Positions 1 through 64,000 of a DNA stretch of 64,000 nucleotides are shown piece after piece. Source of the DNA: Lentisphaera profundi (GTDB taxonomy: Bacteria > Verrucomicrobiota > Lentisphaeria > Lentisphaerales > Lentisphaeraceae); contig NZ_CP117811.1 in assembly GCF_028728065.1 (NCBI RefSeq), positions 1,922,001 to 1,986,000 on the forward strand, given 5' to 3'. The position numbers and the translations under genes were made by a program. How positions within the stretch are numbered: the first letter of the stretch is position 1; each line of letters starts with the position of its first letter. A model generated the notes under the pieces. It made no database searches. It was given only the letters and a program-made list of their open reading frames with translations, and was not told the origin of the DNA.

Positions 1-134
1 AAGCAAAAGACTTAAAAACTCTCTGTCATGACATCAATGCCGATTACTTAAACATCAATTTAAATGAAGACTTCATGCACAAAATCATTAGTTTTTTCCG
101 TGCGCGAAGCGATAGGTCTGCAGATGCGAAATAA
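1..134 (+). CDS. DUF58 domain protein, C-terminal fragment (cut by window edge)
   Basis: An open frame enters from the left edge (codons in phase from base 3) and stops with TAA at 132-134. It ends in residues such as INADYLNINLNEDF followed by a basic FFRARSDR tail, which resembles the C-terminus of DUF58 proteins that precede BatA-type genes. The stop overlaps the next start (gcagATGcgaaaTAA), so the two genes look translationally coupled. The DUF58 assignment rests on this short tail plus operon context. Confidence 0.6.
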   Translation, partial: AKDLKTLCHDINADYLNINLNEDFMHKIISFFRARSDRSADAK

Positions 135-948
135 ATCTCTGCTCCTTCTCATCTCTTTATTTTTTGTCCTACTTTCTTGTGACAAAACGAAAGCACCGGT
201 CCAAAAACTTAAAGCTGGTGACTTAGAGGTTCAATGGCAGCCTAATGCTGCGCAAATTACTAGCACTGACTTACTTGAATATAATTTCACTGCCATCCAT
301 CCATTGGCCACTCAAATCGAACTACAAATCCTCGAAAATGATGACTTTGAACTCTTTGATCAAAGTGAATTAATCATGGCTCCGGCATCTCCTTCCACAC
401 TGCGAACTCAGTTTACGATGCTTTTTGAACCCCCCGCTCCGGGCCAATATAGCTCCCCCAAAATCAGTATTATCCTCAAAGCGGATGGAGCTATTTTAAG
501 TCAAGTTAAATCCTCGGAATCAAAAATAGTGATTGCCAGTATTAATGCTCCTGAAGACTTTGTGGCTGATCACCAAGGTTCGCTTAAACAGCGCCCCCCG
601 CTATATATTCTCTTGATTTTGATTGTTTTGCTATTGCCTTTCCTTCCCCGAAAAAAGAAAACGATCGCCACCATCAAACTCAAAATCAGCGCTAAAGATA
701 TTGAGGCTTGTGAAGAAAGTTTTGCTGGCTTTGAAGAGCTCTTACAAAAAACGATGATGTACAACTTCTTAATTCACAAAGATGATTTAGCCACCATGTT
801 ATCATCTCTAGCGAGTGATAATCCATCACAGATGAAATTAAAAAACTTTATCGATAGCTACCTCAGCAGACGTTTTTCTCCTGAGACGGTTATACCTGGC
901 CAGCTTATTGCCGAGTTCAAAAAGGTTTTTGAGGAGATCTCATCATGA
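124..948 (+). CDS. Bat-operon lipoprotein with one internal membrane segment
   Basis: The start at 124 is preferred over the in-frame ATG at 64. From 124 the protein opens with a lipoprotein signal (MRNKSLLLL... ending in the lipobox-like VLLSC), and the longer start would run far into the upstream DUF58 gene. The 274-residue protein has a beta-rich extracytoplasmic part, one membrane segment (around residues 180-195, LYILLILIVLLLPFLP) and a cytoplasmic helical tail. The position between DUF58 and BatA is that of the DUF4381-like small membrane protein of Bat operons, but I do not recognise the family with certainty. Its stop overlaps the batA start (ATGA at 945-948). Confidence 0.75.
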   Translation: MRNKSLLLLISLFFVLLSCDKTKAPVQKLKAGDLEVQWQPNAAQITSTDLLEYNFTAIHPLATQIELQILENDDFELFDQSELIMAPASPSTLRTQFTMLFEPPAPGQYSSPKISIILKADGAILSQVKSSESKIVIASINAPEDFVADHQGSLKQRPPLYILLILIVLLLPFLPRKKKTIATIKLKISAKDIEACEESFAGFEELLQKTMMYNFLIHKDDLATMLSSLASDNPSQMKLKNFIDSYLSRRFSPETVIPGQLIAEFKKVFEEISS

Positions 949-1970
949 CTTTTGAAACTCCCTACGCTTTTTTTCTTTTGGTGCTCATTCCCATATTAGC
1001 ACTCTACCAATGGCGCAGTCGACGTCGCCATGCGATTACCTTTTCATCTATCGAGAATATGAGCCATGCCAAAAAGTCTTGGCGTATCCACCTACTCTTT
1101 TTACTTCCCCTCACTCTTCATCTCGCGTTAATCAGTATTATATTCACGCTAGCCGACCCCTTGACTGAAGTCACTAAGCAACGCCAAGATCGTCAAGGCA
1201 TTGCGATCCAGGTGCTCATTGATGTCTCCAGTAGTATGGACATTAATATGAAATATGGTGAGGAACGGCTCACACGTATGGATGTCGCCAAAGTCGTGGT
1301 GGAGAAATTTATTGCGGGTGATGACAAAGAACTCAAAGGTCGTCCCGATGACCTCATTGGCCTCATTACTTTTGCGCGTTACGCAGATACCATTGCTCCC
1401 TTGTCCTTGGCTCATGACGCCTTGGTGAGTATTGTCCAAGACGTGACCATCAATAACCGTCCCAATGAAGATGGTACGGCTTATGGTGATGCAACCGCAC
1501 TTGCGGCGGCGCAACTGGACTTACTCGAGGGTGATCAAAAGATAAAAAGTAAAATTATCATTTTATTGACTGATGGCGAGAATAATTGTGGTAATCATCT
1601 GCCTCTACAAGCGGCTAGCTTAGCTAAAGAATGGGGGATCAAAATTTATACCATTAGTATTCAGAATAAGCCTGTACCCGAACGTAAAAAGACCGATAAA
1701 GGAACCTTCTTCATCCCCCCTAGTCCAAGTGCTGGTGATCAAGTTTTAGAAAAAATGGCGAAAGCCACTGGTGGTGTTTTCCGCTTGGCCCACGATTATG
1801 ATAGCTTAACTGAAGTCTACAAAGAAATTAATAAGTTAGAGAAATCCAAGCTCAAAGCTGTTTCATACACTGATAAGTCACCTGCATTCAAATTCTTCGC
1901 CTTGCTTTGCATCTTTTTTCTCTTTATTCATAGCCTACTAAAATCCACTATTTTGCGGGTGTCGCCATGA
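945..1970 (+). CDS. batA: BatA-like VWA-domain membrane protein
   Basis: A 341-residue inner-membrane protein with the BatA plan: two N-terminal membrane helices (about residues 7-22 and 50-68), a von Willebrand factor A domain and a C-terminal anchor (about 315-332). The metal-ion-dependent adhesion site is intact: DVSSSMD near residue 90, a Thr in the DGTAYGDA segment and an Asp in LLTDGEN. Start and stop both overlap neighbours by an ATGA-type junction, so this is one operon. Bat proteins are tied to aerotolerance and envelope stress in Bacteroides and Leptospira; the exact role here is inferred. Confidence 0.92.
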   Translation: MTFETPYAFFLLVLIPILALYQWRSRRRHAITFSSIENMSHAKKSWRIHLLFLLPLTLHLALISIIFTLADPLTEVTKQRQDRQGIAIQVLIDVSSSMDINMKYGEERLTRMDVAKVVVEKFIAGDDKELKGRPDDLIGLITFARYADTIAPLSLAHDALVSIVQDVTINNRPNEDGTAYGDATALAAAQLDLLEGDQKIKSKIIILLTDGENNCGNHLPLQAASLAKEWGIKIYTISIQNKPVPERKKTDKGTFFIPPSPSAGDQVLEKMAKATGGVFRLAHDYDSLTEVYKEINKLEKSKLKAVSYTDKSPAFKFFALLCIFFLFIHSLLKSTILRVSP

Positions 1971-4117
1971 ACTCACTTTTTGCCCTACAATTCATCGCGC
2001 CTAAAATGGCCATCCTTTTCCCTGTTTTAGCCTTGCTGATCTACCTTATGATTCATCAGCGCAAAAATAACAAAAAGGATTTATTAGCTTTTTCTCAACT
2101 GAAAGTGAGTAGCAATAAAGCTCAGAGCAAAGCGTTTTTACTGTGTTTCACCGTGACTTGCCTCATTATTGCCCTGATGCGACCCTCTTGGGGAACAGAA
2201 TCTAAACTCTTGCGCAAAGATGGACGTTCAGTCGTATTCGTCCTCGATATCTCCAATAGTATGCGCGCGGAAGACGTTTATCCTAACCGTTTAGACAAAG
2301 CCAAAAACCTGATTGCCGAATGTATTACTTCTTTAGATGAGCACCGAGTTGGTCTCGTTGTTTTTGCGGGATCCGCAAGTATCAAATGTCCGCTGACACT
2401 TGATTATGACTTCTTCCTGAAAATGCTCGATAGCGTCAATTATGATAGTGTCGCCCATGGCGGGACTCGCATTGAAGATGCCTTAATGAAGACCTGTGAT
2501 AAGCTCTTTAGTGGTGACTCACAACAGTATAAGGACATCATTCTCATTTCAGATGGGGGTGACCAAGGCGAGCTCCTAGATAAAGCTATCGAAGCCGTTA
2601 ATGAAAAACAAGCCCGATTGATGCTCATCGGCATGGGCGATGAGAAAAATGGTGCGCCCATTCCCGCTCTTGAAGGCGAAGGCTACATGCTTCATCAGGG
2701 ACGTGAAGTTTTAACGAAACTCGAGAGTAGCACCATGCTCTACATTAGCGAACAATGCAAAGACGCGGTATACCTCCCTCTAGGCACCAAGCAAATGAAC
2801 CTAGCTCGTATTTATCGCCAAATCAGTGAACAACAACTAACGCAAGAACTATCTAAAAATGCCATCGAAGTTCCCGTTGAGCGCTTTAAAGTCTTCCTTT
2901 ACTTAGCTTTTATCTCTTTCATGCTCTTGCTCTTCACTCCCCATTTTAAAATCGGCAAGACCAGTATGATTGCTCTCGTCTTTTTCTGTAGTTTTACTTC
3001 TCTACAAGCCCAAAAACTTACGGCAGAGGATTTAAAGGGCATGGATGAAGATATGAAAGAACTCATCATGGCCCAAGAGCAAGAAGAATTGGTAGAGACA
3101 CCTGAAATCCTTGACCTTTTAGCCAAGCTTGAAGCGCAGCCTGATTCAATAGACCTCAATCGCGACCTTGCCAAAGAATACATAAAGGAAGAAGCTTACC
3201 TGCAATCGTTTAGCTATTACCGCAAAGCCATTACACTCGTAAACAAGCCCTATGCTGTCTGCCTGCTTACTTTTAATTTAGCGAATGCTCATATTAAAGA
3301 GGCTCAAGCAGAAGCCGATTTTTATACCGCCAAGAGCTACCTCAAGGATGCGATTAGGCTCTACCGAAAAATCATTTTAAGTGAACCTAGCCTAAAGAAA
3401 GCCGCTTATAATCTAGAAATCACTAAAGTGTATCTACTCACCAGAGAAAAGCAGCAAGAAGAAGCCGAAGAACGACAAGCCGCACTGGAAGCCGAAGTCA
3501 ATGCTATTAAAGAACTTCTTGTCAAAGCTATTGCAGATGAAACGCTCTTAAAGTTGGCTACTGAAGAACGACTCGAGAAAGAAGCTGACTTAAGTCAGCA
3601 AGATAAAGATCAGCAGCTCATTCAAGAACAGATCGCTGCCATAGATGAAAAGTTTAGCCAAGTTGAAAAAGACTTTTTTAGCGGAGAAGAGCAAGGAACT
3701 TTCCCCTTTGCTGAATCACAGCATCTCACTCAAGGAGCGCATCAGAAAGGTTTAGATCTGATTGAACAACTCAAGCTTAATGATCTAAAGAGTCCCGCTA
3801 CAAGTCAAAGTGTCATTGTTGACCTCAGTAAAGCCCTCGAGCTCTTAAATCAAGATCAAAATCAACAACAGCAGGATTCTGATGGTGAATCAGAAGAAGG
3901 CGAAGAAGGTGACGAGTACGAAGAGAGTGACGAAGAAGGTGAAGAAGGCGATGATGAAGCCATGCCCGACAGCTCTAAAGTAGACCTCGGACGCCAGGAA
4001 CTTCCCCCTCCGGCAAAGAATCCTCAAGATATTATTAAAATGGAACAAGAACTTCAAAAAATTCGCGAGGCCAATAAAAAACCGGCCAAACGCTCCAAAG
4101 TTGACAAGGACTGGTAA
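1967..4117 (+). CDS. batB: BatB-BatC fusion: VWA domain plus TPR region and acidic tail
   Basis: A 716-residue protein. Residues 1-330 form a BatB unit: two membrane helices, a VWA domain with the MIDAS residues (DISNS near residue 91, GGTRIEDA, ISDGGD) and a third helix near 307-325. The rest is a BatC-like periplasmic part with tetratricopeptide-like repeats (about 395-480), a Gln/Glu-rich helical stretch and a very acidic low-complexity run (about 636-666), then a basic C-terminus. Separate batB and batC genes are common elsewhere, so this is a fusion. The stop shares one base with the batD start. Confidence 0.9.
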   Translation: MNSLFALQFIAPKMAILFPVLALLIYLMIHQRKNNKKDLLAFSQLKVSSNKAQSKAFLLCFTVTCLIIALMRPSWGTESKLLRKDGRSVVFVLDISNSMRAEDVYPNRLDKAKNLIAECITSLDEHRVGLVVFAGSASIKCPLTLDYDFFLKMLDSVNYDSVAHGGTRIEDALMKTCDKLFSGDSQQYKDIILISDGGDQGELLDKAIEAVNEKQARLMLIGMGDEKNGAPIPALEGEGYMLHQGREVLTKLESSTMLYISEQCKDAVYLPLGTKQMNLARIYRQISEQQLTQELSKNAIEVPVERFKVFLYLAFISFMLLLFTPHFKIGKTSMIALVFFCSFTSLQAQKLTAEDLKGMDEDMKELIMAQEQEELVETPEILDLLAKLEAQPDSIDLNRDLAKEYIKEEAYLQSFSYYRKAITLVNKPYAVCLLTFNLANAHIKEAQAEADFYTAKSYLKDAIRLYRKIILSEPSLKKAAYNLEITKVYLLTREKQQEEAEERQAALEAEVNAIKELLVKAIADETLLKLATEERLEKEADLSQQDKDQQLIQEQIAAIDEKFSQVEKDFFSGEEQGTFPFAESQHLTQGAHQKGLDLIEQLKLNDLKSPATSQSVIVDLSKALELLNQDQNQQQQDSDGESEEGEEGDEYEESDEEGEEGDDEAMPDSSKVDLGRQELPPPAKNPQDIIKMEQELQKIREANKKPAKRSKVDKDW

Positions 4118-5967
4118 TGAAAAATTTATTCATCGTTATTTTTCTTTTTTTCTCTAGCTTGATTCAAGCTCAAGAAACCCAAGAAAAACAAGCAACGCAG
4201 ACTGTACAGGCTGAACAAGAAATAGTGGACCCCATAAAAGTACACGCAGCGAGCTCGACCACCACGTATTTTATCGGCGAAAAATTTCACCTTGACCTCA
4301 TGCTCATTGGCAGTAATACCGTAAGTCCTTTCCAGGCCAGTGAGTTCCCCGGTTTTCAATTCACTATCATCAGTCAGGACCCGATTCTTAATAATAAGGA
4401 AAAGGCTTATCATATTCGCTTGGCTTTAGTTCCACTCAAAGCTGGTGAATTAAGTATTCCTTCTCAAACACTTGTTGTGGCGGATAAATTTTACGAGACG
4501 GAAGCCATCAGCATCCAAGTTAAAAGCCCTGAGCTTAGCAAAGACATCAAACTCGATGTTCAACTTTCCAAGACTGATCTTTACGTCGGCGAGCCCGTGC
4601 TTGCTACCGTTACTTGGTATACTTCTCTACCCCTCTATGCTTTCAAAGCCGTGGATATTGAAATCCCCATTCTTCAAAATGCCTCTTTCCGAGTCTTAAA
4701 TAGTAAAAACGAACCTGACCCCAATAATAAAAGCGCTATTGGCCTCCCCGTTTCTCAAAATCGCATTATTGCTTTGCGTGGCTCTACAAAAATTGATGAA
4801 AAAGAATATGAATACCTGCGTTTTCAGCGCGTTATCATCCCTCTTTCTGCAGGGCAATTTAATCTCGGTAAAGCACGTCTTTTGAGTGTTTATCCCGACG
4901 TGGTGAAAAACCCCCAGCAACAAAAGCGTTGGCGTCCCACCTACCCTAGTTTTTTCAACAACAATTTCTTTGATGCCGATGTCAATGGCAATTTCAAAAA
5001 ACTAATGTGCCTCTCGTCTGATCTTCAGGTAAAAGTCAAAGCCCTTCCTACTGAAGGTCGCCCTGCAGATTTCTATGGCCTCGTTGGCAAAGTCGATTTA
5101 TCTGTCAAAGCTGACAATGTTGTACTTGAATCTGGCTCTCCCATTAAGCTAGACATCAAACTCTCCAATCATGCTTTTCCAGAAATCCTCGAACTTCCTA
5201 GGCTCGATAATCAATTGCCCTTCACCCAAAGCTTCAAATTACTCCCCAATAAAAGACTTGGGGAAATTAAAGAAGATACTAAAATTTTTGAACGAACGAT
5301 TCGCCCTATTGATACTGATGTGAAACTCATCCCCGCTATCCGCATTCCTTATTTTGATATCGAAAGCAAAAGCTATGGCGTAGCAAAAAGTGACGCCATT
5401 GCGATTAATGTAACTGCCGCTCGTGAGCTCACTGCCTTTGACGCCATTATCCAAGGACCCAATAAACTCAAAAATAACTTAGAGGAAAATCCCGACGGTA
5501 TTCGCCACAACAATATCTCTGTAGATATACTTAAACCCGATAGCCTCGTTTCTGATTGGATATGGGCTTTCCTCATTCCTCCCGCGCTATTTTTAATTTA
5601 CTTTCAAGTCACTGCTTATGATCGGCTCTTTAAAAGTAATCCACAACAGGCTTTAGCTATTCGCGCTTATCGCAAATTCAAATCTCAGCCCAAAGCTAAA
5701 AATACTGATGAACTCGATAGCCAAATACAAACTTACTTTGCCCATCGACTCAATATGACTGCAGGAGCGATTCTTAGTCAAGACTTACAATTGCCACTCA
5801 AGGCGGCAATTAAGCCCAATGATTTCGATGAATTAAGTGATATTCTCGATAGCCTAAAACTTCCGCGTTTTAAAGAAAATTATAAGGACAATTTACAGCT
5901 CGATGACTTAATACGACGAAGTCAAAAAATTATCCGACTCATAGAAAGGAGACTTCCAAATGCATAA
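4117..5967 (+). CDS. batD: BatD-like protein with Oxygen tolerance domain
   Basis: A 616-residue protein starting at TAATG, so coupled to batB. It has a cleavable signal peptide (MKNLFIVIFLFFSSLIQAQ), a Gln/Thr-rich linker, repeated beta-sandwich segments typical of BatD (immunoglobulin-like pieces such as KTDLYVGEPVLATVTW and NVVLESGSPIKLDIKL), one membrane helix near residues 483-500 and a cytoplasmic helical tail. The length matches the family. It probably forms the periplasmic scaffold for the BatA/BatB VWA proteins; this is inferred from the family. Confidence 0.88.
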   Translation: MKNLFIVIFLFFSSLIQAQETQEKQATQTVQAEQEIVDPIKVHAASSTTTYFIGEKFHLDLMLIGSNTVSPFQASEFPGFQFTIISQDPILNNKEKAYHIRLALVPLKAGELSIPSQTLVVADKFYETEAISIQVKSPELSKDIKLDVQLSKTDLYVGEPVLATVTWYTSLPLYAFKAVDIEIPILQNASFRVLNSKNEPDPNNKSAIGLPVSQNRIIALRGSTKIDEKEYEYLRFQRVIIPLSAGQFNLGKARLLSVYPDVVKNPQQQKRWRPTYPSFFNNNFFDADVNGNFKKLMCLSSDLQVKVKALPTEGRPADFYGLVGKVDLSVKADNVVLESGSPIKLDIKLSNHAFPEILELPRLDNQLPFTQSFKLLPNKRLGEIKEDTKIFERTIRPIDTDVKLIPAIRIPYFDIESKSYGVAKSDAIAINVTAARELTAFDAIIQGPNKLKNNLEENPDGIRHNNISVDILKPDSLVSDWIWAFLIPPALFLIYFQVTAYDRLFKSNPQQALAIRAYRKFKSQPKAKNTDELDSQIQTYFAHRLNMTAGAILSQDLQLPLKAAIKPNDFDELSDILDSLKLPRFKENYKDNLQLDDLIRRSQKIIRLIERRLPNA

Positions 5968-6751
5968 ACTTTTCAGCGTCCTCGTACTTTTCTGTAGTGC
6001 TCTCTTTGCTGTGGATCAAAAAAATCCACAAATACTAGAGCAGGCAAACAGCAACTTTGAACAAGCCAAGCTAGCCGCTTTACAAAATCCTGAACAGGCT
6101 GAAGGCCTCTACATAAAAGCAATCAATGGCTACCGTTTCCTCATTGAAGAACAAGGGCTCAGAAATAGCCAGTTATACAACAATTTAGCTAATGCTTATT
6201 TCATGCATGGTGAAGCGGGCCTCGCCATCCTAAATTACCATAGAGCTTTGCGCTTAAACCCCACTGATTCCGATATCAATCACAACCTCAAATATGTCCA
6301 AAAACAGACCAATGACGTCGTGCCCCAAAACAACTTTCAGGAAATCATCAACTTCGTTTGTTTTTGGCATGCGTGGAACCCAAAATTACGTCTGGGAATC
6401 TTCTTTATTTTCAACTTGAGCTTTTTCTTTCTTTGCGCTTGTTCCCTCAATAGTAAACAAGTTAGAATCAAAAAAGCGCGTTTATATACTGGGATTGCGA
6501 GCCTGATTTTTGCCATATCTATCCTCACTAGTGTCACTGCACTCGATCAAAATATCGATGGGGTGATTATCGCCAAAGAAACCAGTCCTAAACAGGGAAA
6601 TGGCTACATTTATAATAATGCTTTCACCAATCCGCTTCATGCAGGCACTGAATTTGCTCTCTTAGAAGAGCGTGGTCACTGGCTTCATATTGAGTTGCTC
6701 AATGGCTCTACCTGCTGGATCAAAGCTTCCGATATCGCCTTACTCAATTAA
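5960..6751 (+). CDS. batE: BatE-like TPR and SH3 membrane protein
   Basis: A 263-residue protein overlapping the end of batD by 8 bases, with a good ribosome site (GGAGA before ATG). It has a signal peptide, a TPR pair (LYNNLANAYFMHGEAG and following), two membrane helices (about residues 142-162 and 175-195) and a C-terminal bacterial SH3-like domain (HAGTEFALLEERGHWLHIEL and CWIKASDIALL). TPR plus SH3 is the BatE architecture and it closes the operon. The downstream 190 bases are AT-rich and hold no clear terminator. Confidence 0.87.
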   Translation: MHKLFSVLVLFCSALFAVDQKNPQILEQANSNFEQAKLAALQNPEQAEGLYIKAINGYRFLIEEQGLRNSQLYNNLANAYFMHGEAGLAILNYHRALRLNPTDSDINHNLKYVQKQTNDVVPQNNFQEIINFVCFWHAWNPKLRLGIFFIFNLSFFFLCACSLNSKQVRIKKARLYTGIASLIFAISILTSVTALDQNIDGVIIAKETSPKQGNGYIYNNAFTNPLHAGTEFALLEERGHWLHIELLNGSTCWIKASDIALLN

Positions 6752-6943
6752 GCCCTACTCATCTATGAGTCACTCCCTCAGAGCTCATTGCACAGAGGGC
6801 TAATCTTCACTTAGACAATTGTAAGTCGTATGAACTTCATTCAAAATACGACGAATTTTTAATCTTTTAGATTTTTGATGTCAAATTTAATTTTTCTCGG
6901 TAATTAAAAGTATAATTAATAATCATACTAAGGTTACTCACCC

Positions 6944-7060
6944 ATGAATAAATTTATCTACTCCTTAATTCTAGGCGGCTTCATTCTTAACTCCGCAACT
7001 TTACTTGAAGCCAAAGAAAGCAAAAAGAAAGTTCATAAAAGTCATAACGATCTGATTTGA
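6944..7060 (+). pseudogene. Truncated small secreted-protein gene (38 codons)
   Basis: ATG at 6944, preceded by AAGG about ten bases upstream, opens a frame with a clear signal peptide (MNKFIYSLILGGFILNSATL) and a short Lys/His-rich mature part (KESKKKVHKSHN). It then stops at 7058-7060, inside sequence that on the other strand encodes the broken end of a DUF1254 protein. I read it as the 5' end of a gene whose 3' part was lost at a junction near 7035-7050. It could still be expressed as a tiny peptide. Confidence 0.4.
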
Positions 7061-7351
7061 TGTTTTTTGGCCGATGACGCGGGGGCCTTCCATCATGCCT
7101 TGGATGGAGGCGGCGGGAATGCCTTTTAAGAAGGCGTCAACGCCACGCATAGTGTCGAGGTAGTCGTAAGCTTTTTGAGCTGTCTCGGGCAAAGGCGCGC
7201 CATCGATGAATTTCAGCGTACCAATCGAGGTTTCGACCACGTCGGGTGTTTGGATTCTTTTAATATCAACCGAGCCAATTTCTTCGGAAGCACATATTTG
7301 GCTACTGAGTAAAGCTGCTAAAGAAAGTACTAGACTGGATTTGGATAACAT
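7001..7351 (-). pseudogene. DUF1254-family protein, N-terminal remnant
   Basis: A 116-codon frame with a signal peptide (LVLSLAALLSSQICA) and a segment typical of DUF1254 proteins: TSIGTLKFIDGAPLPETAQK, then a YDYLDTMRGVDAFL core and GIPAASIQGM. Full DUF1254/DUF1214 proteins are roughly four times longer. The family match stops around residue 100 (7045-7055). The last residues (TFMNFLFAFFGFK) are an antisense reading of the convergent fragment at 6944-7060, so the gene lost its 3' three quarters in a deletion. The family call is from pattern recognition, not a search. Confidence 0.6.
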
Positions 7352-7539
7352 ATGATTTCTCCCTAATAAATTAACATCTGAATTCCCAAATGAAAATATA
7401 CATATGAATGCTCATAGTATACAATCTTCACAAGGTCGATTAATCAAATCTTAACTTTAAAAAGGTTATGTTTGCTCGCTCGTATTAAACAAGATGAAAT
7501 ATCAAACTATTAGATGAGTCATCATCTCATATAGAGAGC

Positions 7540-7700
7540 CCGTCCCTAATGACAGGGTTCTTAAGCACATGCCGAAGGTATGTAGTATGGTAGCCACCGG
7601 ATTTATCCGGTGAGTATTGTTAAAAAATGATATTCATGCCGAAGGTATGAAGGAAACGCTCTGCAGCGTACCTTCGGCACGCACGATGCTCTTATTCAAA
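7540..7700. repeat. Intergenic hairpin cluster with nested inverted repeats
   Basis: The 430-base gap between the DUF1254 remnant and the DUF4861 gene has no credible ORF. CATGCCGAAGGTATG occurs twice (7568-7582 and 7635-7649). The second copy pairs perfectly over 11 bases with taccttcggca at 7669-7679. The loop of that hairpin holds a second one (acgct 7656-7660 with agcgt 7665-7669). A third hairpin is caccgg/ccggtg (7595-7612, 6-base loop). A related motif, ccacggatttaggtccacgg, follows near 7703. This looks like a dispersed palindromic intergenic repeat family rather than a single terminator. Confidence 0.6.
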
Positions 7701-7812
7701 CACCACGGATTTAGGTCCACGGCTACATTCCTAAGCTCTTCGAGCTCAAATATCTCTTAAGTTCCCATGCATTAGGATAGCCTCCGGCGGGTAAAATAAG
7801 CTCGTAAGAATT

Positions 7813-8664
7813 TTATTTTATAGTGTCTATCCATTCACTAAAATCTTTGAACTGGCCACTGGCTTGCCACGCGGCTCCTGCATAATAAGTGAAGCCTTCA
7901 CCCTTTTTTATTTTCGCTGTTAGTAGGTAATGATCATGGGCTTCTAAATGTTTGACTTCTTGATCTTTTACCTGAATCGCTGAATAAATCACTTGTTTTT
8001 TATCCACGACTTCGCTATAGGCATAAGCATTCGCTAGTTTTGCGGATTCCGCAGCTTTTTTATGCGATTTCCGCAAACCTGCCGCCACCGTAATTTCGTC
8101 TGCACCAGTGATCTCGAAGGAGCACTCAATTTTATTAAAATTCGAACCACGCTCAAGTGTAATTCTTTTCGTTTCTTTTATGAGGCTTTTCCCAACTTTG
8201 AGTTCAGGGAAATCGAGCTCAAAAACAATGCGATTGGGGCCCTGCTCTAAGATCCTACTCTTTTCCCAATACTGAGTACAGTAGAGTTTGCCATCAGCTA
8301 AAAAGCCGAGTCCCCCTGCCCCTAAAGTTTTCCCCACTTTATAAAAATCAGCACCTTCTCCTCGGTCAGTATGATAATTTTCCCCTGCATCATTTCGTGC
8401 ATACCAAAGATCTATAATAGGAGTCTCAACTTTCTTGGACCAGATATCAATCCCACTCAAGACGGTGCCCGTTTTACCACATTCGGGCCCATACATGCGA
8501 AAGGCGACACGGTCATTTTCCCACGTAAAATCATCCTGACGTTCAGGAGCATGACGACCGTAGCAGAGTACATCATAATTTACATTTTTAGGTGTTTCAC
8601 AGACTAAAGAACTCTGGCAACTCGCTAATAGTCCTAGCCCAATGAGGCATACTAAATTTTTCAT
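7813..8664 (-). CDS. DUF4861 family lipoprotein
   Basis: A 283-residue protein with a lipoprotein signal (MKNLVCLIGLGLLASC). Its body carries the DUF4861 hallmarks: YGRHAPERQDDFTWENDRVA followed by FRMYGPE, then GIDIWSKKVETPIIDLWY. DUF4861 proteins sit in polysaccharide-degradation loci for pectin-like or alginate-like substrates; I know of no settled reaction to quote. It is the last gene of the uronate operon, 12 bases after the sulfatase, with AAGGA before the ATG. A carbohydrate-active enzyme acting outside the inner membrane is an inference. Confidence 0.8.
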   Translation of the reverse strand: MKNLVCLIGLGLLASCQSSLVCETPKNVNYDVLCYGRHAPERQDDFTWENDRVAFRMYGPECGKTGTVLSGIDIWSKKVETPIIDLWYARNDAGENYHTDRGEGADFYKVGKTLGAGGLGFLADGKLYCTQYWEKSRILEQGPNRIVFELDFPELKVGKSLIKETKRITLERGSNFNKIECSFEITGADEITVAAGLRKSHKKAAESAKLANAYAYSEVVDKKQVIYSAIQVKDQEVKHLEAHDHYLLTAKIKKGEGFTYYAGAAWQASGQFKDFSEWIDTIK

Positions 8665-8676
8665 ATCATTTTCCTT

Positions 8677-10035
8677 TTAATTAAATTTCATCCATTCACG
8701 TAAACGCATTTCTTTTTCTGAGTCTTTGAGATAATCATTTTTACGAAAGTCCGCGCTTTTGTGAGTCCTAATCCATTTATTCAGTGATTGATTCATTTCT
8801 TGAACGCGGCTTTTTGCGGACTCCGCAAGATTGACTTGCTCACCTGGATCAAGCTCCAAATCGAAGAGCCAAAATTTAGGTCCCTTTGAGAAATCGACCC
8901 GAATTAATTTATAATTTGACCTTCTCATTGCATAGATTTCTTGACTCGCCCAAAAGAGATCACGCTCAGTAAAGTCATTTTTTTGAATGATTGGACTCAA
9001 AATATCTTTGCCATCTAAGTCTAATACTTGCTCACCTGCCATGGCTAAAATCGAGGGTGCTATATCAAGAGAACTAATGGGATGATTCATCTTAATTCCT
9101 GAACTTAGTTTACCCGGCCATACGATAGCCGTGGGCACTCGAATACCACCTTCGGACAAACCCCCTTTCCCACCTCGTAAAACACCATTATCACTAAAAT
9201 TATTGTAGGCACCACCATTATCATTCAAAAACCACAAGAGAGTATTTTCCTCTAAATCCATATCCTTCAAAGCCTGACGAAGACGACCTACGTTATCATC
9301 CATTGACTTTGTCATAGCTGCTAAAATTTTGCGATTTGTATCTTTAATATCCTCGAAAACCTTCAAGTCTTGCTCTTTGGCATGCATCGGATAATGCACT
9401 GCACTAAAAGCGAGATAGATAAGAAATTCTTCCTCTTTATTTTTTGAGATAAAGGAGATCGCATCACTTGTTAAGGCATCGGACATATAGAAATCATCCG
9501 CTTCTTCTAAATACTCACCATTGCGCTCCATGCGGTAAGCCAGGGTAGATTTATCTGGCTCTTCCAAGGAAAAATAAGAACGATGTCCTGCTGCGAAACC
9601 ATAAAAGTAATCAAAGCCGCGCTGATTGGGATGATAACGTTTTTCATGTCCCAAATGCCACTTGCCAAAAGCGGCTGTTTTGTAACCCGCGTTTTTCATA
9701 TAATCCGCCAAAGTCTTTTGCGATGTGCGCAAACCAAATGAGTGATTATAATTGTGGGGAAGATTAAGGTGGAAGCCAAGTTTTTGCTGATACTTGCCCG
9801 TGATCAACCCCGCGCGACTTGGTGCACACATACAAGCGGTCACATAAGCATTAGAAAATTGAATACCTTCAGATACCATCTCATCTATATGAGGAGTTTT
9901 AAACTCTGTACTTCCCATATAACCAAAGTCTCCATAACCTGCGTCATCTGATAAAATAATAATGATATTTGGGCGCTCTCCTTTTGCGAAAAACGCAAAA
10001 GTAAAAGCTAGAACTATGTAAAATATATTTTTCAT
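8677..10035 (-). CDS. Secreted family S1 formylglycine sulfatase
   Basis: An arylsulfatase-type protein of 452 residues from ATG 10035, chosen because AGGTG lies five bases upstream and it gives a clean signal peptide (MKNIFYIVLAFTFAFFAKG); the in-frame ATG at 10074 adds 13 residues that spoil it. Metal-binding ILSDDAGYGDFGYMG and the activation motif CAPSR (in TACMCAPSRAGLITGKYQ) are present, so the Cys can become formylglycine. Later motifs include GKWHLGH and FLNDNGG. Within the operon it should strip sulfate from a uronate-containing glycan; the sulfate position cannot be read from sequence. Confidence 0.92.
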   Translation of the reverse strand: MKNIFYIVLAFTFAFFAKGERPNIIIILSDDAGYGDFGYMGSTEFKTPHIDEMVSEGIQFSNAYVTACMCAPSRAGLITGKYQQKLGFHLNLPHNYNHSFGLRTSQKTLADYMKNAGYKTAAFGKWHLGHEKRYHPNQRGFDYFYGFAAGHRSYFSLEEPDKSTLAYRMERNGEYLEEADDFYMSDALTSDAISFISKNKEEEFLIYLAFSAVHYPMHAKEQDLKVFEDIKDTNRKILAAMTKSMDDNVGRLRQALKDMDLEENTLLWFLNDNGGAYNNFSDNGVLRGGKGGLSEGGIRVPTAIVWPGKLSSGIKMNHPISSLDIAPSILAMAGEQVLDLDGKDILSPIIQKNDFTERDLFWASQEIYAMRRSNYKLIRVDFSKGPKFWLFDLELDPGEQVNLAESAKSRVQEMNQSLNKWIRTHKSADFRKNDYLKDSEKEMRLREWMKFN

Positions 10036-10101
10036 TTGATCACCTAAATTCATTACATTCATAAAACTCATCAAGTTATGGAAACATTAGTCATTGCTAA
10101 T

Positions 10102-10863
10102 CTATCTTGAGAGCCAACCGCCATCTACTGCAATTGTGTAACCTTGGAGGTATGAAGCCGCTTCAGAAGCTAAAAAGACACAAGCTCCTTGGAGATCCTC
10201 AACTTTTCCCCAACGTCCCGCTGGAATCCTTTCTAGAATTTGGCGATTGCGGTCGGGGTCAGCCTGTAAAGCAGCCGTATTATCTGTCGCCATATAACCC
10301 GGTGCAATTGCATTGACATTAATATTTTTATCCGCGAGTTCATTTGCCATAAGGCGAGTGAGACCTAGAACTGCAGATTTTGAAGCCGTGTAGGAAGGAA
10401 CGCGAATTCCACCTTGGAAGGAAAGCATGGAAGCCACATTAATAATTTTTCCTCCCTCGCCTTGTTTCACCATTTGGTTTGAAGCTGCCTGAGAAAGAAA
10501 AAAGAGCGTTTTTTGGTTGACGTTGATAACGTCATCCCAGTCTTTTTCAGTAAACTCTGCAATTGCGGCTCGGCGAATAATACCGGCATTATTTACCAAG
10601 ATATCTAAACGTCCTAATTCATTTACTGTACGTTCAATAATCTCGGGGATGCAATCTTGAGAACTTAGATCAGCAGTAATGATAATGGCTTTACGCCCTA
10701 GAGCTTCAATTTTTGCCTTACTTTCTTCCATTGATCCACGTGCCACTAAAGCGACATCTGCTCCCGCTTCTGCTAAACCAATTGCCATTGCCTGACCAAG
10801 TCCCTTTGACGCACCTGTAACGAGGGCCACTTTTCCATCCAGTTTAAATTTATCTAAGATCAT
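10102..10863 (-). CDS. kduD: 2-dehydro-3-deoxy-D-gluconate 5-dehydrogenase KduD (SDR family)
   Basis: A 253-residue short-chain dehydrogenase that interconverts 2,5-diketo-3-deoxygluconate and KDG with NAD(P)H. It has the nucleotide-binding TGASKGLGQAMA, NNAGI, the catalytic Ser in NVASMLSFQGG and YTASK. The ending VDGGWLSR matches KduD proteins. It starts nine bases after kduI and so follows it in the pathway as well as on the DNA. SDRs are easily confused, but the kduI partner makes the assignment firm. Confidence 0.92.
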   Translation of the reverse strand: MILDKFKLDGKVALVTGASKGLGQAMAIGLAEAGADVALVARGSMEESKAKIEALGRKAIIITADLSSQDCIPEIIERTVNELGRLDILVNNAGIIRRAAIAEFTEKDWDDVINVNQKTLFFLSQAASNQMVKQGEGGKIINVASMLSFQGGIRVPSYTASKSAVLGLTRLMANELADKNINVNAIAPGYMATDNTAALQADPDRNRQILERIPAGRWGKVEDLQGACVFLASEAASYLQGYTIAVDGGWLSR

Positions 10864-10872
10864 CTGCTGTTC

Positions 10873-11706
10873 CTATTTAAGTTCTTTAACTTCGATGTGG
10901 TCCATATCAGTAAACTCCTGATTTTCGCCACCCATGGCCCAGACAAAACTATAAGCACAAGTTCCCGCACCGGAATGCAATGACCAACTAGGAGAAACCA
11001 CTGATTCTTTATCACGAGTAATGATGTGACGCGTTTCCTCTGCACTACCCATCATGTGAAAGACTGCTGAATCTTCGTTTAGGTTAAAATAAGTGTAGAC
11101 TTCTGAACGACGTTCATGCGTGTGAGGTTTCATTGTATTCCATACTGACCCAGCTTCGAGGATTGTTACACCCATCACAAGTTGGCAACTCTTAATTCCG
11201 CCATTTGCATGTATGTATTGATAGATCGTACGATGATTTGAGTCTTCGAGTGAACCCATATTAACAGGGTTTGCATCTGCTTGAGTCGCCAGTGTGGTGG
11301 GATACTCCCTATGTGCTGGATAACTCACGAGGTGAAAGTAAGCTGGATCTTGTGGGTCCATACTTTCGAAAGTCACTTCTTTACTTCCGCGCCCAATATA
11401 AAGACAATCCACATTATTCATTTCATATTTCACTCCGTCTACAGTCACTAATCCCTGCTTACCAAGGTTAATAATTCCCGCTTCGCGACGTTGGCAAAAG
11501 TAGTCGCTTGCCAATTCTTTTCCCGCTTCAAGATTAAGAGGAGCTAACGTTGGCAAAAATCCACCGACTACCGTTCTATCCACTTCACAATAAACTAATT
11601 CAGATTGTCCAGACTGAAACATATTATCTAGCAAAAAAGTGCTGCGTAATTCTTCTGTACACATGCGTTTATATTCGTTGATACCAACTGTATATCTCGA
11701 TTTCAT
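10873..11706 (-). CDS. kduI: 5-dehydro-4-deoxy-D-glucuronate isomerase KduI
   Basis: A 277-residue cupin isomerase converting the unsaturated-uronate product DKI to DKII. The N-terminus MKSRYTVGINEYKRMCTEEL is family-typical. Metal ligands are visible in MKPHTHERRSEVYTYF (two His and Glu) and in the SWSLHSGAGTCAYSF segment (His). The length equals the E. coli enzyme. It is separated from the upstream GH88/105 gene by about 100 bases with two hairpins, and followed directly by kduD. Confidence 0.95.
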   Translation of the reverse strand: MKSRYTVGINEYKRMCTEELRSTFLLDNMFQSGQSELVYCEVDRTVVGGFLPTLAPLNLEAGKELASDYFCQRREAGIINLGKQGLVTVDGVKYEMNNVDCLYIGRGSKEVTFESMDPQDPAYFHLVSYPAHREYPTTLATQADANPVNMGSLEDSNHRTIYQYIHANGGIKSCQLVMGVTILEAGSVWNTMKPHTHERRSEVYTYFNLNEDSAVFHMMGSAEETRHIITRDKESVVSPSWSLHSGAGTCAYSFVWAMGGENQEFTDMDHIEVKELK

Positions 11707-11741
11707 TTTATTTTCCTTGTTTATTTTAAAGTATTTTTATA

Positions 11742-11787
11742 AGGGACTCTGTCCCTCATGCACCCTGCAAGGACTTGCCAGTCCTTG
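11742..11787. repeat. Two intercistronic hairpins between hydrolase and kduI
   Basis: Two perfect inverted repeats sit in the 100-base gap: agggac-tct-gtccct (11742-11756) and caaggact-tgcc-agtccttg (11768-11787). Neither is followed by a T run in the direction of transcription (minus). They look more like mRNA-processing or stability elements, or a small palindromic repeat, than a terminator. Confidence 0.6.
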
Positions 11788-11807
11788 ACCAGGCGATCAA
11801 TTTCTCC

Positions 11808-13043
11808 CTACTCTCCTAAAACTTTATAAACTTCACTACCCGCAAGTAAGAAAGCACCGACACCGTAGACTTCCGTATCACCTGCTTGCACTTGTTTAGG
11901 ATCTTTACCTATGGCTTGAACCCAGCCGACTTTTCCATTTTTATCAACACTTCGCATCAGGGCATTAATGGATCTCTTCACTACTGGCAGATAAACTCTC
12001 TTATCGAGGTAGCCATTATTAATTCCCCAGGCAAGTGCGTAGCAAAAGAAACCCGTACCAGAAGTTTCGCCTCCTGGGAAACTTGTCGGGTCAAGTAAAC
12101 TCGCACGCCAGAAACCATCATCTTGCTGAATTGAACTGATTTTTGCTGACATTTCTTTAAAAAGCTGAATATATTGAGGACGAGTGGGATAATCCTTTGG
12201 CATCACTTCGAGAACGCGAACGAGTCCTCCCATCACCCAACCATTGCCACGACTCCAAAAGACTTTGGCACCATTAGCTTCTTTCTTTGACAAATATGAG
12301 GCATCTCGATAGAATAGCATTTCTTTTTTATCATAAAGAAGATCGTAAGCTTTCCACCATTTGCGATCCATGAAATCTAAGTACTTTTTGTTTCCGGTGA
12401 CATCGTATATTTTTGCAAAAGCCGGGGGTCCCATAAAAAGAGAATCACACCAAGACCATTCGCCACTCCAACAAACGGCTAAGTGATCCGTCATGTCGAC
12501 ATCAAGGTTTTCATCTACCAGTGCAAGAAAAGCTTTATTTGTCTGGTCTAGATACTGATTCTTCTTATCAATTTTTGCGAGATCCGCATAAACTTGAATG
12601 ATGGTGTGATTATCTGCAAAACTAGTGGTCTTTTTTCCCGCATGTTCCATGATATCAATAATGTTTTTATCATTACTTTCTTGGAACTTAGCATACTCAC
12701 TACGGTACCATTGTAAATCGTGCTTATCTCCGGGAGTCTGATCACCTATAGTCCAGTCCAACCCTTCGCCAACACTGCGAAGCTGCTTGAGTAATTCGGG
12801 ATTTTGTGAAACCTTATAGAGTTCCATACTTCCCGCAAACCAAGTCGCATTGGTCCAATCCCAGTCAGCTCTTTGACCTCCTTTTGTTAAACTCCGATTT
12901 TCCCACATCCAATCATGAGATTTTTGCATGCTTTCAGCTAGCTCTTGCCTCATATCGTCATTAGTTTTTACTACTTTTTGAGCACAGGAGATGCTCACAA
13001 AAGTGATAAGTAGAAAGGATAGAATTTGATGTTTTTTCAACAT
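11808..13043 (-). CDS. Glycoside hydrolase family 88/105, unsaturated uronyl hydrolase
   Basis: A protein with an (alpha/alpha)6-barrel pattern. Recognisable blocks are DNHTIIQVYADL, WCDSLFMGPP, FWSRGNGWVMGG and GGETSGTGFFCYALAWG. These enzymes hydrate the double bond left at the non-reducing end by polysaccharide lyases and release DKI, the KduI substrate. Start 13043 is preferred over the ATG at 13055 because GAGG lies six bases upstream and the signal (MLKKHQILSFLLITFVSISCAQ, possible lipobox) begins cleanly. Family 105 seems likelier than 88; the glycan is not determined. Confidence 0.9.
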   Translation of the reverse strand: MLKKHQILSFLLITFVSISCAQKVVKTNDDMRQELAESMQKSHDWMWENRSLTKGGQRADWDWTNATWFAGSMELYKVSQNPELLKQLRSVGEGLDWTIGDQTPGDKHDLQWYRSEYAKFQESNDKNIIDIMEHAGKKTTSFADNHTIIQVYADLAKIDKKNQYLDQTNKAFLALVDENLDVDMTDHLAVCWSGEWSWCDSLFMGPPAFAKIYDVTGNKKYLDFMDRKWWKAYDLLYDKKEMLFYRDASYLSKKEANGAKVFWSRGNGWVMGGLVRVLEVMPKDYPTRPQYIQLFKEMSAKISSIQQDDGFWRASLLDPTSFPGGETSGTGFFCYALAWGINNGYLDKRVYLPVVKRSINALMRSVDKNGKVGWVQAIGKDPKQVQAGDTEVYGVGAFLLAGSEVYKVLGE

Positions 13044-13054
13044 AAAGAACCTCA

Positions 13055-14389
13055 TTAATTAAATTGACCAAAGACTTTAGGAAGCCATAGGGATAAAGTT
13101 GGGAAAAAAGTAATAAACAAAAGAGACACCACCATAGCAAGGAAAAAAGGAATCATCGGACGAGTGACTTTTGAAATGCTACTTTTTCCTACTCCACAAC
13201 CGACAAACAAGCAAGTCCCTACTGGTGGAGTACAAAGGCCTATACTTAAATTGGCAACCATAATAATCCCAAAATGAATGGGAATCCAAGTACTTGCTGG
13301 CACTCCCATTAGTTCCGCATTACCGCTAATTTTAATAAAGACAGGGAGTAAAATTGGAGTGAAAATGAGTACGGCGGGAGTCATATCCATGAAAGTCCCC
13401 ACTACTAATAAAAGTAAATTAATAATAATAAATAAAACCCAAGGATTATCTGAAACTCCCAACAAGGCTTTGCTCACATTTTGTGGAATTTCTTGATAAG
13501 CCATAAGCCAAGACATACCCATTGAAGCACCCACTAAAAGCATAACTACTGCAGTGGTGATTCCCGAATCACGAAGTATTCCGGGAAGCTCCTTTAGCTT
13601 CACTTCTTTGTACATAACAACAGCCTGAATCAAAGCATAGACCACTGCAATAGCAGCCGCTTCGGTCGCAGTAAAAAAACCACTGAGAATCCCACCCAAA
13701 ACTATTACAATAAGCATTAAGCTCATAAAGGCTTCTCGAAAGGCTTTAAAGACTTGTGCTAAAGTCGCGCGTTCGCCCCCTGCATAGCCACGTTTTTTTG
13801 CGATAAACCCTGCTGTTAACATCAAACACAGACCACAAATAATCCCTGGAATTACCCCTGCTAGAAACATTGCTCCTACAGACACACCACCAGATACTAA
13901 ACAATAAACAATCATTATATTACTCGGAGGAATCATCATGCCCGTAGTTGCTGCAGTCGTAGTCAAGGCCACTGAATACTCACGGTCATAGCCTTTCTCT
14001 TCCATAGAGGGAATCATAAAGCCTCCGATGGAGGATACCGCTGCTACTGCTGAACCAGAAATAGCTCCAAAAAACATACAGGAAATAACGTTGACATAAG
14101 CTAAGCCACCCGGGAGGGCACCTACTAAAGTTGCGGCAAAATTAATTAAACGTCTAGCGATACCTCCTCGACCCATCAAGTTACCCGCTAAAATAAAGAA
14201 CGGAATAGCAAGCAAGGCAAAGCTATTAACTCCTGATGCCATGCGAAAAGAGACGATCGTTTCGGCAGGCATTCCTCCTAAATAAGCTAAGGTCGCAAAG
14301 CTAGCTAGCGCAATCGATACGGCTACAGGAACATTACTAATTAAAAGAACGCCAAAAACTGCGATGAGAATAAGGATAGAAGTATCCAT
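13055..14389 (-). CDS. dctM: TRAP transporter large permease, DctM
   Basis: A 444-residue inner-membrane protein with about a dozen hydrophobic segments. It has the DctM-like LAIPFFILAGNLMGRGGIAR block near residue 57, AAVSSIGGFMIPSMEEKGYD, the PPSN turn (GMMIPPSNIMIVY) and a second GLCTPPVGTCLFVGCGV repeat. It is the ion-coupled channel of a TRAP carboxylate importer. It is joined to dctQ by TAATG and overlaps or abuts the GH88/105 gene, so it belongs to the same transcript. Confidence 0.95.
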   Translation of the reverse strand: MDTSILILIAVFGVLLISNVPVAVSIALASFATLAYLGGMPAETIVSFRMASGVNSFALLAIPFFILAGNLMGRGGIARRLINFAATLVGALPGGLAYVNVISCMFFGAISGSAVAAVSSIGGFMIPSMEEKGYDREYSVALTTTAATTGMMIPPSNIMIVYCLVSGGVSVGAMFLAGVIPGIICGLCLMLTAGFIAKKRGYAGGERATLAQVFKAFREAFMSLMLIVIVLGGILSGFFTATEAAAIAVVYALIQAVVMYKEVKLKELPGILRDSGITTAVVMLLVGASMGMSWLMAYQEIPQNVSKALLGVSDNPWVLFIIINLLLLVVGTFMDMTPAVLIFTPILLPVFIKISGNAELMGVPASTWIPIHFGIIMVANLSIGLCTPPVGTCLFVGCGVGKSSISKVTRPMIPFFLAMVVSLLFITFFPTLSLWLPKVFGQFN

Positions 14390-14886
14390 TACTGAGCCTC
14401 CTTCATTGCATTGACCTTTTCTAGAATAGTCTCCAATGCGACTAAGCTGATGAATAAACCGGATATCGGCAATGCGGTATAGATGTAAGCCATTGGAATT
14501 CCCATTGCGGAAGACAATTGATCAAAACGCAGTGTCAGTGTCACTAATTTTGCTCCTCCGAATAGAAGTAAATATGAACCAAAAAAAGCAATGCATATTT
14601 GCCCAAATATATCGAGCCACAATCGTTTATTCCCCTTTAGTTTGCCTGCAAAATAATCGATACCCAAGTGAGCATTTTTTGCAAAAGCTAAACTTCCGCC
14701 AAGCAAAGTTATCCACACTAATAAAAACTGTGCTAATTCGGAGCAAATTGCCGTTCCACCTAAATTTAATGATCTCGCAAGAATTTGATATAAGACCACA
14801 ATTACAAGCATTGCCATCATCGTTATAAGTAAGAGATCCAAAACCTTCATCAGCCCATCTTTACATGTTTTTAGTTTACTTAACAT
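14389..14886 (-). CDS. dctQ: TRAP transporter small permease, DctQ
   Basis: A 165-residue protein with four hydrophobic helices (about residues 18-38, 51-67, 88-108 and 131-151) and the DctQ signature region TAICSELAQFLLVWITLLGG followed by KNAHLGIDYF. It overlaps dctP by 11 bases and dctM by one base. It partners DctM in the membrane. Confidence 0.93.
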   Translation of the reverse strand: MLSKLKTCKDGLMKVLDLLLITMMAMLVIVVLYQILARSLNLGGTAICSELAQFLLVWITLLGGSLAFAKNAHLGIDYFAGKLKGNKRLWLDIFGQICIAFFGSYLLLFGGAKLVTLTLRFDQLSSAMGIPMAYIYTALPISGLFISLVALETILEKVNAMKEAQ

Positions 14887-15862
14887 GAGATGACTCCATG
14901 ACTTTGATCTTCTTTAAATGATTTTTAATTATAGGGTTTTTCACTTGCGATAAAAGTTCCTTACAATTTTCAGAAAAGGGCTCTTTTTGAGGGTATAAAA
15001 CTGTCACCCCATATTTTTTCACTTGTTCCAAGGCCCTTGTGGTTTCTTCTTGCCATAACTTACGTTGTAGCTCTCGTGATTCATCTGCCGCTTGTTGCAC
15101 GATCTCTTGTTCTTCCACAGTGAGTTTTTCCCAATTGACCTGACTCATCACCAGCATATCTGGAATACGCGAATGTTCATTGAGAGAATAAAACTTACAG
15201 ACTTCATAATGTCGTGAAGTGACAAATGAAGGCGGATTATTTTCTCCCCCCACGACAACTCGCTGTTGAAGTGCTGAATATAATTCACCATAGGGAATAG
15301 ACTGAGCCTGTGCTCCTAGAGCATTAATTGCATCTTGGCAATTGCGACTGCCCATCACTCGAATTTTCATCCCTTCCAGATCATCGGGACTTGTGACCAT
15401 TTTATCTAAAGTATAAAAGCTTCGCGCACCAGCATCATAATAAGTTAAACCACGAAGCCCTACTCTTTTACCTGCCTGCAGTAAGTCACTGCCACTTTCA
15501 CTCTCAAGAAACCCCCAGTAATGCTCACTATTTTTAAATACATAGGGCAAGGTGAAAATCCCGATTTCTTCAACGAAGTTCTCCATTGCTGCGGCAGAAA
15601 CTTTGGTCATATCTATTCCACCAAGTTGAACCAAAGCCACGGTATCCGACTCTTTACCTAATTGGCCACCTGCAAAAATTTTCAGTTCCATTTTACCTTC
15701 TGATTTAAGGGCAATCGTTTCAGCCATGTGCAACATCGCTTTATGGACGACATGATTCTCTGGTAAGGTATGCGCTAAACGCAAAACTTTTTTCTTCGAG
15801 CTTAACTGATTATCGCAGCCTATCAGTAATAAAGCAAAAATGATCACTCTTATGTAGCTCAT
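14876..15862 (-). CDS. dctP: TRAP transporter solute-binding lipoprotein, DctP family
   Basis: A 328-residue extracytoplasmic binding protein with a lipoprotein signal (MSYIRVIIFALLLIGC). Family features are RLAHTLPENHVVHKAM, the FAGGQLGKE turn, LEGMKIRVMGSRNCQDAI (the Arg binds the ligand carboxylate in this family) and SIPYGELYSALQQRVV. Linkage to kduI/kduD and a uronyl hydrolase suggests a uronate or unsaturated oligouronate ligand, which is inference. It is the first gene after the promoter and operator at 15977-16038. Confidence 0.93.
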   Translation of the reverse strand: MSYIRVIIFALLLIGCDNQLSSKKKVLRLAHTLPENHVVHKAMLHMAETIALKSEGKMELKIFAGGQLGKESDTVALVQLGGIDMTKVSAAAMENFVEEIGIFTLPYVFKNSEHYWGFLESESGSDLLQAGKRVGLRGLTYYDAGARSFYTLDKMVTSPDDLEGMKIRVMGSRNCQDAINALGAQAQSIPYGELYSALQQRVVVGGENNPPSFVTSRHYEVCKFYSLNEHSRIPDMLVMSQVNWEKLTVEEQEIVQQAADESRELQRKLWQEETTRALEQVKKYGVTVLYPQKEPFSENCKELLSQVKNPIIKNHLKKIKVMESSHVK

Positions 15863-15976
15863 ATAATTCCCTATCTCGTTTCAGTCTACTGGAAAACATT
15901 TTCGGCATGCGCCTACTCTAAACTTTGCTGCATACACAAGCAAATCTACTCTTAGATGTTTTCAGTTTTCTTGTTC

Positions 15977-16012
15977 AATATTAAAAATGCCATCGTTGGC
16001 ATTTTTAATATT
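15977..16012. promoter_or_regulatory. Perfect 16-bp inverted repeat, probable repressor operator
   Basis: Left arm aatattaaaaatgcca (15977-15992), 4-base centre tcgt, right arm tggcatttttaatatt (15997-16012): all 16 positions pair. It overlaps the last three bases of the -10 box of the minus-strand promoter and covers the predicted start site, the classic position for a repressor. The central CG step resembles LacI-family operators, but a GntR-type regulator is also possible. No regulator gene lies next to it. It is unlikely to be a terminator because it sits at the 5' end of the operon. Confidence 0.75.
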
Positions 16013-16038
16013 ATAATGATAGAGTCACATAAAGTCAA
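16010..16038 (-). promoter_or_regulatory. Sigma-70 type promoter of the uronate (dctP-kdu) operon
   Basis: Read on the minus strand: TTGACT at 16038-16033, a 17-base spacer, and TATAAT at 16015-16010. The -35 differs from consensus only in the last base and the -10 is perfect. Transcription would begin near 16003 and leave a leader of about 140 bases before dctP. Confidence 0.75.
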
Positions 16039-16070
16039 GCACTAATTAGAAATTAAAATTACACAGTTAC

Positions 16071-16228
16071 CTGAATCAGTGAGCTACATTAAGTTAATCA
16101 TCTTGGTCTTTCACCTTCATTGACTTACAACTTTTTTCAAAAGACCTACGGGTATTCCTGCAAAAAGTTGTAAAGTTCTGAAAATAAAATCCCTCCGAGA
16201 TTATTCTAAAGCCAGTTCACGGATTCAG
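16071..16228. repeat. MITE-like element with terminal inverted repeats, copy 1
   Basis: A 158-base non-coding block bounded by ctgaatcagtgagct (16071-16085) and agttcacggattcag (16214-16228), which are inverted repeats matching at 13 of 15 positions. Inside, tacaacttttt (16126-16136) and aaaaagttgta (16162-16172) form a second perfect inverted repeat. A diverged copy in the opposite orientation occurs at 61923-62071. No ORF is inside, so it would be non-autonomous or a structured RNA or DNA element. Confidence 0.65.
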
Positions 16229-16295
16229 GACTTAGTAATTGGAAGTATCCACGATCTCGACTAAGCTTGAACAAATCACAAGTCAAAGGTATTGA

Positions 16296-17237
16296 TTGAA
16301 AACGACAAATAGATTCAAACCAGGTAGCTCTTCTTATCTCTTTATTTTAGCTATTTGTTGCACGGCAGCATGGGGATCCGCCTTTCCTACTATTCGTTTA
16401 GCTAGGCTAGAATTACCCGATACATCTCTCCGCCACCTTTGGGCCTTTGCAGGAATGCGCTTTACACTTGCAGGAATCATTATCCTTTATCTTTACCGAC
16501 ATCGTGTTCAATGGTCTAAATTCAAAGAAAATTTCCCCTTGATGTTTATGGGGATCTTTTTCCAAATCGCGCTTCACTATGCTCTATTTTACGCGAGTTT
16601 TCGCCATGCTCCCGCTTATTTAATTGCTATTGCCGCAAGTACAGGAACCCTGTGGTGGACAATCATCACCCCCTTGGTTGATAAGAGTGAGAAATTTCAT
16701 CTTCGACAAATTCTTTTACTCAGCATCGGAATCATGGGTGTCGCATTAGCCACATATAAAGAAGGCTTCTCTTTTCAATCTCTCCTACAAGGAGAACTTT
16801 CTGGCCTTTTATTAACCACATTGGCCACACTAAGTAGCACCATTGGCTTATTAATTATCCGACCTTTAAAAAAACGAGGCGTTAATCCAAACTTCTATAA
16901 TGGTAGCTCACTCTTTTTTGGTGGATTAGTTCTTCTTGCACTAAGTTTCCCTGCTTTGATAGAAATTATTTCCAACATGAATCAAAAACTTTTTCTACTC
17001 ACCATTTACTTAGCCTGTGTCTCGGCTTTTGGTTTTAATTTGTGGTTTCATCTCATCACAATTTATCAAGTATCGCGCCTCGCTTCATACAGGCTACTCA
17101 TTAGCTTTTTTGGCGTAAGCGAATCCCTTATCTTTCTTCCAGAAGAAAAGCCAGGCCCCTTCCTTATCATGGGTGGGATATTGATTTTTCTATCTATTTA
17201 CCTTATGGAAAAACAGAGAAATATCCTAAGTCATTAA
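16296..17237 (+). CDS. EamA/DMT family transporter
   Basis: A 313-residue drug/metabolite transporter-type membrane protein with about ten helices in two EamA repeats; the first starts at FILAICCTAAWGSAFPTIRL. The start is TTG at 16296, supported by AAAGGT five bases upstream; no nearby ATG would keep the first helix. It is probably a single gene, between the TIR element and a strong terminator. The substrate cannot be predicted. Confidence 0.85.
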   Translation: MKTTNRFKPGSSSYLFILAICCTAAWGSAFPTIRLARLELPDTSLRHLWAFAGMRFTLAGIIILYLYRHRVQWSKFKENFPLMFMGIFFQIALHYALFYASFRHAPAYLIAIAASTGTLWWTIITPLVDKSEKFHLRQILLLSIGIMGVALATYKEGFSFQSLLQGELSGLLLTTLATLSSTIGLLIIRPLKKRGVNPNFYNGSSLFFGGLVLLALSFPALIEIISNMNQKLFLLTIYLACVSAFGFNLWFHLITIYQVSRLASYRLLISFFGVSESLIFLPEEKPGPFLIMGGILIFLSIYLMEKQRNILSH

Positions 17238-17245
17238 AGCTATAC

Positions 17246-17274
17246 AAAAAAAGCGCCCGAAGGCGCTTTTTTTT
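17246..17274. terminator. Bidirectional intrinsic terminator
   Basis: aagcgcc-cgaa-ggcgctt stem (17251-17268), flanked by a run of A on the left and of T on the right. It can therefore end both the EamA transcript (+) and the convergent pyruvate carboxylase transcript (-). Confidence 0.9.
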
Positions 17275-17296
17275 GTAAAACATGATCTACTGTGGT

Positions 17297-20200
17297 TTAT
17301 TTATAAACAACGAGTAAGTCTTTAGCTTTAACATTATCACCTGCTGCGACCAAAACTTCACCAACCACACCATCTCTTTCTGCCATAATCGTTGTTTCCA
17401 TTTTCATGGCTTCCATGACCGCAATAGGAGTGTTTTTGCTGATTTCGTCACCTACTTGTACATGAACACTTACCACAAGACCTGGCATTGGAGCACCGAC
17501 TTGATCCTCGTTACCGAGCTCAGCCTGACGTCGAGCAGTTGAATTAGCCGCTGCGTGCTCAGTTACAATATTAATTGATCGTGGTTGACCATTCAATTCA
17601 AAGTAAACAGTTACTTCGCCATCTTGATTCTCTGAACCTAATGCCACTAATTTAATAAAGAGCGTTTTACCTTCATCCAACTCAATTTGAACCTCTTCAT
17701 GCATGGGTAATCCATAGAAGAAAACTGGCGTAGGAATATTCATTACTTCGCCATAAATGCGTTTGTGATTAGCAAAATCGACAAAGACATCCGGGTACAT
17801 AACGTATGCCATGAGTTCGGCGTCGGTTATCTTACGTTCCAATTTCTTTTCTACATCAGCTTGGACAGACACTAAGTCCATCGCATCTTTATGTAAGCCA
17901 GGACGATCAGTGAAATGCTCTTTACCTTTCAGTACTTTCTCGCGAATATCTTCTGGGAAGCCACCTTCTGGCTGACCTAACCATCCCTGCATCATATCTA
18001 CTACTGATTGCGGGAAAGCGACTTCTTTATCACCTTCTAATAGATCATTCGCTTCGAGGTTGTTTGCTACTAACATAAGTGCCATATCACCCACAACTTT
18101 TGACGATGGAGTTACTTTTACAATATCACCAAAAGCTTCATTCACTTGACGGTAACGATCACAGACCTCGAACCAACGTTCGGCTAAGCCTAGGCTGGAT
18201 GCCTGTTGGAATAGATTTGTGTATTGACCACCTGGCATTTCATGGCGATAAACATCTGCCGCACCATAACGTTGTGAAGTCTCAAAGGCTGAATAATATT
18301 TACGAACGACGCCCCAATATTCACCCGTACGCTCTAATGGCTCATAAGCCATACCCGTATCACGTTCTGTATAACGCATCATTTCTACAAGCGTATTTAA
18401 ATTTGCTTGTGAAGTCAAACCAGATAAAGGTCCAAATGCACAATCAACAACATCTACACCAGCTTCCGCGGCTTTAATCAATGTGGCAATTTGACCTGAA
18501 CTGGTGTCGTGTGTGTGTAAATGGATAGGGATATTCACTTCTGCTTTTAAGGCTGAAATCAATTCTGAGGCTGCATAAGGTTTTAATAAGCCTGCCATAT
18601 CTTTTAAGGCAATCATATGTGCACCTAAAGACTCAAGCTCTTTCGCCATTTTGACGTAGTACTCAAGAGTATATTTAGTACGTTTTGTATCTAAGATATC
18701 TCCCGTGTAACAAACTGTTGCTTCACAAATAGCGCCAGTCTTCAGAGTTTCCTCTATCGCTACTTTCATATTTTCAACCCAGTTTAAAGAGTCGAAAATT
18801 CTGAATACATCCATGCCTTCAGCTGCGCAACGCTGAATAAACTCGCGTACAACATTATCTGGATAATTGGTATAACCTACACCATTTGATCCACGGAAAA
18901 GCATCTGGAATAAAATGTTCGGACAAGCTTTACGCAATCTACGTAAACGATCCCAAGGCGATTCTCTAAGGAAACGCATTGAAGTATCGAAAGTCGCGCC
19001 ACCCCACATCTCCATAGAGAATAAATCACTGTGTTCACGAGAATAACGCTCTGCCACATTCAACATATCATGAGTTCTCATACGAGTCGCAAACAAGGAT
19101 TGATGAGCATCACGCATGGTGGTGTCAGTTATTAGGAGTTTTTTCTCTTTGAGAATTTCTTGTGTAAAGGCTTCTGGACCTAACTTCAAGAGACGATCTC
19201 TCGTTCCTTCCGGACGGGCTTTTGATAAATCCATCGCAGGAACTGGGGCAATACGTCGAACAATTTCCTTAGGTGCGTCTTTACCTTTTAGTAAAGGGTT
19301 ACCATTCACTGATACTTCACCTAAAAATCTCAATAACTTTGTTGCACGGTCACGTTTTTTAGGAAAGTGGAAAAGTCCTGGTTTTTCATCAATAAAACGC
19401 GTCGTACACTTACCGGCAAGAAAATCCGGCTCATTAACGAGATTGGTAACAAAAGGAATATTTGTCTTTACACCACGAATACGAAATTCTTGCAAAGCTC
19501 GATTCATACGCTGAACTGCATCTTTAAATGATGATCCTGCCGAAGTCACTTTTACTAACATCGAATCATAATAAGGTGTAACTACCGCACCTGAAAAAGC
19601 CGTACCTGCATCTAAACGTATGCCCATGCCACCTGAAGAACGATAGTGTTCAATTTTACCATAATCAGGGATAAAGTTATTGCCTGGATCTTCTGTGGTT
19701 ATACGACACTGGAAAGCAAAGGCATGTACTTTAATATCATCTTGACCCGTAATACTGATTTCTTCTGAATGTAAAGGGTAACCTTGTCCAATGAGAATTT
19801 GGCGTTTTACGATATCTAAACCCGTAACGGTTTCAGTAACTGTATGCTCAACTTGAATACGTGGATTAATTTCAATAAAGAAAAACTTATTTGTATCCGT
19901 GTCTAATAAAAACTCTACCGTACCAGCATTTTGATAATCTACCGATTCACAAATTTTAACTGCCGCTGCACATATCTCTCCGCGTAGTTCTTCTGATAAA
20001 CCCACTGATGGGGCCACTTCGATGATTTTCTGATGACGACGCTGTAAGGAACAGTCACGATCATATAAATGTACTAGGTTACCATGTAAGTCACCCAAAA
20101 TCTGTACTTCAATATGCTTCGCTTTAACAATGAATTTTTCTATGAAACATTCATCTGAACCAAAAGCAGTCAAAGATTCACGTTGGGCTTCTTCTAATTT

Positions 20201-20752
20201 TTGTTGAAGTTCATCGCCACTATTGACAACACGCATACCGCGACCACCACCACCATGAGCAGCTTTTACGATGACGGGGTAACCCAAATCATTAGCAACT
20301 GCACGAGCGGCTTCAATATTTCTTAATGGCTCTAAGCCCCCACTCAAAATAGGAACTTCAGCTTTTTTTGCAATTTTCTTAGCGGCCATCTTGTCGCCAA
20401 GACCTTCAAGTAAAGAAACTGCTGGGCCAATAAAAGCTATACCCGCTTTTGCACAGGCTTTTGCGAATTCCGCATTCTCCGATAAAAAACCATAGCCAGG
20501 GTGAATAGCATCGACTTCTTTTTCTATCGCTAAAGCAATAATGCCTTCTATACCTAAATACGCTTTAACTGGTTCGCCTGGAGTACCCACTTGGTAGGCT
20601 TCATCGGCTTTAAATCTGTGTAAAGCAAAACGATCTTCATGAGAATAAATAGCTACTGTACGAATACCTAACTCTGTTGCCGCACGAAAGACACGAATAG
20701 CAATTTCACTTCTATTCGCGACCAAAAGTTTTTTGAACTTTTTAATTTTCAA
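17297..20752 (-). CDS. pyc: Pyruvate carboxylase, single-chain
   Basis: Makes oxaloacetate from pyruvate, bicarbonate and ATP. Domains in order are biotin carboxylase (from KKLLVANRSEIAIRVFRA; ATP-grasp loop HGGGGRGM; EINPRIQVEHTVTE), carboxyltransferase (from about residue 540; DTTMRDAHQSLFATRMRT, EMWGGATFDTSMRFL, and IALKDMAG with the Lys that is carbamylated in this family), and a biotin carrier with VMEAMKMET near the C-terminus. The full length of about 1150 residues is normal. The frame can begin at TTG 20764, but GGAG lies six bases before the in-frame TTG at 20752, which I prefer; no ATG is available. Transcribed alone. Confidence 0.95.
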   Translation of the reverse strand: MKIKKFKKLLVANRSEIAIRVFRAATELGIRTVAIYSHEDRFALHRFKADEAYQVGTPGEPVKAYLGIEGIIALAIEKEVDAIHPGYGFLSENAEFAKACAKAGIAFIGPAVSLLEGLGDKMAAKKIAKKAEVPILSGGLEPLRNIEAARAVANDLGYPVIVKAAHGGGGRGMRVVNSGDELQQKLEEAQRESLTAFGSDECFIEKFIVKAKHIEVQILGDLHGNLVHLYDRDCSLQRRHQKIIEVAPSVGLSEELRGEICAAAVKICESVDYQNAGTVEFLLDTDTNKFFFIEINPRIQVEHTVTETVTGLDIVKRQILIGQGYPLHSEEISITGQDDIKVHAFAFQCRITTEDPGNNFIPDYGKIEHYRSSGGMGIRLDAGTAFSGAVVTPYYDSMLVKVTSAGSSFKDAVQRMNRALQEFRIRGVKTNIPFVTNLVNEPDFLAGKCTTRFIDEKPGLFHFPKKRDRATKLLRFLGEVSVNGNPLLKGKDAPKEIVRRIAPVPAMDLSKARPEGTRDRLLKLGPEAFTQEILKEKKLLITDTTMRDAHQSLFATRMRTHDMLNVAERYSREHSDLFSMEMWGGATFDTSMRFLRESPWDRLRRLRKACPNILFQMLFRGSNGVGYTNYPDNVVREFIQRCAAEGMDVFRIFDSLNWVENMKVAIEETLKTGAICEATVCYTGDILDTKRTKYTLEYYVKMAKELESLGAHMIALKDMAGLLKPYAASELISALKAEVNIPIHLHTHDTSSGQIATLIKAAEAGVDVVDCAFGPLSGLTSQANLNTLVEMMRYTERDTGMAYEPLERTGEYWGVVRKYYSAFETSQRYGAADVYRHEMPGGQYTNLFQQASSLGLAERWFEVCDRYRQVNEAFGDIVKVTPSSKVVGDMALMLVANNLEANDLLEGDKEVAFPQSVVDMMQGWLGQPEGGFPEDIREKVLKGKEHFTDRPGLHKDAMDLVSVQADVEKKLERKITDAELMAYVMYPDVFVDFANHKRIYGEVMNIPTPVFFYGLPMHEEVQIELDEGKTLFIKLVALGSENQDGEVTVYFELNGQPRSINIVTEHAAANSTARRQAELGNEDQVGAPMPGLVVSVHVQVGDEISKNTPIAVMEAMKMETTIMAERDGVVGEVLVAAGDNVKAKDLLVVYK

Positions 20753-20857
20753 TGGTTTCTCCAAGTTTTAATTAATTTTAACCGTACTAAAGCACCGTAA
20801 AAAGCAAAAGCAAAAAAAAGAGTACACACAGAAGGGTCGAAATGGAGGATTTTTCTC

Positions 20858-20894
20858 AAATCCCCCATCAAACAACCTGAAACATTGGGGATTT
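20858..20894. promoter_or_regulatory. Inverted repeat in the pyruvate carboxylase leader
   Basis: The gap 20765-21002 between the hybrid kinase and pyc holds one clear element: aaatcccc (20858-20865) paired with ggggattt (20887-20894) around a 21-base loop. A short ORF over it has no recognisable features. It could be a leader structure or a weak terminator for the kinase; nothing else was seen in this gap. Confidence 0.3.
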
Positions 20895-21002
20895 CATTTT
20901 TACTGGTCTGATAAATTACAAAATCGAAATTTTTAGCCACGCCGGATCTACAAAAAAACTAAATCCCGGGACTACTGACTCGTAAGGGGAGGGATTTTGG
21001 AA

Positions 21003-22928
21003 TTATGAATGTTTTAGGTAACGCAATAAGAGAACAAGTAAATCATCCATCTTGAAAGGCTTTCTAAGAAAGTCATCACAGAGTTCACTAATCTCATCTT
21101 CACTTGCTTTCATTGCTGAAGCCGTCACCGCTATCACTGGCTTATGCTTCAATAATGCTGATGATTTTATTTTTGCTGTTGCCTGGCGACCATCCATAAT
21201 AGGCATCTTCATGTCCATCAAGATTAAATCTGCATCAAAATCCTCCAAGATATCTAAGGCTTCTTGGCCATTTTCTGCTTCCGCTAACTCAAATGGAAAC
21301 TCCTTCAAAAATTCTTTTAGGAGCATACGATTTAAAAAAGTATCATCTACTATAAGTATCCGTGAAGCCTCAAATTTATACTTATTTTCAAGCTTAAGTG
21401 GCTGTTCTTCTCTTTTGGGTTTCAATTCAACTTTCACAGACTTAAGACTCACCGTAAACACTGAACCTTTCCCTTTCTCTGAAGCTAAACTAATAACACC
21501 ACCCATTAATTGCGAGAGCTCTTTACAAATACTTAAACCTAGTCCCGTACCGCCATACTCTTTACTTATCTCTGCCGATGCCTGATTAAACGCTCCAAAA
21601 ATCTTACGGTTGGCTTCTTCTCCAATACCTACCCCAGTATCTTCCACTGTAAAATCTAAATCGACTAGACCACTAGGCTTTAATTCCGCTTTCACCGCTA
21701 CCTTGATATAGCCTTCATTTGTAAATTTAATCGCATTGCCAATAAGATTAAAAAGTATCTGACGAATCCTAACCTCGTCTAAAAAAACCAAATCGGGGAC
21801 AGAGTCATCCACTACCACAATCAACTCTAGCCCCTTCTTTTCGATTTCGCGTGAAAAAACTGTCGTGAATTCATTCACCACGGATCGCAAATCTACATTG
21901 CTAAAGCTCAACTCTAACTTCCCAGCCTCAACTTTAGATAAATCTAAGATATCATTTATTAAATGAAGCAAAGAACGTCCACTACTATTAATTGCTTGTA
22001 CATATTCTAGTGGCCCCTCCTGTTGAACTTCTTTTTCCAATAGTTCACTAAAGCCTAAAATTGCATTCATCGGAGTTCTAATTTCATGACTCACATTCGC
22101 CAAAAATTCACTCTTCATTTTATTTGCTGACTCTGCGACTAATCTCTGATCAAACTGTATCTCCGCCCTCTTATTAGCATCTTCAGCTTCTACAGCTCTT
22201 TGCTCGGCCTTATTTCGCTCGCGATTTATGGTATCTTCACGAGCTTGAATTTCTGTCAACATCTCATTAAATGAACTAGTCAATTCACCTATCTCATCTC
22301 TACCTTTATACTCAGCTCTTAAATTATATGTATGATACTGCGAAACTTTACGTGCCGTATCCGAAAGATGAATCAGAGGCGATATCAATTTTTTTAAGAT
22401 CTTGAAACTCAAAAAACTGGAAACTAATATGACGACGATAAATACAGATATAACAAAATTAAGACTCTTATAGAAAGGGCCGCTCAAACTATCTAAATCA
22501 TCTACAATGACAACCGTCCCCAAAAACTCTCCATCATAGATAATATCCCTTTTGACATAGAGTTTATCCTCTGCGTAAGTGAAGGCGTCATCCAATTCTT
22601 TCATTTTAAATTCTGGAATCATTTTCACTGAAGATGCATAATGAGCAAATTTCTCCCCCTCAACATAGATGGCAATTGAATCGATCGAATTAACCCCTTC
22701 CAGTGACTGAAGTATTGTAATGGCATCATCTTGATTACCAAACTCAATGGCGGCACTCGCATTCTGACCCATTATACCTGCTAAGACATAGGATTGATCT
22801 TCTAAATTTTTCTTCCTAAATTGATAGCCATTAATAGTAATCAATGCGACCGATGTAACCGTTGCAAAAAAAACGATGGCTGTTATCACAAAAAAGAAGC
22901 GAGTCTGTAAACTACGATTTAACATCAC
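21003..22928 (-). CDS. Hybrid sensor histidine kinase with CHASE8-like sensor, HAMP and receiver
   Basis: 641 residues. Two membrane helices (about 10-30 and 155-175) enclose a periplasmic domain whose NLEDQSYVLAGIMGQNASAA and FGNQDDAITILQSL segments resemble the CHASE8 sensor of YfiN-type proteins. A HAMP segment, a coiled coil, HisKA (ANVSHEIRTPMN, phosphorylatable His near 280), HATPase_c (DTGVGIG, GTGLGLSI) and a C-terminal receiver (LIVDD; LILMDMKMP with the acceptor Asp) follow. The upstream gene encodes a YfiR-like protein and overlaps its start by four bases, so the sensor is probably controlled by YfiR. No output regulator is adjacent. Confidence 0.93.
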   Translation of the reverse strand: MMLNRSLQTRFFFVITAIVFFATVTSVALITINGYQFRKKNLEDQSYVLAGIMGQNASAAIEFGNQDDAITILQSLEGVNSIDSIAIYVEGEKFAHYASSVKMIPEFKMKELDDAFTYAEDKLYVKRDIIYDGEFLGTVVIVDDLDSLSGPFYKSLNFVISVFIVVILVSSFLSFKILKKLISPLIHLSDTARKVSQYHTYNLRAEYKGRDEIGELTSSFNEMLTEIQAREDTINRERNKAEQRAVEAEDANKRAEIQFDQRLVAESANKMKSEFLANVSHEIRTPMNAILGFSELLEKEVQQEGPLEYVQAINSSGRSLLHLINDILDLSKVEAGKLELSFSNVDLRSVVNEFTTVFSREIEKKGLELIVVVDDSVPDLVFLDEVRIRQILFNLIGNAIKFTNEGYIKVAVKAELKPSGLVDLDFTVEDTGVGIGEEANRKIFGAFNQASAEISKEYGGTGLGLSICKELSQLMGGVISLASEKGKGSVFTVSLKSVKVELKPKREEQPLKLENKYKFEASRILIVDDTFLNRMLLKEFLKEFPFELAEAENGQEALDILEDFDADLILMDMKMPIMDGRQATAKIKSSALLKHKPVIAVTASAMKASEDEISELCDDFLRKPFKMDDLLVLLLRYLKHS

Positions 22929-23473
22929 TTATTCTCCTTATTAACTGCGAGACGCAGTACTTTTGAAGAAATAGCAATATCATTTTTTTTAATTACTTGA
23001 TGATTCACTTCCCAGCGAATCTTACGTGACATCGTCACAAAATTAATCATGCCTCCTGATTCTAAGAACCACTCATTGTCTGCAATTGTCAGGGGCTTAT
23101 AAGGTTCATAGAGCTTGAGCACTTTTTTCTGTAGAAGAATCGCACTATCATCTATGTAAAGTAAATGAGACTTGCTCCCTTTTTCAATGTCTTTAATATT
23201 GTGATCTAGATAAACTAGTTTTACTTCGCGACCCTTAACCTGTCGCCCGGCATATTTTTTTAATGCTCCAGAAAAAGGATCTTTACCTACAACAGTGATA
23301 ATGATCGGTTCTGTTTTATTTCCACTGTGCTCAAGGTATTTTAAGAATGTAAACAAGAAGGCGGCCTTAACTTCACTCTCTGTACGAGGCACAGTATCCC
23401 CGCCCAAAGCACTAGTGCACAACACCAGTAACAAAAAACTAAGATTCCTAAAAATTTTATACATTCCTACCAT
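22925..23473 (-). CDS. YfiR-family (DUF4154) periplasmic protein
   Basis: A 182-residue protein with a signal peptide (LSFLLLVLCTSALGG) and the YfiR/DUF4154 pattern: ESEVKAAFLFTFLKYLEH, TVVGKDPFSGAL, LLYIDDSA, ESGGMINFV, and the closing NDIAISSKVLRLA. In Pseudomonas, YfiR binds and silences the periplasmic sensor of YfiN. Here the ATGA overlap with a hybrid kinase carrying a similar sensor suggests the same control applied to a kinase. The two Cys pairs of Pseudomonas YfiR are not evident. Confidence 0.88.
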   Translation of the reverse strand: MVGMYKIFRNLSFLLLVLCTSALGGDTVPRTESEVKAAFLFTFLKYLEHSGNKTEPIIITVVGKDPFSGALKKYAGRQVKGREVKLVYLDHNIKDIEKGSKSHLLYIDDSAILLQKKVLKLYEPYKPLTIADNEWFLESGGMINFVTMSRKIRWEVNHQVIKKNDIAISSKVLRLAVNKENK

Positions 23474-23714
23474 AATCGATTCTCTATATATTTAGAGATA
23501 GCCCCTTCTCTTCAATCATTAATATAATTAATTAAAGTAGAAATTACACCCTCAGTCAAGATATCTTAAAAAAATCGCACTCCTAAAACAATAAAAAAAC
23601 AACTTTTTCAAGAAACTCTCTGCCTCTCGAAGGCTTTTCAGGCAATTATACATGAATTGCTAATGATATATTTTCACGTGGGCACATATTACAAAAAAAA
23701 TCAAAGGAACAAAC

Positions 23715-24350
23715 ATGATCACAGTAATCGATTACGGTGCAGGAAACCTACGCTCCGTCTGTCTCGCTCTTGAAAGTATCAATGTCCCATGGACCATCAG
23801 TGCAGACCCCAAAGAAATCAGTGCCGCCGAACGAGTCATTTTTCCGGGCGTCGGAGCAGCGGCCTCTGCAATTAAAGTTTTACAAGAAAAAGGCTTAGAA
23901 CAAGCCATCAAAGATTACGTAGCTTCAGGCAAGCCCTTCTTGGGCATCTGCTTAGGCACGCAAATAATCTTTAATTTTTCTGAAGAAGACCAAGGCACCG
24001 AGTGTTTAGGCTTAATACCTGGTAATGTCATCCACTTTGACTTTCCTCAGGACGAAAAAAGATCCGTCCCTCACATGGGCTGGAATCAGGTGAACTTTTC
24101 TAAGCCGCACCCTCTTTTCAAAGACATCGAAAACGGGAGTAACTTTTATTTTGTTCACTCTTACTACCCTTGCCCCGAAGACAAAACCATGGCGATAGCA
24201 TCGACTGATTATGGCTCTATTTCATTCACCTGCGCCATCACTAAAAATAATCTTATAGCGACTCAATTTCACCCTGAAAAAAGCGGTCGTCACGGACTTC
24301 AATTACTCAAAAATTTCTCAACATGGGACGGAACTAACAATGCTAAATAA
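23715..24350 (+). CDS. hisH: Imidazole glycerol phosphate synthase, glutaminase subunit HisH
   Basis: A 211-residue class I glutamine amidotransferase that supplies ammonia to HisF in histidine synthesis. Motifs are [17 protein letters not shown], the nucleophile in [17 protein letters not shown], and the His/Glu pair in TQFHPEKSG. It overlaps hisF by 11 bases. No other his genes are in the window, so the pathway is dispersed here. Confidence 0.96.
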
Positions 24351-25119
24351 ACGCCTCATTGTCTGCCTAGATGTACGTAATAAAAAAGTCACCAAAGGAA
24401 TCAAATTCAAAGGCAACGTAGACATCGGTGATCCGGTGGAGATGGCTTGTCAATACGTAAATGATGGCGTCGACGAACTCGTTTTTTACGACATCACTGC
24501 CTCTGCTGAGCAACGCCCCATCGATCTTGATATGGTTCGCGATGTCGCAAAAAATGTCTTCATCCCCTTCTCTGTAGGAGGAGGAATCAGAAATGTAGAT
24601 GACATGCGCAATGTACTTCTAGCTGGCGCCGAAAAAGTAAGCTTAAACTCTCTTGCCGTGCGAGATCCGCAAATCATCCACCAAGGAGCTCAACTCTTTG
24701 GCAAACAATGTATTGTTTTAGGCATGGATGCTCAGAAAGTTGAAAAATCTGAGAAATTCCCAAGTGGCTATCAAGTTGTTATCCACGGCGGAAGAACTGA
24801 AACCGAAAAAGATGCTTTAGCATGGGCTCAAGAAGCTGAACAACTAGGTGCAGGAGAAATCTGCTTAAACTCTATTGATGCTGATGGTATGAAACAAGGC
24901 TACGATTTAGAACTAACTCAATTAATTTCTAAATCGGTTCAAATTCCGGTTATTGCCAGTGGTGGCGCGGGGGACTCAGAACATCTTATAGCCGTCCTCT
25001 CTCAAACCCATGCCGAAGCAGCATTAGTCGCCAGTATGGTTCACTACGGAACACATACTTGCTCAGGCATCAAAGAAGACTTGAATAATGCTCAGATTCC
25101 TACCCGTATGGATTGGTAA
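24340..25119 (+). CDS. hisF: Imidazole glycerol phosphate synthase, cyclase subunit HisF
   Basis: A 259-residue (beta/alpha)8-barrel. The catalytic Asp residues are in [10 protein letters not shown] and [33 protein letters not shown] and [12 protein letters not shown] are the phosphate-binding loops. The wording [20 protein letters not shown] differs from the classic E. coli form and fits HisF of Planctomycetes or Lentisphaerae type. Coupled to hisH. Confidence 0.95.
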
Positions 25120-25136
25120 AAACCTCGCAAAATCAT

Positions 25137-25182
25137 AACTTATTGAATTCTTCAAGCCTATACAGGAGTTCAATAAGTTTTT
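25137..25182 (+). terminator. Hairpin between hisF and dnaE: terminator or SD-masking element
   Basis: aacttattgaattc (25137-25150) pairs with gagttcaataagtt (25166-25179), a 14-base stem with one G-T wobble, followed by a short T run ending at 25182, four bases before the dnaE ATG. The only AGGAG in the leader sits at the loop/3' arm border, so folding could also hide it. Confidence 0.55.
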
Positions 25183-25185
25183 GTC

Positions 25186-28100
25186 ATGAGTAACAGCCCG
25201 TACGTACCCCTCCATAACCATACAGATTTCAGTATGCTGCAATCTGCCTGTACCATGCCTGCACTTATTAAAAGATTGGAGAAAGGAGGCTTTAAAGCTG
25301 CCGCTCTAACTGACTTTGGAAATATGTGTGGTTCGATTGCTTTCACTAATGGGCTCAAGAAAATTGGCATCCAGCCTATCCTTGGCTGTTTCATTTATCT
25401 AAACAATTCAAGAACTCAAAACCCTAGTAACATGAGTTCCTTCAATGGTTTGATCCTTTTGGCCAAAAATAACATTGGCTATCAAAACTTATGTAAAATC
25501 AATGCCCACTCACACCTAGAGGGTTTTCATATTAAACCGCGCATTGATCGCGCATTCCTACGACAGCACTGCGAAGGAATTATCGCCATAATCCCCTTTC
25601 ACAATAGTGATATCGCCTCGGATTATGACAATAACGCCGACCCCAGTAATTCTCTGAATTTCTACATAGACGTATTCGGGAAAGAGCACCTCTTCCTAGA
25701 ACTACAGAAACATAAACGCGCCGGCGACGAAGAGAAATACCCCAAAGTCATCAGTCTTGCTAAAGAAAACAATATCGGATTAGTTGCCTCACAGACAGTC
25801 TTTTACCCAGAAGAAAAAATGGCCATTCCTCACGATATAGTCTGCTGCGTTGGTGAAAAAACAGTTCATGACCCCCAAAAGCTCCGTTACCCAGAAAAGA
25901 ATTACTACCTTCACCTCCCTGAAGAGATGGAAGAGCTTTTCTCTGATATCCCAGAAGCACTAGAGAACACTCGAAAAATCGCAGCTTTATGTGATGTCGA
26001 ATTTGATATTCGCGAGCATTACCCCATCTACCCGATGACTAATAACCGCACTCAAGAGCAACACCTCCTAGAAATCTGTGTAGAGGGCTTAGAAAAACGC
26101 TATAATCTTGATCACAAAAACCCTAAGGATAAACGCGAAAAAGAGATCGTTGAACGAACAGACTTTGAATTAGGCGTCATCCATAAGGCCGGCTACGACT
26201 CCTATTTCTTAGTAGTTTGGGACTTTATAAATTGGTCAAAAACAAATGGCATTCCCGTAGGCCCAGGTCGTGGATCTGGCGCCGGATCAATCGTGGCCTA
26301 CCTCACCGGCATTACCAATATTGATCCTATTGAATACAACTTGCTTTTCGAACGTTTCCTCAACCCCGAACGTATCTCCCCTCCGGATTTTGATATTGAC
26401 TTTTGCGAGCGTCGCAGACCCGAAGTTATTGACTACGTACGCAATAAATACGGACGTGAAAAAGTAGCCCAAATTGGTACCTATGGCACCATGAAAGCCA
26501 AAGCAGTTATTAAAGATGTCACTCGTGCGCTAGGCTATGAACACACTCGTGCCGACCAAATAACAAAGCTCATACCCGAAGACTTAAAAATCACTTTACA
26601 CAAAGCTCTATTTGACCCGAAAATAAAAAGTGAAGAACTCATTGCGCTTAAAGATGGCGAAGAATGGGTAAAGCAAATTATTGATAATGCCATGCCCCTT
26701 GAAGGCCTTAATAGAAACATGGGTATCCATGCTTGTGGAGTTATTATTGGCGACCAAGACTTAACTAACCTGATACCGCTCATGGCTGGCGCCAATGGCG
26801 AGGTCGTCACTCAATTCTCTGCTGGTCCTTGCGAAGACTTAGGCCTCTTAAAGATGGACTTCTTAGGCCTCAGAACTCTGACTTTAATCAAAGATACACT
26901 TGGCCTCATCAGAAAGAATCACGGTGTCGAAATTGACATCGAAACCATCCCTATTGACGACAGAAAAACTTATAAGCTTTTCCAAGAAGGAAAAACGACA
27001 GCTGTATTCCAATATGAATCTGCAGGCATGCAGAAATATATGAAAGAGTTACAACCTACAGTTTTTCCTGACTTAATCGCCATGAATGCCCTGTATCGCC
27101 CCGGCCCCATTGCTTACATACCTTCTTTCATTGAACGTAAACATGGCCGCGAAGAAATCACCTATGACTGCGAAGGCATGGATGAATACCTTAAAGAAAC
27201 TTACGGGATTACAGTTTACCAAGAACAGGTGATGTTACTTTCCCAAAAACTCGGTAGCTTCACTAAAGGCGAAGCCGATACACTCAGAAAGGCCATGGGT
27301 AAAAAGAAGATGGATCTTCTTGCTCAACTCAAGCCTAAGTTCCTTGACCAAGGCGAAGCTAATGGTCACAATCGTAAAAAACTGGAAGAAACTTGGGAAA
27401 AATGGGAAGCCTTTGCCTCTTACGCCTTTAATAAATCTCACTCAACTTGCTATGCATGGGTCGCCTATCAAACGGCTTACCTAAAATCTCACTACCCTGC
27501 TGAATTCATGGCCGCCGTTATGACTTCGGAACTTGGCAATGCTGATAAAATTACTTTTTTCTTAGAAGAATGCCGTAACTTGGGTATCAAAGTCCTCCCT
27601 CCACACGTCAATAAAAGCCAAGTCTCTTTCTCCGTAGAGAACGGCGCCATTCGTTTTGCTTTAGGCGCCATTAAAGGTGTCGGCACTGCCGCATCAGAAA
27701 CCATTGTAAAACTCCGCGATCAAGGCGAATACGAAAGCTTCATGAACTTGTGTGAACGCGTAGGGCACACCAACGTCAGTCGCAAAGTCTTAGAAGGCAT
27801 CATTGCAGCCGGAGGAATGGATGAATTTGGAAATAAACGCTCGGCTCTCACCCAGTTTATTGATAGAGCGTTAGAACACTCAAGCTCGAAGGCCAACGAT
27901 TTAGCCATGGGACAAATGAGCCTTTTTGCAGATATTGAGGAAGTCAATACTATTTCTCCTGATGATAACATGCCTGAATGGGACCTACGCTATAAGCTAG
28001 ACCTGGAAAAAACACTTTTAGGTTTCTATGCCACAGGCCACCCTGTTGGTGAACATAAACAACTTATCAAAAAATTCAGTTCGGCCTCTATTGCAAAACT

Positions 28101-28908
28101 CAAGAGCCAAAGCGAAGATCGTGTGGCTGCCCGTCTTGGAGTCATGATTTCTAACCTCAACCTTAGAAAAACCAAAAAAGGAAAAACTTTTGCTTCCTTT
28201 AACGCCGAAGATCTAAGTGATGGAATTGAATGTATCTGTTGGGACTATGATAAAAATAGCGAAGCTTTACAGGAGAATGCGACCATCCTCATTGATGCTG
28301 AATTTGCACGTGAACCTCGAACTCAGCTCATCGTTCGCAACGCTATGCCTATCCACCAATCTGTATCTGCTTATACTGAACAAACATTAATCATCATTCA
28401 GGAAGAAAACCTTCTACCCGAAAACGAAGAGAAGTTCAAAGCTTTGTGCACGGAAAACATTAATATCGTCAATGATTATGAGCAGCGCCTACTCGCTCAA
28501 ACTGCCTTGAATATGGTCCACAAAAACCAAAGTGATTTACTTCCGAAATTTGAAAAATATCTCACTGATTGCTTTTCTCAGAACTCCAATCGCCTACAAC
28601 TAGAGCAATTGATTACCACGGCTGATTTCGCATGCTTCAATCAAAACACGCTACTTCAGCCCGATCAAAAACGAAAACTATTACACTTTTTAAAAGATAT
28701 TCGTTCAACCCATAAGCTCTATATCCGCGTATTAACTAAGGACGACAAAGAAATTTGGCTAGAGCCCTCTAATGCAAAAAACTTTTTGCCTACATGGGAT
28801 TTCATAAACGATGTAAATGATATTTTAGGCATGGGCTCCATCAAAATCAAAGCCAGTCCATATCAAGGTGAAATCAGGAAACAATACCGCCCTGCGAGCT
28901 CTAAATGA
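25186..28908 (+). CDS. dnaE: DNA polymerase III alpha subunit
   Basis: The 1240-residue replicative polymerase. It has an N-terminal PHP domain (VPLHNHTDFSMLQSACTMPA), the polymerase core with GPGRGSGAGSIVAYLTGI and the catalytic Asp residues in PPDFDIDF near residue 401, KMDFLGLRTL, a QYESAGMQ segment, NALYRPGP, SHSTCYAWVAYQTAYLK, helix-hairpin-helix (GAIKGVG) and an OB-fold near 980-1060 (GVMISNLNLRKTKKGKTFAS). Length and order are those of DnaE1, not the error-prone ImuC type. The C-terminal 150 residues are diverged. Its end overlaps the next start by four bases. Confidence 0.96.
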   Translation: MSNSPYVPLHNHTDFSMLQSACTMPALIKRLEKGGFKAAALTDFGNMCGSIAFTNGLKKIGIQPILGCFIYLNNSRTQNPSNMSSFNGLILLAKNNIGYQNLCKINAHSHLEGFHIKPRIDRAFLRQHCEGIIAIIPFHNSDIASDYDNNADPSNSLNFYIDVFGKEHLFLELQKHKRAGDEEKYPKVISLAKENNIGLVASQTVFYPEEKMAIPHDIVCCVGEKTVHDPQKLRYPEKNYYLHLPEEMEELFSDIPEALENTRKIAALCDVEFDIREHYPIYPMTNNRTQEQHLLEICVEGLEKRYNLDHKNPKDKREKEIVERTDFELGVIHKAGYDSYFLVVWDFINWSKTNGIPVGPGRGSGAGSIVAYLTGITNIDPIEYNLLFERFLNPERISPPDFDIDFCERRRPEVIDYVRNKYGREKVAQIGTYGTMKAKAVIKDVTRALGYEHTRADQITKLIPEDLKITLHKALFDPKIKSEELIALKDGEEWVKQIIDNAMPLEGLNRNMGIHACGVIIGDQDLTNLIPLMAGANGEVVTQFSAGPCEDLGLLKMDFLGLRTLTLIKDTLGLIRKNHGVEIDIETIPIDDRKTYKLFQEGKTTAVFQYESAGMQKYMKELQPTVFPDLIAMNALYRPGPIAYIPSFIERKHGREEITYDCEGMDEYLKETYGITVYQEQVMLLSQKLGSFTKGEADTLRKAMGKKKMDLLAQLKPKFLDQGEANGHNRKKLEETWEKWEAFASYAFNKSHSTCYAWVAYQTAYLKSHYPAEFMAAVMTSELGNADKITFFLEECRNLGIKVLPPHVNKSQVSFSVENGAIRFALGAIKGVGTAASETIVKLRDQGEYESFMNLCERVGHTNVSRKVLEGIIAAGGMDEFGNKRSALTQFIDRALEHSSSKANDLAMGQMSLFADIEEVNTISPDDNMPEWDLRYKLDLEKTLLGFYATGHPVGEHKQLIKKFSSASIAKLKSQSEDRVAARLGVMISNLNLRKTKKGKTFASFNAEDLSDGIECICWDYDKNSEALQENATILIDAEFAREPRTQLIVRNAMPIHQSVSAYTEQTLIIIQEENLLPENEEKFKALCTENINIVNDYEQRLLAQTALNMVHKNQSDLLPKFEKYLTDCFSQNSNRLQLEQLITTADFACFNQNTLLQPDQKRKLLHFLKDIRSTHKLYIRVLTKDDKEIWLEPSNAKNFLPTWDFINDVNDILGMGSIKIKASPYQGEIRKQYRPASSK

Positions 28909-29815
28909 TACGTGTTTTATTTTTTTTATCTCTCCTGGCCAGTAGCTACGCGGCGGATTCTACCCCTCTGAATAATGAAGACTTCCTCTCCGTATTAAAC
29001 AAAAAAACTCTGCAAATCAAAAAATCGACTTATAGCCTATACCATAAGGGCCAGCAAATCGCCTTAGCATGTGCTTTTAGCGAGAAGGGTTACCTGATTA
29101 CTTCTTTAAAAGAATTTAAAGAAAACATCATGATCCAAGATGAACGAGGCGGCTTATATCCTATCGACCTCATTGGGCGCGACAGCAAAAGTCACATCAG
29201 CGTCATTCAAGCTCCTTTTAAACTAAGCCCCCCTCTTTCCACAAGGTAACAATCAACACCGGTAAATTCCTCACTGCTATGGACAACAAAAATGCCTTTG
29301 CACTTGGCATTGTTTCTTTAGCTCCCTACGAAACTATACAAAGTAACTTTTATCACAGCATTCGATTTCCTTTACAAGCACGTCCAAAGATCCTCTTCGT
29401 AGAAGCGAACTCACCCGAAGAAAAAGCAGGATTAAAAGTGGGCGATATAATAAATTCCATCAATGGCGACCTCATGTTTTCAGGAACAGATACCTTGAAT
29501 AAACTTTTATCCCTCAAAATTAACGAGCAAATAAAAATGGACATCATCCGTGGAGGGAAAATATTTAAAACTACCTACACTCCTGATAGAGCTAAGCAAT
29601 ACAACACCTTACCAAAGCGAATGGTCTTTCAGCATGACATCCCTTTACTCGCTAATCAGTACGGCGGCCCGGTCTGCTTTATAAATGGAACATTTGCGGG
29701 GATTTCCCTAGATTATGCAACTCCTTCTGGAAATTACGCTATTAAACCTAAGGACTGTGCGACAATCGCAAAATCTCTGATAAAAAAATGGACCCAAGAC
29801 CGTGCAAGTAAATGA
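28905..29815 (+). pseudogene. HtrA-like PDZ protein without catalytic residues, interrupted by a frameshift
   Basis: Two frames together read as one protein of about 300 residues. The first (28905-29249) has a signal peptide and a trypsin-like N-half (ACAFSEKGYLITSLKEF, LIGRDSKSHISVIQ). The second is open from 29222 and carries a PDZ domain (VEANSPEEKAGLKVGDIINS) and a piece resembling the HtrA active-site strand (NQYGGPVCFINGTFAGISL). They join at the C6 tract 29228-29233 by a -1 shift, reading LSPPSFHKVTIN. The HtrA His is missing after the ITSL strand and the Ser of NSGGP is Tyr, so it is a pseudoprotease even if intact. Frameshift mutation, sequence error or slippage on C CCC CCT are all possible. 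Confidence 0.7.
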
Positions 29816-30677
29816 ACAGGCGTGGCGAAACAAAGCTACTCTTCATCAAAACGAAGTCGAATCACTCACAACTGAATGGCGTCAATACAGGGATTCAGGA
29901 CAGAAACACCCCATTTTAGATTTTCTATTTTCTTATTACAACTTAAAAATAAGCCGTCTACGCCTATGGAGCCCCGGCCCCGAAATTACCCTTGAAGGAG
30001 AACACGATGGCGAGCTTCTTTTTGGCTATTATCACTCAAATGAAACAAGCTTTAAACTTGATCCAAGTCGCTTTCCCTTACAGCGACTAAAGAACTTTAA
30101 ATGGATTTCCGAACTACTTAAAAAAACAAGTCAAAAAACGCCCGTATTTAATTGCTACGGCGTCCATGAATGGTGCATGATCTATAAATCTGAGTCCAAG
30201 CGCCACGAAGAGCTCCCGTTACGCATCAGCTCTAAAGTTCTCGAAGATTTTGTCGAGAATACTCCTTGCCAATGTACTCATTTTGATGCTTATCGTTTTT
30301 TCACAGAAGATGCGGCTCCCATGATTCAACATCCCCTAGAGAGAGCTAATCAAGAACAGTATGAGCAAAGCGGGTGCCTACATGCTAACATGGATCTTTA
30401 TAAATGGGCCTATAAACTCTATCCATTCATGTCAGGAGATCTTTTACTCCGTTGTTTTAAACTTGCCATTGAATGCCGGTACTTAGATATGCAAGCATCC
30501 CCCTACGATCTAAGCGACTTCAATATGATACCCATCGCAGTCGATACTCCTCAAGGTAAAGAAAAATACGTCAGCGAACAACACCGACTCAAAAAAATAG
30601 CGGATCCATTGAGACTTGAGTTAGCAGCTGCCTATGATAAGCTCATTCAACTTTGCGACGACGTCCCTAAGACTTAA
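29802..30677 (+). CDS. Conserved hypothetical, sometimes labelled 3-methyladenine DNA glycosylase
   Basis: A 291-residue cytoplasmic protein starting at GTG 29802, overlapping the end of the PDZ gene by 14 bases. The segments HPILDFLFSYYNLKISRLRLW, FNCYGVHEWCMIYK, CQCTHFDAYRFF and HANMDLYKWAYKLYPF are those of a conserved family often annotated as 3-methyladenine DNA glycosylase. I know of no direct support for that activity and see no helix-hairpin-helix glycosylase motif. It overlaps the convergent TraB gene by 11 bases. Confidence 0.7.
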   Translation: MQVNEQAWRNKATLHQNEVESLTTEWRQYRDSGQKHPILDFLFSYYNLKISRLRLWSPGPEITLEGEHDGELLFGYYHSNETSFKLDPSRFPLQRLKNFKWISELLKKTSQKTPVFNCYGVHEWCMIYKSESKRHEELPLRISSKVLEDFVENTPCQCTHFDAYRFFTEDAAPMIQHPLERANQEQYEQSGCLHANMDLYKWAYKLYPFMSGDLLLRCFKLAIECRYLDMQASPYDLSDFNMIPIAVDTPQGKEKYVSEQHRLKKIADPLRLELAAAYDKLIQLCDDVPKT

Positions 30678-32019
30678 AGAAACCTGTTATATCATATTTT
30701 TGACAGAAGTATAGCAAGCCTAAAATAGCCCCCATAGAACTCGCCACTGACGTTAACAACACACGTGTCACTCGATTCTTCATCCATCCTTTCACAGATC
30801 CAAAATCATCCAATAAATTCTCAAAATCGCCTGCCGTTGGCTTGCGCTTAATAGCCTCACTAACCCCTGTTATCATTCCTACTCCCAAAGCAGGATGCAA
30901 AATGGTAATGGGCGCTGAGACAAAGGCTAAAAATATTGACCAGGGATGACTTAACACGACCAGAGCGCCTATTGCTGCTCCTCCGCCCGTAATTAAGACG
31001 TACGAGAGTATCAGATCTTTAATCTGTTCAAAATCGAGAAAAAACATTCCTGCTACGCCACCTATGACTAACAAGGCAGGGAATGCATATTTAAAAAACT
31101 TAGACATCATTCCTGGCTGAGGCATTTCTTCTAAAGAAGCTAAATCAATCTCATCATTCCAATGACGTAACATCCCAGGAACGTGCCCGGCTCCAACGAC
31201 CGCTACCATTTTTTTTGCATCACACTGTTGTAATTTTTTCACCATGTATAAATCGCGCTCATCTATCAGGCGTTTTTTTACATCAGGTAAATTTTCACCC
31301 ATCTCTTCGAGCAAATTCTCCAACATATCCTGCTCTTTCAGCTTCTCTAAAGTTTCCTCAGTAACTTCCTCTTCTTTTTTATTGCCATCAGGCAGTAAAA
31401 ACGGCAAGAAAAACAAGGCTAAAATGACCATGTTAACTATTTTAGAATAATCTGTGAACAACTCGCTACTCTGATGCACGATAAACAAAATAAAGGACAA
31501 GGTCCAAGCACTTATAGTTAGCGCTCCTAACATCGATACCAAGAGCTTAAATTTATTAGTTATCGACATGAGTCCCCATGTTCGATTTAAGGTAGTTTTT
31601 ACATCGCGATCGATCAGCTCTAATCTCATCTCATACTTTTCTGCAGAAGAAATTGCATTTAACATCTCTTGCCCAGGATTAATACCTAATTTTTCCGCAA
31701 TCTTCTTTTGATGAGAAGCCAAAACTAAATTAATGACGAAAAGTATTAATTTCCCTTCCTTAAAAATTTTCACTAGATCCATATTTTTCCAAGAATCCGG
31801 ATCTTTGATTTTTTGATAACGAGATTCACACAACTCAATACACACCGCATCAGGCTGTTCTTCATCGATGACTTTGGTCACTTGCTCTGCACTTGCTTTT
31901 GATACATGAGCCGTACCGATCAGGATAATTTCTCGATCACCGAAATTCAGGCGTTCTACATTTTGCTCTTTTTCCACAGACACGGGTCCCCTTGTAATCT
32001 TAAAATTCGTTTTGATCAA
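30667..32019 (-). CDS. TraB/PrgY-family integral membrane protein
   Basis: About 450 residues. An N-terminal TraB domain has EIILIGTAHVSKASAEQV, DAVCIELCESRYQKI, ELIDRDVKTTLNRTW and the later VAVVGAGHVPGM. Several membrane helices follow (about residues 160-205, 310-330, 336-358 and 425-440). The longest frame begins at TTG 32019 without a convincing ribosome site. GTG at 31983, preceded by AAGGGGA, is a good alternative that removes 12 residues. TraB proteins of this type (PrgY) are thought to handle peptide pheromones in enterococci; the role here is unknown. Confidence 0.85.
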   Translation of the reverse strand: MIKTNFKITRGPVSVEKEQNVERLNFGDREIILIGTAHVSKASAEQVTKVIDEEQPDAVCIELCESRYQKIKDPDSWKNMDLVKIFKEGKLILFVINLVLASHQKKIAEKLGINPGQEMLNAISSAEKYEMRLELIDRDVKTTLNRTWGLMSITNKFKLLVSMLGALTISAWTLSFILFIVHQSSELFTDYSKIVNMVILALFFLPFLLPDGNKKEEEVTEETLEKLKEQDMLENLLEEMGENLPDVKKRLIDERDLYMVKKLQQCDAKKMVAVVGAGHVPGMLRHWNDEIDLASLEEMPQPGMMSKFFKYAFPALLVIGGVAGMFFLDFEQIKDLILSYVLITGGGAAIGALVVLSHPWSIFLAFVSAPITILHPALGVGMITGVSEAIKRKPTAGDFENLLDDFGSVKGWMKNRVTRVLLTSVASSMGAILGLLYFCQKYDITGFFKS

Positions 32020-32129
32020 AGTAAATCGAAAAGCTCTATTGTCTCATGGTAAAAGAATTTTTCTTTAAGTCATCATAAATATTAAAGGTAATTAAAACTC
32101 CTCACGCCAAAAGGCTTTTCTACTCTTAG

Positions 32130-32158
32130 CTGACTATTTAAGCACTTTTCAGCAGTCC
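32130..32158. promoter_or_regulatory. 29-nt intergenic motif, copy 1 (upstream of FHA gene)
   Basis: This block matches 40102-40130, upstream of a small lipoprotein gene, at 24 of 29 positions, including an exact actatttaagcact core. It sits just upstream of the -35 of the FHA operon promoter. Its role is unknown: a regulator site or a short dispersed repeat. Confidence 0.4.
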
Positions 32159-32173
32159 TCAAGAATATATTTA

Positions 32174-32202
32174 TTGATTTTAAAATACTGCCTGTGTATA
32201 GT
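32174..32202 (+). promoter_or_regulatory. Promoter of the FHA-MBL-permease operon
   Basis: TTGATT (32174-32179), a 17-base spacer, TATAGT (32197-32202). The start site would be near 32209, giving a short leader before the ATG at 32235. Confidence 0.6.
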
Positions 32203-32234
32203 TACACGAGAGAGTTAAAACAAATAGGATAATT

Positions 32235-32624
32235 ATGACTGATTCTAACAATCAGGAAAACGACGTAAGAACCTTAGCCATGTCACGTGCCAGTATCATG
32301 AAAGGTGTCAAAAAACGACGTGTTGGATTTCTCGATATAAAAAGAATCAACGAACAAGTCCAAACCTATAGGCTTGATGATAGCGACACCATCATCGGGC
32401 GCACGAGCGATAATCTGATAAAACTGGCCTACGCAAATATCTCTCGACATCATTCTAAAATCTCTCCTTCTAACGAAACCTATTCTATTGAAGATCTCGA
32501 ATCTACCAATGGCACTTATGTAAATGGTATTAGTATCGCAAAATGTGTCTTACATCCCAATGACATCATCCAAATAGGCGACACTCATTTATTTTACTAT
32601 GAGCGTGAAGAGATTATTTCTTAA
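32235..32624 (+). CDS. FHA-domain protein
   Basis: A 129-residue protein made almost wholly of one forkhead-associated domain (about residues 45-125), which binds phosphothreonine. The signature residues are present: GRTSDN, the SRHHS turn, and STNGTYVNG. The N-terminal 40 residues are polar and basic. It leads an operon with the MBL hydrolase (two-base gap) and a TerB/AI-2E membrane protein. A serine/threonine kinase is present at 55874 but is not linked. Confidence 0.9.
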   Translation: MTDSNNQENDVRTLAMSRASIMKGVKKRRVGFLDIKRINEQVQTYRLDDSDTIIGRTSDNLIKLAYANISRHHSKISPSNETYSIEDLESTNGTYVNGISIAKCVLHPNDIIQIGDTHLFYYEREEIIS

Positions 32625-32626
32625 TA

Positions 32627-33514
32627 ATGAAAAATGCACTTATCACTTTTTGGGGCTGTCGTGGTTCTATTGCAACTCCAGGCAGATCAACTGAACGATA
32701 CGGGGGCAACACCTCTTGTACTTGCTTAAAACACGGACAAGAATACTTTATTTTTGACGCCGGCACAGGTATTCGCGGACTAGGACTAGAATTGATGGAA
32801 CTAGTAGAACAACACTTTGATGGCCACACAATTGAACTCAATATTTTTTTAAGTCACACACACTGGGACCATATCCAGGGCCTTCCATTTTTCCAACCCG
32901 CATACGATTCCAGATTTAAACTTAATATTTATGGTTCTGAAAACAAAGATGACATGCTAGAAAAAACTTTGTCTGGACAAATGAACTCCGCCTACTTTCC
33001 CGTCCCTATGTCACAATTAAATTCCGAACTCAATGTACACGCAGATCTTCAAGCTCTTAACATCAACGGGGTGAAAGTTTGTTCAGCCGCTCAAAATCAC
33101 CCCGGAGGATCTACAGCTTTTAAAGTAACTTTAGATGACGGCAGAACCTTGGTCTATGCCACTGATAATGAACTAGATCTACAGTTTCATAGTGACGGCA
33201 CGCCTAAAGACGACATGGGACAACGTTATTTTGAACTCATTTCTAAAGTCGATTATCTCATTGCAGATGGCCAATACACTGACGAAGAGTACCCCACGAA
33301 AATTGGATGGGGCCACACTTCTTTAAGCCTAATCCACAAAATTGCTTATTTAGCCGAGGTGAAAAACCTCGTAATATACCACCATGACCCCATGCATACT
33401 GATAGTGTTTTAGAAGACCTATCACATAAATATACCCATGAATATGAATCATTAACCCCTCCAATGCAGGTAATCTGGGCTCGTGAAGGGCTCACACTCC
33501 AACTCAGATCATGA
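32627..33514 (+). CDS. MBL-fold metal-dependent hydrolase
   Basis: A 295-residue metallo-beta-lactamase-fold protein. The opening FWGCRGSIATPGRST and ERYGGNTSC is typical of the PhnP/phosphodiesterase-like branch. The zinc motif is SHTHWDHIQG (HxHxDH), with further ligands in QNHPGGST (His), YATDNE (Asp) and IYHHDPMH (His). A phosphodiester substrate is likely but not proved. It overlaps the downstream gene by four bases (ATGA). Confidence 0.9.
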   Translation: MKNALITFWGCRGSIATPGRSTERYGGNTSCTCLKHGQEYFIFDAGTGIRGLGLELMELVEQHFDGHTIELNIFLSHTHWDHIQGLPFFQPAYDSRFKLNIYGSENKDDMLEKTLSGQMNSAYFPVPMSQLNSELNVHADLQALNINGVKVCSAAQNHPGGSTAFKVTLDDGRTLVYATDNELDLQFHSDGTPKDDMGQRYFELISKVDYLIADGQYTDEEYPTKIGWGHTSLSLIHKIAYLAEVKNLVIYHHDPMHTDSVLEDLSHKYTHEYESLTPPMQVIWAREGLTLQLRS

Positions 33515-35442
33515 AAACAAAAACAACTTTACTCAACAAATTCACCTCGCCACTCACTCATGCCATCGAAGCAAGCTTTGATTCTTTAGCATTTCATTCT
33601 GTCGGCGAGAAAGAACACTCTCAAGCCATTGATTCTGTCATTATTTTAGCTGCCGAATTGCTAAAGCAATCAAAGAAAAGTCGCCTCAGTCAAATTAAAG
33701 CTGTTCGTAGTTACATACACGAAAGTTTTGGTGATGAAGCCCTCCAAAAATTCTCACAGGAAATCACTCGTGAACACAAATTAAACTGGGAAGAAACATG
33801 TATCCCCTTACTTAAGTTCCCTGCGCAAGATCGGAATAACTTACTCAAGGCTTTTATGCAGATCGCCTATTTTGATGAAGAATTTCGCGAAGAAGAGGCC
33901 TACTTCATTACGCTCCTTGCTAAAAATCTTAAGATCTCTAAACACAAGCGTGCGGCCATAAAAGCAGAAATCATAGAAAGGCAAGACACCAAACAAAAAC
34001 GTGCACTTTCTTTAGCAGGCTTCTTAGCTATACTACTCGTCTCCATTCTTTTTATTCTCACTGCGATGTATCTAAAATCCGTCTTAATTGGCGTCGCCTT
34101 AGCATATTTTTTCTTACCTCTACAACAGTTTTATCTTAAAAAATTCATGGGCAATAACACCATTCAAAGAATCATGGAGCTCAAACCCCAAAGACGAAGC
34201 TTACATGACTGTAAGCTCCTAGAGAAGCGCGCCAACAAAAAGATGAACCTGGCCTGCAACCTCACAATTTTCACCGTTTTTTTTGCTTTCATTTTGGTGA
34301 TTACGCTATTCACAACTGCAAGCTATACCGTGCTTAAAGACACACAGAAAAAAATCGTCCACATCAAACAAGAACGCCTAGACCACCACTTCACACAAGA
34401 AGAGAAAGCAGGATCTATTGAAGAGAAAACGCCTACAACAAATACAAAAGCAATCAATGATAACACTAATTCACCGCTGATTAATGAGCACGTAGATTCA
34501 CCAGTAATTGAAGATCAGGGCTTATCAGAAAGCTATGTTAATTGGATACGCAAAGAAGTAAGTGAACTTCAGGATAAACTTCAAGATTTCCCTGTCCTTT
34601 CCGCTGGAATTACTCAACTATCTTTATTCCTAGAGGACAAAAATAATTTCAATGCTATCGCCGCAAAAATCACCAAAGCTTCGGGCGGACTACTAGGAAC
34701 GCTCCAAGTCATGGCAGGCACTTTTGTCAATATTGTTTTAGATCTCTTTATGGGCTTCTTTTTCTTCATTTTCTTTCTTAAAAAAATGGCTTTATTCCAA
34801 CTTGTTTCGGGCGGCCAATCAACCGGCCAGTACCTTATTGAGGGGATTTTCAATAGCACGTGGACACCTAGTTTAAAGCAATCTACTAAGCAAGAAGCCA
34901 TGGATATCCTTGACGTTATCATCGAAAAAATGCAACGCTGGGTAAAAGGATGTATGTTTATCATCCTTATTGAACTACCTATCTTTTTAATTGTGTTTAG
35001 TCTTATGGGTGTTCCTTTTGCCATTCCTTTAGCCATTATTTCAAGTCTACAAGTCCTCCTTCCTTTCTTAGGCCCCATCATTGCCATGACTCTAACTCTT
35101 GGCACATGCTTATTTAATGGAATTACTGACCCCGCTTTCTACTTGGGACTGATGTTTGTTTACTTTCTTATTGTCACCCTTCTCGAAGGCTTTTTTCTCT
35201 ACCCAAAACTCGTCGGTGCATCTCTGGGTTTGACTCTCCTGGAAACTATCATTGTGGTTTTACTTGGTGGGATTTTTGCTGGTATTGGCGGAGCTATCTT
35301 TGGTGTTCCTGCTGCCTCTATCATCAAATACCTATCTCCAAGAATTTATCGAAGCTTCTTTGCTAATAAAGAAACTCCCCTAGATGAAGATGAAGATCAT
35401 GATGATTTACAAAACACAACAGAGCCTGAGCAACTAGCTTAG
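33511..35442 (+). CDS. TerB-like domain fused to AI-2E family permease
   Basis: 643 residues. The N-terminal 145 are soluble and helical with a TerB/DjlA-like look (KEHSQAIDSVIILAAELLKQ; LLKAFMQIAYFDEEFREEEA followed by YFITLLAK). A membrane part follows with helices near 165-185, 190-210 and 250-275, a polar periplasmic loop (about 285-350), and the AI-2E transporter core near the C-terminus (IIELPIFL region; LLPFLGPIIAMTLTLG; LVGASLGLTLLETIIVVLLG). The tail is acidic. AI-2E proteins export or exchange varied small solutes; substrate unknown. The TerB fusion is unusual. Confidence 0.85.
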   Translation: MKTKTTLLNKFTSPLTHAIEASFDSLAFHSVGEKEHSQAIDSVIILAAELLKQSKKSRLSQIKAVRSYIHESFGDEALQKFSQEITREHKLNWEETCIPLLKFPAQDRNNLLKAFMQIAYFDEEFREEEAYFITLLAKNLKISKHKRAAIKAEIIERQDTKQKRALSLAGFLAILLVSILFILTAMYLKSVLIGVALAYFFLPLQQFYLKKFMGNNTIQRIMELKPQRRSLHDCKLLEKRANKKMNLACNLTIFTVFFAFILVITLFTTASYTVLKDTQKKIVHIKQERLDHHFTQEEKAGSIEEKTPTTNTKAINDNTNSPLINEHVDSPVIEDQGLSESYVNWIRKEVSELQDKLQDFPVLSAGITQLSLFLEDKNNFNAIAAKITKASGGLLGTLQVMAGTFVNIVLDLFMGFFFFIFFLKKMALFQLVSGGQSTGQYLIEGIFNSTWTPSLKQSTKQEAMDILDVIIEKMQRWVKGCMFIILIELPIFLIVFSLMGVPFAIPLAIISSLQVLLPFLGPIIAMTLTLGTCLFNGITDPAFYLGLMFVYFLIVTLLEGFFLYPKLVGASLGLTLLETIIVVLLGGIFAGIGGAIFGVPAASIIKYLSPRIYRSFFANKETPLDEDEDHDDLQNTTEPEQLA

Positions 35443-35514
35443 ATCATATCTTCCCTGTTTTTTTAAATAGATGGAACTATATTCCGCCAATTTTAAAGAA
35501 CTTAAGGAAAGCTC

Positions 35515-36816
35515 ATGTCAAACATACCCGTAAATTGTTTCCTTCTCCGATACAATGAAATTGGCACCAAAGGTAAGAACCGCTGGCAATTCGAACAAAA
35601 ATTACTCAATAATATTTCACGTCAGCTCACAAATAGAAATGAGTTCAATTACTATCGTGACCAAGGACGATTTGCTCTTAAAAAGAGAGATAATAGTTTC
35701 TTTTCTCCAAAAGAAATCCAAATCGCTACAGAGGCACTCAATCGTACTTTTGGTCTAGAGTCATACGCTCCAGGCATTATGACTGACCCAGATTCCGATA
35801 CAATTCTTGAGCTCATCGAAAAACATTTTCCCAGCGCTTATGAACTCGGAAAAAACCAGCTACTCCCTCAACAAGATTATACATGTAGAGTACGCTGTCG
35901 CCGTAGCTGGAAGAAATTCCCCTACACATCCAAAGAAATGGAAATCAATATTGCCGACAAAATCCTTCCTAGCTATGATGACCTCAAAGTCAATCTAAAA
36001 AAAGCACACCTAACTATCGGAGTAGAAATCCGTCCTGATATTGCTTTTATTCACTTCCAGGATTACAAAGGCTTAGGTGGACTTCCCGTTGGCTCAAGCG
36101 ATCCGGTCCTCTGCTTATTATCTGGAGGCATTGACTCTCCTGTCGCGGCCTTCAAAGCCATGCAAAGAGGAAGCCATGTGAATTCAGTGACTTTTGAAAG
36201 CTTTCCTTACACTCAACCTGAGTTGATTGACAAGGTGGCTAAACTACAAAATATCCTAGATCGCTACCAAGATCGCCCTGCACAATTCTACGCCTGCAAT
36301 ATGGCTGAGTCACAAAAAATGATTCGCGATAAATGTTCAGAACGCTTTAGAACTATCTTATATCGTCGAATCATGATGCGTGTCTCTTCTGTGCTTGCGG
36401 TACATTTAAAAGCCAAAGCACTTCTCACTGGCGAAGCAGTTGGCCAGGTCGCTTCACAAACTCTTGCCAATATGGATACTATAAATCGCTCAACCGACAC
36501 CCTCGTCCTTCGTCCCTTAGTCTGCATGGATAAAAACGAAGTAATTGCCATTGCAGAAAAAGCAGGCACTTTCGACGTATCAAACATTCAGTGCGCCGAC
36601 TCTTGTACTACTTTCGCACCAGGAAAACCTGCCACTAATGGCAACCCTAGACTTCTTGAAGAACAAGAAACGAGATATGAAGCCAGCGATGCTATTATTG
36701 ACTGCCTTAAGAATACTCGTTTGATTGATACTCATAGCTTAGAAGAAACTCCCGTCCCCGAACTCATTGAGATTTATGAGCAGAACTTCAAGCGACAGTG
36801 GTTTGGAAACGACTAA
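35515..36816 (+). CDS. thiI: tRNA 4-thiouridine synthase ThiI, without rhodanese domain
   Basis: A 433-residue tRNA uracil-8 sulfurtransferase. The N-terminal ferredoxin-like part (LLRYNEIGTKGKNRWQFEQK) is followed by THUMP (EMEINIADKILP region), then the PP-loop SGGIDSPVAAFKAMQRG with the ATP-binding motif, and NIQCADSCTTFAPGKPATNG. It stops before any rhodanese domain, so the sulfur would come from a separate carrier. A strong ribosome site (AAGGAAAG) precedes ATG. queA follows after three bases. Confidence 0.95.
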   Translation: MSNIPVNCFLLRYNEIGTKGKNRWQFEQKLLNNISRQLTNRNEFNYYRDQGRFALKKRDNSFFSPKEIQIATEALNRTFGLESYAPGIMTDPDSDTILELIEKHFPSAYELGKNQLLPQQDYTCRVRCRRSWKKFPYTSKEMEINIADKILPSYDDLKVNLKKAHLTIGVEIRPDIAFIHFQDYKGLGGLPVGSSDPVLCLLSGGIDSPVAAFKAMQRGSHVNSVTFESFPYTQPELIDKVAKLQNILDRYQDRPAQFYACNMAESQKMIRDKCSERFRTILYRRIMMRVSSVLAVHLKAKALLTGEAVGQVASQTLANMDTINRSTDTLVLRPLVCMDKNEVIAIAEKAGTFDVSNIQCADSCTTFAPGKPATNGNPRLLEEQETRYEASDAIIDCLKNTRLIDTHSLEETPVPELIEIYEQNFKRQWFGND

Positions 36817-36819
36817 AAA

Positions 36820-37857
36820 ATGAGTACACACCTCAAAGATTATAACTTCCACCTCCCCGAGGAGCTAATCGCACAGCGACCTCCTGAGGAGCGACATCAA
36901 TCGAGAATGATGGTTATAGATAGAAGTACATCTAGCCGTGAAATCATTCCCTTCCAAGAATTCCCTTCTTTTCTCAAAGAAGGGGATTTAATTGTTCGGA
37001 ATAACACAAAAGTAATTCCCGCTCGACTCTTTGGTCACAAAAAAGAGTCTGGAGGCAAAGTGCAAGCATTGCTTTGCGAAGAACGCAAAACCGGTCTTTG
37101 GCAAGCCATGCTAAAACCTGGACGAAGACTTCGAGCCGACACAATCATCCAGATTGAGAATACCAAAGACGAGTACTTCACTGTCAAAGAAAAATTAGAT
37201 GACGGCACTTACCTGATTCAATTCTCTAACCCTGATGTCCTCAGCGTTCTCGACAAATATGGCCACATACCCCTACCTCCCTACATGAATCGCGAAGATG
37301 ATGAGCAAGATCGTCAGCGTTACCAAACCGTTTTTGCCGATCAACCAGGTGCCGTTGCAGCTCCCACCGCAGGCCTTCATTTTACCGATGATATTTTTGC
37401 GCAGTGCGCAGAAAAAGGTGCTTCATTTACTGACCTAACCTTACATACTGGTATCGGCACCTTCCAACCCGTCTCATGCGAAGATTTATCTCAGCACCAA
37501 ATGCATAGTGAGTTTTTTGAATTATCTGAATCAAGTGCAAAAAAAATCCACACTACGAAAAAAAATGGCGGTCGTATATTTGCTATTGGGACAACTTCGG
37601 TACGTACCTTAGAAACTTGTGCTAACCCAAAAAATTTCATCCAGGCCGGCAAAGGAAAAACACAAATATTCCTCTACCCCCCAAAAACACCACAAGTAAC
37701 AGACTGCTTATTAACTAACTTCCATTTACCAAAATCTACTTTACTCATGCTTGTCTCCACCTTTTTCCCTCGGGAAGAGGTACTAGCAGCTTACGAAAGT
37801 GCCGTAGAAAACCAAATGCGTTTCTTCAGTTACGGCGACTGCATGCTCATCGTCTGA
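36820..37857 (+). CDS. queA: S-adenosylmethionine:tRNA ribosyltransferase-isomerase QueA
   Basis: A 345-residue enzyme of queuosine synthesis that moves the ribosyl part of SAM to preQ1 in tRNA. Motifs are FHLPEELIAQRPPEERHQSR, RNNTKVIPARLFG, GAVAAPTAGLHFTDDI, TLHTGIGTFQPV and TNFHLPKSTLLMLVS. Length is normal. It pairs with thiI as a tRNA-modification operon. Confidence 0.96.
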   Translation: MSTHLKDYNFHLPEELIAQRPPEERHQSRMMVIDRSTSSREIIPFQEFPSFLKEGDLIVRNNTKVIPARLFGHKKESGGKVQALLCEERKTGLWQAMLKPGRRLRADTIIQIENTKDEYFTVKEKLDDGTYLIQFSNPDVLSVLDKYGHIPLPPYMNREDDEQDRQRYQTVFADQPGAVAAPTAGLHFTDDIFAQCAEKGASFTDLTLHTGIGTFQPVSCEDLSQHQMHSEFFELSESSAKKIHTTKKNGGRIFAIGTTSVRTLETCANPKNFIQAGKGKTQIFLYPPKTPQVTDCLLTNFHLPKSTLLMLVSTFFPREEVLAAYESAVENQMRFFSYGDCMLIV

Positions 37858-37907
37858 TCACCCCACCCTTAAATATTAACAAATAGTTAACTTTTAGGAT
37901 TTTTCTC

Positions 37908-38030
37908 ATGAAATATGAGGAAAAATACTGGATTATACATTTTTTTTACAAAACACTTTTTGATAAGTACCGTTATTGGCCTATGATCCTAACAATGGTA
38001 ATGGGCCATAGGAAACGAGGAGTTTTATAA
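37908..38030 (+). CDS. Possible 40-residue small protein
   Basis: Within the gap after queA, ATG 37908 with AGGA eight bases upstream opens a 40-codon frame ending at TAA 38028-38030. It is rich in aromatic and basic residues (MKYEEKYWIIHFFYKTLFDK and on). There is no family match that I know. The start signal is good but the frame may be chance. The rest of the 37858-38116 gap shows nothing else. Confidence 0.25.
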   Translation: MKYEEKYWIIHFFYKTLFDKYRYWPMILTMVMGHRKRGVL

Positions 38031-38116
38031 ATAGAGAAAGATACAATATCCTCTCTATAAATTTCTTTTGGATATTACTAATCTAACGATTGGTATTTAA
38101 TAAAACGGGGAAAAAT

Positions 38117-39094
38117 ATGAATATAGCATCAAAAATCATCAGCACTTTAATTGTAACACAAGCGAGTCTTCTTGCTGGACAAGTAGCTGAATGGACTTTT
38201 AACAACTCAAAAAATACTCTGGCCGATACTTCTATCAGCCAAGAACACCAAGCAACTATGGTCGGCAAGGCAGCCCGCTTTGGCTTTAAAGGCTACGATA
38301 AAAAAACTAAATACGCTGCTAGATTTGAAGGCACTCTCGATAGCATGATTCTTGTCGACAAACACCAAGATTTCGAAAGTAAATCTTTCTCATGCCTAGT
38401 TTACACCAAATCCGCTGTGACGCGTGACGGTAAATACCGGTCTGTACTCTATGCGCGAGACCAAGAAGGATTTTGCCTATACCAAGGCCCCCGAGGCAAT
38501 TGGCAAATATGGTCAAAAGGTTACGAGCCAAATTGGACTAAGCATATTATTGCACCAGTTATCGAAAAACAATGGGAACAATTCCTTATTTCATACAACG
38601 CTAAGGATGTCAACCCTGACAATAAAAAGCAAGGGCGATTGCTTGTGTGGCTAAACGGTGATCTAAAAGTAGATACTTACAGCGATTATTTACCCTCTAT
38701 GAGCAAGTTGAGCATTGGCTCAAACACAGTGGGCACCGCTAACTACAAAGGCTTAATTGATCATATTGAACTTTGGAATGAATCTATCCTAACACTCAAG
38801 GAACAGCCGAAACAACTCTCCCCTCTAATTACAGAAAAAGATATTAAACTTGCAAAAATACGATTATCCGAGCTCAATTTTGATAGTGAGGCTAAAATTT
38901 CTTTAACAGGAGATGACGCGCAATTTTGTTTTATTAAGGATCAGAGCATCTTCTTACAAAAAGGCACTGACCTCCAAACCAAAACACAGCTTTCAATCAA
39001 CGTGAACGTGAGCTCTGGTTTAATTGCTCAGACTTGTTCAATAGAGCTATATGTCCCTATCGCCAATAAAATGGTAAGTAGAATTCAAAAGTAA
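38117..39094 (+). CDS. Secreted LamG/concanavalin-A-like domain protein
   Basis: The start at ATG 38117 is chosen over the upstream TTG 38090 because GGGG lies six bases before it and it begins a signal peptide (MNIASKIISTLIVTQASLLA). The mature part has a jelly-roll LamG pattern (VAEWTFNNSKNTLADTS; SIGSNTVGTANYKGLIDHIELWNES) followed by a short beta domain near the C-terminus (about residues 250-325). Such proteins often bind glycans. It is a single gene ending at a strong terminator. Confidence 0.8.
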   Translation: MNIASKIISTLIVTQASLLAGQVAEWTFNNSKNTLADTSISQEHQATMVGKAARFGFKGYDKKTKYAARFEGTLDSMILVDKHQDFESKSFSCLVYTKSAVTRDGKYRSVLYARDQEGFCLYQGPRGNWQIWSKGYEPNWTKHIIAPVIEKQWEQFLISYNAKDVNPDNKKQGRLLVWLNGDLKVDTYSDYLPSMSKLSIGSNTVGTANYKGLIDHIELWNESILTLKEQPKQLSPLITEKDIKLAKIRLSELNFDSEAKISLTGDDAQFCFIKDQSIFLQKGTDLQTKTQLSINVNVSSGLIAQTCSIELYVPIANKMVSRIQK

Positions 39095-39095
39095 G

Positions 39096-39127
39096 AAAAA
39101 AACTCCCTTCTCGTAAGGGAGTTTTTT
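39096..39127. terminator. Bidirectional intrinsic terminator
   Basis: aaaaaactccctt (39097-39109), 5-base loop, aagggagtttttt (39115-39127). The A/T flanks make it work both ways, for the LamG gene (+) and the universal stress gene (-). Confidence 0.9.
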
Positions 39128-39137
39128 ACAGCTTAAA

Positions 39138-40019
39138 CTAGGGGATCACAAGGATATCTTCTTTGAAATCATTGAGCAACCAACGCATTGTACTCCCCAT
39201 AAAAAGCCTCTCAACACTCGAATGAGATGAAGCTCCCATAACGAGTAATTCGGCATCTACTTCATCACACACGCGTTTAACTCCATCTGCCGCACCTCCA
39301 GAACACACTTTCTCAGCATAACAAAGACCCTCTAAATCCAAATTTTGAACAGCCTCTTTCATAAGCTTGAGTACATTATCGTGAATGAGGTCTCTTTCGA
39401 CATCTTCTTGAGGGTAATAAACATTCAATTGTCCTTCTAGGTCAACATACCCCGTACTCTCGGGGATGACGTGCACAAAATAAATCTGAGCCGAACAAGC
39501 TTTCGCAACCATAACCGCAACATCCGCAGCTCTCTTACAGTTTTCAGAAAAATCCAGCGCGCAAACTATCGTTTGTGGTAAGCGACTAATACTTCGGTGT
39601 GGATGTACCCAAACAGGCGTACTGGCATGAGCTATAATACGCTCTGCTTCCGTCGTCAAAAACTTATGCATTACCCCTTCGGTATGCCTTCCTACCACGA
39701 TAAGCGAATTACTATGCTTATTGGCTACCGCAACTAATTCATTGTGAATTCGACCAATTTGAACAACGGGCTCCTCTACATGACTTGCTCCATGCTTATT
39801 GTACAAATGATCAACGTCTTTTTTGAACTTTTCTAATGCCCCTAAACGTGATTCTTCTGTTTCTCGAGGATAAAATGGATTAAAACCTAAAGTTTCAATA
39901 ACATGTACGGGACGAATCTTTGCTTTAAAGACCGTTGCTAATTTCTGTGACTCCCTAACTGCCATACTAAAATGATGTTCAGAAAAAACTCCAGTCACTA
40001 TATTGTCTATATGCATCAT
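39138..40019 (-). CDS. Tandem universal stress protein (two UspA domains)
   Basis: 293 residues in two Usp domains (about 1-140 and 148-293). The second carries the ATP-binding pattern MGASSHSSVERLFMGSTMRW. The first has VVGRHTEGVMHKFLTTEAER and lacks the full motif. It begins with two consecutive ATG codons. Role: stress or redox adaptation, known for the family only. Confidence 0.9.
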   Translation of the reverse strand: MMHIDNIVTGVFSEHHFSMAVRESQKLATVFKAKIRPVHVIETLGFNPFYPRETEESRLGALEKFKKDVDHLYNKHGASHVEEPVVQIGRIHNELVAVANKHSNSLIVVGRHTEGVMHKFLTTEAERIIAHASTPVWVHPHRSISRLPQTIVCALDFSENCKRAADVAVMVAKACSAQIYFVHVIPESTGYVDLEGQLNVYYPQEDVERDLIHDNVLKLMKEAVQNLDLEGLCYAEKVCSGGAADGVKRVCDEVDAELLVMGASSHSSVERLFMGSTMRWLLNDFKEDILVIP

Positions 40020-40096
40020 AATTAAACTCCACTATTGGATTTTATCTTAATATACAACATCTTATATAGTAATGGAAATTTCCCTCATATTAAAAA

Positions 40097-40125
40097 TTGA
40101 TCTAACTATTTAAGCACTCTATAGT
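40097..40125 (+). promoter_or_regulatory. Promoter of the small lipoprotein gene, within the 29-nt motif copy 2
   Basis: TTGATC (40097-40102), a 17-base spacer, TATAGT (40120-40125). The segment 40102-40130 matches 32130-32158 at 24 of 29 positions, so the promoter itself lies in the shared motif. Confidence 0.5.
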
Positions 40126-40160
40126 AGTCCAACTTCAACTAAAACAAGGCTCTATCTACA

Positions 40161-40520
40161 ATGAGACCCATACTCTTATTCCTCTCGCTATTCATCCTTT
40201 CTAGCTGCGCCTTATTTCAACCCTCACAGAAAGATCTATTTTATACTGACTACGAAAGCAACCCCGATTATAGCACTCGTAAAATGGGCACCTATTTTGT
40301 GGTCCTTACCTTTCGACCTAACACTATCTATAATAGCTACACCGTTGAAGAGCCTGGGGTCAAATTCGTTTGGCGCATGGGTGATAATGAAATAATGATC
40401 AACAAAGATGAATTGAGTATTAATAAAAAGCAATTTGGCAATATTGAAGGCGCTCGAATCGTCAAGATCGACAAGGGAAAAGTTTATATTGACGATAAAT
40501 ATCGAAAGGCGCTTAAGTAA
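40161..40520 (+). CDS. Small lipoprotein of unknown function
   Basis: 119 residues with a lipoprotein signal (LLFLSLFILSSC). The mature part is small and beta-rich, without a family I recognise. It is preceded by its own promoter and followed by about 180 bases of AT-rich DNA leading to rpsU. Confidence 0.7.
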   Translation: MRPILLFLSLFILSSCALFQPSQKDLFYTDYESNPDYSTRKMGTYFVVLTFRPNTIYNSYTVEEPGVKFVWRMGDNEIMINKDELSINKKQFGNIEGARIVKIDKGKVYIDDKYRKALK

Positions 40521-40587
40521 ATTTGATATTTTTATCCTTACATTTCACATAATAAGTGACTTAAGTATTAATTATCAATAGATAAGC

Positions 40588-40615
40588 TTGACGCTAGCAT
40601 TCATAAGGTTATAGT
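40588..40615 (+). promoter_or_regulatory. Promoter of rpsU
   Basis: TTGACG (40588-40593), a 16-base spacer, TATAGT (40610-40615), giving a leader of about 80 bases that contains a run of nine T near 40646. A second TATAAT at 40641-40646 has no good -35. Confidence 0.55.
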
Positions 40616-40701
40616 AGCGACCTTTAAAAGTCAGTTAAACTATAATTTTTTTTTACATTTTAATATTAAGTAATAAAATACATAAACTTTAGGGAAAATA
40701 C

Positions 40702-40896
40702 ATGCCATCAGAAGTTAGTGCAAAAAAAGGTGAGCCAATCGATAAGGCTCTTAGACGTCTAAAAAAGAAATTAGACCGTGAAGGTGTACTCCGCGAGTTA
40801 CGTAACCGTCGCTGCTACGAGAAACCAAGCGAAATCAAAAGACGCGAAGGCAAAAGCCTTGTTAAGCGTATCAGAAAAGAGAATCGCGCTCGCTAA
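40702..40896 (+). CDS. rpsU: 30S ribosomal protein S21
   Basis: A 64-residue basic protein with the S21 pattern GEPIDKALRRLKKKLDREGV, then LRELRNRRCYEKPSEIKRRE. The length is typical. It has its own promoter and a terminator directly after it. Confidence 0.95.
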   Translation: MPSEVSAKKGEPIDKALRRLKKKLDREGVLRELRNRRCYEKPSEIKRREGKSLVKRIRKENRAR

Positions 40897-40920
40897 GAGA
40901 ATTGCTGATTCACCCCTTTC

Positions 40921-40948
40921 AAGCTGGTCTTTATGACCAGCTTTCTTT
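40921..40948 (+). terminator. Intrinsic terminator after rpsU
   Basis: aagctggtc (40921-40929), tttat loop, gaccagctt (40935-40943), then tctttg. Confidence 0.85.
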
Positions 40949-40978
40949 GTTTATATCGATCCAAAAAGACCCTCCCTC

Positions 40979-43117
40979 ATGAGTAAAAAACGCCTAATCA
41001 CCTCTGCGCTCCCCTACGTCAATAACGAACCACATCTCGGCAACCTCATTGGCTGTGTTTTATCCGCCGACTGCTTTGCTCGATTCTCTCGCATGCGTAA
41101 TTACGAGACTTTATATATATGTGGCACCGATGAATATGGAACTGCGACAGAGACAAAAGCGACTCAAGAAGGTTTAAGTCCAAGAGAAATATGCGATAAG
41201 TACCACGAAATTCATAAAAATATCTACCAACACTTTAATATCAGCTTCGATGCCTTTGGCAGGACTTCTACAGAAACTCATACGAAAACTGTTCAAGAAA
41301 TATTTAAGCAAGTCGCTAAAAATGATCGCTTAAAAACCGTAGAAAATGAACAGTTCTACAGTGAAAACATGGATAAATTCCTAGCAGATAGACTTATCAA
41401 CGGTACTTGCCCTAAGTGTGGGTATGATGACGCCCGCGGCGACCAATGCGATGGTTGCGGTGCACTACTTACTCCCACTGAACTGATTGACCCCAAATGC
41501 AGTGTTGATAAATGCACTCCCGTTTTGCGTAAAACTAAACACCTACACCTTGACCTCCCTAGCCTCAGCAATGACCTCGAAGCATGGCAGAACCATTCAA
41601 TCGAATCAGGCCACTGGCCCAATAATGCCGATACAACAACACGCTCGTGGATGAAACGAGGTCTTGAGTCCCGCGCCATCACACGCGACCTCAAATGGGG
41701 CGTCCCTGTCCCATACGAAGGTTTCACTAATAAAGTATTTTACGTTTGGTTTGATGCCCCTATTGGCTACGTCTCCATTACCCGCGAAGCCTTTCCTGAA
41801 ACATGGCAAAATTGGTGGCACGATCCCGAAAACACTGAGCTTTTTCAATTCATGGCAAAAGATAACATCCCTTTTCACTCAGTAATTTTTCCTGCCACCC
41901 AAATAGCCTCAGGTGGCAAATGGACTATGTGTCATCACCTAGCCTCTACTGAATACCTGAACTACGAAGATACTAAATTCTCAAAATCACGTCATATCGG
42001 TGTCTTCGGCTCTGACGTCATCGCCTCTGGCATTGACGTTGATCTCTGGCGCTTTTATCTGCTTGCTATTCGCCCAGAAAAACAAGATTCTGCGTTTACT
42101 TGGCAAGATTTTTTTGATAAGGTCAACAATGAGTTTTTAGATAATATCGGAAACCTCGTTAATCGCTCACTTGTTTATGCAAACAAAAATTTCTCTGGCC
42201 CCATTAAACTAAGCCCTTATACCGATGTACAAAGTGAGTTTATTGGCAAAGCACAAGACTTAATAAAAGATATCACTAAAGCCTACGAAGCCTGCTCATT
42301 CCGCGAAGCTATCAGGCTAATTTTATCTTTGGGAAAACTCGGCAATAAGTTTTTCCAAGACGAGGAACCTTGGGTGAAAATGAAAGATGGCAAAGAAGAC
42401 GAAGTACGCGCATCCATAAACATCCTCGTTCATTTGATTTGTGATATCTCTATCCTTCTCTATCCCGTTATACCCGAAACCTCGAAACGCATTCAGAGTT
42501 TCATCAATGTCGAAGATCAATCTTGGTCTAGCTTAGGTGATTTTACTAGACTCGTAGGCAAAGAAGTAAATAAACCGAGTATCCTATTTCCTAAACTCGA
42601 TACTAAGCGCATCGAAAAATTACGCAGCAAATTTTCTGGTGAATCTGACCCCTTTGAGCTTGTCGACCTACGTGTAGGTCGCATCAACAAAGTGGAACTC
42701 CACCCCGAAGCTGATCATCTCTATGTTTTGAAAATTGATCTTGGCGAAGAAAAAGAAAGAACCATTTGTTCAGGCCTCGCCAAACAAATTGACGCCGATA
42801 GCTTATTAAATAAGCATGTTGCAGTCGTTGCAAATTTAGTGCCTGCAGAATTACGCGGCATCGCCTCTGAAGGAATGGTACTCTCTGTTGCCAAGAAAAA
42901 GAAACTCGAAGTCTTGGATGCTGGACAAATCACTCCTGGTTCTTGCATCCTTCGCAAAGACGAAAAAGAGCACGCCAAGGCTGAGATAATTATAGATCAA
43001 TTCAAAGAAGTCAGCTTACGAGTCAAAGATGGAATCGCTGTCTGCGATGGAGAAGCTTTGTTCGCCGACGAGCAAGAGCTTAAGACAATAGACATCTTAA
43101 ATGGCAAGCTAGCCTAA
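40979..43117 (+). CDS. metG: Methionyl-tRNA synthetase
   Basis: 712 residues. Class I catalytic start SALPYVNNEPHLGNLIG (HIGH-like HLGN), a zinc knuckle with CPKCGYDDARGDQCDGCG, WFDAPIGYVS, and KFSKSR as the KMSKS loop. The helical anticodon domain follows (FLDNIGNLVNRSLVYANK), then a C-terminal tRNA-binding OB domain (LVDLRVGRINKVELHPEADH). Length and order match the E. coli-type dimeric enzyme. A terminator follows. Confidence 0.97.
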   Translation: MSKKRLITSALPYVNNEPHLGNLIGCVLSADCFARFSRMRNYETLYICGTDEYGTATETKATQEGLSPREICDKYHEIHKNIYQHFNISFDAFGRTSTETHTKTVQEIFKQVAKNDRLKTVENEQFYSENMDKFLADRLINGTCPKCGYDDARGDQCDGCGALLTPTELIDPKCSVDKCTPVLRKTKHLHLDLPSLSNDLEAWQNHSIESGHWPNNADTTTRSWMKRGLESRAITRDLKWGVPVPYEGFTNKVFYVWFDAPIGYVSITREAFPETWQNWWHDPENTELFQFMAKDNIPFHSVIFPATQIASGGKWTMCHHLASTEYLNYEDTKFSKSRHIGVFGSDVIASGIDVDLWRFYLLAIRPEKQDSAFTWQDFFDKVNNEFLDNIGNLVNRSLVYANKNFSGPIKLSPYTDVQSEFIGKAQDLIKDITKAYEACSFREAIRLILSLGKLGNKFFQDEEPWVKMKDGKEDEVRASINILVHLICDISILLYPVIPETSKRIQSFINVEDQSWSSLGDFTRLVGKEVNKPSILFPKLDTKRIEKLRSKFSGESDPFELVDLRVGRINKVELHPEADHLYVLKIDLGEEKERTICSGLAKQIDADSLLNKHVAVVANLVPAELRGIASEGMVLSVAKKKKLEVLDAGQITPGSCILRKDEKEHAKAEIIIDQFKEVSLRVKDGIAVCDGEALFADEQELKTIDILNGKLA

Positions 43118-43123
43118 TATCAT

Positions 43124-43150
43124 CTCCCGCTGAAAAGCGGGGGACTTTTT
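43124..43150 (+). terminator. Terminator of metG, directly abutting the next start codon
   Basis: An 8-base stem (43124-43131 with 43136-43143) closed by a GAAA tetraloop, then acttttt ending at 43150. The ATG of the EamA gene is the next base. Confidence 0.8.
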
Positions 43151-44046
43151 ATGTGGATTTACCTTGGTCTCTTATCTGCCCTATTCCTGGGAATATATAA
43201 TATATGTAAAAAACACAGCGTCAGTAACAACGCTGTGTTACCTGTTCTCTGCCTATCTACATTTACAAGTTTCCTCGTCTCCAGCCCCCTATTAATTGCC
43301 TCTCGGCTCGAGCTAGAATATATTAGACACTCTACTTTTTATATACCGAGCTTAAGTATTGAACTACACTTATTGATTTTTATTAAATCTGCTATCATCT
43401 CCAGCTCATGGCTACTCGCATTCCACGCCCTCAAACACCTTCCCCTAACTATTGTCGCACCCATTCGTTCGGCAGGACCTTTTTTCACCCTTATTGGCGC
43501 CGTCTTCCTCTTTCAAGAACGCCCTAATCCAAAACAATGGCTAGGACTTATCATCGTCCTCTTATCTGTTTTCCTGTATTCTTACGTAGGAAAAAAAGAA
43601 GGTATTCAATTTAGAAAAAATAAATGGATTCACGCCATTATCTTAGCCACCTTGCTAGGCTCCTCTAGTGGACTTTATGATAAATTCCTTATCCAAGACC
43701 ATCAGCTTAATGCTCAAAGTGTTCTTACTTGGTTCTCTTTCTACTCCTGCCTGATCTTCACTAGTATTTTCTTTATCATAAGAAAGCCACAAACACCCCA
43801 TGATTTCAGATGGCGCTGGAGCATCCCCGCTGTGGGCGTTTTATATGTTTAGCCGATTTCTGTTATTTCCGTGCCTTACAAGATCCTCAGGCACTCATCA
43901 TTCTGCTTTCGGCAGTAAAACGAAGTCAAATTTTGATCACAGTAATTTTAGGAGGGCTCATTTTTAAAGAAAAAAATAAGCGCCAAAAGCTCGTCCCCTT
44001 ATTTGGAATTATCATTGGTGTTTTTTTAATACTTTATTCAAGCTAA
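43151..44046 (+). pseudogene. EamA/DMT family transporter, broken by a one-base frameshift
   Basis: The first frame (43151-43852) encodes an EamA repeat and most of a second (FLGIYNICKKHSVSNNAVL; HLPLTIVAPIRSAGPFFTL) and stops at TAG just after WSIPAVGVLYV. The missing end is in the -1 frame (LADFCYFRALQDPQALIILL to LFGIIIGVFLILYSS at 44046). Adding one T to the TTT at 43848-43850 restores GVLYVLADFCYF and a full transporter of about 298 residues. A recent mutation or a sequencing error fits best. It begins directly at the metG terminator. Confidence 0.75.
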
Positions 44047-44120
44047 ATTCTTATATTGCGCTTAAGGAATAATGGCATACCTTATAGATAGACAATTAAA
44101 AGAGTATGGATACACAGACT

Positions 44121-44666
44121 ATGAAAAAAATTCTCAGCTTATTTACATTGATTTTTACCGCATGTTCAAACCCCCAATACAAGGTACCACAAAAATCCCT
44201 TCACGAGTTTACTGTTAAAGATATCGACGGTAAAGATATAAACCTAAACACCCTTAAAGGCAAAACTGTCCTAGTGGTTAATGTTGCCAGTAAATGCGGC
44301 CTAACTAAGCAATATACAGACCTACAAAAACTCTATGACAATTACAAAGATAAAGACTTCGTCATTATTGGTTTTCCTGCAAATGATTTCATGGGGCAAG
44401 AACCTGGAACAAATGAAGATATTAAAAAATTCTGTTCACTAAAGTATGATGTTAATTTCCCCATGATGAGTAAAATATCCGTCAAAGGAGATGACATGGC
44501 ACCCCTCTATAAATTCTTGGTTTCAGACCCCACTCACGGCGGTAAAATCAAATGGAATTTCGACAAATTCCTAGTTGACCAAAATGGCAAAATTATCAAC
44601 CGCTTCAGCCCAAGAACTAAACCACTCGATGCTAAAATAACTAAAGCAATAGACGCCTCCCTCTAA
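44121..44666 (+). CDS. Glutathione-peroxidase-like thiol peroxidase (lipoprotein or exported)
   Basis: A GPx-fold protein that reduces peroxides with thiols. The catalytic Cys is in NVASKCGLTKQY (Cys, not Sec), the Gln in FPANDFMGQEPG, and KWNFDKFLVDQNG holds the Trp/Asn pair. A second Cys in DIKKFCSLKY could be the resolving residue, pointing to a thioredoxin-dependent type. The start at ATG 44121 gives a signal (MKKILSLFTLIFTAC); an in-frame ATG at 44106 adds five residues and cannot be excluded. The next gene follows two bases after the stop. Confidence 0.87.
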   Translation: MKKILSLFTLIFTACSNPQYKVPQKSLHEFTVKDIDGKDINLNTLKGKTVLVVNVASKCGLTKQYTDLQKLYDNYKDKDFVIIGFPANDFMGQEPGTNEDIKKFCSLKYDVNFPMMSKISVKGDDMAPLYKFLVSDPTHGGKIKWNFDKFLVDQNGKIINRFSPRTKPLDAKITKAIDASL

Positions 44667-44668
44667 TA

Positions 44669-45001
44669 ATGCAGCAATTATCAGGATCCGCACAAGGTTT
44701 TTTTGGGAGCCTAATGATTTTTTTAATGAGGCTGTGGCGCTTTATTGCCTTAAGTCTCTTAGCAATTGTGGCCATCATACTAGGAGCCACAGCCTTTTTG
44801 ATCATCATTGTACCTCTGATCATTTACCTGCTTATCACGAAAAGAAAATTCATTCATGTTCTTCGTAAGAATAAAGCTAAATTCACCTCTACTCAATCAC
44901 AACGATCTAATAGTCAAAGCACTTTTAATACTTTCACAAATAATTCGACTACTCCTACACGAGAAGAGGAAGAAGTCGATATTGACATAGCAGCTAAATA
45001 A
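44669..45001 (+). CDS. Small membrane protein of unknown function
   Basis: 110 residues with a long hydrophobic region (about residues 14-60, probably two helices: LMIFLMRLWRFIALSLLAIV and ATAFLIIIVPLIIYLLI), then a basic, Ser/Thr/Asn-rich tail ending in an acidic patch (EEEEVDIDI). No family recognised. It is placed directly after the peroxidase gene, probably on the same transcript. Confidence 0.65.
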   Translation: MQQLSGSAQGFFGSLMIFLMRLWRFIALSLLAIVAIILGATAFLIIIVPLIIYLLITKRKFIHVLRKNKAKFTSTQSQRSNSQSTFNTFTNNSTTPTREEEEVDIDIAAK

Positions 45002-45011
45002 CAGGCTGTAC

Positions 45012-45731
45012 TTACTTAAATAGCTCCACTTCTTCTGGACTCATATCGCGCCATTCTCCCTCGGGAAGCTCAGGATCTAAAGCAAGATCACCGATTTGCT
45101 CTCTATGTAAACTTTTCACCATATTGTTTACCGATTCAAACATGCGCTTGACTTGATGGTAGCGCCCCTCGGTGATTTTTAAACGATAAGTCTTTTCTCC
45201 GAGTCGCTCAATTTTTGCCGGAGCAGTGATTTTGTCATCTTCATCTAAGTAAAGCCCTTCTTCTAAACTTTGCATATCTTCTTGACTAAGCTCCCCTGCA
45301 CTCCCCACCAAATAACTCTTTTCACATTTTCTTTTTGGAGAAGTAATTCCATGAGCCCACGTTCCATCATCAGTCAATATAACCAAACCCGTAGTATCTA
45401 TATCTAATCGTCCACAGGAAAACGGCTCCCTACTAGCTAAAGATGCCGGCAGTAATTCAAGGACAGTTTTTAAACGCTCATCTTTGGCAGCACAGACATA
45501 ACCCTTAGGCTTGTGCATCATAATATAAATCTGTTCGCGATACTGCAAAATCTCATCATCAAAAACAACTTCATCATTCGCTAAATCCACGAGAACTTTA
45601 CCCGACTTCTGAGGAATATTATTAATCTTACCATAGCCATTTTTAAGTGCTCTTGTCGCTTCTGAACGCGTTAATCCAGTGCATTTTGAAATCATTTTAT
45701 CTAAACGAATTTTTGCCTTTAATTTTGCCAT
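45012..45731 (-). CDS. rsuA: 16S rRNA pseudouridine synthase, RsuA family
   Basis: 239 residues. An N-terminal S4 RNA-binding domain (RLDKMISKCTGLTRSEATRA) precedes the synthase domain with the catalytic Asp in GRLDIDTTGLVILTDDG and HRGRYHQVKRM-like EGRYHQVKRMF. RsuA (16S U516) is likeliest from length and the tail PEGEWRDMSPEE; RluB/E-type relatives are possible. Confidence 0.88.
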   Translation of the reverse strand: MAKLKAKIRLDKMISKCTGLTRSEATRALKNGYGKINNIPQKSGKVLVDLANDEVVFDDEILQYREQIYIMMHKPKGYVCAAKDERLKTVLELLPASLASREPFSCGRLDIDTTGLVILTDDGTWAHGITSPKRKCEKSYLVGSAGELSQEDMQSLEEGLYLDEDDKITAPAKIERLGEKTYRLKITEGRYHQVKRMFESVNNMVKSLHREQIGDLALDPELPEGEWRDMSPEEVELFK

Positions 45732-45878
45732 CTTATTTACCTTTGAATAATTTAATCACAAGTAAAACCTCATTGCGATTTACGCAAGCCCACATCTCTA
45801 GTTTAAGCTCATGATTGATGACCTTGTAAGTCATCAAAAACGGCATATTTTTCAGCCAAAATTATAAGGAACACGATA

Positions 45879-46388
45879 ATGGACCCCGATTTATTTAATC
45901 TCAGTGGACTCCCCGACCCCCAAGAAAATGCCCCTGAAGAAGAAGCCATCTCTATGACTGACTTACTCGATCAACTTTACTCAGATGTAAGCGCTATGGT
46001 AAATAACGAAGAGACTGACCCAAAATCTGTAGAAGTAGCTTGGTTCACAGGAGAAAAAGTCCGTAAAGTCCTTGGCTTCATACAGAGTTCTCCTAAAGCA
46101 CCTGAGGCACTTCAAGAACTAACAAAACATTTAGAAGAAATCACCAAAGGTAAAATCACTCCCGAAAACACCCTTGATTATGTTCGTTTTGCCGAGACTT
46201 GCCCAGACATTCAAATAGTTTCTCGCCTCAGCGAGCACCTACAACTCGCTCATTTCCTCACAATAAGTGCATTAGATGATGACATGCACAGAGTTTTTTA
46301 CAGCGAAAAATGCTTTAGTGAAAAATGGACTGTTGAAGCTCTGAAATCTGCTATTTCTAAAAAAAATTTTGAAAGCGAATACGAATAG
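45879..46388 (+). CDS. Hypothetical acidic cytoplasmic protein
   Basis: 169 residues, strongly acidic at the start (NAPEEEAISMTDLLDQLYSD), mostly helical, with no signal or membrane segment. GGAAC precedes the ATG. I recognise no family. It stands alone between divergent and convergent neighbours. Confidence 0.65.
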   Translation: MDPDLFNLSGLPDPQENAPEEEAISMTDLLDQLYSDVSAMVNNEETDPKSVEVAWFTGEKVRKVLGFIQSSPKAPEALQELTKHLEEITKGKITPENTLDYVRFAETCPDIQIVSRLSEHLQLAHFLTISALDDDMHRVFYSEKCFSEKWTVEALKSAISKKNFESEYE

Positions 46389-46401
46389 CTCACTCAATTC
46401 C

Positions 46402-47679
46402 TCAAGTAAATACTTCACCAAGACGGCCACTAGAATCTCCAAATGACTCTACCGGCACAGCTGTATGATTAAGCATACTCAACCATAAATTGGCCAAAGG
46501 CGTTTCGCGTGATTTAAAAGCAAAATGCTGGCCAGTTTTTACTCCACCACCTCCGCGACCCGCAAGAATAAGCGGCGTATTCATTTGATCGTGAACACAG
46601 CGAATTCCACCACCATATGCTAGCAAAGAGTGATCCAGTAGACTCCTGCCATAAACGTCTTTAGTACTTTTCATTTTACCCAACAAATAAGCTAAGAGCT
46701 CCGACTGAGCTTTATCACGTGCCTCTGATGCTTCACGACGCGCATCAAAGCCCTTATAATGGCTCATAGAATGCGTTGGCATATTTTTGATATCTAGATC
46801 ATTCAGTATCGCGCCCAAAGGTTGGCGATAACTAATAACTCTCGTTGAGTCTGTTTGCATTGCCGCAACCATCAAGTCATACATCGAGCGAATCCCTGCA
46901 ATCCCCGTCAATTGTGCTTCAGGCTTCTGTAAGTTCACTTTGGGCTTTTCTTTGCCTGCCCAGACATATGCGCGCTTCAAATCTAACTCCATCGAGCGAA
47001 TCGATGTAAGGTATTCATTGATTTTTTCACGATCATTTTTACTAATCTTTTTATTAATACTTCGAATATCTTCATACACAGAATCCAAAATACTTTTCTC
47101 CTCAAGAATCTGCTTCCTTCTTTCTAGCAAACTCAGTCCACCATTACCAAAAAGTTTTTCAAAAACCTCTATCGGATCTCGTTCACCCGCAAGCGGAGTA
47201 CCTTTGGCATCCCAAGCCAAAGAAAGCCCAGGGCCTAAGCCCCCCTCGCCCTTAGTAGAGAGTTCTAGTGATTTAAACCTTGTACTTCGCCCCGAATATT
47301 CCGCCGCAACTTGATCACAAGAAATACTATTTTTAAACTGGGTTGTAGGATCTCGATAAACATTTGCCGAAGTCAACCACGTCGTTGTTCCCGAATGCAC
47401 ACTTCCAGGAAAATATTTATTTGACAAATTACTTAAAACAGAAAAATCTTTGCGGTATTTCTCCAAAGGCTTCAAGCCTGCAGGCATTTTATAATGAGCT
47501 CCCATCTCCTTGGGAAACCAAGTTTCCTCTGTAACACCGTAGGGAAAACCTAAAAAAACAAGCCTCTTCGGCACCTTGCCTGCAGATCTCCTCGGGGCTG
47601 ACATAGCTTCAAGCATCGGCAGTGCAATACTCGCACCGACACCACGTAAAACTGTTCTTCGCGAAATAGCTTTAAACAT
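46402..47679 (-). CDS. DUF1552 family protein with Tat signal
   Basis: 425 residues starting with a twin-arginine-type leader (AISRRTVLRGVGASIALPML). DUF1552 hallmarks are KRLVFLGFPYGVTEETWFPK, SVHSGTTTWLT, SCDQVAAEYSG, and the late YGGGIRCVHDQMNTPLILAG. These proteins always seem paired with DUF1592-type cytochromes in Planctomycetes and Lentisphaerae; function unknown, perhaps a secreted oxidoreductase or hydrolase. It follows the DUF1592 gene by 11 bases. Confidence 0.88.
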   Translation of the reverse strand: MFKAISRRTVLRGVGASIALPMLEAMSAPRRSAGKVPKRLVFLGFPYGVTEETWFPKEMGAHYKMPAGLKPLEKYRKDFSVLSNLSNKYFPGSVHSGTTTWLTSANVYRDPTTQFKNSISCDQVAAEYSGRSTRFKSLELSTKGEGGLGPGLSLAWDAKGTPLAGERDPIEVFEKLFGNGGLSLLERRKQILEEKSILDSVYEDIRSINKKISKNDREKINEYLTSIRSMELDLKRAYVWAGKEKPKVNLQKPEAQLTGIAGIRSMYDLMVAAMQTDSTRVISYRQPLGAILNDLDIKNMPTHSMSHYKGFDARREASEARDKAQSELLAYLLGKMKSTKDVYGRSLLDHSLLAYGGGIRCVHDQMNTPLILAGRGGGGVKTGQHFAFKSRETPLANLWLSMLNHTAVPVESFGDSSGRLGEVFT

Positions 47680-47690
47680 CTATCATCCCC

Positions 47691-50600
47691 TTATTTTAAA
47701 TGAAAGGCATCACTTGTTGCCACTGCATACAGCAGTGCTCTTGCCCCATAATCATTTTTAATTGTATATTGAAAAATATCTTCCACTAGCTGCGAATCTT
47801 GAAAGCCGACTGGACGACCCAAGCCATAAGTCAACATCGCTTTAATTAAGCCTCTAAGCATATCTTCTCTTTGCGTCATTAAGCCTTTTCGCATTTCGAC
47901 AAAGCCATCAAAAGGCGTCGCATCAGGCAGCCTTCCTTCTGAATCAATCGCGCTATATGTAACTTTTTTCTTTTTGCCAGGAACCGCCTCTTGAGTGCGC
48001 CATTTACCCACTGTATCAAAGTTCTCCATGCCAAAACCTAAAGGATCAATCAAATCGTGACAGGAAGCACATTGAGGCAAAGCTGAGTGAGCTGCTATCG
48101 ATTTTCGTACTGTATCAATTTGCTTTCCCAAATCAATATCCAACTGAGGCACATTCGGAGGAGGAAGCATTTGGGGCCTATTAAGAAATTTCTTCAATAC
48201 ATACGCTCCCCGCTCAACGGGCGAAGTTCGATCACCATTGCTTGTCATCGTAAGTACAGATGAGTGACTCAACATTCCTCCCCTCTTACTATCTTTATCA
48301 AATCTTTCCAAACGAAATCCACTCTCGCCTTTTGGGGCTAAGCCATAAAAGATGGCCATACTATCATCCACAAGAGTAAAATCTGAGTGAATCAAATTAT
48401 CGAGACTTAAATTTTTCTGGAAGAGTTCATTAATAAAAAGTTGACTTTCTTTTATCGAGCTCAATTTCACAGCATCATTATAAGAGCGATAAATATTTTG
48501 ATTGACTGCAATTTCTAAAACTTTTTCTAATTCAAACCATTGACTTGCAAAACCCCCGATGAAACCTTGGAATTTATCATTTTCGACCATTCGGTCGATT
48601 TGCTGCTTCAAAATTGTGGGACGATGCAAAACACCCTTTTGCGCTAATCGCATAAGCTCTTCATCTGGCATACTACTCCACAAAAAATAACTGAGCCTAA
48701 TCGCTAATTCACGATCATTTACCCAAGTGCGTTTTTCTCCACTCTCTTCTACCATATATAAAAAATGACCCGATGATAAAATCGTGCTTATTGGTCGTAC
48801 TAAAGCCTCTTTCATAGATTTCTTTGTACTGAACTCTTCTCGAAATACCTTCATCACACGTTTGACATAAGCATCACTAACTTGAGCTCCACGAAAAGCT
48901 TTTTTTGCAAAATTAACAAGGATGATTCCTGCTTTCTTTTCTGCTTGAACAAGATCATTTTCATCTTCATTCATAAAAACCTCCTCACCCTTACTTCTAT
49001 TAATTGGCCCTATAAATTCTATACGATCAATCCAAATACCATCAACCCCCTCATGATTTTTATCGGCACGCTTATTTAGCTTTTTGCCTTCTACTGGGAC
49101 TAACATTTCAAATGGAACAGATAAAATGAGTTTCTCACCCTTTTTATCATCAGAGATCTTTACGAGGACCTCATTAACCTGCCCTTCCTCTAAAGATTTA
49201 AACACAGGGATAGCCGCCAAGGTCACGGCGGTTTTCCTGCCCCCCATAGCGACCTTTAAATAGGCCGATTTAACATTCGCTTTATGTAAAGCGCTGTGAA
49301 CCCTCAGGATATATTCACCTGGCGGCACCTGCTTTGAAAAATCAAGCTCAAAACGCTGTAAGTTCCCGTTAAAGCCATTGGAATAAGGAAAGAGTAATCC
49401 TCCCTTTTTAGTCACTTCCATATCTACATAATTATTCCATGGGCTATGAAGGCCATCCCTCAAAGCACCTTTCAAACGATTTTTTAAAGCGACCTCATCA
49501 GCTTGTTTATACTTAGCTAAAACTTGCTTCATGGGCAAAGCTTTCATATCATTTTCTATATCTTGCTGACGCTTAATATTTTTTTTGATTTTCTTCATTT
49601 CTTTATCAATGCGCGACGCCAATAGATCTTCCAACTCAAAACTGTAGACCTTAGGTAAACGTTTTTCTTCTGATTGCATTTTCATCGCTTTCTTCACAGC
49701 TTCTTCTGCCGATTTAAAATATTGACGCACCTGAAAAGGTGAAATTGATAAAGCCTCCCCTACCGTATCAAAACCATTGTATAAATTATCTTCTGGAATA
49801 GCCTCAACATCGACTTCTACACCCAATAGTTCATACATAGTTCGTTGATATTCTCGGCGATTGAGGCGGCGAATTGTCGCGACCCCCTTTTGAGACGCAA
49901 AGTGTAAGCGCGCAGTGCTTAAACTCTCACTCAAAGAACGAATCACGCCACTCATCTCTTTTACTTCCGGTTGATCACTTTTTTTCGGGGGCATCTGAGC
50001 TCCATTCAATGTATCGAGCACGTCCTGCCAATGCTGTACATCTCCCGGTGTTTTTAAAGCATACGCTAAAGTATCGAGCCTCATTCCACCTTTCTGTTTT
50101 TTCACCCCATGACACTCGGTACAATACTTATCAAAAAAAGGGCTTACACGATTTTTATAATCACTTATTTTTAAAATATCTAGATTGGTTTTTTCTTTAG
50201 GAAGATGCTTTCCCCTAAGGGACGAGAAATCCTCTAAATCAACTTTTAGTTTATTGAATTCAAGTCCAGAATCAATCTTAGCAAAGTTTTTAATAATTTC
50301 ACTAATTGCCGACTCTTCTAAATCTTTCGCCTGATAAAGGCTCCGCCCTTTGGGACTTATATCTTCAGTGATCTCCACTTCTTTTTTCGTGACTTGGTCG
50401 AGGACCTCACCTTTAGCCTCTTCAGGAACGAGTACTTTTTCACTAAGTTTGGTACTAAGAGTGATTTCCGGCTTAATGTTATCGCTATTTAAAAATAAAT
50501 AATAAGCCGCTCCCACTAGAGCACAAAATATAAATCCGAGTATCATCGGGACTTTAGATTTTTTTTGCGATCGACGCAAAGCCTTACGCTTTTTAGTTTT

Positions 50601-50972
50601 GACTTGGTCGATTTTTATCTTGGTCGATTTTTTCACTTCTGGGGATTTTGTAGCTAGTCCTACTTGCGGTGCTGATTTTTGCTCCTCAGAACAGTCATTA
50701 TCACAGGATGCCGCAGGAACACTCTCCTGCGGGCAGGCCGTTTGTTCGAGGACACATATATAAGCATCGCAGGAACAAGCCAATTTATGATTAAATGCCT
50801 CTCGATCAAGAAGTAAATTCCTTTGACAACTTGGACAAGAAACTTTAATCTCAGGCGTACCCAGTGGAACCGTAAAATAACTCCCTCCACAAGAACAATG
50901 AGGTTTATTATTTTTCCATTCTAATTCTTTTTTACAAAATACACATTTTTGTCTTTCTGAATCTACGGTCAT
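47691..50972 (-). CDS. PVC-type cytochrome: haem c motif with DUF1587/1592/1588/1585 domains
   Basis: 1093 residues. The N-terminus is cytoplasmic, with Cys-rich zinc-ribbon-like pairs (CVFCKKELEW, CSCGGSYF, CPSCQRN, CSC). One membrane helix lies near residues 145-165 (VPMILGFIFCALVGAAYYLF). Outside it are a first haem motif CTECH (near 283), a DUF1587-like part (LNRREYQRTMYELLG), DUF1592 (AIRLSYFLWSSMPDEEL), DUF1588 (HSSVLTMTSNGDRTSPVERG) and DUF1585 at the end, with a second CASCH near 969. Electron transfer in the periplasm is inferred. Pairing with DUF1552 is typical. Confidence 0.88.
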   Translation of the reverse strand: MTVDSERQKCVFCKKELEWKNNKPHCSCGGSYFTVPLGTPEIKVSCPSCQRNLLLDREAFNHKLACSCDAYICVLEQTACPQESVPAASCDNDCSEEQKSAPQVGLATKSPEVKKSTKIKIDQVKTKKRKALRRSQKKSKVPMILGFIFCALVGAAYYLFLNSDNIKPEITLSTKLSEKVLVPEEAKGEVLDQVTKKEVEITEDISPKGRSLYQAKDLEESAISEIIKNFAKIDSGLEFNKLKVDLEDFSSLRGKHLPKEKTNLDILKISDYKNRVSPFFDKYCTECHGVKKQKGGMRLDTLAYALKTPGDVQHWQDVLDTLNGAQMPPKKSDQPEVKEMSGVIRSLSESLSTARLHFASQKGVATIRRLNRREYQRTMYELLGVEVDVEAIPEDNLYNGFDTVGEALSISPFQVRQYFKSAEEAVKKAMKMQSEEKRLPKVYSFELEDLLASRIDKEMKKIKKNIKRQQDIENDMKALPMKQVLAKYKQADEVALKNRLKGALRDGLHSPWNNYVDMEVTKKGGLLFPYSNGFNGNLQRFELDFSKQVPPGEYILRVHSALHKANVKSAYLKVAMGGRKTAVTLAAIPVFKSLEEGQVNEVLVKISDDKKGEKLILSVPFEMLVPVEGKKLNKRADKNHEGVDGIWIDRIEFIGPINRSKGEEVFMNEDENDLVQAEKKAGIILVNFAKKAFRGAQVSDAYVKRVMKVFREEFSTKKSMKEALVRPISTILSSGHFLYMVEESGEKRTWVNDRELAIRLSYFLWSSMPDEELMRLAQKGVLHRPTILKQQIDRMVENDKFQGFIGGFASQWFELEKVLEIAVNQNIYRSYNDAVKLSSIKESQLFINELFQKNLSLDNLIHSDFTLVDDSMAIFYGLAPKGESGFRLERFDKDSKRGGMLSHSSVLTMTSNGDRTSPVERGAYVLKKFLNRPQMLPPPNVPQLDIDLGKQIDTVRKSIAAHSALPQCASCHDLIDPLGFGMENFDTVGKWRTQEAVPGKKKKVTYSAIDSEGRLPDATPFDGFVEMRKGLMTQREDMLRGLIKAMLTYGLGRPVGFQDSQLVEDIFQYTIKNDYGARALLYAVATSDAFHLK

Positions 50973-51176
50973 TGATTTACCTAGCTCTCATTCATATTGG
51001 TCTAGAAAACAATCTCTACCTTAAACACTACGAAAGCTAAATGAGCTATATGACATCTACTGGATTAATTTGCCCCTTTCGCAAAATAAATCACTAAGTC
51101 ATTAGATCATTTCTTCACTTAGACCTTTCTCATCAATTTCGAGCATAGCTTCATTATTTTGACGCTGATCAAATAA

Positions 51177-51213
51177 AAAAGCCCCGTACTTCCAAGAGAA
51201 GTACGGGGCTTTT
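51177..51213 (-). terminator. Intrinsic terminator of fba
   Basis: aaaagccccgtactt paired with aagtacggggctttt around a 7-base loop. Read on the minus strand it ends in TTTTTT. It lies 25 bases after the aldolase stop. Confidence 0.9.
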
Positions 51214-51238
51214 AAAAAGCTGGGGTTTTAACTAATGA

Positions 51239-52315
51239 TTAGTTAAGACCCTTGCCGTTAAGATCTTCAAATGCCTGAACGATACGAGCTACAAAAGTCT
51301 CTTGACCTTTACGTAACCATACGCGTGGATCATAGTTCTTTTTGTTAGGCTTATCAGCGCCATCAGGATTACCGATTTGACCCTGAAGGTAAGCTTCTTT
51401 CTCTTTGTAGAACTTCATTACACCTTCCCAAGTTGCCCACTGAGTATCAGTATCGATATTCATTTTGATAACGCCATAGGAAATAGCTTCAGTAATTTCT
51501 TTCGGACTTGAACCTGAACCACCGTGGAAAACGAAATCTACAGGGTTTTCACCAGTATTGAATTTTTCTGTAATGTAAGCCTGTGAATCACGGAGGATTG
51601 TAGGAGTCAACTTAACATTACCAGGCTTGTAAACGCCATGTACGTTACCGAAAGAAGCCGCAATCGTGAAATTAGGGCTGATTTTGCTGAGACGCTCATA
51701 AGCTTCTGAAACTTCAGAAGGCTGAGTGTAGAGCAAAGATGCATCCATGTCAGAGTTATCAACGCCGTCTTCTTCTCCGCCAGTACAACCGAGTTCGATT
51801 TCGAGAGTCATGTCCATTTTAGCCATACGCTCAAGGTATTTTTCACAAGTAGAAAGGTTTTCTTCAAGTGACTCTTCCGAGAGGTCAATCATGTGTGAAG
51901 AAAAGAGTGGCTTTCCAGTTTCAGCGAAATGCTTTTCAGAAGCATCGAGCAAACCGTCGATCCAAGGGAGAAGTTTCTTTGCCGCGTGATCAGTGTGAAG
52001 GATAACAGGAACGCCATAGGCTTCTGCAACTTCGTGAACGTGCTTTGCACCAGAGATAGTACCGATAACTTGAGCTTTTTGACCTTCCATCTTCAGACCT
52101 TTACCAGCGAAGAAAGCCCCGCCACCGTTAGAGAACTGAATAATAACGGGAGAACCGACTATCGCAGCCGCTTCAATAACACCGTTTACAGAGTCTGTAT
52201 TAACACAGTTTACTGCAGGAAGAGCTGCTTTGTGTTCTTTACATACATCAAAAATTTTTCTTAGGTCGTCACCAGTTGCAACGCCAGGTTTTACAGAATC
52301 GAATACTTTAGCCAT
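51239..52315 (-). CDS. fbaA: Class II fructose-bisphosphate aldolase
   Basis: 358 residues, the size of the E. coli class IIA enzyme. Zinc ligands and catalytic residues are in VILHTDHAAK, EIELGCTGGEEDGVDN and VFHGGSGS, with NIDTDTQWATWEG at the active-site loop. It catalyses the central glycolytic/gluconeogenic cleavage. Own transcript with a strong terminator. Confidence 0.97.
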   Translation of the reverse strand: MAKVFDSVKPGVATGDDLRKIFDVCKEHKAALPAVNCVNTDSVNGVIEAAAIVGSPVIIQFSNGGGAFFAGKGLKMEGQKAQVIGTISGAKHVHEVAEAYGVPVILHTDHAAKKLLPWIDGLLDASEKHFAETGKPLFSSHMIDLSEESLEENLSTCEKYLERMAKMDMTLEIELGCTGGEEDGVDNSDMDASLLYTQPSEVSEAYERLSKISPNFTIAASFGNVHGVYKPGNVKLTPTILRDSQAYITEKFNTGENPVDFVFHGGSGSSPKEITEAISYGVIKMNIDTDTQWATWEGVMKFYKEKEAYLQGQIGNPDGADKPNKKNYDPRVWLRKGQETFVARIVQAFEDLNGKGLN

Positions 52316-52433
52316 GTTATTTACCTCTTTAGGTTTTCTTTTATTTTTAGAAAATTTTGTTTTGTTTAGATTGACGCCCTAAAACTAATTATAAGGGCTT
52401 ATAAAGCAAGCTTTATTTAAAGCCTAGTGTGTC

Positions 52434-53765
52434 TTAATTTTTTTGTACGAAGCTCTTTTGATAAAGAACAAAAGCATCGCGATTCCCCATTTCAGCTGAT
52501 TTTTTCAACATAATCTCGGCTTGGTCACGATTGGCTTTCAAGTACTCACCAGCTAAATAAATACGTCCCAATTCATAGAGCGCATCCGCATGATTCTGCA
52601 GTGCCGCTTTTTGATAGTAAATTATAGCTTTATTAATATCCTTTTTTACGTCCTCTCCAGTTTCGTACATGTAAGCTAAAACATAAATAGCTTGCGCATA
52701 ATTTTGTTCCGCTGCACGCTGGTAATAATCTAAGCCTCTTGCTACATTTACTTTAGTCCCAATACCACGAATGTGGCATACGCCTGCATTGTATAGGCCA
52801 CTTGAATTCCCTAAGCGCGCCGCTTTCTCATACCAGGTATAAGCGATTTCTAAATTTGCAGATACACCTGAACCTACAGAGTAGCAATTCCCTAAAGCCA
52901 CTTGTGCAGGAGGATAATTTTTATTTGCTGCACGTAAAAACCATCTTATAGCAACTTCATTATCTTTACGCACCCCAATACCATTCTGATAACAGTAAGC
53001 AACCCGAGCTTCTGACGTAGAGTTACCATTATCGGCAGATAACATTAACCATTTCAAAGCTTCCTTGCGATTATATACGGAAGGATACTCTTGGTTATTT
53101 GAAAACTCTGCCATTTTTAGTTGAGCATCAGCATTGCCTTTTTGCGCACTTTCACGATAGAGAGCAATAGCATCAAGCACTCTCTTGGGACCGCCTAAAC
53201 CACGTTCATAATATTCTGCAAGACGACTGATAGCTCGGTAATCTTTTATCAAAGATGCTTCTTGAAAATAACGTATGGCTTTTTTGTAATCTTCTCTTCT
53301 ATCCAATAGTAATGCTGCGTTAATATTGGCCTGTACTAGACCAAAATCCGCCGCTTTCATATAGTATTTCAAGCCTTCATCTTCGCTCTTCTCGACGCCA
53401 TCTCCTCTGATATAGAGGTTGGCCAAGTTGTACATGCACTGACGATGATTTTTATCTGCACCTCGGCGCCACCACTGAGCGGCCATTGCAGTATCTTTTT
53501 CCAAACCCAAACGACCATAGAAATAATTATTACCCAATTCTAAGATTGCCGTTTTGCTCCCCGCTTCAGCTGCTTTTTCAAGTTTTTCGAGACGCTTCTC
53601 TTGTACTTTTTCACGCTCATCCTTCTTGACTTCGTCATCTACTATCGGATCCTGAGTCTTGACTTCGTCTATGGGCGTTAAATCCAGGTTTCGAGCAGTT
53701 TGCGCATAGACCGAGAGATTACTTAAAAACAGAACCATGAGGATGATTCTAAAACTTGTAAACAT
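52434..53765 (-). CDS. Secreted Sel1-repeat (TPR-like) protein
   Basis: 443 residues with a signal peptide (FRIILMVLFLSNLSVYAQ), a charged spacer, and about ten Sel1 repeats from residue 65 to the end, e.g. AQWWRRGADKNHRQCMYNLA and AYTWYEKAARLGNSSGLYNA. Sel1 proteins scaffold protein-protein contacts; partner unknown. Confidence 0.9.
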   Translation of the reverse strand: MFTSFRIILMVLFLSNLSVYAQTARNLDLTPIDEVKTQDPIVDDEVKKDEREKVQEKRLEKLEKAAEAGSKTAILELGNNYFYGRLGLEKDTAMAAQWWRRGADKNHRQCMYNLANLYIRGDGVEKSEDEGLKYYMKAADFGLVQANINAALLLDRREDYKKAIRYFQEASLIKDYRAISRLAEYYERGLGGPKRVLDAIALYRESAQKGNADAQLKMAEFSNNQEYPSVYNRKEALKWLMLSADNGNSTSEARVAYCYQNGIGVRKDNEVAIRWFLRAANKNYPPAQVALGNCYSVGSGVSANLEIAYTWYEKAARLGNSSGLYNAGVCHIRGIGTKVNVARGLDYYQRAAEQNYAQAIYVLAYMYETGEDVKKDINKAIIYYQKAALQNHADALYELGRIYLAGEYLKANRDQAEIMLKKSAEMGNRDAFVLYQKSFVQKN

Positions 53766-53870
53766 TTAGGACCTCTTTTATTAAGATATTTAATCATTTT
53801 AACTTCGCATATAATACTCTAGGAATTACTTTTTGCGATAATATAAAATTCAAAGCATAGGTTAAATCCC

Positions 53871-54629
53871 ATGAATCAGAAGAACTCTCTTGAAAGCTTA
53901 TTAAATAAACTCAAAGATAAAGGCATTAAGGAAACACAGATACTTCTTGAGTTAGAAAGATCATTCCTCGATACCGACCCGGCCACTTTTATCGATCATC
54001 AACGAGAAGAAAGATGTGGTTATCCAGAGGTGATATATGGCTTGCACAAAAGTGCCGAGCGAATCCTTTCGGCGAGTCGAGAAATTCTTAAACTCAAAAC
54101 GAATGTCCTTATCAGTCGTATTAATCAAGAAAAGGCAAACATTCTTATCACTGAATTCCCTGATGCTTTTTATTGTGAAACAGCACAAATTGCCTATATA
54201 GGTGACTTCATTCAAAAATTTGATTCCAAACTCCTCATTATCAGTGCGGGAACTAGTGATGAATCAGTAGTTAAAGAAGCCTATTATTCGGCTCTCGCAT
54301 TTGGCTTAAAGCCCACGCTCATTCAAGACCTAGGCGTTGCGGGACTCCACCGACTCTTAGCTTACAAAGACGAGCTTTCACAGGCGGACTGCATCATTGT
54401 GGCCGCAGGAATGGAAGGCGCTCTTCCCAGTGTTGTCGGAGGCCTGACGACCGCTCCCATCATCGCAGTCCCCACTAGCGTTGGCTACGGAGCCAACATG
54501 GAGGGCGTCACCACGATGATGGCGATGCTGAGTTCTTGTGCATCAGGGCTCAGCGTGGTGAATATTGACAATGGCTTTGGTGCGGCTTACGCGGCCTTAA
54601 GAATGATAAAAACTTTTGAGAAAAAATGA
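53871..54629 (+). CDS. larB: Nickel-pincer cofactor biosynthesis protein LarB
   Basis: 252 residues with a PurE-like C-terminal half. Family features are CGYPEVIYGLHKSAERI, LIISAGTSDESVVKEAYYSA, CIIVAAGMEGALPSVVGGL and VPTSVGYGANMEG. LarB carboxylates and hydrolyses nicotinic acid adenine dinucleotide as the first step to the nickel-pincer cofactor. larC, larE and larA are absent here; its ATGA overlap is with folC instead. Very similar NCAIR-mutase-related proteins share the fold. Confidence 0.88.
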   Translation: MNQKNSLESLLNKLKDKGIKETQILLELERSFLDTDPATFIDHQREERCGYPEVIYGLHKSAERILSASREILKLKTNVLISRINQEKANILITEFPDAFYCETAQIAYIGDFIQKFDSKLLIISAGTSDESVVKEAYYSALAFGLKPTLIQDLGVAGLHRLLAYKDELSQADCIIVAAGMEGALPSVVGGLTTAPIIAVPTSVGYGANMEGVTTMMAMLSSCASGLSVVNIDNGFGAAYAALRMIKTFEKK

Positions 54630-55897
54630 ATCCTTCCTTCAACTTTAAAGATGCTGAAACATATCTTGATTCCCTACTCGTTTTTGGGATCAAACTTGGC
54701 CTAGAAAACATGGTGAGCCTCAATCAACTCTTAGGTGACCCCGCTTCTTCCTTAAAATTCATTCACGTCGCTGGCACCAACGGAAAAGGCTCTACTTGTG
54801 CGATGATCGCAACTGCCTGTAAATATTCTGGACTAAAAACAGCTTTTTACTCATCTCCTTACTTGGTCAACTTCTTGGAACGATGGCGAATCAATGGCAC
54901 CCCCATCCAAGAAGAACTCTATTTAGAAGCTATCCAAGAAATTATGCTAATTGAAGATCAGTTAATCGAAATCACCGGAGTTAAACCCACCTATTTCGAA
55001 GTACTTACCGCGGCGGCTTTAATTATTTTCCAAAAAGAAAAATGTGAGCTCGTTGTTTGGGAAACAGGCATGGGAGGACGACTCGACGCCACCAATATCG
55101 TCAATCCCCTCATGAGCATTATCACCAATATCGCCATGGATCACGGCTCTTATCTAGGTGAAACCATTGAAGAAGTCGCATCGGAAAAAGCCGGGATAAT
55201 AAAAGCAAACACCCCCTTTATTTGCGGTGAACTCGACCCCAAACTCAAAAGTATCTTTGCGCAAAAAGCACAAAAGTCATCTCAATACTACATGGATACT
55301 GATTTCCTAAGCCATCGCCAGGGCACGGACATTCAATATCAAGGCACCCATGAACTAAATTATAAGCTCCGTTTACTTGGTGACCACCAAGTCAGTAACT
55401 CTTCTATTGCCATTAAAGCTTTAGAAGTACTGGAAGATCAAGGCATCTTAGAATCTGCGATCATCGCTGCGAAAGGTATTCAATACGCCCATTGGCCTGG
55501 TCGCATACAAGAACTCCCCAATCAAATTTACGTCGATGGCGCACACAACCCTGCAGCAATGGAAAAACTAAGCCATTGCTTTACTGGGAAAAAATTCACT
55601 GTCCTTTGTGGCATGATGGAAGATAAAGACATAAAAGCCACGCTAAAAAAGCTCGCTCCTATCTGTAAGAATTTCATCGCCATTCCGATCAATATCCCTA
55701 GAGCTATCCAAGCAGAAACTCTTGCTGACATCGCTAAGGAAACTTTAAATTGCCCCTGTAGTTTTCAGAATAATTGGGAAACTTGTATCAATAACATCGA
55801 AGGAAAGGTCTTAATCACTGGCTCTCTCTATTTATCCGGAGAGGTATTAAGCAAACTAGCCCCTGACAGCGCCTTAAGATGCGATATTCTTGAATAA
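54626..55897 (+). CDS. folC: Folylpolyglutamate/dihydrofolate synthase FolC
   Basis: 423 residues of the Mur-ligase type. HVAGTNGKGSTCAMIATACK is the P-loop; SPYLVNFLERWRINGTPI, VWETGMGGRLDATN and ITNIAMDHGSYLGETIEEVA are typical. KFTVLCGMMEDKDIKATL marks the C-terminal domain. It adds glutamate to folates. Coupled to larB; its end overlaps the convergent kinase gene by 24 bases. Confidence 0.95.
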   Translation: MNPSFNFKDAETYLDSLLVFGIKLGLENMVSLNQLLGDPASSLKFIHVAGTNGKGSTCAMIATACKYSGLKTAFYSSPYLVNFLERWRINGTPIQEELYLEAIQEIMLIEDQLIEITGVKPTYFEVLTAAALIIFQKEKCELVVWETGMGGRLDATNIVNPLMSIITNIAMDHGSYLGETIEEVASEKAGIIKANTPFICGELDPKLKSIFAQKAQKSSQYYMDTDFLSHRQGTDIQYQGTHELNYKLRLLGDHQVSNSSIAIKALEVLEDQGILESAIIAAKGIQYAHWPGRIQELPNQIYVDGAHNPAAMEKLSHCFTGKKFTVLCGMMEDKDIKATLKKLAPICKNFIAIPINIPRAIQAETLADIAKETLNCPCSFQNNWETCINNIEGKVLITGSLYLSGEVLSKLAPDSALRCDILE

Positions 55898-56941
55898 TAC
55901 CAGCGCTAACACAAGTACCAATAACGCAATAATAATATAGATTTTTTTTCGCGATAAACCCTTGGGTTCATTCACTTTATTCTCTGCATGCTCAATCATT
56001 AGATTTTCGATCTCTAATTTTTTTGTCCCTGTTAAATCAAAACAGGTATCAAAATGAATAGGTCTTATCGAATCGTGAAACCTGTGCCTCAAATCAATTA
56101 AATCTTGATGCACTTCTTCCATTGTCTGATAGCGATCCTCAGGCTTATAAGCCATACATTTCTTAATCAGCTCGCAGAAGCCTTCACTAAGATCAGGGTT
56201 CAACTCACTAGGATCAGGCGCTCCCTGTTCAAAATTTTCATTAATTATAGCTTGAACACCCTCAACTTGAAACGGTTTCTGACCCGTAACCATGAAAAAT
56301 AAACTGGCTCCAAGAGAAAATATATCTGCTCGACCATCAGCATTTGCTGCATCCAAAGCTTGTTCAGGGGACATAAAGTGCGGCGTACCCAAACCGGTCT
56401 TGGTCATAGTTAAGCTCGGAGAGCTCTTTTCGATATTTTGTAGCTTCGCCAAACCCAAATCACCCACTTTATATAAACCATCGACTGAAATCATTATATT
56501 ATCGGGCTTAATATCCCTATGTATAATCCCATGATGATGCGCCACGCTCATAGCACGTGCCACTGACTCACCTATATCAATTGAGTCTCGCTCAGAATAA
56601 TTGCCATTTCTTTTCATTTCCAGAAAAATACTAGAGCTCATCTTTTCCATTACGTAATAAGGGTGATCATTTTGATCATTCCCACACTCCATAACTCGAA
56701 CTAGATTAATATGCTCAATTGAGGCGGCTAAACGAGCTTCTTGAATAAAACGCTTAGCTGATGCTGGCTTCTCCGTCACATCTCTAAAAAAAACCTTGAT
56801 CGCAACTGGAATATTTAATACTTCATGGCGCGCGGCATAAACCTTACCCATGCCACCCACACCCAAGGGGCCCTCAATTTTATATGGACCTACATATTCA
56901 GGAATTGTTTCATTATCAGAACGAGTACTATTGTCTTCCAT
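55874..56941 (-). CDS. Serine/threonine protein kinase with C-terminal membrane anchor
   Basis: 355 residues. A kinase domain (about 18-290) has the glycine loop GPLGVGGMGKVYAARH, the ATP Lys in VAIKVFF, HRDIKPDNIM, and GDLGLAKL (DLG in place of DFG, common in PVC kinases), then GTPHFMSPEQ. A juxtamembrane linker and one C-terminal helix (KIYIIIALLVLVLALVLF) follow, with no sensor domain outside. It is the PknB-like type, and could phosphorylate FHA partners such as the protein at 32235, which is speculative. Confidence 0.92.
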   Translation of the reverse strand: MEDNSTRSDNETIPEYVGPYKIEGPLGVGGMGKVYAARHEVLNIPVAIKVFFRDVTEKPASAKRFIQEARLAASIEHINLVRVMECGNDQNDHPYYVMEKMSSSIFLEMKRNGNYSERDSIDIGESVARAMSVAHHHGIIHRDIKPDNIMISVDGLYKVGDLGLAKLQNIEKSSPSLTMTKTGLGTPHFMSPEQALDAANADGRADIFSLGASLFFMVTGQKPFQVEGVQAIINENFEQGAPDPSELNPDLSEGFCELIKKCMAYKPEDRYQTMEEVHQDLIDLRHRFHDSIRPIHFDTCFDLTGTKKLEIENLMIEHAENKVNEPKGLSRKKIYIIIALLVLVLALVLFKNIAS

Positions 56942-57050
56942 ATAATTATACGAGCTTATTGTTTTATATAACTTTAAATCTATTTAATAGTGTATATTTT
57001 AACAGTGTGTAAGACAACTTCAATACTAATATATATAAAGGATTCAACTA

Positions 57051-57365
57051 ATGTCAGATAACTCTCTCACAAAACAAGGCTACAGCAACGAGGACGCTTA
57101 CATTAAAGAGAAAGAAATCGCTCTCCGCGCAGAAAGAGATGAACTCAGAGCTGTACAAGCAAAAGAACAAGCAAAAGAACTTCACTGGATGCGCTGCCCT
57201 AAATGCGGCGGTCAGATGGAAGAAAAAGATATGGAAACAATGAAAATCGATATCTGCAATTCTTGCGAAGGCATGTACTTCGATAAGGGTGAATTCGAAA
57301 TCGCTTCAAAGTCACTCGAATCTCATACTGTTTTTGATAAAGTTGCTAGCTTCCTGAAGTGGTAA
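57051..57365 (+). CDS. Zinc-ribbon (TFIIB-type) small protein
   Basis: 104 residues. A charged coiled-coil-like N-half (about 1-45) is followed by MRCPKCGGQMEEKDMETM and ICNSCEGMYFDKGE, a zf-TFIIB zinc ribbon with two CxxC pairs. Such proteins are widespread in PVC bacteria, with unknown function. The nitroreductase gene starts two bases after its stop. Confidence 0.85.
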   Translation: MSDNSLTKQGYSNEDAYIKEKEIALRAERDELRAVQAKEQAKELHWMRCPKCGGQMEEKDMETMKIDICNSCEGMYFDKGEFEIASKSLESHTVFDKVASFLKW

Positions 57366-57366
57366 A

Positions 57367-58011
57367 ATGAGACACTGCGTCCGTGCGTTCACGAAAGAAC
57401 CTGTCCTAAAAGAACAGCTCGAAAGAGCCATCGATTATGCACGCTACGCGGCCTCATCTAAAAATATGCAACCTTGGCAACTCACTATTTGCCAAGGAAA
57501 CATATTACAAAGTCTATCTAAAGACCTTATTGATGCCGTTTACTCCGGAGTCCCGCCCGCATCAGAACTAGGCGAAAGCAAAGAAAACCCCATCCCTCAA
57601 GTCTACATGGATCGGGCTAGACAGTGTGGCTATTCACTTTTTCAGCACAAAGCCATTGAACGCCATGACAAAGAAGCTCGCCTCGAACACTGGTGTGAAA
57701 ACTACCGTTTTTTCGGTGCCTCCACAGTCATACTCTTTTATTACGACCATAAGCTTCCCTCCCACTGCTTGATAGACATGGGTATATTCTTAGAACGCCT
57801 TATGCACGGCCTGGAAAAAGAAGGCTTATCTTCTTGTCCTCAAGCATCACTGGTCGCATTCCCCGACATTCTAAAAAAACATATTGAAATGCCCGAAAAC
57901 CTAAGCCCCATCTTTGGCCTATCCCTTGGCCACGAAGACCCCGAAGGAAAGGTGAATCAATTTCGCACCGAGAAGCTAGAAATTAATGATTTCACTAAAT
58001 GGCTAAATTAA
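57367..58011 (+). CDS. Nitroreductase family protein
   Basis: 214 residues of the flavin-dependent nitroreductase fold. RAIDYARYAASSKNMQPWQL is the FMN-binding N-terminal motif, and GLEKEGLSSCPQASLVAFPD and FGLSLGHEDPEGKVNQFR are typical of the C-terminal half. It reduces nitro or quinone substrates with NAD(P)H; the natural substrate is unknown. In an operon with the zinc-ribbon gene. Confidence 0.88.
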   Translation: MRHCVRAFTKEPVLKEQLERAIDYARYAASSKNMQPWQLTICQGNILQSLSKDLIDAVYSGVPPASELGESKENPIPQVYMDRARQCGYSLFQHKAIERHDKEARLEHWCENYRFFGASTVILFYYDHKLPSHCLIDMGIFLERLMHGLEKEGLSSCPQASLVAFPDILKKHIEMPENLSPIFGLSLGHEDPEGKVNQFRTEKLEINDFTKWLN

Positions 58012-58082
58012 ATAAGTCTCAGACTTGTAGATCCCTCATAACAAGGCAAAGTCACTGCGAAAAACAACCAGCCCATTAAAAG

Positions 58083-58568
58083 ATGGACAATAAGAAAAAA
58101 TTCATTAAAATTTTAAGTATCTTTATGACCCTTCTCTACCTACTCAACATGAGTGGAGCTAGGAGCAACGTGGTCTCATCTCTTATCCGCCCTCTCCTTC
58201 CCTATAAATGTAGTGGCCATGGCTGCGCATGTGATATAGCAGGAAAAGAACTAGCGGGCTGTGCTTGCTTTGGTATCATTGAAGAATCAAATGAAAAAGC
58301 TGATTTAAATACTTGCACTCCAGAAATTAAATCATGCTGCTCAGCAGAAAAAGAAGAACACACCCCTAAGAACAACGACTCCACAATAGATAAGACCGGC
58401 TGTGACGGCCTACTCTCAGACCTTTATGAAATGCTTGACAGGCATCTAAACTTCCAGATTCACGCATCGACTACCACTCACTATTTCATCTACCCATCAA
58501 GCCCCATAAAACTCCTAGCTTATCAACAAGTCAAACTCATCGCTTTAGATAAAATCCCCATTGTGTAG
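58083..58568 (+). CDS. Cys-rich secreted or membrane-anchored protein of unknown function
   Basis: 161 residues. After a hydrophobic N-terminus (FIKILSIFMTLLYLLNMSGA) come two Cys-rich clusters: YKCSGHGCACDIAGKELAGC (then ACF) and TCTPEIKSCCSAEKEEH. The pattern suggests metal binding (copper or zinc) in the envelope. It stands before the Met/His-rich barrel protein at 58921. Family not recognised. Confidence 0.7.
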   Translation: MDNKKKFIKILSIFMTLLYLLNMSGARSNVVSSLIRPLLPYKCSGHGCACDIAGKELAGCACFGIIEESNEKADLNTCTPEIKSCCSAEKEEHTPKNNDSTIDKTGCDGLLSDLYEMLDRHLNFQIHASTTTHYFIYPSSPIKLLAYQQVKLIALDKIPIV

Positions 58569-58574
58569 TCCCTC

Positions 58575-58736
58575 GCAGTCTGTCGGACTTTGAGCTTCGT
58601 AACGAAAAAGGGACCGAATAAAGCAGGTTTTTGTCCGAAATGAGACGAATATTGAACATATTTAACGATTTTCGGGCATGGATCCGGCAAAGTTCGGCGG
58701 TTTTGTAGTCGAACGGAGAGAAGTCCGACAGGCTGC
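58575..58736. repeat. 162-bp element bounded by 15-bp inverted repeats
   Basis: gcagtctgtcggact (58575-58589) and agtccgacaggctgc (58722-58736) are inverted repeats matching at 14 of 15 positions. Internal pairs are ttcgt/acgaa (58596-58606), tgtccgaaa/tttcgggca (58632-58640 with 58670-58678, one G-T pair) and gttcg/cgaac (58692-58714). No ORF is inside. The remainder of the 58569-58920 gap holds an 8-base inverted repeat (cagagtga/tcactctg) flanking 58741-58797. It could be a non-autonomous mobile element or a structured RNA. Confidence 0.6.
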
Positions 58737-58920
58737 TAGCCAGAGTGATATTTACTGGTGCTTTTGTCCTACGACAAACTAAAAATTTTTCACTCTGACC
58801 ATAGCTCCTATGATTTTTCTACCTTAAGAAAATACCCCACACACTTACGCCCACTAACCCACACATCTTCATGTATGGGTATACTCCGTGCGTACAACTC
58901 CACTTTAAAGAAACTACACA

Positions 58921-59961
58921 ATGAAAAAATTACTTGCTTTATTATCATTAAGCTCCATAAGCTTATTAGCTCAAGTCACCAAACACGAAGACCACAACCA
59001 AGCCTGTCCTTGTAATGAATCTCACGATGTTCTCCACTATGCTCCTGCAGGAGTCATGGGTGCCCACATTCACCAAAAAGGCGAATGGATGATTGGTACT
59101 CGATCAATGTTCATGGAAATGGATGGCCTTAGAGATGGCACTAATCGAGTCTCCAATAACAAAGCCCATGGCGACTACATGGCTGTACCCAAAGACATGA
59201 AGATGCAAATGCACATGCTCGACATCATGTACGGCCTCAATGACGACTGGACACTCACCTTGATGATCCCATGGGTACGCTATAGCATGAACTTAAATCG
59301 CCGTATGACCATGGGAGGTAACACCACTAATACTAATTTCAAAACACGTAACGAAGGACTAGGCGACATCAAGCTTGGAAGTATTTATCGTGCTTATGAT
59401 AATGGTTCAGATCAAGTATTACTTGGCCTCACGCTCAATCTCCCTACTGCTGATGTTGATGCAGAATCGAACACTCCCATGGGTGATAACACTCGCTTAG
59501 GCTATCCCATGCAAATTGGATCCGGTACATGGGACCTCATCCCCTCAGTTGTGTATAACAAATTCTACTCAAACTGGTCCTGGGGTACTAAACTTGAAGC
59601 TATCCTTCACACAGGAGAAAATAGTGAAGGCTACCGCAGAGGCGATAAGCTCACATCAAACCTCTGGGCCTCGAGAGCACTCAATCCTGTATTTGCCCTG
59701 AATTCTCGCATAGAATTCAATGCTTGGGAAGATTATCGCGGCGACGACGATAAGCTAAAACCCATGAGTGGTATGAACCCTGTTGCCGATGCCGATCTGC
59801 GCGCAGGTAAAAACGGCTCAGTTTTTGCAGGCTTTACGTGGAAAACTTGCGAAAAGAGTCGAGTTCAATTCGAAGCAGGCGTCCCTGTTTATCAAGAGAT
59901 TGATGGCCCGAACCTAGAAACAGACTACACAGTTAATATAAACTTCCTGTATTCATTCTAA
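58921..59961 (+). CDS. Met/His-rich outer-membrane beta-barrel protein, probably metal linked
   Basis: 346 residues with a signal peptide (KKLLALLSLSSISLLAQ) and a beta-barrel ending in an aromatic residue (VNINFLYSF). The N-terminal mature part is rich in His, Met and Cys: HEDHNQACPCNESHD, VMGAHIHQKGEWMIGTRSMF, and DMKMQMHMLDIMYGLNDDWT. Similar proteins occur near copper-handling genes and are sometimes listed as transporter or phenol-degradation meta-pathway-type barrels. Copper or another soft metal is inferred. Confidence 0.75.
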   Translation: MKKLLALLSLSSISLLAQVTKHEDHNQACPCNESHDVLHYAPAGVMGAHIHQKGEWMIGTRSMFMEMDGLRDGTNRVSNNKAHGDYMAVPKDMKMQMHMLDIMYGLNDDWTLTLMIPWVRYSMNLNRRMTMGGNTTNTNFKTRNEGLGDIKLGSIYRAYDNGSDQVLLGLTLNLPTADVDAESNTPMGDNTRLGYPMQIGSGTWDLIPSVVYNKFYSNWSWGTKLEAILHTGENSEGYRRGDKLTSNLWASRALNPVFALNSRIEFNAWEDYRGDDDKLKPMSGMNPVADADLRAGKNGSVFAGFTWKTCEKSRVQFEAGVPVYQEIDGPNLETDYTVNINFLYSF

Positions 59962-59973
59962 GTCACCTTTGCT

Positions 59974-60005
59974 GTATTCACCTAGTCGAGCGACTAAGTG
60001 AATAC
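59974..60005. repeat. Long hairpin after the barrel gene
   Basis: gtattcacctagtcg (59974-59988) pairs with cgactaagtgaatac (59991-60005), 14 of 15 positions, around a two-base centre. No T run follows, so it is a weak terminator candidate for the barrel gene, or a palindromic site. Confidence 0.55.
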
Positions 60006-60160
60006 ACACAAAACTATCATAGTTAATGAGATGCAAAACTATGATCTCAACAACTGAATAAGTAAAAATATCCCTCCGTGAAATCTCGTCATTATTTTTT
60101 TCATTTTTTATCAAAAAGCAACTTGCAGAAAACAAGTACCGAATTACTTTGGCGTCGTTT

Positions 60161-60234
60161 CGGAGCGTAGCGCAGTCTGGTAGCGCGTTTGGTTTGGGTC
60201 CAAAAAGTCGCGAGTTCGAATCCCGCCGCTCCGA
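60161..60234 (+). tRNA. tRNA-Pro (anticodon TGG), copy 1
   Basis: 74 bases. The acceptor stem cggagcg/cgctccg pairs fully with discriminator A; the D arm is agcgcagtctggtagcgc; the anticodon stem tttgg/ccaaa encloses loop tttgggt with anticodon TGG; the T arm is cgagttcgaatcccg. CCA is not encoded. Confidence 0.95.
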
Positions 60235-60327
60235 CATTTTATTTCTTTACCAGGAAATAAACCCCTTGTTTTCCTCACGGAAAATGTTTTACAGATTAAG
60301 TCTGTTTTTAAGACTTGATTTTCACAT

Positions 60328-60401
60328 CGGAGCGTAGCGCAGTCTGGTAGCGCGTTTGGTTTGGGTCCAAAAAGTCGCGAGTTCGAATCCCGCCGCTCCG
60401 A
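60328..60401 (+). tRNA. tRNA-Pro (anticodon TGG), copy 2
   Basis: Identical in all 74 bases to the copy at 60161, but with different flanks, so the duplication does not extend beyond the gene. A T-rich stretch follows at once. Confidence 0.95.
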
Positions 60402-60435
60402 CTCTTTTTTAATTTTAACTATTAAATTAAATTTC

Positions 60436-60825
60436 ATGAGTCTATATAAATCCACATTTCCTGCAGTTTTACTTATTGAAAGCGACCCTCAATTGAGCGA
60501 GTTTTTCAGTAGAATGATAAGTAATTGTGGCTATGAAGTTTTAACAATAAGCCACGAAGAAGAGTTCGAAAATCTAAACAAAGACGAGATCGAAATTATA
60601 CACGCATGTATAATCAATGAAATCACTGATCATACTAAATTTTTTGAAACCTACGAAAAAAGCTTTCGTTTACACAATATCAAAAAAGCTCCCATCATCT
60701 TAATCACTGCTGGCGACGAAGACCTTGATCCTATTATTGTATCGAAAACTTTTCACATCTCAAGAAAAATGAATTTCAATTTCTCGGAATTAACTGACAA
60801 AATCCACGATGCGATCTTAGTTTAA
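60436..60825 (+). CDS. Degenerate response-regulator receiver domain
   Basis: The start at ATG 60436 was chosen because an upstream ATG in frame (60361) lies inside the tRNA-Pro gene. The 129-residue protein has a receiver-like order of strands (AVLLIESDPQLSEFFSRMIS; APIILITAGDEDLDPI). The acceptor Asp position reads IINEI without Asp, so it is probably not phosphorylated. It begins 34 bases after the second tRNA-Pro. Confidence 0.7.
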   Translation: MSLYKSTFPAVLLIESDPQLSEFFSRMISNCGYEVLTISHEEEFENLNKDEIEIIHACIINEITDHTKFFETYEKSFRLHNIKKAPIILITAGDEDLDPIIVSKTFHISRKMNFNFSELTDKIHDAILV

Positions 60826-60903
60826 AATCGACAAAATCACTCCTTTTACAACTGCAAATTTTTGATTTCACTTTATAGTCTCTAAAAATTTAAGGACATA
60901 ATT

Positions 60904-61320
60904 ATGGATAACTGTATTTACTGTAAAATATCTGAGAAAAGAGAAAGTGCCGACATCGTCTATCAGGACGATACTTTCTGTGCCTTCTTACACCCCACGC
61001 CTATCAATCACGGCCACATTGTCCTCACACCTTCAGAGCACTGCACCAGCCTAACGCTCTTAGATGACGAAACTTACTCAAAGCTCCATTGCCTAGCAAG
61101 AAAACTAGCTAAAGCCACCTTAAAAACAAAACAATACGATGGCTTCAACATCCAGTATAACCACGGCGAATGCGCCGGCCAAGACGCCTTGCACGCTGCT
61201 ATTCATATCATCCCAAGAATTGGCACCGATGGATTCTATCTCAACTGGAGAATGCAAGACCCCGAGTCTGCTGAAAAAAGAAAAGAACTCGCGGAATTCA
61301 TTCATAGTAAAACTATTTAA
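60904..61320 (+). CDS. HIT-family protein lacking the nucleophilic histidine
   Basis: 138 residues. CIYCKISEKRESADIVYQDD and the HPTPINHGHIVLTPSEHC segment are HIT-like. The final motif reads LHAAIHIIPR instead of H-x-H-x-H-x-x-PR: the first and third His remain, but the middle one, the nucleophile in HINT enzymes, is Ala (codon gct). The fold can probably still bind nucleotides. It shares its stop region with the next start (TAATGG). Confidence 0.85.
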   Translation: MDNCIYCKISEKRESADIVYQDDTFCAFLHPTPINHGHIVLTPSEHCTSLTLLDDETYSKLHCLARKLAKATLKTKQYDGFNIQYNHGECAGQDALHAAIHIIPRIGTDGFYLNWRMQDPESAEKRKELAEFIHSKTI

Positions 61321-61733
61321 TGGATGCGAGATACTCACTATTTTTAACTGAACTCAGTGAAGACAACCCTCAATACTCAATCAAATCACTGCTCTTTATT
61401 TGTCGAGGCATAGAGTTTTTTAACCAGACGCAAACAAGTAATGATAGCGACACGATCCTCAATAGCCTCTATTTACATGCTTTTAATGAATACGGGCCCC
61501 TCGCCCTCTTCACCCTAAATAAGCTCAATTTCTACAAAAACTCAGACTTCGTCACCGCCATCAATCTGCTCATTGAGAAAAAAATTTTTACGGGCATCGA
61601 AAAACTCGAAATCACAGCCCAAGTAAACGAACAAAATTTAAGCTCAATAATCCAAAAAAAGGCACTGCCTGAGCCTGCTTTTTGGCCGAAAATAAAAAAA
61701 GTGAATAATTTTCAAAGATTTCTCAAAATCTGA
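61320..61733 (+). CDS. Unknown protein coupled to the HIT gene
   Basis: 137 residues starting at 61320 with a one-base overlap with the HIT stop (TAATG). It is helical and cytoplasmic (FICRGIEFFNQTQTSNDSD; YGPLALFTLNKLNFYKNSD) without a signal, and resembles small PVC proteins of the Minf_1886 type (a pattern impression, not checked). The stop TGA 61731-61733 lies inside the sequence repeated upstream of the second tRNA-Thr. Confidence 0.65.
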   Translation: MDARYSLFLTELSEDNPQYSIKSLLFICRGIEFFNQTQTSNDSDTILNSLYLHAFNEYGPLALFTLNKLNFYKNSDFVTAINLLIEKKIFTGIEKLEITAQVNEQNLSSIIQKKALPEPAFWPKIKKVNNFQRFLKI

Positions 61734-61771
61734 CTGGCAGAAAAACAATTTCGGCTTATTATCTACCCGTC

Positions 61772-61844
61772 GCCAGCATAGCTCAGTTGATAGAGCAGCT
61801 GACTTGTAATCAGCAGGTCGTCGGTTTGAGTCCGACTGCTGGCT
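61772..61844 (+). tRNA. tRNA-Thr (anticodon TGT), copy 1
   Basis: 73 bases. Acceptor gccagca/tgctggc with discriminator T; anticodon stem gctga/tcagc around loop cttgtaa with anticodon TGT; T arm gtcggtttgagtccgac. CCA is not encoded. Confidence 0.95.
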
Positions 61845-61848
61845 CTCT

Positions 61849-61879
61849 AAAGCACTTACATTTATGTAAGTGCTTTTTT
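61849..61879 (+). terminator. Terminator after tRNA-Thr copy 1
   Basis: aaagcacttaca (61849-61860), loop ttta, tgtaagtgcttt (61865-61876), then T. Confidence 0.9.
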
Positions 61880-61922
61880 ATTCCCATCATCCCTAAGCCT
61901 AAATAGAAATACGCCCAAACCC

Positions 61923-62071
61923 CTGAACTAACTTTAGAAGATTTACGTAGACATCCTGCTCATGGAACTTTATAACTTTTCACAGCAATACTCGTACAAC
62001 TTTCGAAAAAAGTCATAAGTCAATGTGGACCAAAGATCAAGACAATTGATAAATGTAGCTCACGGATTCAG
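61923..62071. repeat. MITE-like element with terminal inverted repeats, copy 2
   Basis: Homologous to 16071-16228 read on the opposite strand. The right end agctcacggattcag (62057-62071) matches the TIR. The left TIR has lost about seven bases (ctgaa joined to ctaacttt). The inner arms tataactttt (61971-61980) and aaaagtcata (62008-62017) still pair with one mismatch and carry one C-G to T-A compensatory change against copy 1. Confidence 0.65.
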
Positions 62072-62155
62072 AACATCAATAAATGAATACTTTTGTGTAC
62101 TTATGCGCTTAATCTGACTGGCAGAAAAACAATTTCGGTTTATTATCTACCCGTC

Positions 62156-62228
62156 GCCAGCATAGCTCAGTTGATAGAGCAGCTGACTTGTAATCAGCAG
62201 GTCGTCGGTTTGAGTCCGACTGCTGGCT
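62156..62228 (+). tRNA. tRNA-Thr (anticodon TGT), copy 2
   Basis: Identical over 73 bases to the copy at 61772. Confidence 0.95.
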
Positions 62229-62232
62229 CTCT

Positions 62233-62263
62233 AAAGCACTTACATTCATGTAAGTGCTTTTTT
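62233..62263 (+). terminator. Terminator after tRNA-Thr copy 2
   Basis: aaagcacttaca (62233-62244), loop ttca, tgtaagtgcttt (62249-62260), then T. Confidence 0.9.
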
Positions 62264-62396
62264 ATTTTCATCCTCCAGTATTATTTCTGTTAATTTTAAG
62301 TGAAATTAGCTCACCATCCCTTCCCTACAAAGAATAATAGTGCTAATACACAAGTACATTAATCGAATATTCGTAGATCTAACTGGATTGCACCAC

Positions 62397-64000
62397 ATGA
62401 AAAGCTTTAAATTAATCATCAGCATACTACTGCTAAATTGCATATTACTTGCAAATGAGCTCGATGATAATTTAAGCTTAGAAGACTTAATGAATATTGA
62501 AGTAACGAGTATCTCTAAAAAAGAAGAAAGTGCTTTCACTGCCTCATCAGCTATATACGTCATTTCACAGGCAGAAATGAAAAGCAAAGGCGCAAGCAAC
62601 TTAGCCGAAGCACTCAGAGGAACTCCAGGCGTACAAGTCTCCAGAAGAACGAATAACTCCTGGGAAGTGAGCATCAGGGGCTTTGATAGCCTTTATTCAA
62701 ACAAGCTTCTCGTTCTCATCGATGGACGCACTGTTTACACCCCTATCTTTTCAGGAACCTATTGGAATTTCACCAATTACCCAATCGCAGACATCGAGCG
62801 AATTGAAGTCATCCGAGGTCCCGGTGCATCGATGTGGGGATCCAATGCCGTCAATGGCGTCATAAATATCACCACCAAACACAGCAAAGACACCCTAGGC
62901 GGCTTAAGTAAACTTGAATATGGCGAAGATTTCCAACAAGCTTACTTACGCATTGGCGAAACTTTAGATGAAGAAGGAAAATTAAATCTCCGTGCTTATG
63001 GCCAATTCCAAAAGTACGACACCTTAAATCCTGGGAGTAAAAACAAGCACGATCAACAAAATGATGACTGGGACCATGCCCAAGGCGGATTTAGACTAGA
63101 TTACGACGTAACACCCAAAGATACAATAAAAATATCCGGCGACGCCTACAGCGTCGATCAAGTCACTTTTAACTCCATAAATAGTAACAGTTTTTACGAA
63201 GATAGTGATGCTACTGGCTATAACCTTAGCCTTGATTACACCAAGCAAATTTCTACGGACGAAAAGTTTCACGCTTTGATCTATTATGATTTCTATGATT
63301 TCAACCAAGAATTCACTACCAATACCTATGTTCAATCGTGGAATTTTGAATTTGACTACCACTTTAGCCCCATTAAAAATCATGACGTCACCATTGGAGC
63401 AGGAACTCGTCTCTATCGCTCTCAAGTCAAAGACCCTAGTGGCCAACTACGCATGTTCCCTGTTAATGAAAACACAACTAACTACAATTTTTTCATCCAA
63501 GACAAAATCACCCTACAGCCTAATCGTTGGACACTTACATTAGGCTCCAAGTTCGAAGAACATGATTACTCTGGCTTTGATTACCAACCCTCTGCACGAC
63601 TCGCCTATACACCCAATCGTAAGAACACCCTATGGCTTGCTGCTTCTCGTGCTGTTAGAACCCCAAACCGCTATGAACACAACTCCAATTTATTTTTCGG
63701 GGCAGTGGTAGGCAATCACGACGTCGATTCAGAAACTGTCAAAACCTACGAAGCTGGCTACAGAGTTTTAGCGACAGAGAAACTCTCTTTTGATTTCACC
63801 GTATTCTATAACGATTACTCTGATTTAACGACAACAAAGGTTACTACCGGTGATAACCTTATCGTTAACGATGCCAGCGCTGATAGCTATGGCTTTGAAG
63901 TATCATCAAACTACCTGGCGACCAATGACTGGCAACTCAAATTATCCTACAGCTATTTTGATATTGATACGGACCAAGAAAAAGACAATGCTAGCTACTT
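62397..64000 (+). CDS. TonB-dependent outer-membrane receptor (N-terminal 534 residues, cut by window end)
   Basis: Starts at ATG 62397 with a signal peptide (FKLIISILLLNCILLA) and is open to the window end. A plug domain (SLEDLMNIEVTSISKKEESA; GTPGVQVSRR; LVLIDGRTVYTPIFSG; IERIEVIRGPGASMWGSNAV) leads into barrel strands (ASRAVRTPNRYEHNSNLFFG). LEDLMNIEVTS near the N-terminus is a common opening of receptors resembling vitamin B12/siderophore or copper-type receptors. No carboxypeptidase-like SusC domain is seen. Context suggests a metal or metal chelate, which is tentative. Confidence 0.93.
   Translation, partial: MKSFKLIISILLLNCILLANELDDNLSLEDLMNIEVTSISKKEESAFTASSAIYVISQAEMKSKGASNLAEALRGTPGVQVSRRTNNSWEVSIRGFDSLYSNKLLVLIDGRTVYTPIFSGTYWNFTNYPIADIERIEVIRGPGASMWGSNAVNGVINITTKHSKDTLGGLSKLEYGEDFQQAYLRIGETLDEEGKLNLRAYGQFQKYDTLNPGSKNKHDQQNDDWDHAQGGFRLDYDVTPKDTIKISGDAYSVDQVTFNSINSNSFYEDSDATGYNLSLDYTKQISTDEKFHALIYYDFYDFNQEFTTNTYVQSWNFEFDYHFSPIKNHDVTIGAGTRLYRSQVKDPSGQLRMFPVNENTTNYNFFIQDKITLQPNRWTLTLGSKFEEHDYSGFDYQPSARLAYTPNRKNTLWLAASRAVRTPNRYEHNSNLFFGAVVGNHDVDSETVKTYEAGYRVLATEKLSFDFTVFYNDYSDLTTTKVTTGDNLIVNDASADSYGFEVSSNYLATNDWQLKLSYSYFDIDTDQEKDNASY

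Follow-up and report, generated by a model that had tools for sequence, protein, structure and literature searches.

Enterobacterial genes of the kdu and uxa/uxu types are controlled by KdgR, a member of the IclR family, and by UxuR and ExuR of the GntR family. The LacI-family uronate regulators of Bacteroides, predicted by PMC3878776, are called KdgR (BT0487), UxaR (BT0824) and UxuR (BT1434) in PMC4052901. Passages of PMC4052901 describe LacI operators as even, CG-centred palindromes that mostly lie 30-140 bp before the start codon and serve local regulation. According to recognition rules set out in passages of PMC2978694, R20 goes with G at NT-6, a hydrophobic residue 54 goes with a central CG, and residues 15 and 16 correspond to the NT-5/NT-4 pair. 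Here, we analysed a 64,000-nucleotide stretch of the Lentisphaera profundi genome (the window), in which a predicted promoter of uptake and uronate genes runs into a palindrome with a core of this layout. We propose, at a probability of roughly 0.88, that a local LacI-family factor, most likely the protein encoded at C1:2093176-2094177, uses the palindrome as its operator and would repress the promoter as part of one uronate/sulfated-glycan regulon.

Results

The first-pass annotation had described a near-consensus minus-strand promoter running into a 36-base inverted repeat, and the sequence bears this out (Table 1). TTGACT (16038-16033), a spacer of 17 bases and TATAAT (16015-16010) lead into the palindrome, which shares three bases with the end of the -10 hexamer. 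Its arms (15977-15992 and 15997-16012) are complementary at 16 of 16 positions and flank a four-base centre, TCGT on the plus strand, that is itself non-palindromic. If transcription begins, as assumed, 7 nt past the -10 hexamer, the predicted start falls at about 16003, inside the palindrome. Although TTGACT-17-TATAAT scores 11 of 12 consensus matches, the promoter scan alone is little proof, because it returned three promoter-like sites in comparison with 2.5 expected from shuffles. Conservation in Lentisphaera marina (below) is the better evidence for this predicted promoter, and the scan was not used as stand-alone evidence.

Table 1. Features of the predicted operator-promoter region, the downstream operon and further exact cores in the genome. 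Positions without a prefix refer to the window.
Feature	Position	Strand	Evidence or context
-35 hexamer TTGACT	16033..16038	-	promoter scan; identical in L. marina
-10 hexamer TATAAT	16010..16015	-	promoter scan; retained in L. marina alignment
36-base inverted repeat, 16-bp arms, 4-base centre	15977..16012	no strand	sequence and shuffles
Proposed LacI-family binding site, core TGCCATCGTTGGCA (minus strand TGCCAACGATGGCA)	15988..16001	no strand	
dctP, TRAP solute-binding protein, first gene of the operon	14876..15862	-	PF03480
dctQ	14389..14886	-	PF04290
dctM	13055..14389	-	PF06808
Unsaturated uronyl hydrolase, GH88/GH105 family	11808..13055	-	PF07470
kduI, 5-dehydro-4-deoxy-D-glucuronate isomerase	10873..11706	-	PF04962; NF002091 above cut-off
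kduD, 2-dehydro-3-deoxy-D-gluconate 5-dehydrogenase	10102..10863	-	TIGR01832 above cut-off
Sulfatase	8677..10074	-	PF00884
DUF4861 protein	7813..8664	-	PF16153; 12 bases after sulfatase
Exact core	C1:2093108		between LacI gene (C1:2093176-2094177) and chondroitin-lyase-like PL8 gene
Exact core	C2:1843218		before prepilin-like genes downstream of sulfatase-PL8 operon
Exact core	C2:1498665 (20-base copy: L016:9657-9688, G000:C2:1498662)		between phosphoglucomutase-type and DUF1552 genes

Arms of this length are far beyond chance. Base composition predicts 1.4e-4 occurrences of arms of at least 16 in the window, and arms never exceeded 11 in 40 dinucleotide shuffles of it. One could suppose a chance palindrome or a mobile repeat with no regulatory role, since hairpins are frequent in AT-rich intergenic regions and a census of the window (arms of at least 10, loop 3-8) found six distinct places, five of them other than this one. 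The low expectation stands against that idea, as do cross-species conservation inside a less conserved leader and the recurrence of this core at promoters that belong to one pathway without being homologous, and we give it next to no weight. Elsewhere in the window, two near-identical 28-base hairpins, AAAGCACTTACAT...ATGTAAGTGCTTT, lie 384 bases apart (61849-61876 and 62233-62260) and may be paired sites or a repeat element. A perfect A-run/GC-stem/T-run hairpin between convergent EamA and pyruvate-carboxylase-like genes (17246-17273) is probably a bidirectional terminator.

The core of the palindrome, TGCCAACGATGGCA on the minus strand, is an even palindrome with a central CG, as LacI operators are. 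Its general form, TGCCA-WCGW-TGGCA, matches once in the 64-kb window and fits the published LacI layout in its even symmetry, its central CG and its G at position 6. Downstream, Pfam and NCBIfam profiles confirm the dctPQM-GH105-kduI-kduD-sulfatase operon named at first pass and bring in a DUF4861 gene that had gone unnamed; judged by its spacing, this is the probable last gene of the operon. Among solved structures, the best match to the GH88/GH105-family hydrolase is 4ce7, an unsaturated 3S-rhamnoglycuronyl hydrolase. On the other side, an EamA transporter gene (16296-17237, plus strand) runs divergently, an arrangement shared by the dctP region of L. marina (L083:8791-9741).

L. marina (L083) has the same operon start, with a DctP that is 79% identical. 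Its leader keeps the -35 hexamer, the spacing, the -10 hexamer and all 24 central bases of the palindrome, within an aligned leader that is identical at 140 of 192 positions overall; the outer arms differ by one base per side, with pairing intact. Loss of the palindrome from orthologous operons had been named beforehand as evidence that would count against a regulatory role, and in L. marina, the one close ortholog at hand, the palindrome is present. Neither palindrome nor core was found at any of 11 more distant dctP loci (L041-L051, below 50% identity). Among the 37 loci L084-L120, which hold dctP homologs of other organisms, a single TGCCA core centred on CG appeared, in L117.

The paired change in the outer arms, which leaves them complementary in both species, would also suit an inverted repeat that acts as RNA, be it a 5'-terminal stem-loop, an attenuator or a terminator in the dctP leader. 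Consistent with such a role, the predicted fold of the leader contains the entire 16-bp stem and is better than that of its shuffles (z -3.26), and a T-run follows the GC stem. However, scans returned no terminator-like sites and no Rfam matches at E up to 1, and roughly half of the left arm would be left untranscribed, given the expected start. Moreover, the PL8, prepilin and LacI sites have the core without outer pairing, and cores track LacI genes. We consider it highly improbable that the repeat is an RNA element instead of an operator. A secondary RNA role of the hairpin beside the operator is possible: an operator by itself does not account for the coupled change of the arms, which might reflect an mRNA hairpin at the 5' end or repair that uses the opposite arm as template.

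The first-pass annotation had suggested searching for the motif near other uronate or lyase genes and near LacI or GntR genes. This search was positive in the L. profundi genome and in relatives, where the motif adjoins LacI genes and precedes lyase, sulfatase and uronate genes. In the whole L. profundi genome, AAATGCCA-N4-TGGCATTT is found at two exact places and the core TGCCANCGNTGGCA in four exact copies, the window site included. A one-mismatch core lies at C2:1847931, at the start of the sulfatase-PL8 operon; the solved structure nearest to the PL8 enzyme of this operon is that of chondroitin ABC lyase I. A single L. marina contig has three exact sites in a span of 13 kb, one ahead of dctP, one ahead of prepilin-like genes and one between LacI and sulfatase-PL8. 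The prepilin-like genes (L017:4405-6205 and L171:5788-7642) lie downstream of the sulfatase-PL8 operon and have an exact core at their start in both Lentisphaera genomes. The site at C2:1498665 is the genome's second exact 20-base copy, with outer arms that are partly complementary. It has no uronate gene nearby (its neighbours are DUF1552, PSD/PSCyt-type and phosphoglucomutase-type genes) and no matching exact core elsewhere in L. marina. At the kdgK loci of L. profundi (L273 and L275), no core was found within one mismatch. Across the sites, the common element is a core of 14-20 bases; the outer AT arms vary from site to site.

Looser patterns were tried and set aside. With up to three mismatches, AAATGCCA-N4-TGGCATTT matched 51 places in the L. 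profundi genome versus 27 for a reversed control, and ATGCCANCGNTGGCAT with two mismatches matched 24 versus 38 for its control. Both are too loose to define a regulon, and we therefore relied on exact or one-mismatch cores only.

The most likely regulator in L. profundi is a LacI protein encoded outside the window (G000:C1:2093176-2094177). It carries a helix-turn-helix domain and a periplasmic-binding-like effector domain, with PF00356 and PF13377 above cut-off at L169:12674-13678, and among the seven LacI genes found with Pfam in this genome, it alone combines an I-R helix with a nearby core. I15, R16, R20 and L54 are invariant in all 12 aligned motif-linked regulators, whose identity to the L. 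profundi protein goes down to 26%. The core agrees with the rules given in passages of PMC2978694, having G at NT-6, a central CG and CC at NT-5/NT-4. Local regulation is suggested by a core within 160 bp of the regulator gene in 8 of these 12, a set selected partly by its sites.

The operator might instead belong to another uronate regulator, whether of the IclR type (KdgR), of the GntR type (UxuR/ExuR) or another LacI protein of L. profundi. Other bacteria do use IclR and GntR proteins to control their kdu and uxu genes, but the core has LacI geometry, and in other families as in the two Lentisphaera genomes, the gene adjoining the motif is of the LacI type. The search for regulator genes in L. 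profundi covered the LacI family, and its six further LacI genes have neither an I-R helix nor a nearby core. To our knowledge, the Lentisphaera half-site differs from KdgR and UxuR sites. Control by one of these other regulators seems improbable to us.

Beyond the Lentisphaera family, cores in the class immediately precede LacI genes that carry I/V15-R16 as recognition residues, and they also occur before uxaB-uxaA, kdgK-eda, Gfo/Idh and glucuronyl-esterase-like genes. Representative enzymes were assigned by NCBIfam or Pfam to tagaturonate reductase, the galactarate/altronate dehydratase family, glucuronate isomerase, KDPG aldolase and PfkB-type sugar kinase. A survey of 59 genomes gave 59 exact cores, of which 53 were examined and 6 left out (one of them in the regulator-bearing genome G043). 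In the 12 genomes with an I-R LacI, 25 of 30 examined cores lay at or just before gene starts of a pathway set, in contrast to 2 of 23 in the remaining genomes; these counts, like the 8 of 12 above, are not independent of the hypothesis, because the 12 regulators were gathered partly by their sites and the target genes were taken from the same loci. The pathway set comprised LacI, uxaB-uxaA(-uxaC), Gfo/Idh, glucuronyl-esterase-like, kdgK-eda, dctP, PL8 and sulfatase genes. Both exceptions are in G029, which was later found to own an I-R-type LacI too. Because the longest open frame served as reference, some gene matches start up to 38 bases before the core, and their true starts are probably downstream.

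For a follow-up, 197 genomes of the class were searched with a profile of the 12 regulators (themselves found partly through sites). This yielded 34 [IV]R LacI loci, from 33 new genomes and the previously seen G029, and 25 other LacI loci; an incomplete LacI of G147 (L342) was placed in neither group. Exact cores were present at 14 of the 34 [IV]R loci versus 0 of the 25 others. In nine of these 14 the core lies 25-81 bp before the LacI match, and most of the remaining cores precede a uxaB-uxaA or Gfo/Idh gene. Counting exact or one-mismatch cores up to 300 bp upstream, the comparison was 13 of 34 versus 0 of 25. At 15 of the 34 [IV]R loci, exact cores and upstream cores with one mismatch were both absent. 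As a control, 60 arrangements of the half-site were scored at the 34 loci: TGCCA gave 14 hits, compared with a mean of 0.10 for the 59 others.

A quick tree placed the 44 [IV]R LacIs of other families in one clade, whereas the three Lentisphaera-family LacIs (G000, G001 and G005) grouped with a clade of N16 LacIs. The Lentisphaera-family regulators are therefore not simple orthologs of the others, and this helix goes together with this motif in two lineages. A LacI clade with an S-[IM]-N-T helix (L343-L361), present in many of the same genomes, groups with the Lentisphaera-family regulators; no exact TGCCA core was found near these loci. A broader proposal would make the I/V15-R16 helix and TGCCA-WCGW-TGGCA a class-wide uronate switch, kept or arisen in two LacI lineages, with (I15, R16) to CC as a portable rule of the recognition code; in Lentisphaera, the operator would moreover have been lengthened to form an mRNA hairpin at the 5' end, with arms that covary. 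We hold this proposal to be rather unlikely.

Discussion

Judged by sequence, the palindrome is well supported as a predicted LacI operator; binding, repression rather than activation, the inducer and the polysaccharide are what we infer. In this form, the repressor-operator reading of the first-pass annotation, with its uronate-regulator motif, gains support, as the motif adjoins both LacI and uronate genes. A LacI dimer would bind TGCCA-WCGW-TGGCA across the -10 hexamer and the predicted start, keeping the dctPQM-GH105-kduI-kduD-sulfatase promoter off. With the operator centred near +9 relative to the assumed start, a dimer sitting there would obstruct polymerase, in a manner similar to lacO1. 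A uronate-derived metabolite, likely a product of uronate breakdown, would release the repressor. The same LacI protein may control the PL8-lyase and sulfatase operons, which would place the import of a sulfated polysaccharide that contains uronate in a single regulon with its degradation. The PL8 lyases suggest that this polysaccharide is chondroitin-like, and the regulon probably serves such a substrate, not free uronate alone.

For a little-studied group, this analysis puts forward an operator of uronate and sulfated-glycan catabolism together with its candidate regulator and targets. The motif can link DUF4861, DUF1846, Gfo/Idh and prepilin-like genes to the pathway in relatives. Moreover, with one recognition helix at two positions in the tree, these lineages lend themselves to testing the published rules of LacI recognition. 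Literature searches, with most subscription journals and RegPrecise outside their scope, gave no relevant match for the four exact core strings (the sole match concerned Bcl-xL), and in the literature searched we found no report of a LacI uronate regulon in Lentisphaera or Victivallis.

The predicted operator would be a further example of an ordinary, known kind of switch, in which a LacI-type site acts locally on uronate genes, and a regulator is now proposed for it. With enterobacterial KdgR, UxuR and ExuR, this regulator would share control of kdu and uxa/uxu type genes, but those proteins belong to other regulator families, whereas the motif-linked regulator here is of the LacI family. Bacteroides KdgR, UxaR and UxuR come closer, as LacI-family proteins of glucuronate and galacturonate catabolism that regulate locally through palindromic operators. 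They belong to another phylum, and the likeness drawn here is one of family and pathway; in the passages of PMC3878776 and PMC4052901 that bear on their targets, no PL8 lyases are listed. With LacI operators in general, as passages of PMC4052901 describe them, the Lentisphaera site shares an even palindrome, a CG centre and local regulation, and its specific marks are the half-site TGCCA and the helix residues I/V15-R16 that go with it.

Follow-up and report, generated by a model that had tools for sequence, protein, structure and literature searches.

ISEcp1, the best-known member of the IS1380 family of insertion sequences (ISs), moves resistance genes by means of loosely matching ends. The left end of ISEcp1 reads CCTAGATTCTACGT (PMC7864471), and another member of the family, IS1247, is 1672 bp long and has 16/13 bp ends and 5 bp repeats (PMC3281130). 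Among miniature elements, MITEPye1 is a type I bacterial MITE that is linked to IS1182 and is present in 1-3 copies per chromosome (PMC11578231), and the TIMEs are non-autonomous miniature elements derived from Tn3 (PMC4133298). We found no IS1380-linked MITE in the open-access literature searched.

We analyzed two blocks of similar sequence in a window, by which we mean the whole 64,000-nucleotide stretch of DNA under study, from the marine bacterium Lentisphaera profundi. Judged by all of the defining features that can be tested in sequence, the blocks appear to be copies of a gene-less type I MITE of 160 bp, with 16 bp terminal inverted repeats, CCTGAATCMGTGARCT, at both ends. The features of the window copies are as follows.

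16070-16229, + strand: complete MITE copy (copy 1), 160 bp, young subfamily
16070-16085, + strand: left terminal inverted repeat, CCTGAATCAGTGAGCT, one difference from the IS1380-family left end CCTGAATCCGTGAGCTG
16214-16229, - strand: right terminal inverted repeat, CCTGAATCCGTGAACT read on the - strand; its inverted copy is AGTTCACGGATTCAGG
16065-16069, no strand: left target-site duplication, AGTTA
16230-16234, no strand: right target-site duplication, ACTTA, with 4 of 5 bases the same as on the left
16121-16178, no strand: inner stem of the palindrome, TGACTTACAACTTTTT ... AAAAAGTTGTAAAGTTCTG
61922-62072 (approximate bounds), - strand: old, degraded MITE copy (copy 2) of the second subfamily, 151 bp, 73% identical to the consensus

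A preliminary description of this DNA had reported two homologous blocks in inverted relation that carry terminal repeats; both the blocks and the repeats are real, and the bounds of the blocks are corrected to those given above. Copy 1 is 97.5% identical to the family consensus. Copy 2, on the opposite strand, aligns with copy 1 across 107 bp with 79% identity (E = 2e-18); approximately 9 bp of its end repeat at 61922 are gone, as are its outermost bases, and no target-site duplication remains around it.

When the window's own genome (G000; 5.46 Mb in two contigs) was searched, 19 matches were obtained; 11 were essentially full length, and copy 2 was among the others. The further full-length copies were found at E = 4e-41 to 5e-76, and many fragments accompany the 11 full-length elements. 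When up to one mismatch was allowed, the end repeat occurred 45 times in the genome, versus 2 times for a reversed control pattern. Identical 5-mers flank 13 of the 21 copies with readable flanks (the chance expectation is approximately 0.003, or 0.3%, per copy), and these duplications amount to 65 bases, 64 of them A or T. Even a 79 bp copy from which the interior has been deleted (L015) has its own target duplication, TAATA. Most copies are intergenic, and most lack an ORF of 90 aa or more. Two copies that lie 6.6 kb apart (L132; G000:C1:1235248 and 1241846) have identical flanks and the same duplication, so segmental duplication, rather than transposition, gave rise to one of them.

Identity to the consensus is 90-99% for most copies and 73-83% for three (L010, L011, and copy 2), which constitute a supported older group. 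Copies 1 and 2 belong to different subfamilies and hence derive from separate waves, and the family as a whole appears to have spread in two bursts. One inner-stem pair changes from C-G to T-A, as the preliminary description had pointed out; the change is genuine, but it represents a single event common to exactly the three copies of the older group. Beyond the window's own genome, a 388-genome sample of the phylum yielded 13 MITE matches in a congener (G002), where approximately nine copies were counted, and 4 in Lentisphaera marina IMCC 11369 (G001), both of which are Lentisphaera; there were none in the remaining genomes of the sample. The L. marina MITEs are all decayed.

A 3.1 kb element with MITE ends in G002 was considered as a possible cargo-bearing MITE and rejected, because it is a MITE copy split by another element (L123; G002:C34:31500-35500). 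This insertion of approximately 2.95 kb has its own ends, GGTTCTTTCTCA, and an 8 bp duplication, TAAGTTAA, and its two transposase-like genes encode products of 481 and 385 aa, the second apparently of the ISL3 type.

We compared the insertion sites of the window copies with the corresponding sites in the congeners. At the site of copy 1, conserved anchors are 160 bp apart in L. marina and 324 bp apart in the window, where the element plus its duplication predicts 165 bp; the L. marina intergenic sequence aligns poorly here, so this is a match in size and not a base-exact empty site. Copy 2 sits between two tandem tRNA-Thr genes, both of which are present in G002 without the element. Both insertion sites in the window thus appear to lack the element in a congener, which supports its mobility indirectly. 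The tRNA-Thr (TGT) genes (61772-61845 and 62156-62229) are near-identical and carry promoter-side and terminator sequences with them. G002 likewise has the tandem pair, and L. marina apparently has one copy at that place. Tandem tRNA-Pro (TGG) genes lie close by (60161-60235 and 60328-60402).

L. marina and G002 contain the pattern CCTGAATCMGTGA as inward-facing pairs, exactly 1655 bp apart and each around a transposase gene. PF13701 genes enclosed by pairs of CCTGAATCCGTGA ends number approximately 17 in L. marina, with 2 intact in G002, and the copy number of the 1655 bp IS is approximately 17 and two to four, respectively. The transposase (439 aa) scores 355.8 bits against the NCBIfam IS1380 model NF033539 (cut-off 180) and 89.6 bits against PF13701 (cut-off 34.7). 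The ends of the IS are 13 bp long, and 14 of 18 elements are flanked by identical, A+T-rich 5 bp duplications. The score above the curated transposase cut-off, a size close to the 1.65 kb usual for the family, the short ends, and duplications within the family's range of 4-5 bp together indicate that the element belongs to the IS1380 family. Its left end, CCTGAATCCGTGAGCTG, agrees with one MITE end at 17 of 17 bases and with the other at 16 of 16.

Intact copies of the IS occur in the other species, and the window's genome retains relics only. One of these (L052; G000:C1:1519568-1520464), which lies in a seemingly interrupted gene, comprises the C-terminal part of the transposase (70% identity; G000:C1:1519799-1520464) and an intact right end at C1:1519568, approximately 229 bp past the transposase stop codon, compared with approximately 233 bp in the intact IS. 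The second is a short N-terminal fragment of the transposase at C2:166339, with an adjoining end at C2:166246. Because the IS has decayed in the window's genome, the MITE family is probably immobile there now.

The preliminary description had proposed an undescribed non-autonomous MITE, and it had called for a search for more copies, for target-site duplications, and for a transposase gene bordered by terminal repeats that match. Further copies are present genome-wide and in relatives, target-site duplications flank many of them, and the IS1380-family element of the congeners provides the transposase with matching ends, all of which supports the proposal.

We consider it very probable that mobilisation of the MITE occurred in trans, through the transposase of the approximately 1655 bp IS1380-family IS, whose termini the MITE shares. 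We infer this movement from the terminal identity, the duplication length, the A+T-rich targets, the element-free sites in congeners, and the co-occurrence of the two elements in the genus. Once bound to the CCTGAATCCGTGA ends, the transposase would excise or copy the MITE and insert it at A+T-rich 5 bp targets, which would become duplicated in the process. The MITE interior has nothing in common with the IS beyond the terminal 16-17 bases, so an origin by simple internal deletion from the IS is unsupported, and the MITE may instead consist of two captured IS left ends flanking an unrelated palindrome or descend from a relative of the IS that has since been lost.

Against the IS as the driver stand the occurrence of its intact copies in other species than that of the window, the terminal identity of 13-17 bp as the sole sequence link between the two elements, and the age and rarity of the MITE in L. 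marina, where the IS is most abundant. A different transposase with similar ends, for example that of an IS1380-family member lost from all sequenced Lentisphaera, could have moved the MITE instead. This would agree with the unrelated interior and with the MITE ends, which run on to GAGCT on both sides and so fit the known IS at its left end only; further IS1380-type transposases are also present in the window's own genome (L050 and L051/L053). However, these genes were rejected as drivers because no matching end pair surrounds them, and the 1655 bp IS has both identical ends over 13-17 bp and a duplication of equal length, so that mobilisation by a different transposase seems improbable. Most likely, to judge from the sequences, the MITE was moved by the 1655 bp IS or by a close relative that later became extinct in this lineage.

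The entire element is a single imperfect palindrome, with a predicted fold of -67.7 kcal/mol (z = -8.6) on one strand and -53 kcal/mol (z = -7.9) on the other. It might therefore be a structured RNA or regulatory hairpin, in which case a 160 bp hairpin would be transcribed with its neighbours, its fold would be under selection, and its mobility would be incidental. The very stable fold favors this explanation, as do double-sided changes in 10 of 63 pairs among 17 copies (23 such cells, compared with 1-7 in slid controls and 8.2 in a shuffled control that ignores relatedness). Columns 31:132 and 45:118 show changes on more than one unrelated branch, and G-U mismatches outnumber A-C mismatches on one strand of the consensus by 8 to 3. 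The latter excess is not significant, however, and is too weak to be read as a sign of selection on RNA. Most of the paired changes separate subfamilies, and several of the double ones (49:115, 61:103, and 38:125) are seen solely in the subfamily of L010, L011, and copy 2. In addition, the fold is lost in old copies, with copy 2 reaching only -18.1 kcal/mol on that strand. Moreover, the elements lie in either orientation with respect to the genes beside them, both strands of an imperfect DNA palindrome would fold in any case, and an Rfam scan of the window returned only four tRNAs and no match to the MITE. We therefore regard a structured RNA as very unlikely. Of the two readings offered in the preliminary description, the MITE stands, and the structured RNA family is not needed, because a DNA-level palindrome accounts equally well for the hairpin and the covariation.

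The palindrome has tended to be kept, which is compatible with either the DNA or the RNA level. That its interior, in which paired changes occur across two subfamilies, is functional, as an RNA hairpin modulating neighbouring transcripts or as a DNA hairpin aiding IS1380-driven transposition, is a possibility to which we give little credence. A terminator or promoter role for the window copy was rejected, because there is no terminator-like site at this copy and promoter-like sites are at chance level. Finally, chance similarity between two A+T-rich intergenic hairpins can be dismissed as vanishingly improbable, given the E values of the full-length copies and the excess of end-repeat matches over the control: there are many other copies, and they align better than shuffled sequence does.

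The MITE family is apparently undescribed, and it is of a kind already known (type I). Together with the IS it provides the IS1380 family with a pair of IS and MITE, apparently the first such mobile-element pair described for Lentisphaera within the open-access literature searched. The species differ in stage: L. marina has an active-looking IS and few decayed MITEs, G002 has both elements, and the window's genome has young MITEs and a dead IS.

Comparison with ISs of the IS1380 family shows that the termini of ISEcp1 and of the Lentisphaera element start alike (CCTAGATTCTACGT and CCTGAATCCGTGA, respectively) and that both are associated with 5 bp duplications. IS1247 (1672 bp, with 16/13 bp ends) similarly resembles the Lentisphaera IS (1655 bp, with 13 bp ends), and both have 5 bp repeats. 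In contrast to these ISs, the MITE lacks a transposase gene, and it has only its terminal 16-17 bp in common with the Lentisphaera IS. The TIMEs are likewise non-autonomous and generate A+T-rich 5 bp duplications, but they have Tn3-type ends of approximately 40 bp and depend on an unrelated transposase. The nearest published parallel appears to be MITEPye1, the case for which was argued on the same grounds. Both elements are small, non-coding, and intergenic, and both have IS-like terminal inverted repeats, direct repeats, and a long hairpin; the Lentisphaera MITE differs in that its link is to IS1380 and not to IS1182, in that 11 full-length copies are present rather than 1-3 per chromosome, and in that its host belongs to the Lentisphaerota.
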